IMG/VR virus record: IMGVR_UViG_3300047564_000582
Location: 1 to 30,118 of that record
Source of the DNA: a virus
DNA length: 30,118 nt
Direction: 5' to 3' (one strand)
Positions 1 through 30,118 of this stretch are shown here, one piece after another (within the stretch, counting starts at the first letter, position 1; each line of letters starts with the position of its first letter). The position numbers and the translations under genes are program-made. The notes under the pieces were generated by a model. It made no database searches. It was not told where the DNA came from and saw nothing but the letters and a program-made list of their open reading frames with translations.

Positions 1-1
1 T

Positions 2-223
2 TTAAAAGCAGTTGTAACTGAAGATTCCGATACTCCACCTGTGTTGAAAAAAGGTTCAAAAGGTGAGTGGGTAAAGAAGATGCAAAAAGTTCTTGGAGCA
101 GCACAGGATGGTGATTTTGGCCCAGGCACTGAAAAAGCTGTAAAAGCATGGCAGGAAAAAAATGGACTTACACCAGATGGTGTTGTTGGTCCTAAAACTC
201 TAGCAAAGATGGGTATAAAATAA
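2..223 (+). CDS. Peptidoglycan-binding domain, C-terminal end of a truncated cell-wall hydrolase
   Basis: The reading frame is open to the left edge, so this is the 3' end of a longer gene. A GTG at 41 is in frame but has no reason to be the start. The visible residues form one compact repeat of the PG_binding_1 type: a KKGSKGEWVKKMQ segment, then a DGDFGPGTEKAVKAWQ helix, then GLTPDGVVGPKTLAKMG. That family binds murein and usually sits at one end of phage endolysins or virion hydrolases. The catalytic part is outside the window, so lysozyme, amidase or peptidase activity cannot be decided. The following holin-like and spanin genes support an endolysin. The stop TAA shares one base with the next ATG (TAATG), suggesting coupled translation. 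Confidence 0.8.
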   Translation, partial: LKAVVTEDSDTPPVLKKGSKGEWVKKMQKVLGAAQDGDFGPGTEKAVKAWQEKNGLTPDGVVGPKTLAKMGIK

Positions 224-489
224 TGTCAGAAGATGATATGAAAACAACCGACAACAGTTTACGGGATGCACACGAAGAACTGGTAAGACGTGGCGACAAA
301 CTAGCATCACACTTTACATATTGGTTTGCTTGGTTTTGGGGAATAGTTAGCGTAATATATTTCTTCTGCGTTACATTTTTCCCACTACCGCCAGATGGTG
401 TAAATTTTGCTAACATTATCTTAGGATTTTTGTTAGGTACAGCAGTGTCAACTATTATTAACTTCTTCTTCGGAGCAAGTGACAAGTGA
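223..489 (+). CDS. Small two-helix membrane protein, holin-like
   Basis: 88 residues. A charged N-terminus (about residues 1-30, rich in D, E, R, K) precedes two hydrophobic segments at roughly 31-52 and 63-83, separated by a short polar turn (PLPPDGVN). The end FFFGASDK resembles the FGSS-type tail seen in some small phage holins. Size, two membrane spans and position between a cell-wall-binding protein and a spanin pair fit a holin, which would permeabilise the inner membrane to release endolysin. There is no catalytic motif, and homology was not tested. It starts on the ATG of TAATG, coupled to the upstream gene. Confidence 0.6.
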   Translation: MSEDDMKTTDNSLRDAHEELVRRGDKLASHFTYWFAWFWGIVSVIYFFCVTFFPLPPDGVNFANIILGFLLGTAVSTIINFFFGASDK

Positions 490-518
490 CACAGGGAAGA
501 ACATTTGGAGTTTAAATC

Positions 519-998
519 ATGAGCAAAATTCTAATTGGCATTATCTTAATAATGGGTTTGGGAGGATATTTGTATTACAAAGATACTCAAAAACGCATGG
601 CCATTTTAATAGAAAATAATGCACAATTAGAAATTGCCGTGGCAACAAATGAACAAGCAATAGCCAGTCTACAAGCCGATTATGCCGCAGCTCAGGCTGA
701 AAACCAGAGAATCAATGCGGAGTATGCAGAAATACGCAGACAAAACAACAGATTGTCAAGTAGACTTAGCGAAATTGATCTAGGATTAATTGCTGCTGAA
801 AAGCCCGATAGTATTGAACGTGCCGTAAATAGAGGCACAGTAAACGCAGGTAGATGCTTTGAAATACTATCGGGTTCACCATTAACGGAGACAGAATTAA
901 ATGCAACAGATGGCGAAAGTTTTAACAAAGAGTGTCCTTGGCTTTGGCCTGGTCCTAACACTGGCGGCGTGCAGCAACCCGCTGCCCCAGCTAATTAG
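519..998 (+). CDS. Inner-membrane spanin (Rz-like)
   Basis: 159 residues with one N-terminal membrane helix (about 4-21, GIILIMGLGGYLYY in its core), followed by a long Q/A/E/N-rich helical region (about 25-90) with coiled-coil character, then a periplasmic tail that is proline-rich at the end. This is the i-spanin architecture: an inner-membrane anchor plus a coiled-coil rod that contacts an outer-membrane lipoprotein. The gene for a lipoprotein starts inside it at 901 in the +1 frame, the classical Rz/Rz1 overlap. GGAG at 507-510 lies 8 bases before the ATG. Two cysteines in the tail (near residues 113 and 139) could support disulfide-linked dimers; that is inference. Confidence 0.72.
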   Translation: MSKILIGIILIMGLGGYLYYKDTQKRMAILIENNAQLEIAVATNEQAIASLQADYAAAQAENQRINAEYAEIRRQNNRLSSRLSEIDLGLIAAEKPDSIERAVNRGTVNAGRCFEILSGSPLTETELNATDGESFNKECPWLWPGPNTGGVQQPAAPAN

Positions 999-1302
999 TG
1001 TAAGTGCCAAACCAATTGAAAAACCTACACTGACACTTCCACCTGTGGATGAACTAAATCTTCGTCCAATTGAATGGATTATTATCAACGAATCCAATTT
1101 AGATGCAAAAGTTGCTGAACTCAAAGCAGGTGGCAGACCACTGGCTATGTTTGTTCTTACAGGCGACGGATACGAAAACCTGGGCATGAATTTCAGTGAT
1201 ATTCGTGCCTTGGTACAACAACAGCAAGCAATTATTGTTGCTTATCAAAACTATTATCAGAAGGCAGAAACTGCTATGGATAATGCTGTAGCAAGCGAAT
1301 AA
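901..1302 (+). CDS. Outer-membrane lipoprotein spanin (Rz1-like), overlapping the i-spanin
   Basis: 133 residues. The N-terminus has lysines, a hydrophobic stretch and a lipobox (LTLAAC, Cys24 from the first Met), so the mature protein should be a lipoprotein beginning CSNPLPQ. The first 98 bases lie inside the i-spanin gene in another frame. The middle is proline-rich, and the C-terminal half (GDGYENLGMNFSDIRALVQQ onwards) is helical and Q-rich. It is longer than classical Rz1 proteins (about 60 residues). GGAG at 887-890 lies 10 bases before ATG 901; Met4 at 910 is an alternative start. Paired with the preceding protein, it would fuse inner and outer membranes at the end of lysis. Confidence 0.72.
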   Translation: MQQMAKVLTKSVLGFGLVLTLAACSNPLPQLISVSAKPIEKPTLTLPPVDELNLRPIEWIIINESNLDAKVAELKAGGRPLAMFVLTGDGYENLGMNFSDIRALVQQQQAIIVAYQNYYQKAETAMDNAVASE

Positions 1303-1305
1303 ATA
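1298..1305 (+). promoter_or_regulatory. Candidate T4-type late promoter element
   Basis: AATAAATA sits at the end of the lipoprotein gene, 21 bases before the ATG at 1327. It matches the T4 late consensus TATAAATA at seven of eight positions and lies in one of the few short gaps. A single short AT-rich match in an AT-rich genome is weak evidence; the position ahead of a new gene is the main support. Confidence 0.3.
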
Positions 1306-1326
1306 CACATACACTGAGGGCAAAAC

Positions 1327-1641
1327 ATGTGGGAAATGATTGATAGAATGTTTGGCGATACATTGTGGATTTACACAAGTATCGGTGGTGCATTAGTAGG
1401 TGCAGCATTTTTAGCATACTTTAAAGACACGAGAGCAGGTCTTTGGAGTTATGCTAAACTTGATCAATTTTTAGATTACCTTATAGCACGTTGGGGACTA
1501 ACATGGTTAGAACAACCTGACGATGCATGGCGTAAAAAATACCCACATGTTACTCGTAAAATAGATGAGCTAGAAGCTCGCATTGCAAATCTTGAGGGAG
1601 ATAAAAATGGCAAGAGCACCAAGAAAACCAAAAACACTTGA
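1327..1641 (+). CDS. Small single-span membrane protein of the lysis region
   Basis: 104 residues with one hydrophobic helix near residues 11-32 (LWIYTSIGGALVGAAFLAYF), a Trp-rich stretch (GLWSY, RWGLTWLEQPDDAW) and a C-terminal charged helix with coiled-coil character (KIDELEARIANLEGDK) ending in a lysine-rich tail. No enzyme motif is visible. GAGG at 1316-1319 lies 7 bases before the ATG. It overlaps the next gene by 35 bases. Placement directly after the spanins suggests a membrane role in lysis or its timing (antiholin, accessory holin), but that is context only. I do not recognise the family. Confidence 0.6.
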   Translation: MWEMIDRMFGDTLWIYTSIGGALVGAAFLAYFKDTRAGLWSYAKLDQFLDYLIARWGLTWLEQPDDAWRKKYPHVTRKIDELEARIANLEGDKNGKSTKKTKNT

Positions 1642-1984
1642 AAACGGAAGTTCGTTTGAACATCTCGACACTGACGGCGATGGTATAATCACAGATGAAG
1701 AAATGGCAAGAGCCAAAGAACTTGCAGAGTTTGAACACAAGCGTAGAATGCTTGACAACGAAGATAAGAAAGAAGATCAAATCCGTGCAATGGCATGGTT
1801 TGCACTATGGGGTATGCTACTATATCCGCTGATGATATTAGCAACCAGTTTCTTTGATGTAGGCGATGCTGCTACAATTATCGGTGACATTGCACCTACT
1901 TACTTTGTGGCTATTGCTGGTTTGGTTGCAGCCTTCTTTGGTGCAACAGCATATATGAAGAAAAACAGCAGCGACGACGAGTAA
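1607..1984 (+). CDS. Membrane protein with an N-terminal EF-hand loop
   Basis: 125 residues. The start at 1607 is chosen over 1583 because GAGGGAG (1594-1600) precedes it. Residues about 20-31 read DTDGDGIITDEE, a complete canonical EF-hand loop (acidic residues at positions 1, 3 and 5, Gly at 6, Ile at 8, Glu at 12). A charged helix follows (about 32-60), then two hydrophobic spans (about 64-82 and 95-117) and a short acidic tail. The sequence predicts Ca2+ binding in the cytoplasm or periplasm coupled to a two-helix membrane domain. With no second EF-hand, it may pair by dimerising. Role unknown; the position favours lysis control. Confidence 0.65.
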   Translation: MARAPRKPKTLENGSSFEHLDTDGDGIITDEEMARAKELAEFEHKRRMLDNEDKKEDQIRAMAWFALWGMLLYPLMILATSFFDVGDAATIIGDIAPTYFVAIAGLVAAFFGATAYMKKNSSDDE

Positions 1985-2002
1985 TCGCAATCAATAATAG
2001 TG

Positions 2003-2037
2003 AATGGTCCATACGATAAGTAAATGTATGGACCATT
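2003..2037 (+). promoter_or_regulatory. Perfect 12-bp hairpin spanning the dnaJ start
   Basis: The arm AATGGTCCATAC (2003-2014) and its exact reverse complement GTATGGACCATT (2026-2037) flank an 11-base loop. Both possible dnaJ start codons lie in the arms (ATG 2004 in the left, ATG 2028 in the right), and no clear Shine-Dalgarno site is seen. A T-rich but interrupted stretch follows (ATTATTCTATTTT). It may be a start-sequestering mRNA structure or a weak terminator. Confidence 0.6.
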
Positions 2038-2855
2038 ATTCTATTTTAGGGGTGCCCAAAACTGCAACCCCAGAAGAAATAAAACAAGCATATAAGAAGA
2101 AAGTCAAGGAACATCATCCTGACCGAGGCGGCGATGAAGAACACTTCAAGCGCATAAACGAAGCTTATGAAATACTAAGCAACAGTGACAAACGAACAGT
2201 ATACGATAATCCAAATCCAGGATTTAACTTTACTAGCCAAGATTTTGGTCAAGGGTTTAACCCGTTTGCCAACTCGCCGTTTGGCGATGTATTTGGTCAG
2301 CAGTTTGGCTTTAATCGAACTCCCCGTAATAGAGATATTACACTTGCTGCAAGTTTAGATCTAGCAGACGTGATCACTGGAAAAAGTTTGATTATGCAGT
2401 ATACACTTAACAGTAGTAAGCTAGAAACTGTTACAGTAGATGTTCCAGCTGGTGCTAAACACGGAGATACTATACGTTATCAAGGATTGGGCGACGACGG
2501 CCACAGCCGCTATCCTAGAGGAGATCTTCTTGTAAAAATTAAAGTAAACAAGAAAAAAGATTGGGAACGTGATGGCAACAATTTAATCACTAGAAGAACA
2601 ATAAATGTATTTGACTTAATGCTAGGTTGTGCTATATTAGTTATAACATTAGATGGAAAAACAGTGAATCTTAAAATACCAAAAGGTACTCGTTCTGGTC
2701 AAATATTCAGTATTAACGGGTATGGTGTACCAGATCTAAACACAAAACAAAGAGGAAATCTTTACGTTGAAATACAAGCTGAAATACCTAAACTAGACGA
2801 CGAAGCAATCCTAAAAGAAATAGAAACTTTAAGAAATAAACTTTATACAAAATAA
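2028..2855 (+). CDS. dnaJ: DnaJ/CbpA-type co-chaperone without zinc-finger domain
   Basis: 275 residues from ATG 2028, which opens MDHYSILGV, the usual J-domain start; the in-frame ATG 2004 would add eight odd residues. The J-domain is at about 1-65, with the HPD triad at residues 30-32 and the ending INEAYEILSN. A short G/F-rich linker follows (FNFTSQDFGQGFNPF). Two beta-rich client-binding domains follow (about 100-270). The CxxCxGxG zinc repeats of class A DnaJ are absent, so it is class B-like. It should stimulate host DnaK ATPase and deliver substrates. The ClpA-like gene begins 9 bases downstream, implying joint expression. Confidence 0.9.
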   Translation: MDHYSILGVPKTATPEEIKQAYKKKVKEHHPDRGGDEEHFKRINEAYEILSNSDKRTVYDNPNPGFNFTSQDFGQGFNPFANSPFGDVFGQQFGFNRTPRNRDITLAASLDLADVITGKSLIMQYTLNSSKLETVTVDVPAGAKHGDTIRYQGLGDDGHSRYPRGDLLVKIKVNKKKDWERDGNNLITRRTINVFDLMLGCAILVITLDGKTVNLKIPKGTRSGQIFSINGYGVPDLNTKQRGNLYVEIQAEIPKLDDEAILKEIETLRNKLYTK

Positions 2856-2864
2856 GGAATAAAA

Positions 2865-5117
2865 ATGGTAGAACCTGGCAAAGAGCTAACGTTAGTTTTT
2901 GACAAAGCAGTAAATGATGCTAAAAAACTGCAACATGAATATGTAACACTTGAACATCTAGTGTATGCTATGTTCTGCGAAGAAAACTTTGTTAAAATGA
3001 TTAATATGTATGGCGGTGATGTAGATTATGTCAAAGCCAATATTGAACATCATTTGAAAACACAGTGTGACGATATCAAAACAGATATGGTCAAATATAA
3101 GCCTAAAAAAACACAAACAGTTGAGCGTGTTCTTAATCGTGCGTTTACACAAGTATTGTTTGCTGGACGTAATAATATTGAACTGGCTGATGTATTACTC
3201 AGCGCACTCAGTGAAAAGAAAAGTATTGCTGTTTACTATCTAGAAAAGGGTGGTATTGAACGTCCTAAGTTTAGTGATTTTGTTAACTCAGAGTTTGATG
3301 AGTTTTTGGCAGAAGAAGCCGCAGAAGAGATTGCGCCCGAAGTTCGCAAAGCTCTACGCAGTTTTACTGTTGATCTTAATGAACAAGTTAAGAAAGGTAA
3401 GGTTGATCCTATCATTGGCAGAGAAGATGAGCTAGAAAGCCTAGCACTTGCACTAGGACGTAGATCAAAAAACAACGTACTGCTAGTAGGTGATCCGGGT
3501 GTTGGTAAGACTGCTATTGCAGAAGGACTTGCGTTTAACATTGTAAATGGTGCTGTTCCAGAGTTCTTAAAAGACTATAAAGTATACAACCTAGATATCG
3601 GTGCTATGCTGGCTGGGTCTAAGTATAGAGGTGACTTTGAAGAACGTTTTAAGCTGGTTCTACAAGGGTTAACCAAACAAGGCAAAACTATCATGTTTGT
3701 AGACGAAGCACACATGATGAATGGTGCTGGTGCAGGCGGTAGTGGTAACTCAAACGATCTTGCTAACATGCTCAAGCCTGCTCTTACTAAAGGTGATTTA
3801 AAAGTTGTAGCATCGACCACCTGGGATGAATATCGCAAGTATTTTGAAAAAGATCGTGCGCTGATGCGCAGATTCCAGCGTGTAACTGTAAGTGAACCTA
3901 CTCCTGAAGTTACAAAAGATATTTTACGTGGACTTAAGAAGTATTACGAAGATTATCATAAAACTACAATCACAGAATCAGCCATTGAAGCTGCTGTTAA
4001 ACTGAGTGTAAAATATCAAAGTGATAAAAAGCTACCAGACAAAGCCATTGATCTTATTGACGTAGCTTGTGCTAGATTCAAACTGCGTGACGACTATGAA
4101 GGTGAAAAGGTAGTAAGCGAAGCTGAAGTTCAGTTCGAACTGGCTAAAATGGTGAATATGCCTGCTGAACAGGTTGCTGAAAAAGAAACAGAAAATCTCA
4201 AAAATCTTGAAACTAATCTCAAAGGTTCAGTATTTGGTCAAGACGATGCTATCGAAAGTATTGTTGACAAGATTCTTGTTAGTCAAGCAGGATTAAAGCC
4301 TGACGACAAACCTGTAGGCAGCTTTGTGTTTATGGGCCCAACTGGCACAGGTAAAACTGAGACTGCTAAACAATTGGCTAAGAATCTCGGTGTAAAGCTA
4401 GTGCGGTTTGACATGAGCGAATACATGGAGAAACACTCAGTAGCCAAGCTGATCGGTTCACCTCCAGGATATGTTGGCCATGAAGATAACGGCGGCCAGC
4501 TAATCACACGTCTACAAGAAAATCCTAACTGTGTGTTGTTGTTAGACGAGATTGAAAAAGCACATCCCGATGTAAGTCAGATCTTGCTACAGTTAATGGA
4601 CAACGGCAAAGTGACAGGGTCTAATGGCAAAGAAGCTGATGCTCGTAACTGTGTGCTAATCCTTACCACTAACCTAGGTGCTGCGCAAACAGAAAAGAAC
4701 AGCATTGGATTTGGTAGTGTAGAAGATAACACCTACGAAGATACAGAATTCAAACGTTTCTTTGCTCCGGAGTTTCGTAACAGACTTGATGGCGTAATCA
4801 CATTTGCTAAACTTGGCAAGCCGGTGATGATGAAGATTGTTGGCAAGTTCTTGCTTGAACTTAAAAACATGGTCATAGATAAAGATATTGCTATTACTGT
4901 TACTGACGATGCCCTTGACTATCTTGTAGACAAAGGATTTGATCCTAAGAATGGCGCTCGTCCTCTACAGCGTGTGATCGATAAAGAAATCAAACGTCCG
5001 CTAAGTCGTCAGATATTGTTTGGTGATCTAAAGAATGGCGGTAGTGTTGTTATTGATTTCCGTGAAGAAGAAATCAAGCTAGACGTTGTGGCAGAAGAAG
5101 AAAATGAAACAGTTTGA
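2865..5117 (+). CDS. clpA: ClpA-type double-AAA+ unfoldase
   Basis: 750 residues, close to bacterial ClpA. Order: Clp_N repeats (about 5-135); first AAA+ domain with Walker A GDPGVGKT (209-216) and Walker B FVDEAH (278-283) plus pore loop KYRG (253-256); second AAA+ domain with GPTGTGKT (491-498), LLLDEIEKAH (558-567) and pore loop GYVG (535-538); C-terminal small domain with GARPLQR. The ClpB-type middle coiled coil is absent. The loop KNSIGFGSVED (611-621) matches the position of the ClpP-docking IGL/IGF loop of ClpA/ClpX, so it may load substrates into host ClpP. AAGGA lies 6 bases before the start. Confidence 0.93.
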   Translation: MVEPGKELTLVFDKAVNDAKKLQHEYVTLEHLVYAMFCEENFVKMINMYGGDVDYVKANIEHHLKTQCDDIKTDMVKYKPKKTQTVERVLNRAFTQVLFAGRNNIELADVLLSALSEKKSIAVYYLEKGGIERPKFSDFVNSEFDEFLAEEAAEEIAPEVRKALRSFTVDLNEQVKKGKVDPIIGREDELESLALALGRRSKNNVLLVGDPGVGKTAIAEGLAFNIVNGAVPEFLKDYKVYNLDIGAMLAGSKYRGDFEERFKLVLQGLTKQGKTIMFVDEAHMMNGAGAGGSGNSNDLANMLKPALTKGDLKVVASTTWDEYRKYFEKDRALMRRFQRVTVSEPTPEVTKDILRGLKKYYEDYHKTTITESAIEAAVKLSVKYQSDKKLPDKAIDLIDVACARFKLRDDYEGEKVVSEAEVQFELAKMVNMPAEQVAEKETENLKNLETNLKGSVFGQDDAIESIVDKILVSQAGLKPDDKPVGSFVFMGPTGTGKTETAKQLAKNLGVKLVRFDMSEYMEKHSVAKLIGSPPGYVGHEDNGGQLITRLQENPNCVLLLDEIEKAHPDVSQILLQLMDNGKVTGSNGKEADARNCVLILTTNLGAAQTEKNSIGFGSVEDNTYEDTEFKRFFAPEFRNRLDGVITFAKLGKPVMMKIVGKFLLELKNMVIDKDIAITVTDDALDYLVDKGFDPKNGARPLQRVIDKEIKRPLSRQILFGDLKNGGSVVIDFREEEIKLDVVAEEENETV

Positions 5118-5784
5118 AACTACAAAACTGTTTTATAACAAATACGCTTACAAGGTAGTAATACAAAGTGATCTTACCAGTATCTTTGCCAGTTATCAAG
5201 GCAAAGATCATGCTAGAAAGATTATAGAAAAGCTAGAAGCTGATCGTAAGGCTGGCAAAGATCTTTATATACAGAAGTGGCGCGGTGAAAATCGCGTCAG
5301 CATTCACACTCTAGAACAAGCAAGAAACATATACGACAGCTTGCAAATGTACGCTGATCACAGAGTACGAGCAGAATATTCTTACAGCTTGACAGTCTAC
5401 ACAAACACAGAAGAACTAGTAAATCGTTTAGAAAAAACTGTAAAATATAATGTCAAGGAAGTATGGCGTCCACGCAAAGGAATAATTGAGTTTCTTACAT
5501 CTAATATAGAAACAGCCGTAATCAAAACTGCCATGCCTTATGAGTTTAGAGTTTATTTTAAGGGTGGCACCGTTGATTCTAGTTTTGCTCTTTGGCTAGA
5601 AAAAAACACAGACAAAAGCCGTGTAGGATCATCTACTCTTGCTACTATTGCTAGAGGCGGATATGTTAGTGGTAACTATTTTTACATAAAAAACGAAAAA
5701 GTATTAACTATGATCCGCATGTTAGTGGGTCACAATATCAGAAAAGTAGAACGATTAGTCTACATTGAAGATATTGATAAATAG
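5104..5784 (+). CDS. Conserved phage protein of unknown function
   Basis: 226 residues from ATG 5104 (MKQFETTKLF), which overlaps the ClpA gene by 14 bases; a GTG at 5086 is also in frame. The protein is basic, mixed alpha/beta and soluble, without membrane segments or recognisable catalytic motifs. It contains two similar-looking halves, each with Y/V-rich strands followed by a basic R/K patch (WRGENRVSIHT; EVWRPRKGIIEF; the C-terminus is also rich in R/V). RNA or DNA binding is conceivable from the charge, but I do not recognise a family. Coupling to clpA suggests expression with the chaperone genes. Confidence 0.65.
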   Translation: MKQFETTKLFYNKYAYKVVIQSDLTSIFASYQGKDHARKIIEKLEADRKAGKDLYIQKWRGENRVSIHTLEQARNIYDSLQMYADHRVRAEYSYSLTVYTNTEELVNRLEKTVKYNVKEVWRPRKGIIEFLTSNIETAVIKTAMPYEFRVYFKGGTVDSSFALWLEKNTDKSRVGSSTLATIARGGYVSGNYFYIKNEKVLTMIRMLVGHNIRKVERLVYIEDIDK

Positions 5785-5788
5785 TTGT

Positions 5789-6130
5789 ATGTCAGCAAAT
5801 AGTGAAATAATATTATCAAACAACACATACTTGGGCAACGGGAGCGCACAGACGGTCACAGGCACCAAGTATAAAGGCGACGGTTATTACGGTCGTGCAG
5901 ATGGTTTTCATACTGTGCAGTACAGCTTCAGCATATTTACAGGAACTGTAAACATACAGGCTACACTTGCAGTGGACCCTCAAGAAGCAGATTGGTTCAC
6001 TGTTCATACCTATACAGCAACTAATGAAAACGACAGTAAAATCGCAAATTTTACAGGCAACTACGTTTGGGTCAGAGCCGTTGTGATCTACACAGGCGGC
6101 ACAATCAATAGTATAGTATTGAATCATTAA
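5789..6130 (+). CDS. Small beta-rich protein, probable virion component
   Basis: 113 residues from ATG 5789; a TTG at 5765 would add eight residues and overlap the previous gene. The sequence is dominated by alternating strand-like segments, aromatic and Thr-rich (YYGRADGFHTVQYSFSIF, GTVNIQATLAVDP, DWFTVHTYTAT, YVWVRAVVIYTGGTIN) with almost no helix or lysine-rich stretch. This looks like a single beta-sandwich of the kind found in tail, neck or capsid decoration proteins of marine myophages. The ending VRAVVIYTGGTI is reminiscent of phage structural beta domains. A structural role is inferred from fold-like pattern and neighbours, not from a tested match. Confidence 0.6.
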   Translation: MSANSEIILSNNTYLGNGSAQTVTGTKYKGDGYYGRADGFHTVQYSFSIFTGTVNIQATLAVDPQEADWFTVHTYTATNENDSKIANFTGNYVWVRAVVIYTGGTINSIVLNH

Positions 6131-6139
6131 GGTAACAAC

Positions 6140-6700
6140 ATGAAACATTTTGTAAGAGTAGTAATGGAAAAACGAGAAGATGCAGCACTGTTAGATGAAA
6201 GCATTTTCTCCGACCAATCAATATACGAAACTGAACAAAATACTACAGTTTACGAAATAGCACTACCACGTCAGTTATCAGAACAAGAATCAGACGAATA
6301 CGCTAATAGACTAGCAGCATATATGTTTGAACAGGGTTACGAAGACTTTGATATTGAAATCTCTGCAGAAGATCAAGATATAGAAGAAGAAACTTACGAC
6401 GGCGATGAGTTTTTCGAAGCATACGGAGTTATGTGGTTCAATGAGGATGATGTTTTAGACGAAGCTGAGTATCAGGGACGCAAAGTGCCACTTGGCAAAC
6501 CCATGCGTGGCGATGTTAAGAAGTTTAAAGTATATGTAAAAAATCCCAGTGGTAACATAGTTAAAGTAAACTTTGGTGATCCAAACATGAAGATCAAGAA
6601 GTCAAATCCTGCACGTAGACGCAGTTTCCGTGCTAGACACAACTGTGACAATCCAGGACCTCGTACAAAGGCTCGTTACTGGAGTTGCAGAAAGTGGTAA
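6140..6700 (+). CDS. Conserved virion-type protein with basic Cys/Arg-rich C-terminus
   Basis: 186 residues. The N-terminal two thirds are strongly acidic (many D/E, about 15-105). A strand-rich middle (VKKFKVYVKNPSGNIVKVNF) follows. A basic C-terminal block (RRRSFRARHNCDNPGPRTKA, then RYWSCRKW) ends the protein. That last block is a signature I recall in many marine T4-like phage proteins, some of them fused to prohead-protease or core proteins; its function is not established. Two cysteines in the basic block could bind metal. AAGGTAA lies just before the ATG. Virion assembly is the likely context. Confidence 0.65.
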   Translation: MKHFVRVVMEKREDAALLDESIFSDQSIYETEQNTTVYEIALPRQLSEQESDEYANRLAAYMFEQGYEDFDIEISAEDQDIEEETYDGDEFFEAYGVMWFNEDDVLDEAEYQGRKVPLGKPMRGDVKKFKVYVKNPSGNIVKVNFGDPNMKIKKSNPARRRSFRARHNCDNPGPRTKARYWSCRKW

Positions 6701-7017
6701 AGTTAGTCGAGTTTGAGAAAAAGGAAATACCCTTTGACGTAGTAGAAGACGTTGCCATCTATATGCGTAACGATCCTATAGTTTATCGCAAAAGTCTTTT
6801 TCCTGCTATTGTGCGTATGAAAGATATACACGACGGTGGCAAAAGTCCTGTACCAGAGCGTTGTTTAGGCGAAGTTGTAGACCGTGCAATGAACAGCTAT
6901 TGTGAAAAATACAAACTAGGATCTCCGCAGAATGTGTTTAAAAAAGGCGACAGAGAAGCTATTATACAAAAACTGTTTTCAGAAGAACTAACACAGATAC
7001 GCAGAGGTGCTTACTGA
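6694..7017 (+). CDS. Conserved hypothetical protein with GTG start
   Basis: 107 residues from GTG 6694, chosen because GGAG at 6681-6684 lies 9 bases upstream; TTG 6685 would sit directly against that site. It overlaps the preceding gene by 7 bases and shares one base with the next (TGATG). The protein is mostly helical with charged surfaces (DVVEDVAIYMRNDPIVYRKS, DREAIIQKLFSEELTQIRRG). No catalytic motif is seen. Its fixed place before the ligase-like gene suggests head or core assembly, but I do not recognise a named function. Confidence 0.6.
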   Translation: MVKLVEFEKKEIPFDVVEDVAIYMRNDPIVYRKSLFPAIVRMKDIHDGGKSPVPERCLGEVVDRAMNSYCEKYKLGSPQNVFKKGDREAIIQKLFSEELTQIRRGAY

Positions 7018-8126
7018 TGCGTTTTTTAGAATTTCTCAACACTCCAAAAAAAAATATTCTCACTGAAGCTGCTAAGGTAGGTCGCGAGTTTCAGCATCTT
7101 GAGGATCTTGTGTTTGTTGATGGATCAGAAGGCGCATTAGAAGCAGCAGACATACTAGAAAAACTAGGCAGCAATGCAGATGATGTAGCCATTAAGTGGG
7201 ACGGCAATCCTACAGTATACTGGGGCAGAGAACCTAACGGTGAGTTTGTGCTAGTGGGCAAAAACGGCTGGGGAAGACAAAAATCAACTGATCCAGACGA
7301 TCTAGCTAACTTTATTAAAAGTTCAGGCAAGGGCGAAGACTGGAGAGAAAAGTTTGGTAATGACATGGCACAGATTTTCCGCATCATGGAAGGTGCTACG
7401 CCACCAGACTTTCGCGGTTATGTGTTCGGTGATTTGCTGTATCATCCCGGCAAGCCTTATCAAGACGCAGACAACAAACTAGAGTTTACACCTAACCTAG
7501 TCACTTACTCCGTAGACAAACGCAGTACATTAGGCAAACGTATTGCTGGCAGTAGTGTAGGTGTTGCTGTACATGGCAAATACGAAGAGTTCGGTAGTAA
7601 GAGCGGTGAACCTATATCGGATGTTGGCGAACTCAACAGTGGTGATGCTGTTGTGCTAGGACAAACCTACGTAACTCATCAACCCAAAATCAATGTTGAT
7701 GAAGTAAAAGAAATACGTGCTATGGTGCAACGTAATGCACAGGCCATAGACAGTTTCTTAGAACCACAGGCCGGTCTAAGTGATATGAAGAATATTATCT
7801 ATACCTATGTTAACCAAATGAGTCGCAGTCGCCAGCTTAAAAATCTAGAAACAGGGTTTTTTGATTGGCTAAGTACAGGTGGCAAAGTTAGCCCCAACAA
7901 ACAAGCAAAAATACAGGCTATGTCGGAAGCTAATCCCAAAGCATTAGCTGCAATCTTTGGATTAGTAAAACGTATTATGGCAGCTAAAGATCATGTTATT
8001 GATCAACTTGATTCAGCAGATGCAGATGTTACAGCAACTACCAGAGGCGAAAAAGGCGGAGAAGGTTATGTGGCTCTTGGCAGCAAGACCAAACTAGTAC
8101 CAAGAACACGCTGGCAACCAAACTAA
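7017..8126 (+). CDS. Ligase-like covalent nucleotidyltransferase fold with capsid-targeting-type leader
   Basis: 369 residues. The core shows the order of covalent nucleotidyltransferases (DNA/RNA ligases, capping enzymes): motif I KWDGNP with candidate nucleotidyl-lysine K60, an Arg at about 71, a strand YVFGDLLY near 135-142 as motif III, EGYV near 349-352 as motif IV and KTKLV near 357-361 as motif V. There is no OB-fold after motif V, unlike full DNA ligases. The N-terminus MRFLEFLNTPKKNILTEAAK resembles T4 capsid-targeting leaders and carries an LTE/A site at 15-18. Similar proteins are common in cyanomyoviruses. Activity and substrate are unknown; RNA or DNA end sealing or nucleotidylation are options. 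Confidence 0.7.
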   Translation: MRFLEFLNTPKKNILTEAAKVGREFQHLEDLVFVDGSEGALEAADILEKLGSNADDVAIKWDGNPTVYWGREPNGEFVLVGKNGWGRQKSTDPDDLANFIKSSGKGEDWREKFGNDMAQIFRIMEGATPPDFRGYVFGDLLYHPGKPYQDADNKLEFTPNLVTYSVDKRSTLGKRIAGSSVGVAVHGKYEEFGSKSGEPISDVGELNSGDAVVLGQTYVTHQPKINVDEVKEIRAMVQRNAQAIDSFLEPQAGLSDMKNIIYTYVNQMSRSRQLKNLETGFFDWLSTGGKVSPNKQAKIQAMSEANPKALAAIFGLVKRIMAAKDHVIDQLDSADADVTATTRGEKGGEGYVALGSKTKLVPRTRWQPN

Positions 8127-8135
8127 GGAACAACT

Positions 8136-8840
8136 ATGCTACTGAGAAAACTATTTGAAGCGCCAGCAAAAAGAGCTGTACTAGCATTTGGTAGATTAAA
8201 TCCGCCCACTGTAGGACATGCTAAGTTAGTTGACACTATCGCAAGCATAGAAGGTGATCACTATCTTTTTCTTAGCCATACACAAAAGCCTAAAACAGAT
8301 CCGTTAGACTTTCAAACCAAACTAAAGTTTGCCAAGCAGTTTTTTCCTAGCGTAGTTGTAGGTGATATTGGTGTAAAAACTCCTGTGCAGGCATTAGAGT
8401 TACTTCAGAGCAAGGGTTATACAGACATTATATTTGTAGCAGGTTCGGATCGTGTAGAAGGTTTTCAAAGTCTGTTTGATACTTATAATGGCCAGCCTGA
8501 TAAAACTGGTAAAGTACCATTTAAGTTTAATTCAATACGTGTAGTAAGTGCAGGCGAACGTGATCCGGATGCAGATGACGTAAGTGGCATGAGTGCTAGT
8601 AAAATGAGAGCACTGGCTGCACAAGGCGAATTAAATTCATTTGCTCAAGGTGTTCCTGACAAAAAGCTAGCCAAGACTATGTATGACGCTGTTCGTCAGG
8701 CTATGGGCATTAAGGAAGATGCTAGTGCTAGACAAGAATACGAATTTCATAAAAAGTTAGATAAACTTGTACACAAAACATTTGGTACTCGTCCAGAAGA
8801 AAAGAAAACGAAGAAAGACAAAAAATATGGACGAACTTAA
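8136..8840 (+). CDS. TxGH nucleotidylyltransferase (NMNAT/cytidylyltransferase superfamily) with leader
   Basis: 234 residues. FGRLNPPTVGH (18-28) is the nucleotide-binding (H/T)xGH motif, and SGMSASKMR later matches the ISxTxxR-type second motif, so the Rossmann-like nucleotidylyltransferase fold is well supported. The GRxNPP form is nearest to NMN adenylyltransferases and phage cytidylyltransferase-like proteins; the substrate is not fixed by sequence. The first residues MLLRKLFEAP give an LFE/A site at 6-9, like T4 internal-protein leaders. The C-terminal 40 residues are lysine-rich and look disordered. AAGGA lies 5 bases before the ATG. It follows the ligase-like gene directly, so the two may act together. 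Confidence 0.8.
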   Translation: MLLRKLFEAPAKRAVLAFGRLNPPTVGHAKLVDTIASIEGDHYLFLSHTQKPKTDPLDFQTKLKFAKQFFPSVVVGDIGVKTPVQALELLQSKGYTDIIFVAGSDRVEGFQSLFDTYNGQPDKTGKVPFKFNSIRVVSAGERDPDADDVSGMSASKMRALAAQGELNSFAQGVPDKKLAKTMYDAVRQAMGIKEDASARQEYEFHKKLDKLVHKTFGTRPEEKKTKKDKKYGRT

Positions 8841-9057
8841 TTATATAAAAAAACTAGCAGGTATAACCAATGAATTCACAGGCTATAAGCCATACAATGA
8901 AAATATATCTGTCACAGGCACAGAAAAAAAGCGTATAGAGCGCGAACGCAATATACAACCAGGCACTGAAGAATGGTTTAAGCTGTGGTTTAGTTTGCCG
9001 CACATGACCGGAGCACTAAATCAGCAGCCTGGATTTAGAGGACGTAAAAAGAAATGA
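8827..9057 (+). CDS. Small conserved phage protein with MDELxYIK start
   Basis: 76 residues from ATG 8827, overlapping the previous gene by 14 bases; a TTG far upstream is in frame but not needed. It opens MDELNYIKKLAGITNEF, a short amphipathic helix of a type repeated in marine myophage structural proteins, and contains a conserved-looking block PGTEEWFKLWFSLPHMTG before a basic C-terminus (RGRKKK). The MDELxYIK start is found again as a fragment at 12254. No enzymatic motif. A core- or capsid-associated role is inference from neighbours. Confidence 0.65.
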   Translation: MDELNYIKKLAGITNEFTGYKPYNENISVTGTEKKRIERERNIQPGTEEWFKLWFSLPHMTGALNQQPGFRGRKKK

Positions 9058-9272
9058 AACGGTTTTTTAAACGCTTATGGAGAGGTTGGTTCCCACACTA
9101 TTATCTTTATCTAACACATAGAGGTAAAGAACATGCAATCTATGTAACTGATTTTAAAAAGCTTACACCAAAGAAGATAAGCGGATATAACAAAGACCGT
9201 GAATATTTTGAGTTTATTAGTATAGAGCCTATGGAATATTTTATTGAAGAATACAGGGATGATTTAGTGTGA
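9054..9272 (+). CDS. Small basic protein of unknown function
   Basis: 72 residues, joined to both neighbours by 4-base overlaps (ATGA before, GTGA after). It starts with a basic aromatic stretch (MKRFFKRLWRGWFPHYYLYL) and continues with short strands (HAIYVTDFKKL) and an acidic end (EYFIEEYRDDLV). It is not clearly a membrane protein, since the hydrophobic run is short and broken by His/Pro. No family recognised. Tight coupling supports it being a real gene. Confidence 0.55.
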   Translation: MKRFFKRLWRGWFPHYYLYLTHRGKEHAIYVTDFKKLTPKKISGYNKDREYFEFISIEPMEYFIEEYRDDLV

Positions 9273-9688
9273 GAGAATATATTAAGATCATAGAAGCAGC
9301 AAACAAAGGTTGTCCTATTGCAACTCAAGATATTGATGTAAATCTTAAAAATCGTCAAAAAGGTATTGACGATTATTTCTACGGTCCTGCTAATCCCGAT
9401 GAACCAGGTAACTATTGGAAATCAGCAGCCAAGCGTTGGGGCATAGACGAAAAAACTGCAAAAACAATGAAGTGTGCTAATTGCGCAGCATTTGATGTTT
9501 CAGATAAAATGTGGTCTTGTATAGAATCAGGTATACAAGGTGATGACAAAGATGTTGATGCAATGGCAACTATACATAAATCAGACTTAGGATACTGCAA
9601 CTTCCTGCATTTTAAGTGTGCAGGTACAAGATCGTGTACTGCTTGGGTTACAGGCGGGGCCATTGACAACAAGGATCGCACCCAATGA
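9269..9688 (+). CDS. Cysteine-rich HiPIP-like protein with leader
   Basis: 139 residues from a GTG start overlapping the preceding stop (GTGA). The cysteines are CANC (about 69-72), one in MWSCIESG, then a C-terminal cluster YCNFLHFKCAGTRSCTAW. CxxC followed by spaced cysteines ending in a C-x2-W pattern recalls high-potential iron-sulfur proteins, in which four Cys hold a 4Fe-4S cluster; zinc binding is an alternative. There is no Tat or Sec signal, unlike periplasmic HiPIPs. The N-terminus MREYIKIIEAANKG gives an IIE/A site at 7-10, matching neighbouring leader-bearing proteins. Redox or structural role unknown. Confidence 0.6.
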   Translation: MREYIKIIEAANKGCPIATQDIDVNLKNRQKGIDDYFYGPANPDEPGNYWKSAAKRWGIDEKTAKTMKCANCAAFDVSDKMWSCIESGIQGDDKDVDAMATIHKSDLGYCNFLHFKCAGTRSCTAWVTGGAIDNKDRTQ

Positions 9689-12168
9689 AGGTACAAGAAT
9701 TATTTGAAAATGGTAACTTAGGGTTAACAATCTTTGACATTGATGATACGCTGTTTAGGACTACTGCACAAATCAAAGTTGTAAAAGACGGCAAGATTAT
9801 TAAAAGCCTAAACAACCAAGAGTTTAACACTTATAAACTACAGCCGGGCGAAAGTTTTGATTTTGGTGAATTCCAAAATGCAGAAAAGTTCAACAAAGAA
9901 AGTATTCCAATTGAACCAATGATTGCTAAACTTAAAGCAATAATAAACAATGCAGGCAATAGTAAAGTTATCATGCTTACTGCTAGATCAGATTTTGATA
10001 ACAAAGAACTATTTTTAGATACATTTAGAAAATATGGCATTGACATGAGTCGAGTTCATGTGCATCGTGCAGGCAATCTCGGAGGATCACCTTCACAAAA
10101 CAAAGCTGTATGGATTAGAAAATATTTAGATACAGGTAAGTTTGCTAGAGTGCGTCTTTATGACGATGCTATGAGCAACATCAAAATGTTTATTAATCTA
10201 CAAAAAGAATATCCTGATGTAAAGTTTTTTCCATATTTTGTAACTCATGAAGGCAGTATCAAAACCATAAGAGAAGATGGCCGTATTGTAAAGGGCGTTA
10301 ACACTACAGTTGATGTAGGTCCTAACGAAATTAAAACTCAAGCAGCTAAGTTTGGTAATACAGTAGATCGTGATGGACGTCCACCTACAATGAGCAAAGC
10401 TGTAAAAGGCAAATCAACTAATGTGCTGTATAATCTAGGTTTAGCAGAAAGCAGTGAGCCAAGATACACTGCCAAAGAGTGGGCTATCATGGAAGGTGGC
10501 CATAGTTTAGAAGATATAAAATCACAGCCAAAAAAACCAGGTAGAATTTTTTCTGCATTAGATGAATACGAATTAGAAGATAGACATCCTAACGAACGTC
10601 CTGTCGGGCCGGAAATTAAACCTACTATGCCTAAAGGTACTATTCGTGTAAAAGTGTCAGATGTTTACGATTGGTACAAACTAGGACAACACATAAGTGA
10701 CTTAGAAGGACTGGGCAAGCATGACTTTGGTAAAGGCCCACCTGAGGCTGTTATATCTTTTGGCAGCGAAGATCAAGAACACAAATATATAGCTTTACTT
10801 AAAAAGTTAGGGCTAGATATTATCGACGTTGATCCCGGAGAACACGGCGATATAAAAGGTATTGAGAAAGACTCTAACTATAATGTCGGAGAAAACTTTG
10901 TAGATGTCAAAAAAACAGATAACAAAAACTATTTGTTACAGCTAGAGCGTGACAAACGTGCTGGCATGTTAATATTGCATATTTTAGATAAAGACACCGG
11001 TAAACGAACAGAAGTACGTGGCAAAATGGGATATGAAACCAATGGCTACGACCCAAATGATAAACTGCATCAACTGTTGGACAAAGTAGGAAAAAGTGCC
11101 AGTGTAAGCGACCTTATGAATGGCGATGTTGTTAGTATCAACCCACGTCATCCAGATGGTGCAAGTGCAAAAGCAGCCGCTGACCGTGCTCACAACGAAG
11201 CGTTTGATACCGAGGTCAATTGGGTTAAGGATATGGACCGTGACGGTATAGAAGTGTTTGCTACAAAAGTTGACGATGCTTACATAGAACTTACTTATAA
11301 ACGTATGGCTAATGATGATGTATATATTGCGTTTAGTAGGGGCGGGCGTAGCAGTGTCACAGGCGAAGGCGGCCAAAATAAAATATTTGGTGCTGTTATA
11401 AATCATATTACACAACACATTGGTAAACTAAAACCACCAAGAATAGTGTTCAGTGCGTTTAAACCTAACACTGGTCCGTTTGGAACTAAAGATACTACAA
11501 GAAGCAGTCTTTATCGTAAAATGGTGCAACGCTTTGCTGGTCAAAACGGTTATGAATATGATGTAGAAGATACTGGCAACGAAGATACTTTTATTCTTAC
11601 TAGAAAGAATGTAGAAGAAACTAGATCATTTCAGCCACAAACAACACCGCTACAAGCACTAGTATTAGAATATTTAACTTTTACATCAACTGGTATAATG
11701 ACCATAGTCAGCGACGGTGCTAAATCTCCGCAAGCAGCAGAAGAACTTAAAAAAGTATTTCAAACATTAAATCAAAGTAATAAAAAATTACAAGCTGTTG
11801 CCAACGACAAACAAAAACTAGAAGCAAACAAGACTGCTATATTAAAAAACATTTACGATATGATGACCTATGCTATAGCACATCTTAAAGCAAACATGAT
11901 TCCACAAGAATTTGATTCTAAAAAGAAACAAATTAACTCAGTACTGACCAAATATAATGACCTTACTAAAAATGAATCTGTTGAAGAAAACTTTGCAGAT
12001 GGTAAGAAGCCTGGACGTAAAGGGTTAGCCAAACGCAGCGGAGTAAATACTAAAGCAAGTGTAAGTAGTTTAAGAAAGACTGCTAAAAACAGTTCAGGTG
12101 AAAAGCAAAGGATGGCACATTGGCTAGCGAATATGAAAGCAGGTCGCAAAAAAGCGGCAAAGAAATAG
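9685..12168 (+). CDS. Large multidomain virion-type protein: HAD hydrolase plus further modules
   Basis: 827 residues, coupled to the previous gene (ATGA). The leader MKVQELFENG has an LFE site at 6-8. A HAD phosphatase-like domain follows: motif I FDIDDT (17-22, nucleophile D18), motif II Thr in MLTAR (about 97-101) and motif IV YDDA (159-162). Around 318-385 is a separate module (VSDVYDWYKLGQHISDLEGL, then GPPEAVISFGSEDQEHKY). At about 505-640 is a mixed alpha/beta domain (GIEVFATK, AYIELTYK, IVFSAFKPN, SLYRKMVQRFA) with an acetyltransferase-like strand/helix rhythm. A basic C-terminus (about 780-827, SSLRKTAKNSSGEKQRMAHW then ANMKAGRKKAAKK) could bind DNA. The HAD call is firm; the others are tentative. 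Confidence 0.7.
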   Translation: MKVQELFENGNLGLTIFDIDDTLFRTTAQIKVVKDGKIIKSLNNQEFNTYKLQPGESFDFGEFQNAEKFNKESIPIEPMIAKLKAIINNAGNSKVIMLTARSDFDNKELFLDTFRKYGIDMSRVHVHRAGNLGGSPSQNKAVWIRKYLDTGKFARVRLYDDAMSNIKMFINLQKEYPDVKFFPYFVTHEGSIKTIREDGRIVKGVNTTVDVGPNEIKTQAAKFGNTVDRDGRPPTMSKAVKGKSTNVLYNLGLAESSEPRYTAKEWAIMEGGHSLEDIKSQPKKPGRIFSALDEYELEDRHPNERPVGPEIKPTMPKGTIRVKVSDVYDWYKLGQHISDLEGLGKHDFGKGPPEAVISFGSEDQEHKYIALLKKLGLDIIDVDPGEHGDIKGIEKDSNYNVGENFVDVKKTDNKNYLLQLERDKRAGMLILHILDKDTGKRTEVRGKMGYETNGYDPNDKLHQLLDKVGKSASVSDLMNGDVVSINPRHPDGASAKAAADRAHNEAFDTEVNWVKDMDRDGIEVFATKVDDAYIELTYKRMANDDVYIAFSRGGRSSVTGEGGQNKIFGAVINHITQHIGKLKPPRIVFSAFKPNTGPFGTKDTTRSSLYRKMVQRFAGQNGYEYDVEDTGNEDTFILTRKNVEETRSFQPQTTPLQALVLEYLTFTSTGIMTIVSDGAKSPQAAEELKKVFQTLNQSNKKLQAVANDKQKLEANKTAILKNIYDMMTYAIAHLKANMIPQEFDSKKKQINSVLTKYNDLTKNESVEENFADGKKPGRKGLAKRSGVNTKASVSSLRKTAKNSSGEKQRMAHWLANMKAGRKKAAKK

Positions 12169-12322
12169 ACTTTTATACTTTTTATGTGCAAAAACACAAA
12201 GAGCACGAAGCCCGTGCAGCATCAACTGACGACCGACAGGAATTTTGGAAACAATGGACGAACTTGAATATATCAAAAGACTTGTAGAAATAAAACATAA
12301 AAGCTAAAAGGGATAAAAAGAA
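12169..12322 (+). other. Short intergenic gap with gene remnants
   Basis: The gap between two virion-type genes has no full gene. It holds a 5-bp GC hairpin (GCACG 12203-12207, CGTGC 12213-12217), a frame encoding a charged peptide (KEHEARAASTDDRQEFWKQW) with no good start, and the short frame at 12254. Together these look like the decayed end of a former gene. Confidence 0.45.
12254..12307 (+). pseudogene. 17-codon MDELEYIK fragment
   Basis: ATG 12254 opens MDELEYIKRLVEIKHKS and then stops. Its first eight codons repeat the start of the gene at 8827 (MDELNYIKKLAGI) at both protein and DNA level (ATGGACGAACTT identical). No Shine-Dalgarno site of note precedes it. It may be a truncated paralogue of that gene or a functional micropeptide; truncation seems more likely. 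Confidence 0.4.
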
Positions 12323-13159
12323 ATGATAGTAAATGAGATTATCACTGAACTGGGAAGAGAAGAAAAAGCCAAAACAGCTGGCAACATTTTTATGAGATTT
12401 GGTGTTAAAAAACCTATTGCTACAGCAGGCGGTGGCGACGAACCTTATCTAGTAGGTTATGCAGGATTTGCTAATACACCAGCAGACCTAAAGTTTGCGG
12501 ATGCAAAATGGAAGTTCTATAATCTCAAAAGCAAAGAAGATTTAGTAAACGCTATCAAAAAAATGTTGGCTGATAAAACCTTTACAGCAGCAGGCGGAGT
12601 TACAATATCTATAGACACACCTTCGTTAGCTAATAGATTTTCTCATCTAGGTGAATTCTTAGGTTGGGTAGAGCGAGCCAGCAACGGCAAAGTAAAAGTC
12701 GAATACAAAGAAAAAGAAAAGTCTGACAAGGTTGACAATAAGGTTACTGTAAAAGGTAAGAAAAAAGCGCCAGACGCATCATGGGGCAGTGCCGACGCAC
12801 GAGTTGAACCAGCAGCAAAGAAAATCACAAGGCACTTTACAGTTACTAGTCCAAGACTAATGGGCATGTTACGTAAAAACGATCGTGTGATGCAGTATTT
12901 TAAACCAAACGCAAATGAGTTTGTAATGGGACCAAAAGACTTTGATGCATTTGTAAAAGCATTTGGTCGTGAAGATATAAAGATTACTAAAAAGTTTAGC
13001 GAAGACATTGTCGAAACAACTTCAGCAGGATCAGTAGCTGCTGTATCTATGGGCGTCGGACCTGTATTATCAAGACAGCCTAAAAACGCCGACGGTACTG
13101 CAAAAAACGCACTAGATATGGTGTCTAATAAAAAGAAACCAAAGAGTAAAAAAGCATAA
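12323..13159 (+). CDS. Probable internal/core virion protein with leader and TTSAGS motif
   Basis: 278 residues. The start MIVNEIITELGREE carries an ITE site at 7-9 and resembles the short leader of T4 Alt (MELITE, from memory). The body has a folded N-terminal part (about 20-125), a lysine-rich linker (about 126-150), a second folded part (about 165-235) and a tail with ETTSAGSVAAVSMGVG. That TTSAGSVA motif recurs, in my recollection, in core or internal proteins of marine T4-like phages. The end is basic (KKKPKSKKA). AAGGGAT lies upstream at 12308. No enzyme signature is visible. Capsid interior location is inferred. Confidence 0.6.
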   Translation: MIVNEIITELGREEKAKTAGNIFMRFGVKKPIATAGGGDEPYLVGYAGFANTPADLKFADAKWKFYNLKSKEDLVNAIKKMLADKTFTAAGGVTISIDTPSLANRFSHLGEFLGWVERASNGKVKVEYKEKEKSDKVDNKVTVKGKKKAPDASWGSADARVEPAAKKITRHFTVTSPRLMGMLRKNDRVMQYFKPNANEFVMGPKDFDAFVKAFGREDIKITKKFSEDIVETTSAGSVAAVSMGVGPVLSRQPKNADGTAKNALDMVSNKKKPKSKKA

Positions 13160-13162
13160 ATA
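13155..13162 (+). promoter_or_regulatory. Candidate T4-type late promoter element
   Basis: CATAAATA overlaps the stop of the preceding gene, 26 bases before ATG 13189, and matches TATAAATA at seven of eight positions. The same TAAATAC core occurs at the 1298 candidate. It would serve the 13189-15432 gene group. The evidence is limited to this short match. Confidence 0.35.
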
Positions 13163-13188
13163 CTACTAATAAATCCGCGGAGATACCA

Positions 13189-13596
13189 ATGGCTAATAAA
13201 GCAAAACTAGATGATAAAAAGAAAAAAACTAACGAAGGCTTAGGCGAACTGGCTGACATGGCAGAACGTGATCATGAAGTGCAAATGGCTCGTGCTGAAC
13301 TTTACAAGATTGCAAAATATGCAATTAAACTACACGATCTGTTAAAAAATGTAACCGAAGCAGAAGGTATTGAAGGCTGGCAACAAAGTAAGATTACCAA
13401 AGCAGCAGATTACATGGGATCAGTTTATCATAGTTTAGAGTATGATAAAAAAGTTGCACCAGAAAATAAAATAGATCCAATGGTTATGGCACAGGCTGCT
13501 AAAGAATCAACAGATCCCTACAAATCACGGTTACACAGCAAACTTGCTGAACACAAACTTACTACAGTTATAACTAAAGCAGTCAAAAAGAAGTAA
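13189..13596 (+). CDS. Helical conserved virion/core protein
   Basis: 135 residues, almost entirely helical and charged. A lysine-rich start (KAKLDDKKKKTNEG) leads to a long helix (DHEVQMARAELYKIAKYAIK), then GIEGWQQSKITKAADYMGSVYHSLEY. The tail SRLHSKLAEHK is similar to the C-terminus of the protein at 13907 (DMLYAKLAEKK). This DHEVQMAR family is one I recall as nearly universal in marine T4-like phages near head genes. A scaffold or core role is inferred. GGAG at 13179-13182 lies 6 bases before the ATG; the stop is fused to the next start (TAATG). Confidence 0.65.
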   Translation: MANKAKLDDKKKKTNEGLGELADMAERDHEVQMARAELYKIAKYAIKLHDLLKNVTEAEGIEGWQQSKITKAADYMGSVYHSLEYDKKVAPENKIDPMVMAQAAKESTDPYKSRLHSKLAEHKLTTVITKAVKKK

Positions 13597-13904
13597 TGAA
13601 AAAACTTGATATAGAACAAGCCGAACCGATTCGTAAAAAGTTTGCCCCAGACTGGGAGATTCGCAAAGGTAAGTATCTATACAAAAAGGTAGCATTTGAT
13701 GATTATAACAGTGTGCTACGTTTTTTAATGATTATAGAAAATCCACAGGTAAAACTAGATCATTTTGCTGATATAGGGTTCTTCTACAACGAAGTTATAC
13801 TAATGATATATACTCACGATGTTGGCGGACTTACACAACTAGACTTTGAACTAACACTTTATATAGACAATGCACTGCGTAAAATGGATGCTAAAAGGAT
13901 ATAA
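13596..13904 (+). CDS. Pterin-4a-carbinolamine dehydratase-like protein with altered active site
   Basis: 102 residues, the usual length of PCD/DCoH. The layout matches: a strand pair, FDDYNSVLRFL (helix 1), DHFADIGFFYNEVILMIY, then THDVGGLTQLD and a final helix ending at ID. In active enzymes the signature is HHP about 17 residues before the TH of THD. Here it reads HFA (56-58), so one catalytic His is Phe and the Pro is lost, while His74 remains. Dehydratase activity is therefore doubtful; a binding or regulatory role, or acting on another pterin, is possible. It lies among virion genes, away from folE. Confidence 0.72.
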   Translation: MKKLDIEQAEPIRKKFAPDWEIRKGKYLYKKVAFDDYNSVLRFLMIIENPQVKLDHFADIGFFYNEVILMIYTHDVGGLTQLDFELTLYIDNALRKMDAKRI

Positions 13905-13906
13905 CA

Positions 13907-14797
13907 ATGGACTGGCATAAACTTCAACAAACACTATTTGCACTGGACCCAACTGACCCGAAAGAAGATTTGGCAAAGTTAAGAGCAGCGGCTCAGGGTT
14001 CGGCGGTACCAAAAGCCAGCGAAACTGTAGATTATCTAACTGAAAGTGCTAGCGTTCCTGAGGGTTCTTTAAAAATAGACAGAGATTATAGTGTAGCTGA
14101 TTTTGCTGCTCTTGCAGGCGTAAGAATAGATGAGCGTCAAAAGCACGGAGATTATGCTAGAGGTTCAGATCCTATGCCCAAAGCAAAGCCGGGTCGTACC
14201 AAACACCCACTCAAAGACAAACTAGTAGGCGAAGAAGAAGTTGAAGAAAACTTTGTTGACGCAGTTAAGGCTGGCGCAGCTAACTACAACAGAGTAGGTG
14301 CTGTTAAAGCTGGTGCAGATGCCATGGCCGGGGGCGGTGCTAAATCTGCTGCAACCAAAGCAGCGCCACAACAACAAGCTCAAAAAATAAAAAGTAGTGT
14401 TACAGGAGCACAACTAGGTAGACAACTAGGTGTAAGTGATCTCAATGCTTTTAATCAAGCCGTAATGAGAGTAAAGCAAGGTCAACCATTGGGCAGAATG
14501 CATCAGGCTGCTATGTCGGATGCTTTTGTAAAACTAATGGCAATGAGCCCAGAAGAAACTCAGCGTGTAATGCAGTTATTGAAAAGATCAGAAGCTCAAA
14601 CTGAAGCAGAAAAGAAACCCATGCCAAAACCTAGAGATCCTAGTTCACAATACATGCAGGATCTTCGCAAAAGCGGTGCTATGGGCGCACACAAAGATAA
14701 GAAAAAAGATACCAAAAGCGGTAAAGTTAAGCACAAAGGCTATCAGTACGAATCAATCAAGGATATGCTCTACGCTAAACTCGCAGAGAAAAAATGA
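13907..14797 (+). CDS. Conserved virion/core protein (MDWHKLQ family)
   Basis: 296 residues. It opens MDWHKLQQTLFALDPTDPKE, followed by DLAKLRAAAQ, a start I recall from many cyanomyovirus and pelagiphage genomes. The N-terminal third contains EGSLKIDRDYSVADFAALAG. The middle is Ala/Gly/Gln-rich and low in complexity (about 115-165). A helical segment follows (about 165-225). The C-terminus is very basic (KKDTKSGKVKHKGYQYES) and ends in a short helix DMLYAKLAEKK. A VEENFVD motif near 108-114 also occurs in the 827-residue protein. No enzyme motif. Probably a head-core or internal protein. AAAAGGA at 13892-13898 precedes the ATG. Confidence 0.6.
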   Translation: MDWHKLQQTLFALDPTDPKEDLAKLRAAAQGSAVPKASETVDYLTESASVPEGSLKIDRDYSVADFAALAGVRIDERQKHGDYARGSDPMPKAKPGRTKHPLKDKLVGEEEVEENFVDAVKAGAANYNRVGAVKAGADAMAGGGAKSAATKAAPQQQAQKIKSSVTGAQLGRQLGVSDLNAFNQAVMRVKQGQPLGRMHQAAMSDAFVKLMAMSPEETQRVMQLLKRSEAQTEAEKKPMPKPRDPSSQYMQDLRKSGAMGAHKDKKKDTKSGKVKHKGYQYESIKDMLYAKLAEKK

Positions 14798-15432
14798 GAT
14801 TAGTAAATCTAGAGCCTAAATTTGATCCTAATCCATATCTGTCCACTCCTATTGATCGTATCAGCTTAGAAACATTACGACTCGATCACTTTGATAAGGA
14901 TGGCTACGAAGTACCTACTCCTCTAGAACGACTATTCTATGAAGCACAGGGTATACCTCTAAACAATGAAATACAATACCACATAGCACCTGTACAAGAA
15001 TGGTTTACTGATACAGAACAATCAGAGCGATTTCTTGTATTGGATCATTGTATGCTGCTTACACGATATGCATTATCAGGTGCTGCTAGAGAACAAGTAG
15101 CTGCTGTAGAACAAAATAGACCTATCCTTAACAAGCTACTAGGCATCCGTCCTAAGTGGGGTATTGACTTTAGTTTAGATTATATTGATCATAACTTGTG
15201 CATGGAAGTAATACACATAGAGCAAGATTTTGATAATGTTGATATTGCAATAGAAGCAAAAGAACGTTTAGAAAAAATTATAGAAAATACAGATTGGTAT
15301 GACGGTGTATGCTGTCTTATTAAACGACGCGACGAATGGGCTAATTTAAGCTCTGATGATCATTCTGATTACAAAGCACAGTTCTTTGGATGGGAGCGAG
15401 CTTTTGATAATCGCAAAGTATTTTCTAGTTGA
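14794..15432 (+). CDS. Conserved hypothetical protein, soluble
   Basis: 212 residues, joined to the preceding gene by an ATGA overlap. The protein is acidic, mixed alpha/beta, with a leucine-rich helical middle (RFLVLDHCMLLTRYALSGAA), an IDFSLDYIDHNLCMEVIHIE strand/helix unit and a Trp-rich end (FFGWERAFDNRK). No membrane segment and no catalytic motif that I recognise. It is the last gene before the sigma70 promoter at 15429, which begins within its last codons, so it closes the late-gene block. Confidence 0.6.
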   Translation: MRLVNLEPKFDPNPYLSTPIDRISLETLRLDHFDKDGYEVPTPLERLFYEAQGIPLNNEIQYHIAPVQEWFTDTEQSERFLVLDHCMLLTRYALSGAAREQVAAVEQNRPILNKLLGIRPKWGIDFSLDYIDHNLCMEVIHIEQDFDNVDIAIEAKERLEKIIENTDWYDGVCCLIKRRDEWANLSSDDHSDYKAQFFGWERAFDNRKVFSS

Positions 15433-15457
15433 CATCTGATCAACGATATCATATACT
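15429..15457 (+). promoter_or_regulatory. Consensus sigma70 promoter ahead of dsbA and DNA polymerase
   Basis: TTGACA (15429-15434), a spacer of exactly 17 bases, then TATACT (15452-15457). The expected start is near 15464, about 19 bases before the dsbA ATG. All six -35 positions match consensus, as do five of six at -10. Host RNA polymerase should read it early, switching on dsbA and the genes behind it. Confidence 0.85.
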
Positions 15458-15482
15458 TAACACAATATAAATGGAGAAATAT

Positions 15483-15749
15483 ATGAGCGATCGCGTCTAC
15501 GGGCCCGAAGAAAAGGCTAAACTTGAGCGTCTTGTAAAAGAAGGTGTTACTGTATTGCAAGAAGTAGAAGATCTACAAGCAGGTCTTAAGGACACTGTAA
15601 AAGCAGTAGCAGAAGAACTAAACGTCAAACCTGCATTGATTAACAAAGCTATTAAGATTGCTAAAAATCGTGACTGGGGTAAACATGCAGATGCACATGA
15701 AGACCTAGAAACATTGATTGCAACCTTAGGCTATGATAAAGATGGTTGA
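15483..15749 (+). CDS. dsbA: DsbA-like double-stranded DNA-binding protein
   Basis: 88 residues from ATG 15483, preferred over ATG 15471 because GGAG at 15473-15476 lies 6 bases before it. The sequence is wholly helical: EEKAKLERLVKEGVTVLQEV, then EDLQAGLKDTVKAVAEELNV and KPALINKAIKIAKNRDWG. This matches the pattern of T4 DsbA, a small dsDNA-binding protein encoded near late-transcription genes, and the cyanophage proteins of that name. It probably binds DNA as a dimer and modulates transcription or replication. Its own strong promoter lies directly upstream, and it overlaps the next gene. Confidence 0.7.
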   Translation: MSDRVYGPEEKAKLERLVKEGVTVLQEVEDLQAGLKDTVKAVAEELNVKPALINKAIKIAKNRDWGKHADAHEDLETLIATLGYDKDG

Positions 15750-15975
15750 AGAAATAACGCACAAAGACATTCTAGGTAATAGTATTAAGGTAGACGATGT
15801 AGTCGTCTACCCTGCTCGTAACAATCTCAAGATAGCTACAGTAAAAAAGATCAATCCTAAGATGATTAATGTAAATCCTGTAGGAAAGTTGTATCTTGAT
15901 AGGAAATATCCTTCGGATTTATTAGTAGTAGATGATCCTAAAATTACACTGTACATGTTAACACATACTAAGTAA
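15742..15975 (+). CDS. Small beta-rich conserved hypothetical protein
   Basis: 77 residues from ATG 15742 (ATG 15733 is also in frame); it overlaps dsbA by 8 bases. The sequence reads as a small beta barrel: KVDDVVVYPARNNLKIATVK, then KINPKMINVNPVG and YPSDLLVVDDPKITLYML. The VGDxVxYP-like start and short alternating strands are reminiscent of SH3/KOW-type barrels that bind nucleic acid, but this is only pattern. It lies between dsbA and DNA polymerase and should share their promoter. Confidence 0.55.
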   Translation: MVEEITHKDILGNSIKVDDVVVYPARNNLKIATVKKINPKMINVNPVGKLYLDRKYPSDLLVVDDPKITLYMLTHTK

Positions 15976-16042
15976 GAATAGAGTCGTTCACTTTACGAAC
16001 AGGTTGAAGGTATGCGAGCCAGAAAATCGCAAGGAGAAATAA

Positions 16043-18733
16043 ATGTCATACGTTGATAGTATCTTTGATAGAGATGCTGATATTATTAGAATCGTTGAAA
16101 GAGTAGACGGTAAAAGGATATACCAAGAATATCCTGTAAAATATACTTTTTATTATAAAGACCTCAAGGGCAAGTACAAGAGTGTTTACGGAGATCCATT
16201 GTCGCGAATCGTTTGTAAAAACACCAAAGACTTTCGCAAAGAGATTGCTATAAACAAAAACAAAGATCTTTTCGAAAGCGATCTAAACCCAATCTTCCAA
16301 TGCCTAAGTGAAAACTATCTTAATCAAGACGCACCTAAGCTAAATGTAGCGTTCTGGGACATCGAGACTGACTTTGATCCCGAGCGTGGATTTGCTCCTG
16401 TTGACGACCCATTCATGCCCATTACTGCTATCACTGTGTGCTTGCAGTGGCTAGATGCACTAGTCACTGTTGCGGTTCCACCAAAAGGATTGCCGCTAGA
16501 AAAAGCACAAGAAATGATCAACCGTCGTTGGCCAAACGGTGACGTAATACTGTTTGATAATGATGCAGAAGGCAATGGCGAACGTGCTATGCTGCAAACT
16601 TTCTTAGATTTGATTGAAGATGCTGACGTGTTTAGCGGTTGGAACTCAGAAGGCTATGACGTTCCTTATACAGTGAATCGTATTAAACGTGTGCTAAGTA
16701 ATGATGATACTAGACGTTTCTGTTTATGGGGTCAGTTACCAAAGAAGAGAGAATATGAAAAGTTTGGCAAGATGTCTGAAACTTATGACTTCGTTGGAAG
16801 AGTTCACCTCGACAGTCTTGAACTGTATAGAAAATATACCTATGAAGAACGACACAGCTACAGACTTGACGCAATTGGCGAAATGGAGATTGGCGAAAAC
16901 AAAACAGTTTACGAAGGAACACTAGACCAACTTTATAATAATGACTTTGAAAGATTTATCGAATACAACAGGCAAGACGTTGCGTTGTTAGACAAGCTAG
17001 ACAAAAAGCTGAGATTTATTGATCTGTCAAACGAACTGGCCCATGCTAACACTGTGTTGCTACAGACCACAATGGGTGCAGTAGCAGTTACTGAGCAGGC
17101 TATTATTAACGAAGCACATCATAGAGGCTTACAGGTTCCAAATCGTCCTAAGCGAGATGATGAAAATACACAAGCTGCTGGTGCGTATGTTGCATACCCT
17201 AAAAAAGGCCTGCACAAGTGGATCGGAAGTATGGACTTGAACAGTCTATACCCTTCAGTGATTCGTGCGCTAAACATGGCTCCAGAAACTATCATCGGAC
17301 AACTAAGACCAGACATTAGTGAAGCACGGGCTAAAGAAGACACTACTCTTAAAAAGATGAGTTTTGCAAACTCATGGGAAGGTCGCTTTAGTACAGAAGA
17401 ATATGAAGCTGTAATGGATCGACGCAAGGACATTGCACTGACCATAGACTGGGAAGATGGTCGTTCAGATGTACTAAGTGGCGCTGAAATCTATAAGCTG
17501 ATTTTTGATAGTCAAATGCCATGGATGCTCAGTGCTAATGGTACAATCTTTACAACTGAGTTTGAGGGTGTTATTCCGGGTATTCTTAAGCGTTGGTATG
17601 CTGAACGTAAAGATCTACAGAAGATGCTAAAAAAAGCAAAAGAAGCAGGTAATGCTACAGAAGCAGCGTTTTGGGATAAGCGGCAGTTGGTTAAGAAAAT
17701 TAACCTCAACAGCTTGTATGGTGCTATTCTTAACCCAGGTTGTAGATTTTTCGATAAGCGTATCGGGCAAAGTACTACACTAACTGGTAGACAAATTGTT
17801 AAGCATATGAGTGCCGAAGTTAATAAAACTATCACAGGCGAATATGATCATGTTGGCAAGGCAGTGATCTACGGCGACACAGACAGCGTGTATTTTAGTG
17901 CATATCCGGTACTACAAAAAGAGATAGACGCTGGAGTTATTCCTTGGGATAAAGAAAAAGTTATTCAGTTATATGATCAGATTGCAGATCAAGTTAACGG
18001 TACATTTACAGACTTTATGGCACAAGCATTTCACTGTCCAAAGACACGAGCAGATGTGATTGCGGCTGGTAGAGAAATTGTAGCCAGCTCAGGTTTGTAC
18101 ATTACCAAAAAGCGTTATGCAGCACTGGTCTATGATACTGAAGGCTTCCGCAGTGATGTTGACGGCAAACCAGGCAAAGTTAAAGCTATGGGTCTTGATC
18201 TACGTCGTTCAGATACACCAGTGTTCATGCAAGAGTTCTTAAGTGAAGTGCTACTTATGGTTCTACAAGAGCGCAGTGAAACAGAAATACTAGAACGTAT
18301 TACACAGTTTAGAAAAGAGTTTGAACTGCGTCCAGGCTGGGAGAAAGGTACACCTAAACGTGCTAACAAGATCCAGTATTACCAAAAACTAGAACAAAAA
18401 CAAGGCAAGGCTAATATGCCAGGTCACGTTAGAGCAGCTATCAACTGGAATACACTCAAGCGCATGAATGGTGATCGCTACAGCCAAGAGATTGTAGATG
18501 GTATGAAGACTATTGTGTGTAAGCTTAAACAGAATCCGTTGGGTTATACTTCAATAGGTTATCCTACAGACGAACTGCGTATTCCGGAATGGTTTAAAGA
18601 ACTTCCGTTCGACGACGGTGCTATGGCAGAAACTATTATCGACAACAAACTGGATAACCTTATTGGTGTTCTAGAGTATGATCTAGAAAGTACCAAACGT
18701 AATAATACATTTAACAGTCTTTTTGAATGGTGA
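16043..18733 (+). CDS. 43: T4-type family B DNA polymerase (gp43)
   Basis: 896 residues, equal to T4/RB69 gp43. The 3'-5' exonuclease site is FWDIETDFD near residues 104-112, with a later YNRQDVALL motif. Polymerase motif A is MDLNSLYPSVIRALNM, motif B KKINLNSLYGAILN and motif C IYGDTDSVYFS, with both catalytic Asp residues present. The protein is complete and unsplit, with no intein or intron. AAGGAG at 16031-16036 lies 6 bases before the ATG. A 67-base leader precedes it, without a strong hairpin of the T4 gp43 operator type. The sliding clamp gene lies 2 kb downstream. Confidence 0.97.
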   Translation: MSYVDSIFDRDADIIRIVERVDGKRIYQEYPVKYTFYYKDLKGKYKSVYGDPLSRIVCKNTKDFRKEIAINKNKDLFESDLNPIFQCLSENYLNQDAPKLNVAFWDIETDFDPERGFAPVDDPFMPITAITVCLQWLDALVTVAVPPKGLPLEKAQEMINRRWPNGDVILFDNDAEGNGERAMLQTFLDLIEDADVFSGWNSEGYDVPYTVNRIKRVLSNDDTRRFCLWGQLPKKREYEKFGKMSETYDFVGRVHLDSLELYRKYTYEERHSYRLDAIGEMEIGENKTVYEGTLDQLYNNDFERFIEYNRQDVALLDKLDKKLRFIDLSNELAHANTVLLQTTMGAVAVTEQAIINEAHHRGLQVPNRPKRDDENTQAAGAYVAYPKKGLHKWIGSMDLNSLYPSVIRALNMAPETIIGQLRPDISEARAKEDTTLKKMSFANSWEGRFSTEEYEAVMDRRKDIALTIDWEDGRSDVLSGAEIYKLIFDSQMPWMLSANGTIFTTEFEGVIPGILKRWYAERKDLQKMLKKAKEAGNATEAAFWDKRQLVKKINLNSLYGAILNPGCRFFDKRIGQSTTLTGRQIVKHMSAEVNKTITGEYDHVGKAVIYGDTDSVYFSAYPVLQKEIDAGVIPWDKEKVIQLYDQIADQVNGTFTDFMAQAFHCPKTRADVIAAGREIVASSGLYITKKRYAALVYDTEGFRSDVDGKPGKVKAMGLDLRRSDTPVFMQEFLSEVLLMVLQERSETEILERITQFRKEFELRPGWEKGTPKRANKIQYYQKLEQKQGKANMPGHVRAAINWNTLKRMNGDRYSQEIVDGMKTIVCKLKQNPLGYTSIGYPTDELRIPEWFKELPFDDGAMAETIIDNKLDNLIGVLEYDLESTKRNNTFNSLFEW

Positions 18734-18737
18734 TCGT

Positions 18738-18872
18738 ATGCGTGTTTTACTTTTAGTTTTGTTATTATCTGGATGTGCTAACGTACAAGATAATACTACA
18801 GTAGGTGACAAGGCAGTAATAGGCGGAGTTTTTACTGTGATGATTATAGCTGCAAGGGGGATGGGATTATGA
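18738..18872 (+). CDS. 44-residue lipoprotein, missed by length cutoffs
   Basis: ATG 18738 opens MRVLLLVLLLSGCANVQDNT: a basic residue, a run of Leu/Val and the lipobox LLSGC with Cys13, so signal peptidase II should leave a short lipoprotein of about 32 residues. The mature part has a second hydrophobic stretch (AVIGGVFTVMIIAA) and ends RGMGL. The stop overlaps the next start as ATGA, the typical coupling in this genome. The frame uses ordinary codons. Possible roles are superinfection exclusion at the envelope or an extra outer-membrane lysis factor; neither is shown. Confidence 0.65.
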   Translation: MRVLLLVLLLSGCANVQDNTTVGDKAVIGGVFTVMIIAARGMGL

Positions 18873-19294
18873 AGGTAGGAATAACTTTTAGCACTTTTGA
18901 TTTACTTCACGCAGGACATGTTCAAATGCTGCGAGAAGCTAAAGAACAGTGTGATTACTTGATCTGTGGTTTACAAATGGATCCTAGTGTAGATCGACCG
19001 ACTAAAAACACACCTGTGCAAACTATAGTTGAACGTTATACACAATTGAAAGGTGTAAAATATGTTGACGAAATCATTCCCTATGCTACAGAACGAGATC
19101 TTGAAGATATCTTGACAATGTATCATATTGATGTTAGAATATTAGGGGAAGAGTATAGAGAGATGGATTTTACGGGCAAGGATATCTGTAAGAAGCGAGG
19201 TATTCAGCTTTACTTTAACAAACGTGACCATCGCTTCTCCTCAAGTGATCTTAGGCGCCGCGTAGCAGAAAGAGAAAATTTCAATGACAAATAA
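18869..19294 (+). CDS. Glycerol-3-phosphate cytidylyltransferase-like protein (TagD type)
   Basis: 141 residues, close to TagD length. GITFSTFDLLHAGHVQML carries the HxGH motif (HAGH, residues 14-17). YVDEIIPY and the DVRILGEEYRE segment match the TagD body. FSSSDLRRR replaces the usual RTxGISTTxx signature, keeping Ser and Arg. The family transfers CMP to glycerol phosphate or related sugar phosphates, or AMP/ADP to heptose phosphates. Substrate cannot be fixed. It is followed by a phosphomannomutase-like gene (11-base overlap) and an epimerase, suggesting one pathway making an activated sugar or polyol. Confidence 0.82.
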   Translation: MKVGITFSTFDLLHAGHVQMLREAKEQCDYLICGLQMDPSVDRPTKNTPVQTIVERYTQLKGVKYVDEIIPYATERDLEDILTMYHIDVRILGEEYREMDFTGKDICKKRGIQLYFNKRDHRFSSSDLRRRVAERENFNDK

Positions 19295-19997
19295 ATTTAT
19301 TTTTGACGTAGACGGAACACTTACTCCTAGCAGACAGCACATCAATAAAGATTTTGCAGTTTGGTTTGAAGAGTTTTGTATAAACAACGACGTGTACCTT
19401 GTTACAGGCAGCGACTATGCTAAAACACAAGAACAATTAGGTGATCGATTACTGCGATGGCCTGTGTTTGTTTACAATTGCTCAGGTAATGAAGTTTGGG
19501 CTAAGGGTGAATTACTTCGAGCTCGACAATGGAATGCTCCCCAAGAATTGTATGATTTGCTAGACGGCTGGCTCGGAGCTAGTCAGTTTCCAGCTAGAAT
19601 GGGGCAGCACATTGAAAAACGTACTGGTATGATCAATTTTAGTATAGTTGGCAGAGGTGCTACACTAGGCGAACGTAAGATGTATGTGGATTGGGATACT
19701 GCTAATAGAGAGCGTGAAAGCATTGCTTACCAAATCAATAGTACATTTGATAACATTACTGCTACTATAGGCGGAGAAACTGGTATTGACATTCATCCTA
19801 CTGGCTGGGATAAAAGTCAAATAATCAAAGACTTTGATCAAAAAACTGATAAACTATACTTTTTTGGAGATCGCTGTGATCCTAAAGGCAATGATTATCC
19901 ATTAGCTAAAGTTATTGTCAACAGTTATCATGTTAAAAACTGGCGAGACACTTGGGAACGGTTAGTTTATTTACAAGAAGCTAAATTTGCTGCATGA
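19284..19997 (+). CDS. Eukaryotic-type phosphomannomutase-like HAD protein
   Basis: 237 residues against about 245 for PMM. FDVDGTLTPSRQHI (7-20) holds the two catalytic Asp (D8, D10). YLVTGSDYAKTQEQLGDRL, then YNCSGNEVWAKGEL, IEKRTGMINFSIVGR, IGGETGIDIHPTGWDKSQII and YFFGDRCDPKGNDYPL follow the order and spacing of human PMM2. That family (HAD IIB) interconverts mannose-6-P and mannose-1-P and is rare in bacteria and phages. The substrate arginines (R in GMINFSIVGR and the preceding KR) seem kept. It is linked by overlaps to the TagD-like and epimerase genes. A plain sugar phosphatase remains possible. Confidence 0.82.
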   Translation: MTNKFIFDVDGTLTPSRQHINKDFAVWFEEFCINNDVYLVTGSDYAKTQEQLGDRLLRWPVFVYNCSGNEVWAKGELLRARQWNAPQELYDLLDGWLGASQFPARMGQHIEKRTGMINFSIVGRGATLGERKMYVDWDTANRERESIAYQINSTFDNITATIGGETGIDIHPTGWDKSQIIKDFDQKTDKLYFFGDRCDPKGNDYPLAKVIVNSYHVKNWRDTWERLVYLQEAKFAA

Positions 19998-20752
19998 AAA
20001 TATTGTTAACAGGACATCGTGGTTTTATTGGCAGTAGTTTATTAAAACGACTGGATAAAAATCACGACGTTATTTGTTATGATATAAAAGACGGAAAACA
20101 GCACAATCTGTTAACCTGTGATTTTCCTTGGGAAGTAGATCTAGTTATTCATTTAGCAGGTAAAAGTGGTGTAAGAGAAAGCTTTGATGATCCTGCGGCA
20201 TATTGGTACAACAATATAGAAGCAAGTCGTAGATTATTTGATCGTTATCAAAATACACGCATATTATATGCAAGTAGTTCAAGTGCATATGAACCTGATC
20301 TAAATCCTTACGCAGCTTCGAAATATTGTTTAGAAGAACTTGCTGCTAGATATTCTAATACACTGGGAATGAGGTTCCACACAGTTTATTCTGAAAACTG
20401 TAATAGAGAAAACATGTTCTTTTCTAAACTTATAAACAATAAATTAGAATATGTTACTCGTCACTACAGAGATTTTGTACATTTAGAAGATGTTTTAAAC
20501 GCTATAGAAATATTGATAAAAAAAGATCATGTAAAAGGTATAATTGATATTGGTTCTGGTGTTCCTGTAAAGATTCAAGACCTTGCACCACATTTACCAG
20601 TCCGTCTAAATACCCCAGGAGAGCGTGAATGGACCTGCGCCAATCTAGAAAAAATGAAGGCGTTAGGTTATAAACCTAAATATACTGTAGAAAAATTCTT
20701 GACTAACAAAGACTTAGACAATATAATAACACTATTCAATGGAGAAACATAA
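19994..20752 (+). CDS. NAD-dependent epimerase/dehydratase (extended SDR)
   Basis: 252 residues, shorter than the usual 300-330. LLTGHRGFIGSSLLKRL is the GxxGxxG NAD(P)-binding loop. LVIHLAGKSGVRESFDDP is the strand-4 NAD site. YASSSSAYE and YAASK supply the catalytic Ser and the Tyr-x3-Lys pair. RDFVHLEDVLNAIEIL matches the typical R-D-F/Y-V-H/D-V-x-D motif. The shortened C-terminus reduces the substrate domain, so the exact sugar nucleotide cannot be predicted. It overlaps the PMM-like gene by 4 bases and the clamp gene by 1 base, so it is expressed with both. Confidence 0.88.
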   Translation: MKILLTGHRGFIGSSLLKRLDKNHDVICYDIKDGKQHNLLTCDFPWEVDLVIHLAGKSGVRESFDDPAAYWYNNIEASRRLFDRYQNTRILYASSSSAYEPDLNPYAASKYCLEELAARYSNTLGMRFHTVYSENCNRENMFFSKLINNKLEYVTRHYRDFVHLEDVLNAIEILIKKDHVKGIIDIGSGVPVKIQDLAPHLPVRLNTPGEREWTCANLEKMKALGYKPKYTVEKFLTNKDLDNIITLFNGET

Positions 20753-21492
20753 TGAAAGATATCCTTCAAGACATCGTTGCACACACTCATAGCTTGGGTC
20801 TTGGGCTAGTAAAGGTTACAGCAGAAAATAACACTACACAGATTGATTCTATGGCAGAAGATCGTTCTGTTATTCTACAGGCTGTTACACATTCGCCTGT
20901 AAAAGAATTCAACGGCACGTTTGGTATGCCTAATCTAGACAAACTTAATCTGCACTTAAAAAATCCCGAATACAAAGACAATGCAAAGATTGATGTTGTT
21001 ACAGCAGAACGTAACGGCGAAACTATTCCTACACACATTCACTTCGAAAATGCTACAAGCGACTTTCAAAATGACTATCGTTTTATGAATCGTGCTATTA
21101 TCGAAGAAAAGTTGAAAACTGTAAAGTTTAAAGGTGCTAACTGGAACGTGGTTTTCCAGCCAACTATGGCCAGTATTGCCCGTATGAAGCTGATGAGCGC
21201 TGCACACTCAGAAGAACCTAACTTTAATGTTAGCACAGAATCCACAGGCGGTGTTAATGATCTAGTGTTTAGCTTTGGTGATGCAGGTACACATGCAGGT
21301 AAGTTTGTATTCCAAAACGCTGTCAACGGAAGTCTGTCACATACTTGGAGTTGGCCAGTTAGTGCTGTTCAAAATATTCTTGGACTAAGTGGTGACATTA
21401 CTATGAGTATTTCAGATCAAGGCGCTATGATGATCAGTGTAGACAGCGGTATGGCCAAGTATGACTATATCCTGCCAGCACAGAGCAAGTAA
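20752..21492 (+). CDS. 45: gp45-like sliding clamp
   Basis: 246 residues against 228 for T4 gp45. Pattern of a trimeric clamp: repeated strand-helix-strand units, NWNVVFQPTMASIARMKLMS in the middle, DLVFSFGDAGTHAGKFVFQN, and the end SGDITMSISDQGAMMISVDS then GMAKYDYILPA, which I recall from cyanomyovirus gp45. As in T4 it should tether the DNA polymerase and activate late transcription through gp33/gp55 homologues outside this window. The start is fused to the epimerase stop (TAATG), an unusual neighbour since gp45 in T4 sits with gp44/gp62, which are not here. Confidence 0.82.
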   Translation: MKDILQDIVAHTHSLGLGLVKVTAENNTTQIDSMAEDRSVILQAVTHSPVKEFNGTFGMPNLDKLNLHLKNPEYKDNAKIDVVTAERNGETIPTHIHFENATSDFQNDYRFMNRAIIEEKLKTVKFKGANWNVVFQPTMASIARMKLMSAAHSEEPNFNVSTESTGGVNDLVFSFGDAGTHAGKFVFQNAVNGSLSHTWSWPVSAVQNILGLSGDITMSISDQGAMMISVDSGMAKYDYILPAQSK

Positions 21493-21493
21493 T

Positions 21494-21883
21494 ATGGAAC
21501 AGTTTGATATTAAAGAGTTTGCACAGATGTTTGACGCAGCACTTGCGTCAGACAACCCTGCTGTTAAAAAAGCACTACGCAACTTTATGATGGTGGCTGC
21601 TATCGTTCATACTCAAGAGTTGAACGAAGATGAACGTTTAGCAGGTCCATTTGAAACATTGCTCAAAAAAGTACAAGATCTTGAGAGCATGGTTTATAGA
21701 TTAACAAAGACTTCTGATATAGATAGAAATTATCAAAAAAATTACTATGGTAATTCTCCAACGTGGGTATATCAACAACCTACTACTAGCATTAGTACAA
21801 CCAGTGATACTACTTGGAAAGATTCTGTTGGTTATACTGCCCAAGATATAAGCGAGTTATTGAAAGATTTAAAGTTTAAATGA
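21494..21883 (+). CDS. Conserved hypothetical protein following the clamp
   Basis: 129 residues from ATG 21494, two bases after the clamp stop. The N-terminal 75 residues are helical (FDIKEFAQMFDAALASDNPA, VKKALRNFMMVAAIV, LLKKVQDLESMVYRL). The remainder is low in complexity, rich in Y, T, S, Q (NYYGNSPTWVYQQP, TTSISTTSDTTW), and ends in a short helix ISELLKDLKFK. That end could be a clamp- or polymerase-binding peptide, though this is conjecture. I recall similar genes after gp45 in cyanomyoviruses. No catalytic motif. Confidence 0.6.
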   Translation: MEQFDIKEFAQMFDAALASDNPAVKKALRNFMMVAAIVHTQELNEDERLAGPFETLLKKVQDLESMVYRLTKTSDIDRNYQKNYYGNSPTWVYQQPTTSISTTSDTTWKDSVGYTAQDISELLKDLKFK

Positions 21884-23442
21884 ATATAAACTTAACTGAA
21901 ACACAAAACGATTATGCACATTTTTTACCTGCACTAAGCGGTTTCTATGCCACTTATGTAGGTAAACAGCGTTTTGATGAATATATAGACAAATCAAGAA
22001 TTCCTAGTAACTTTGTCAATGGTATAGAAAGTCTTAACTATCTAAACCCGGATCAAGGACAGTTTAAGTATCGATGGACTCTTTACTCAGCAGGACATGC
22101 GGAACTTGATGTTAACAAACATAGTCCTAAAGAAGATATGATCCGTAATAGAGATCGTAGCTATAGTTGGGTGCTAGGTGACAGCGGTGGTTTCCAAATT
22201 GGTAAAGGTGTGTGGGAAGGGGATTGGAAAGATCCTAACTGTCCAAAGGCACAAAAGAAACGAGATGGTGTTCTTCGTTGGATGGATGCTTATATGGACT
22301 ACGGAATGATTCTTGATATTCCGGCCTGGGTTGCTCGCAGTCCCAAAGGCGCAGCAGCAACTGGTATATCAACCTATCAAGATGCTGTGACTGCTACTAG
22401 GATTAATAATGATTATTGGATGCGTAATAGAAACGGCAACTGCAAGTTCTTAAATGTACTACAGGGTGAAAATCATGCTGATGCTGACGACTGGTACAGT
22501 CGTATGAAAGATTATTGCGATCCAAAGCAATATCCCAATGATCACTTTAATGGTTGGGCAATGGGTGGACAAAACATGTGTGATGTTCATCTTGTGCTAA
22601 AAAGACTAATAGCACTGCGCTATGACGGATTATTAGAAAAAGGCATACATGATGTGATGCACTTCTTGGGCACATCAAAACTAGAATGGGCTACTTTACT
22701 TACAGACGTTCAACGGGCAGTAAGAAAGCATCACAACGAAAACTTTATGGTTACTTTTGACTGTGCTAGTCCTTTCCTTGCAACCGCAAACGGACAGATT
22801 TATATACAAAACGAGACGCCAGATCGAGGCAAATGGACATATCGAATGGTCCCAAGCATCGACAACAAAAAATACGCTACAGACTCAAGAGGCTTCAGAG
22901 ACGCAGTCCTTCAAGACGGTGTATTTAAAAACTTTGAAGACAGCCCGATTACTGATGGGCTTAAGGTAAGCGATGTTTGTATCTATGCTCCGGGCGACCT
23001 AAACAAAATCGGAAAAGAAGGTCGTACTAGCTGGGATAGTTTTTCTTACGCTATACAAATGGGTCATAATGTTTGGAGTCACATTAATGCAGTTCAAGAA
23101 GCAAATCGTCAGTATGATGCTGGCATTGTTCCTAGAATGTTAGTACAAGAACGTTTTGACAGATTGTTTTTTAGAGACATTGTGGAAGAAATCTTTGCGA
23201 CCAGTGATCGAGATCAAGCACTAAAACTGGTAGACGAACATTCAAAGTTTTGGATGGCTATACCAGGTACTAGAGGCGCTGTTGGTAAAAAGACTGTGAA
23301 TTCTAGCACATACTTCGATGCACTGTTTGACATAGATACTACTGTGGTAGAGGACAACAATCACGAAGATGGATGCTTTACTGAAGAAGAAGCACACAAA
23401 CTAGAGGAACTGGAAGATGAGCAACTACACGGACCAGCATGA
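21880..23442 (+). CDS. dpdA: DpdA-like DNA transglycosylase (TGT fold) for 7-deazaguanine insertion
   Basis: 520 residues, larger than bacterial TGT (about 375). Motifs of tRNA-guanine transglycosylase appear in order: LGDSGGFQIG with D101 (base-binding/acid), MILDIP with D146, NVLQGE (192-197), AMGGQ (227-231) and MVTFDCASP with D294 as probable nucleophile. The C-terminal CxCxxC-H zinc site of tRNA enzymes is not seen. Phage TGT relatives of this kind (DpdA) exchange guanine in DNA for preQ0 or related 7-deazaguanines, giving resistance to restriction. folE and queE homologues at 28905-30118 supply precursor steps. Queuosine tRNA modification is the alternative. It overlaps the next gene by 26 bases. 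Confidence 0.82.
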   Translation: MNINLTETQNDYAHFLPALSGFYATYVGKQRFDEYIDKSRIPSNFVNGIESLNYLNPDQGQFKYRWTLYSAGHAELDVNKHSPKEDMIRNRDRSYSWVLGDSGGFQIGKGVWEGDWKDPNCPKAQKKRDGVLRWMDAYMDYGMILDIPAWVARSPKGAAATGISTYQDAVTATRINNDYWMRNRNGNCKFLNVLQGENHADADDWYSRMKDYCDPKQYPNDHFNGWAMGGQNMCDVHLVLKRLIALRYDGLLEKGIHDVMHFLGTSKLEWATLLTDVQRAVRKHHNENFMVTFDCASPFLATANGQIYIQNETPDRGKWTYRMVPSIDNKKYATDSRGFRDAVLQDGVFKNFEDSPITDGLKVSDVCIYAPGDLNKIGKEGRTSWDSFSYAIQMGHNVWSHINAVQEANRQYDAGIVPRMLVQERFDRLFFRDIVEEIFATSDRDQALKLVDEHSKFWMAIPGTRGAVGKKTVNSSTYFDALFDIDTTVVEDNNHEDGCFTEEEAHKLEELEDEQLHGPA

Positions 23443-23620
23443 TAAAATCGTAGTACATCTGCAAGAGCTATATGCCAAGCATAGAACACTTGACGAAGAG
23501 ATAAGACTCATGTATAATAAATTTGAACGTGACGAAGTTATTAACCGTAAAAAAACTCAAAAGCTTTGGCTTAAAGATGAAATACACCGATTAGAAACAG
23601 AACTAAAGGCACTAGAATGA
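23417..23620 (+). CDS. Small coiled-coil protein, YdcH/DUF465-like
   Basis: 67 residues, starting inside the end of dpdA (26-base overlap). The pattern HLQELYAKHRTLDEEI, then TQKLWLKDEIHRLETELKAL matches the YdcH/DUF465 helical hairpin (H..L...H..LD..I ... K.LWLKDEI). Members are small cytoplasmic helical proteins of unknown function. Its tight coupling to dpdA may mean it assists that protein, but the overlap could be only compaction. Confidence 0.65.
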   Translation: MSNYTDQHDKIVVHLQELYAKHRTLDEEIRLMYNKFERDEVINRKKTQKLWLKDEIHRLETELKALE

Positions 23621-24153
23621 ACAGAGATTACGAATCAGGCACTGCTGATAACGCTACATTTTTCGTTGGCGTAGAAGTTGAACTTACTCCAGCATATGGA
23701 TTGCCCACACTATTTTTAACAGGCGTGCAGCCTGTAGAAACTATTGAACAGATTCTAGAACAGAATGGCATCATAGAACACATTTTCTTTGGTGCCAATC
23801 ACAGTTTCAACCCTAGTTTAGATTTTCCCAAAGCTGCTGATGAATGGGATACTTGGGAACATATGATTACACATTTTCTCAAAAAGAACATGTTGTGCAG
23901 TCTTGATATTCCTATCGTCTATGCTGAAGCATTTCTCGAAACAGGACTAGCTGAATACGACACTTTTATTCCACAACTTCGTGTACCTGTTCCGTATATT
24001 AAGCAATGGAATTACAATACCATGCTAAAGATTGACGACAAAGATTTCCGTGCAACAAATCCAGGTGTGTGGTGCCATAACTTACACGATCTAATGGACC
24101 GTTCAAAATTTACTGAGTGGTCAAAATATAGAGGAGACAAAATTGTTGGATAA
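23617..24153 (+). CDS. Conserved marine-myophage protein of unknown function
   Basis: 178 residues, coupled to the preceding gene (ATGA). FFVGVEVELTPAYGLPTLFL begins a strand-rich fold; EHIFFGANHSF, WDTWEHMITHFL, MLCSLDIP, FIPQLRVPVPYI and NPGVWCHNLHDLM are blocks I recall as conserved in cyanomyoviruses, in a gene often found with deazaguanine genes. Candidate metal or catalytic residues include E (GVEVE), H62, D in SLDIP and C/H in VWCHNLH. No named family comes to mind. Placement between dpdA and the QueD-like candidate suggests involvement in base modification. Confidence 0.62.
   Translation: MNRDYESGTADNATFFVGVEVELTPAYGLPTLFLTGVQPVETIEQILEQNGIIEHIFFGANHSFNPSLDFPKAADEWDTWEHMITHFLKKNMLCSLDIPIVYAEAFLETGLAEYDTFIPQLRVPVPYIKQWNYNTMLKIDDKDFRATNPGVWCHNLHDLMDRSKFTEWSKYRGDKIVG
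24131..24136 (+). promoter_or_regulatory. Ribosome-binding site deciding a TTG start
   Basis: GAGGAG lies 6 bases before TTG 24143 and 9 before TTG 24146. With no ATG or GTG in range, it supports initiation at one of these TTG codons. Confidence 0.6.
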
Positions 24154-24349
24154 CGAAAAAACTGAACGTTTACTAGAAACACTAACAGAGCTTCAAGAAG
24201 AGTCTGTCGAAATTGCTCGTGACAATCATCAACTGCTTAAAGCTATTGACTGGAAGCTTTGGGAAATTTTTAAAATTGTAAAATCTTATGCTGACGCAAA
24301 CAATATTGAGATTAAAGAACCTTTTGCTATTGACAACAAAGATGATTGA
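24143..24349 (+). CDS. Small helical protein with TTG start
   Basis: 68 residues from TTG 24143 (or 67 from TTG 24146), with GAGGAG upstream. It overlaps the previous gene by 11 bases. The sequence is one long amphipathic helix of coiled-coil type (EKTERLLETLTELQEESVEI, then ARDNHQLLKAIDWKLWEIFK) with a short acidic tail. No catalytic motif. Similar tiny helical genes sit between annotated genes of marine myophages. Function unknown. Confidence 0.55.
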   Translation: MLDNEKTERLLETLTELQEESVEIARDNHQLLKAIDWKLWEIFKIVKSYADANNIEIKEPFAIDNKDD

Positions 24350-24387
24350 TGTTAGTGTATGAAAGTTATCACAAGTTTATATCGAGA

Positions 24388-24786
24388 ATGTACAAAATGA
24401 CAGAACCTACTAAAAGTATTTGGGTTACCTTTCGTAAAGAAGGTGTCCATCTTTATCCAGCCGCTGCAACAGATCCCCGTCTTAAAACCGGCGACTGGGA
24501 CGATGTGAGTTTCCTTGGTGTGCCACATCGTCACATCTTCCACTTTAAAGTTCGAATTCAAGTGTTTCACGATGATCGTGATGTTGAATTTATTCAGTTC
24601 AAGCGTTGGCTTGAAAAACTTTACAATGAAGATATTTTAGAACTTAACCATAAGTCTTGTGAAATGATTTCAGATGACTTGTATCAAGAGATCGCTGCAA
24701 GGTATCCGGGCCGCTTTGTAGAGATTGAAGTCAGCGAAGATGCTGAAAATGGCTCATTAATCTTTTATCCCTCAACTCAAAACTAA
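24388..24786 (+). CDS. T-fold (QueD/PTPS)-like protein, candidate 6-carboxytetrahydropterin synthase relative
   Basis: 132 residues from ATG 24388; ATG 24397 and the TGATG-coupled ATG 24349 are alternatives, and none has a strong ribosome site. The order of features recalls QueD: a His near residue 21, HRH (near 47-49) as the HxH zinc pair in a strand, VEFIQFKRWLEKLY where QueD has its DFxxLK helix, LELNHKSCEMISDDLYQEIA where QueD has LDHxxLN-PTxExLA, and VSEDAENGSLIFY where QueD has the ET-A-Y end. The catalytic Cys before HGH is not obvious. I recall many cyanomyovirus homologues without assigned function. The fold call is inference. Confidence 0.5.
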   Translation: MYKMTEPTKSIWVTFRKEGVHLYPAAATDPRLKTGDWDDVSFLGVPHRHIFHFKVRIQVFHDDRDVEFIQFKRWLEKLYNEDILELNHKSCEMISDDLYQEIAARYPGRFVEIEVSEDAENGSLIFYPSTQN

Positions 24787-24801
24787 AGGAAATACACTAC
24801 C

Positions 24802-24993
24802 ATGGCGATCACTAACACTACTGTAAACAAGATCTTTGATGACCTTGATACATATCGTGATTACTGTCGTTTCGAAGGCAAAGTCTTTGATGAAAAAGCA
24901 CTGTACAATAAGAAAGATTCTAATTGGCAGGCTTACGAAAAATATCAAGGCTGGCTTCGTGCAAAAGCTCGTGCTAATACTCGGAGAAAGTAA
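24802..24993 (+). CDS. Small conserved protein (YCRFEG family)
   Basis: 63 residues. Blocks TVNKIFDDLDTYRDYCRFEG and KVFDEKALYNKKDSNWQAYE, then a very basic C-terminus (LRAKARANTRRK). I recall near-identical small proteins in cyanomyoviruses. Helical, soluble, without catalytic motif; the basic end could contact nucleic acid. AAGGA at 24786-24790 is 11 bases before the ATG. Its stop is fused to the next start (TAATG). Confidence 0.65.
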   Translation: MAITNTTVNKIFDDLDTYRDYCRFEGKVFDEKALYNKKDSNWQAYEKYQGWLRAKARANTRRK

Positions 24994-26069
24994 TGACCGT
25001 ATACATTGTAGATATTGAAGCTGTTGATACTCGTTATACCAAACAGTGGAAAGAACATCTTCCACGTCAACTGCGTCATGCTACAAATGAAAATGTAGAA
25101 GTTATTAGTGGAGGAGAAACGCCTCAGGCTACTACGCCTGGGGCTTTTCTCAACTTTGGCGGCACTAATGTTTATAAAAGTAAACAGTTAGAAATCATAG
25201 GTGAAAAGTTTTGTAAGGGTGAAATCAAGAACGGCGACTATTTCTTGTACACTGATGCATGGAACCCTACTGTTATTCAGCTTAAATACATGGCAGAATT
25301 ACTAGGTATTAAAATTAAGATTGGCGGGCTTTGGCATGCCGGCAGTTATGATCCTCAAGACTTTTTGGGCAGATTAATAGGAGATGCACCCTGGGTGCGC
25401 AATGCCGAAGCCAGTATGTTTCATGTATATGATGATAACTTTTATGCTTCTGATTTTCACATAAACCTGTTTGCAGAAGGTTTATTTGATGAAGAAGATT
25501 CAGATGAACTGCGCGAGTATTATCCAAGCATCAAGCGTGTGGGTTGGCCTATGGAGTATCTAAAAGATGCACTAACTCCATACAAAGGCATGGAAAAGCG
25601 CAATCTTATCTTATTCCCGCATCGAGTTGCACCTGAAAAGCAGGTTGATATCTTCCGTGATCTGGCAGATCAACTTCCGGAGTATGAATTTGTAATATGT
25701 CAAGATCGACAACTTACTAAGAACGAATACCATAATCTTCTAGGTGAAGCTAAACTGATATTTTCAGCTAATTTGCAAGAAACACTTGGTATTAGTTGGT
25801 ATGAAGGTGCTCTAGTAGATGCTATTCCAATGGTACCTGATAGACTCAGCTACAGTGAAATGGCTCTGAGCGAATTTAAATATCCAAGTGCATGGACTGA
25901 AGACTTTGCTGCTTACAGAGCAAACAGAGATAAAGTTGTAGCACAGGTAAGAGAATATATAGAACGATATGATGATTTCAAAGTAGCACTAGAAAAACAG
26001 CGTATTAAGTTGAATCGAGAGTTTTTTAGCGGTGCTGCATTGTATGAGGCTGTGAAGAATGGAAGATGA
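24993..26069 (+). CDS. GT-B type glycosyltransferase
   Basis: 358 residues. The C-terminal half shows the GT-B donor domain: NLILFPHRVAPEKQVDIFRD, YEFVICQD, NEYHNLLGEAKLIFSANLQE and ETLGISWYEGALVDAIPMVP. This E-x7-E-like segment near residues 262-270 is the place where GT4 enzymes bind the sugar nucleotide. The N-terminal half (about 1-190) is the acceptor domain, with WHAGSYDPQDF and FHINLFAEGLF. No membrane helix. Acceptor could be phage DNA, host envelope or a metabolite. The sugar cassette at 18869-20752 may supply the donor. The start is coupled to the previous gene. Confidence 0.75.
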   Translation: MTVYIVDIEAVDTRYTKQWKEHLPRQLRHATNENVEVISGGETPQATTPGAFLNFGGTNVYKSKQLEIIGEKFCKGEIKNGDYFLYTDAWNPTVIQLKYMAELLGIKIKIGGLWHAGSYDPQDFLGRLIGDAPWVRNAEASMFHVYDDNFYASDFHINLFAEGLFDEEDSDELREYYPSIKRVGWPMEYLKDALTPYKGMEKRNLILFPHRVAPEKQVDIFRDLADQLPEYEFVICQDRQLTKNEYHNLLGEAKLIFSANLQETLGISWYEGALVDAIPMVPDRLSYSEMALSEFKYPSAWTEDFAAYRANRDKVVAQVREYIERYDDFKVALEKQRIKLNREFFSGAALYEAVKNGR

Positions 26070-26109
26070 AGAGTATTCTATAGATATTACTAAAATATCA
26101 GGAGAAACT

Positions 26110-26418
26110 ATGTCTATCACAATTCCGGCTACTCCTAATATAGGAGATATACATTTTGATACTACTTCTATGGATGTAAAAGTTTATGGCAACAGTGGTG
26201 ATTGGGTGACTATAAGCGACAGCGATGTTATTTGGGATAATATAAACGTTACACAAACACTTTTTGAAGATACTATGCCAGATCCGCAAGAACTAAAAGA
26301 AATGTGTGTAGAATACCCAGGATTAGAAAAAGCTTATGAAAATTTTAAAGCAATTTACAAAATGGTGGAACAAGACTGGCGAGGGAAACAAAAAGACCAA
26401 GGACAGTTTCCTTTCTGA
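26110..26418 (+). CDS. Small protein with beta N-terminus and YP-helix C-terminus
   Basis: 102 residues from ATG 26110, chosen because AGGAG at 26100-26104 lies 5 bases upstream; ATG 26059 in frame would overlap the glycosyltransferase. N-terminal half: TIPATPNIGDIHFDTTSMDV, KVYGNSGDWVTI, a short beta unit like those of phage fibre or neck proteins. C-terminal half: VEYPGLEKAYENFKAIYKMV, a helical motif shared with the proteins at 26336 and 27020. It overlaps the next frame by 83 bases. Structural role inferred. Confidence 0.55.
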   Translation: MSITIPATPNIGDIHFDTTSMDVKVYGNSGDWVTISDSDVIWDNINVTQTLFEDTMPDPQELKEMCVEYPGLEKAYENFKAIYKMVEQDWRGKQKDQGQFPF

Positions 26419-26851
26419 TTATACTCCTAGCAAAGACATCTACCAACAAATTCGTAATATACAAAACGAAGCAAAAAAGAAATACGAGCAAAACAGTGAT
26501 CGGATTAAGAGTATGAGCACCTATAATAGCAACTACAGTATTGGACATATGCCAGGATCAACTCTTGCAACTGGCGGTTGGGTTAGTTCGCCTATTACAT
26601 CATCAAATTTATCTAGTAGTGCTATTACTATCGACGGCGGTATTAATGGTAGTATGCGAGTTGACGTTCCACTTATTGTAAACGGCAGAGACATTGTAAA
26701 AGAACTTGACGAAATGCGTGATGCTCTGTTACTATTAAGGCGTGACGTGGATATGGAAGCCAAGTATCCTCGCTTAAAAGAACTAAAAGAAGAATACGAA
26801 GCAGCATTGGCGAAGTATAAAACATTTGATACATTAAAGGAATCTAAATAA
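26336..26851 (+). CDS. Probable small structural protein overlapping its neighbour
   Basis: 171 residues from ATG 26336, which lies 83 bases inside the previous gene. N-terminal basic Trp-containing start (MKILKQFTKWWNKTGEG), a helical part (KDIYQQIRNIQNEAKKKYEQ), then a Ser/Gly/Thr-rich section (GHMPGSTLATGGWVSSPITS) with strand-like IDGGINGSMRVDVPLIVNGR. The ending VDMEAKYPRLKELKEEYEAA is the YP-helix shared with neighbours. The start is the least certain point: no ribosome site is clear, and ATG 26513 would remove the overlap. The middle resembles fibre-type beta segments. Virion role inferred. Confidence 0.55.
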   Translation: MKILKQFTKWWNKTGEGNKKTKDSFLSDYTPSKDIYQQIRNIQNEAKKKYEQNSDRIKSMSTYNSNYSIGHMPGSTLATGGWVSSPITSSNLSSSAITIDGGINGSMRVDVPLIVNGRDIVKELDEMRDALLLLRRDVDMEAKYPRLKELKEEYEAALAKYKTFDTLKESK

Positions 26852-27030
26852 TGTCAATGAATCCGGTTGGGCGAAAGCTATCTCAAGAAGAACAAGATCT
26901 CGTTGCTGAGTATCTTAAAAATGGTGGGACTGTTACTAAGGGCAAATACGGTGTAGGGGTAGAAAACTTCTATCAAACGCACAATCAAAAGAGAGCAAAA
27001 CAAAAAGAAGAGCCGTCAGATGGCGAATAA
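26851..27030 (+). CDS. 59-residue conserved small protein
   Basis: Starts on the ATG fused to the previous stop (TAATG) and runs 59 codons, just below common length cutoffs. MSMNPVGRKLSQEEQDLVAE, then YLKNGGTVTKGKYGVGVENF and a basic/acidic tail (KRAKQKEEPSDGE). The YLKNGGTVTKGKYG segment looks like a small helix-turn-strand unit. It overlaps the next gene by 11 bases, the same style as other real genes here. Function unknown; coupling supports it being translated. Confidence 0.6.
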   Translation: MSMNPVGRKLSQEEQDLVAEYLKNGGTVTKGKYGVGVENFYQTHNQKRAKQKEEPSDGE

Positions 27031-27376
27031 GTTTGTAGAAAATATTTGCAGTAGTGATCAAACCATCTACTGCGTTGACAGTAATCATACTCCGCATTAT
27101 AATCCAAATAACACACGGCCCATGGATGGAGTAGTTCGCACTGCTCAAGGTGGATTAGAATACTACGATGCTGGTTTTAATGCATGGCTTCCGCTGCCTG
27201 GCAGTGAAATAAGAGTTGAACTTTCTCCGCATGTTACTCGTGTGGTAGACTGGGCATACCGTAAAATGGAAGAAGAATTAAAATTTGATGTGGCGGCAGC
27301 AAAGTATCCTGCGTTTGCTCGTGCAAGAGAAAACTTTGAACTAATGAAAGCGATGGTGAGAAATGAAGTGGCTTAA
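27020..27376 (+). CDS. Small protein with YP-helix C-terminus
   Basis: 118 residues. N-terminal part contains CSSDQTIYCVDSNHTPHYNP, PMDGVVRTAQGGLEYYDAGF, NAWLPLPGSEIRVELS, likely a small beta domain. The C-terminal helix AAKYPAFARARENFELMKAM repeats the motif seen at 26110 and 26336. Two Cys near the N-terminus (about 10 and 18). No catalytic site. It overlaps both neighbours (11 and 14 bases). The shared helix suggests these three proteins bind the same partner, perhaps in the virion. Confidence 0.58.
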   Translation: MANKFVENICSSDQTIYCVDSNHTPHYNPNNTRPMDGVVRTAQGGLEYYDAGFNAWLPLPGSEIRVELSPHVTRVVDWAYRKMEEELKFDVAAAKYPAFARARENFELMKAMVRNEVA

Positions 27377-27653
27377 AAGAAAAATAGCAGAATGGGCTAA
27401 AGAAGGCAACGATATAGCATACGATTACAGTAGAGGTGAAAAAGGTCTACTTTCTGTTTCCAACGACAATCGTGTAGATGACGAACCAGTTCTTAACTTT
27501 CGTATCTATAACGCACAAAACGGTAAAATACTTGAGTTTAACAAATATGATAGAAAGACTGACAGAAATGACAGAAGTATCTACATTGTCGAAAAAGACA
27601 AGGATGTAGTTGAATATGTCGGTAAATGCCTAAGCTTAGAGTTATTAAAATGA
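27363..27653 (+). CDS. Conserved small protein of marine myophages
   Basis: 96 residues. Basic start MKWLKRKIAEWAKEGNDIAY, then LNFRIYNAQNGKILEFNKYD, RKTDRNDRSIYIVEKDKDVV and the ending EYVGKCLSLELLK. I recall near-identical order of blocks in cyanomyovirus genes. Mixed alpha/beta, soluble. No catalytic motif. It overlaps the previous gene by 14 bases and the phosphoribosyltransferase by 4. Confidence 0.62.
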   Translation: MKWLKRKIAEWAKEGNDIAYDYSRGEKGLLSVSNDNRVDDEPVLNFRIYNAQNGKILEFNKYDRKTDRNDRSIYIVEKDKDVVEYVGKCLSLELLK

Positions 27654-28225
27654 ACAAAACTTTCTATACTTGGCGGGATGTTGAAACTGCGGCAGATTGT
27701 ATTATGCTTAATCTGCTTAAAGACCCGTGGATGCCCGACTGTATAGTTGGTGTTACACGCGGTGGGTTGCCGCTAGCTCTTATCTTGAGCCACAGAATTG
27801 GTATTCCTATGCATACACTGAAAGTGCAACTGCGCGATGGCATGCCGGATGAAGATACTGAAATCAATTGCTGGCTTCCAGAAATGGCTGTGGGATATGT
27901 TCCTGTAGAAGATAGAGAACTAGTTAAAAGTCGCTGGGACACTAAACTTCGACATAAGATTCTTATAGTTGATGACATCAACGACACTGGCAATACGTTT
28001 AATTGGATTAAAAAAGATTGGGAAAGCAGTTGTTTTCCCAATGAAAGAGAAATGTGGGACAGCGTATGGCACAACAACGTTCGCTTTGCTACGATGACAC
28101 ACAACTGGGGTAGTACGTTCGAATCAGATTATTGGTGGCACGAAGTTGACAAACGTGAAAAGAACGAATGGCTTGTCTACCCCTGGGAAAGAGATAGTTG
28201 GTTGAAAAAGGAGAATACAAAATGA
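27650..28225 (+). CDS. Purine-type phosphoribosyltransferase
   Basis: 191 residues from ATG 27650 (ATGA overlap with the previous stop); ATG 27626 in frame would overlap more. The type I PRTase fold is shown by CIVGVTRGGLPLALILSHRI (PPi loop) and ILIVDDINDTGNTF (104-117), the PRPP-binding signature with two Asp. The hood region has extra Trp-rich sequence (DTEINCWLPEMAVGYVP). Closest in type to Gpt/hypoxanthine PRTases, which salvage guanine, xanthine or hypoxanthine to nucleotides. In this phage it could raise the GTP pool used by FolE; that link is inference. Confidence 0.82.
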   Translation: MNKTFYTWRDVETAADCIMLNLLKDPWMPDCIVGVTRGGLPLALILSHRIGIPMHTLKVQLRDGMPDEDTEINCWLPEMAVGYVPVEDRELVKSRWDTKLRHKILIVDDINDTGNTFNWIKKDWESSCFPNEREMWDSVWHNNVRFATMTHNWGSTFESDYWWHEVDKREKNEWLVYPWERDSWLKKENTK

Positions 28226-28434
28226 CTGATCTTAGAACAGAAATGATCAAAAGTGTTAAGGCTCACGCCAAAGCACATATTGAAAAGCATCGCATAAACG
28301 TAGAAGTTTATCTACGCAATCCAGTTGGCGTAGGCGAACATTCTGATATCATGGATGCAATTGAAAAAGAACTTGCTCACATGGCCGAGTACGAAGATCA
28401 TCTTGAAATAATTAACAAATATTTCAAAGAATGA
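28222..28434 (+). CDS. Small conserved helical protein
   Basis: 70 residues from ATG 28222, with GGAG about 8 bases upstream and an ATGA overlap with the PRTase stop. [20 protein letters not shown], then [40 protein letters not shown]: a helical hairpin with a conserved [10 protein letters not shown] loop I recall from cyanomyoviruses, where it is common and without assigned function. Five His could bind metal. Coupled to the next gene by ATGA. Confidence 0.68.
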
Positions 28435-28832
28435 ATACCGAACTGTTCGATGGATTAGAAACACAAAAAACTAAAGTTTGTAGTATGTGCCTACAAACTT
28501 TATCAGTTTCTAAGTTTGGTAAGGACGGCGGAGCAAATTATCTCAGATATGAGTGCAAAGATTGTGCAAAAAAGCAAAATAAACTTTTGCGAGAAATAAA
28601 AAAATTTGCTCCTTTGATTCCTGCAAATTATGTCTGTCCTATATGCGAGTTAACTGAACAAGAGATTAAACAAAAATACCCAAACAAAAAGAATGTTTGG
28701 TGTTGTGATCACGACCATAATACTAACCTTTTTAGAGGATGGTTGTGTCATAAGTGCAATCTAGGTTTAGGAAACTTTAATGACGATATAAAAAGATTAA
28801 AAAATTCAATAGTTTACTTGACAAAAACCTAA
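28431..28832 (+). CDS. Endonuclease VII-like HNH protein
   Basis: 133 residues. An N-terminal zinc ribbon (C17, C20, C42, C45) is followed by an endonuclease VII-type core: CPIC (69-72), [18 protein letters not shown] (93-110) and [18 protein letters not shown]. The DHDH plus C-x2-C-N layout is the catalytic and zinc site of recombination endonuclease VII (T4 gp49), which resolves branched DNA before packaging. It is shorter than gp49 (157 residues), and related free-standing HNH proteins also occur as homing-type nucleases. The promoter at 28818 begins in its last codons. Confidence 0.8.
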
Positions 28833-28846
28833 ATACATGGTACAAT
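28818..28846 (+). promoter_or_regulatory. Consensus sigma70 promoter for folE-queE
   Basis: TTGACA (28818-28823), a 17-base spacer, TACAAT (28841-28846). Expected start near 28853, about 50 bases before the folE ATG. The -35 lies in the end of the endonuclease gene. A CTAAATAC late-type core lies in the spacer. Second near-perfect host-type promoter of the window, after 15429. Confidence 0.85.
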
Positions 28847-28870
28847 GCTAATATGTGTTGTACCATTTTT
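28837..28870 (+). terminator. Terminator-like hairpin overlapping the folE promoter
   Basis: ATGGTACAA (28837-28845) pairs exactly with TTGTACCAT (28858-28866) across a 12-base loop, and the right arm runs into TTTTT (28866-28870). It follows the endonuclease stop by 4 bases, so it can end upstream transcripts. The promoter -10 is in the left arm and the expected start in the loop, so folE transcripts would not form it. An operator palindrome is the alternative. Confidence 0.6.
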
Positions 28871-28904
28871 ATGGCAATCCACTGCCTTAACATCGGAGAA
28901 TAAA

Positions 28905-29603
28905 ATGACTAATAGAACAACTTCGCAGATACTAAAAGATAGTATGCGAGCAGACGGCAAAAGATTCTGGGCCGGAGACAACATTTCAGAATATGTTATT
29001 GGACCTAATATCAAAAACGAACTGATTGACGAAGCTACTAAGGCTTTTGAAGCTGTGCTTGATACTCTACTGATCGATAGAGAAACTGATCCAAACAGTC
29101 AAGATACAGCAAGACGACTTGCTAAAATGTATTTTAATGAAATCATGGCAGGACGCTATGAGCCGAGACCTAACGCAACAGCGTTTCCTAATCATACTAA
29201 TGATCGCTATGATGGTATGCTAGTAGTTCGCAGTGAGCTAAAGAGTATGTGTTCGCATCATCACCAGCCAGTGAATGGTGTTGCATACATTGGTATTATT
29301 GCAGCAGATACACTTATTGGTTTGAGCAAGTATACACGCATTGCACAGTGGTGTGCTAGACGCGGTACACTGCAAGAAGAACTAGCAATGGATATTGCTC
29401 GTGAGATTGAAGCAGCAACTGGTTCAACAGATGTAGGTGTTTACATACAGGCTACGCACGGCTGTTGTGAGAATCGTGGTATTATGGCACATAGCAGTCT
29501 TACACAAACTACAGTGTTAAAAGGTGCGTTTGGTAGTGATTCAAGCACTAAGAAAGAGTTCTTTGACAATATTAAACTACAACAGGAGTTTGCACCAAGA
29601 TGA
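28905..29603 (+). CDS. folE: GTP cyclohydrolase I (FolE)
   Basis: 232 residues from ATG 28905, with GGAG at 28895-28898; an upstream in-frame start at 28845 lies in the hairpin and is rejected. Motifs of the family: SMCSHHHQPVNGVAYIGI (zinc ligand C116, His 118-120), GLSKYTRIAQWCARRGTLQE, and VGVYIQATHGCCENRGIM with the second zinc Cys near 187. It converts GTP to 7,8-dihydroneopterin triphosphate, the first step of both folate and 7-deazaguanine synthesis. The queE-like gene overlaps its stop (ATGA), pointing to the deazaguanine branch. The final 25 residues go beyond the usual end (SSTKKEFFDN). Confidence 0.93.
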   Translation: MTNRTTSQILKDSMRADGKRFWAGDNISEYVIGPNIKNELIDEATKAFEAVLDTLLIDRETDPNSQDTARRLAKMYFNEIMAGRYEPRPNATAFPNHTNDRYDGMLVVRSELKSMCSHHHQPVNGVAYIGIIAADTLIGLSKYTRIAQWCARRGTLQEELAMDIAREIEAATGSTDVGVYIQATHGCCENRGIMAHSSLTQTTVLKGAFGSDSSTKKEFFDNIKLQQEFAPR

Positions 29604-30118
29604 AACTGCGCTATAGTGAAGCATTTTACAGTGTACAAGGTGAAGGTAAGTATGTAGGAGTACCCAGCGTATTCCTACGTACTTTCGGTTGTAACTTTCG
29701 TTGTCAAAACTTTGGATTACCACGTGGTACTGAAAAGAGTCGCTACAATCCAGAAGTTGCAAAACTAATCGAAGCAGGTGTACACTTAACTACAGAAAAG
29801 TTTGAAGACTTGCCGTTGGTGTTTACTGGTTGCGATACATATGCAAGTATCTATCCTGAGTTTAAAGATCTTGTTATGGACAAGACCATTGACGAAGTTG
29901 TAGATCATTTGCTAAGTATTACTCCCGAGGGTAAATGGACTATGGATAATGGGCAGGATGTTCACCTTATCCTAACAGGCGGTGAACCGTTACTTGCTTG
30001 GCAGAGACTGTATATAGAACTGTTTGAGCATCCTAGAATGAAGGATCTTAAAAATGTTACGTTTGAAACAAATACTACACAATGGTTACATGATGAGTTT
30101 AGAGAGTACCTTGGAACT
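29600..30118 (+). CDS. queE: QueE-like 7-carboxy-7-deazaguanine synthase, cut by the window end
   Basis: 173 residues visible; the gene runs off the right edge. YSEAFYSVQGEGKYVGVPSV is the QueE N-terminus (substrate loop QGEG), FLRTFGCNFRCQNFGLPRG the cluster region and LILTGGEPLLAW the SAM-binding GGEP motif. It would make 7-carboxy-7-deazaguanine from 6-carboxytetrahydropterin. In the radical-SAM CxxxCxxC motif the third position is Phe (C31, C35, F38); the next Cys is C78 in FTGCDTYAS. ACAGGAG lies upstream and it overlaps folE by 4 bases. queD/queC may follow beyond the window. Confidence 0.88.
   Translation, partial: MKLRYSEAFYSVQGEGKYVGVPSVFLRTFGCNFRCQNFGLPRGTEKSRYNPEVAKLIEAGVHLTTEKFEDLPLVFTGCDTYASIYPEFKDLVMDKTIDEVVDHLLSITPEGKWTMDNGQDVHLILTGGEPLLAWQRLYIELFEHPRMKDLKNVTFETNTTQWLHDEFREYLGT

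Follow-up and report, generated by a model that had tools for sequence, protein, structure and literature searches.

It is suggested here that a block of genes in a marine T4-like myovirus is, very probably, a capsid-targeted cargo island, the products of which would be trimmed by an S77 prohead protease and injected, with the 827-aa ORF at 9685 as a probable polyprotein. The window, by which is meant the whole 30,118-base viral record IMGVR_UViG_3300047564_000582, is a piece of such a myovirus and is known as a fragment only. No head genes are present within its 30,118 bases, and a megablast comparison with named phages gave no match. Conserved leaders, a site grammar common to real prohead substrates, and mobile modules with border sites are the direct results of the analysis.

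Five ORFs between 7017 and 13159 open with a leader ending in (L/I)xE, and all five N-termini lie at the starts given in a first-pass annotation of this DNA (Table 1). Their description there as hydrophobic/acidic needs correction, since most are basic-hydrophobic-acidic, of the form M[KR]hx[DE]hxE. The leaders are 8-17 residues long, three of them slightly shorter than those of T4. The GTG start of ORF 9269 is followed by the same leader in homologues, and homologues of ORF 9685 begin with MKIIDLFE, MKAIDLLE, MKNFKTFLLE or MRLRSYLTE. The proposal in the same annotation that a shared start before unrelated bodies represents a common delivery signal is supported by conservation in homologues, by a shared site grammar, and by mass spectrometry of homologues in virions.

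Each cargo protein would bind the prohead core through its N-terminal capsid-targeting sequence. Once the shell had closed, an S77 prohead protease of the gp21 type would cut after the Glu of (L/I)xE, leaving the mature protein free in the head, and the mature cargo would pass into the host along with the DNA, to act there ahead of phage gene expression. In the 827-aa product of ORF 9685, further protease sites would link a HAD phosphatase, several modules and a basic tail, each of which would be set free as a product of its own. By its recognisable bodies, the cargo may comprise an NMNAT-like nucleotidylyltransferase, a ligase-like DUF6267 protein, a polynucleotide-kinase-type HAD phosphatase and an iron-sulfur-like protein. 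Cleavage, release of modules, injection and cargo function are all what we infer from these features.

Table 1. Leaders, bodies and modules in and beside the cargo block; ORFs are named by first base, and a slash marks a predicted or candidate cut
Feature	Coordinates	Strand	Description
Leader, ORF 7017	7017..7067	+	MRFLEFLNTPKKNILTE/A, predicted cut after E17; site in 49/50 distinct homologue prefixes
Body, ORF 7017	7068..8126	+	DUF6267, Pfam E 8.3e-28; predicted covalent nucleotidyltransferase, ligase-like, KxDG at K60
Leader, ORF 8136	8136..8159	+	MLLRKLFE/A, predicted cut after E8
Body, ORF 8136	8160..8840	+	Adenylyl/cytidylyltransferase, NMNAT-like; PHROG 3041 cytidyltransferase E 6.6e-52
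Leader, ORF 9269	9269..9295	+	MREYIKIIE/A, predicted cut after E9; GTG start
Body, ORF 9269	9296..9688	+	Small conserved Cys-rich protein; high-potential-iron-sulfur-like per annotation of distant homologues
Leader, ORF 9685	9685..9708	+	MKVQELFE/N, predicted cut after E8
HAD phosphatase module, aa 9-197	9709..10275	+	PHROG 415 polynucleotide kinase; ends at candidate site TIRE/D
GRIVKGVNTT module, aa 198-255	10276..10449	+	Ends at candidate site GLAE/S
Module, aa 295-403	10567..10893	+	Ends at candidate site NVGE/N; partial homologue L223 spans aa 293-409
Modules, aa 404-645	10894..11619	+	LQLERD module and PHROG 6387-like domain; end at candidate site NVEE/T
Helical module, aa 646-768	11620..11988	+	Ends at candidate site SVEE/N
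Basic C-terminal module, aa 769-827	11989..12168	+	NFADGKKPGRKG; Glu at P1 in 23/23 non-redundant internal and 2/2 leader contexts
Leader, ORF 12323	12323..12349	+	MIVNEIITE/L, predicted cut after E9
Body, ORF 12323	12350..13159	+	No family match in profile searches
N-terminal stretch, ORF 13189	13189..13236	+	MANKAKLDDKKKKTNE, ends TNE/GLGELADMAE

Around the block, the window carries a ClpA-like AAA+ unfoldase gene (2865-5117) about 2 kb upstream, after a DnaJ-like ORF, and the same ClpA-like gene lies upstream of the island in the relative G001 and in L136 too. A second nucleotidyltransferase, rfaE/glycerol-3-phosphate cytidylyltransferase-like, is encoded outside the block at 18869-19294; it is leaderless and provides a contrast to ORF 8136 within the window. 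The T4 late promoter TATAAATA has no exact match in the window and its one-mismatch matches are fewer than expected by chance, so the promoter search says nothing on the timing of expression.

Frequency of the leader motif

Taken alone, the evidence on which the first-pass annotation relied is thin, as the bare [LI]xE motif with Glu at residues 7-12 is only modestly enriched in the window, in 8 of 50 ORFs compared with 3.0 +/- 1.7 in shuffles. A leader PSSM trained on the distant phage G002 alone ranked the five ORFs 1, 2, 3, 5 and 6 of the 50, where about 0.5 would be expected at that score, and on the 146-kb relative G001 its top places went to five leader ORFs. In T4 the same PSSM placed IPII 7th and IPIII 8th of 325, with genes such as uvsY ranking above them. 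Because of this want of specificity a motif match in a single protein proves little, and conservation at the level of families was relied on instead. The PSSM was rejected as a stand-alone detector for its behaviour in T4, and also because the leader is present on just one of seven virion-labelled proteins in the stretch of cyanophage S-SCSM1 examined. A strict form of the leader motif, which within the window is found in ORF 9685 only, occurs in 75 of 1,658 protein families from related contigs and in 1.4 +/- 1.2 in shuffles.

It could be that the likeness of the N-termini is due to chance, or to a generic amphipathic start unrelated to the capsid, and that these are ordinary intracellular enzymes. 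The modest enrichment of the bare motif within the window would agree with this, as would the high score of T4 UvsY (MRLEDLQE/E), which is not known to be a head protein. In spite of this, we regard such an explanation as very improbable, given the 75 families against 1.4, the presence of the site in 121 of 126 distinct prefixes across four families, and the detection of homologues in virions by mass spectrometry; simple chance was rejected on the first two of these.

Conservation of the site and separability of the leader

Homologues were taken from viral contigs and their N-termini compared, with counts made over distinct prefixes. In the DUF6267 family the (hydrophobic)xE site is present in 49 of 50 prefixes, P3 being L, I, V or M in the same number and the site being LTE in 39, while prefix length ranges from 12 to 27 residues and some prefixes contain two sites in tandem (LTEAILTEEF). 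The site is likewise found in 24/26 prefixes of the nucleotidylyltransferase family, 38/39 of the Cys-protein family and 10/11 of the HAD family; for ORF 12323, intact N-termini were available in two homologues only, both with E/L. Alignment across relatives, one of the checks proposed in the first-pass annotation, thus finds the site kept though bodies and leader sequences differ. A cut site that is conserved while the sequence and length of the leader drift is the pattern predicted for a removable signal.

The leader is also separable from the body, as the same body occurs with and without it in the nucleotidylyltransferase and DUF6267 families. In the jumbo phages Muenster and SP27 the nucleotidylyltransferases start directly with the enzyme, their genes lying beside a DNA methyltransferase, and DUF6267 is without a leader in the cyanophages examined, whereas it carries one both in the Methylophilales phage Melnitz (MLTLINFSKYITE/D) and in the window. 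A further leaderless homologue is the HAD protein of L223. That the same bodies occur leaderless indicates that the enzyme fold does not include the leader; in the structure model of ORF 7017, pLDDT falls below 50 in residues 1-19 only, so that the leader is disordered in the model.

The Cys-rich protein (9269-9688, and L200-L279) is unusually conserved; at least 80 viral contigs, several of them longer than 200 kb, encode it at about 70-87% identity.

Prohead protease and head proteins of related phages

Two members of the first set of relatives, G002 and G008, encode gp23, and both have an S77 prohead protease as well. Among 12 further long contigs, all five with gp23 have the protease, and seven are without both, as is to be expected of fragments. 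One relative, G009, is much like the window in gene content and order, carries the same kind of leaders, and has both S77 protease and gp23. A conserved site in gp23 reads L[SAM]E/[SA]ATAG in the five further contigs and VL[NS]E/G in G002 and G008; the scaffold in four relatives starts with LFE/NN or LLE/S; and the prohead protease itself starts with MKNYLSE/H, MSLYLRE/N or MLNLTE/T in relatives. This comparison with prohead proteins, another check that had been proposed, shows that cargo and real prohead substrates share one (L/I)xE grammar.

This bears on whether the leaders could be assembly tags that bind the prohead core and are never removed, the cargo being packaged unprocessed. There is precedent in T4, where Asp at leader position 10 still permits targeting without processing (PMC9026906). 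However, conservation is higher at the cut site than in the remainder of the leader, and gp23 and scaffold of the same genomes have matching sites; we consider an unremoved tag improbable.

Two relatives have further features of note. About 25 proteins of the 120-kb phage G002 (L079-L085; 54547-60821, 72545-75892, 98239-102774, 119079) have a leader of the M[KR]LxxYLxE type, far above the few capsid-targeted proteins of T4. In G001, positions 53907-99130 (L073-L076) hold a run of about 40 minus-strand genes, in which several N-termini like FCLLPWVHLSTRPDGSMRVCC resemble SPASM-type radical SAM proteins and sugar-nucleotide enzyme-like proteins are also encoded.

Leader-bearing proteins in cyanophage virions

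Published virion analyses of cyanophages proved informative in relation to the leader. The report on S-SM1 records a T4-GC190 nucleotidylyltransferase in purified virions (PMC3037559). We find that its gene starts MKKFSAFLNE/A, close to MKTYQEFIAE/A of T4, and that the order of GC71, its DUF6267-like neighbour, and GC190 is that of ORFs 7017 and 8136 in the window. The virion list of S-CREM2 includes enzymes that its authors call non-structural (PMC10665884), and gp6, gp13, gp14 and gp154 of this phage start with MKDFDSFLEE/, MKDLHSFLTE/, MKRFDAFLTE/ and MKNFSSFLTE/A, respectively. In the two S-CREM2 stretches examined, the virion list includes 6 of the 7 profile-positive proteins compared with 11 of the 48 others (Fisher p 0.002), the threshold of 2.5 having been set after the scores were seen. 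The S-SCSM1 virion contains an NMNAT (PMC9602691), which starts MKSFLQFLKE/A; the other six of the seven virion-labelled proteins in the stretch examined are without a T4-type leader. The leader therefore marks some virion proteins and not all.

The virion NMNAT/cytidylyltransferases of S-SM1, S-SCSM1, S-CREM2 and S-CBWM1, reported by mass spectrometry, are homologues or close relatives of the product of ORF 8136. The accessible text of the papers on these proteins gives no packaging mechanism, and the capsid-targeting leader described here would supply one. More widely, a removable capsid address like that of the T4 internal proteins offers a mechanism for the published but unexplained presence in cyanophage virions of enzymes that include NMNAT, SAM hydrolase and kinases.

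The S-CREM2 virion also contains gp12 (L311:4705-7314), annotated as a Cas9-like endonuclease, in which RFASFMAE/A near the N-terminus is a possible capsid-targeting site.

Modular structure of the 827-aa protein

The first-pass annotation found the five leaders and overlooked both the candidate internal sites at module borders of ORF 9685 and a similar site in ORF 13189. From its sequence the 827-aa protein appears to hold several such sites. Like its relatives, with which it was compared in an alignment of 12 rows, it combines several unrelated domains in one polypeptide in an arrangement that is mosaic between relatives, and partial homologues end at its module borders, those of the HAD module stopping at aa 193-196. 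Individual modules are also found elsewhere as separate leader proteins, so that SIKTIRE/DGRIVKG in the window corresponds to MKIDDLFE/DGRIVKG, and ESVEE/NFADGKK, at the basic tail, to MKITELLE/NFADGKK. The GLGEL module of ORF 13189 occurs in relatives behind leaders (MREKDLNE/GLGEL) and behind internal sites.

Over 69 family-by-family junctions, Glu precedes the module in 54%, compared with a background of 6%, and a hydrophobic residue occupies P3 in 52%, compared with a background of 32%. Glu at P1 is invariant before the basic tail (Table 1) and is found in 10/10 contexts of the GLGELAD module and 6/6 of the WSKKYK module. A generic test for any [LIV]xE near any module edge was significant but diluted (16% against 10%, p 1.5e-5), and the module-specific P1 counts are the stronger evidence. 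The structure model of the 827-aa protein is of modest quality, with a mean pLDDT of 66.8; in it, 7 of 10 [LIV]xE sites lie in segments with pLDDT below 50 compared with 11 of 42 other Glu residues. At P3 the internal junctions are less strict than T4 with its L/I, V being common and T, A, K or Q occurring at times; before the basic tail P3 is L, I, V, M or F in 15 of 23 internal contexts. No peptidase family was detected in ORF 9685 or in the related fusions scanned.

It is possible, and we judge the chances to be about even, that marine T4-like phages encode capsid cargo polyproteins, in which chains of enzyme modules behind one leader are cut by the prohead protease at (L/I/V)xE borders, one gene delivering several injected proteins and modules moving freely between single-leader genes and chains. 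If it is true that the chains are cut in the prohead, this would be a polyprotein strategy using the capsid maturation protease, by which several first-strike proteins could be loaded from one gene. A credible though less expected alternative is that the leaders are targeted and trimmed while the 827-aa protein remains uncut, a polyvalent protein injected whole in which the xE borders are relics of gene fusion. Relics of this sort are to be expected where adjacent leader genes fuse, multidomain injected proteins of the polyvalent kind are known (PMC5512222), and P3 is looser at the junctions than at the leaders. Against this, the leader sequence upstream of the junctions has been lost, yet one module retains Glu at P1 in 23/23 contexts, most of them with a hydrophobic P3, and the sites concentrate in low-confidence segments of the model more than other Glu residues do.

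Sites like the cargo borders are also seen in the ORF at 13907-14797 of the window, starting MDWHKLQQTLFALDPTDP, which has LTE/S near residue 46 and EVEE/NFVDAVKAG further on.

Possible function of the cargo

The KWDG motif of the ORF 7017 body is invariant in the alignment. Foldseek searches with DUF6267 gave RNA/DNA ligases as leading matches, the best being RNA ligases and none of them significant, and a profile search of PDB sequences returned nothing useful, so that the term ligase-like rests on the KxDG motif and a weak trend in fold. Phage proteins similar to the Cys-rich protein of ORF 9269 are annotated as high-potential iron-sulfur proteins. Other leader or shared-module proteins in relatives match HicA toxin, Zeta-toxin-like kinase, pterin dehydratase, ParB and NT5C families. 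A reasonable guess from the recognisable bodies is that the cargo could counter early host defences as a nucleotide/NAD and nucleic-acid end-repair kit.

The leader provides a sequence rule, for use at family level, by which the injected proteome of T4-like phages might be predicted in ocean data. For T4, the internal proteins number only about eight. In the literature searched, where coverage of subscription journals was thin, we met no description of marine phage enzymes with capsid-targeting leaders, nor of cargo polyproteins cut by a prohead protease.

Comparison with known systems

The closest parallel is the capsid-targeting system of T4, in which IPI, IPII, IPIII and Alt carry a leader processed by gp21 (PMC9026906, PMC5694885). 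As in that system, a short N-terminal leader to (L/I)xE precedes unrelated bodies, and an S77 protease is present in relatives; ORF 12323 resembles Alt (MELITE/L) in its ITE/L site and ORF 7017 resembles IPI in its long leader. Unlike T4, the bodies are enzyme families spread across many marine phages, leader-bearing families number in the dozens, many leaders are shorter, with Glu at 8 or 9 where T4 has it at 10, and part of the cargo is modular and contains candidate internal sites. T4 gp61.1 (L092:18966-19130), annotated as hypothetical, starts MKTFKEFIKE/D, near the IPI/IPIII leader, and is a candidate for a further internal protein of that phage.

The cargo is also similar to the polyvalent proteins of phages and conjugative elements, which are multidomain, combine unrelated activities, are predicted to be injected with DNA and are mosaic by recombination (PMC5512222). 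Where processed, however, those proteins are released by embedded peptidase domains (PMC5512222), none of which was detected here, and the sites described above fit the phage's own prohead protease. The ejection proteins of phiKZ and SPN3US are comparable head cargo, on which a related prohead protease acts, but they are cut at S/A/G/T-x-E or A-x-E where the sites here are L/I-x-E. Membership of a phiKZ-type system was accordingly rejected on site specificity, as P3 in 49 of the 50 DUF6267 prefixes is L, I, V or M.
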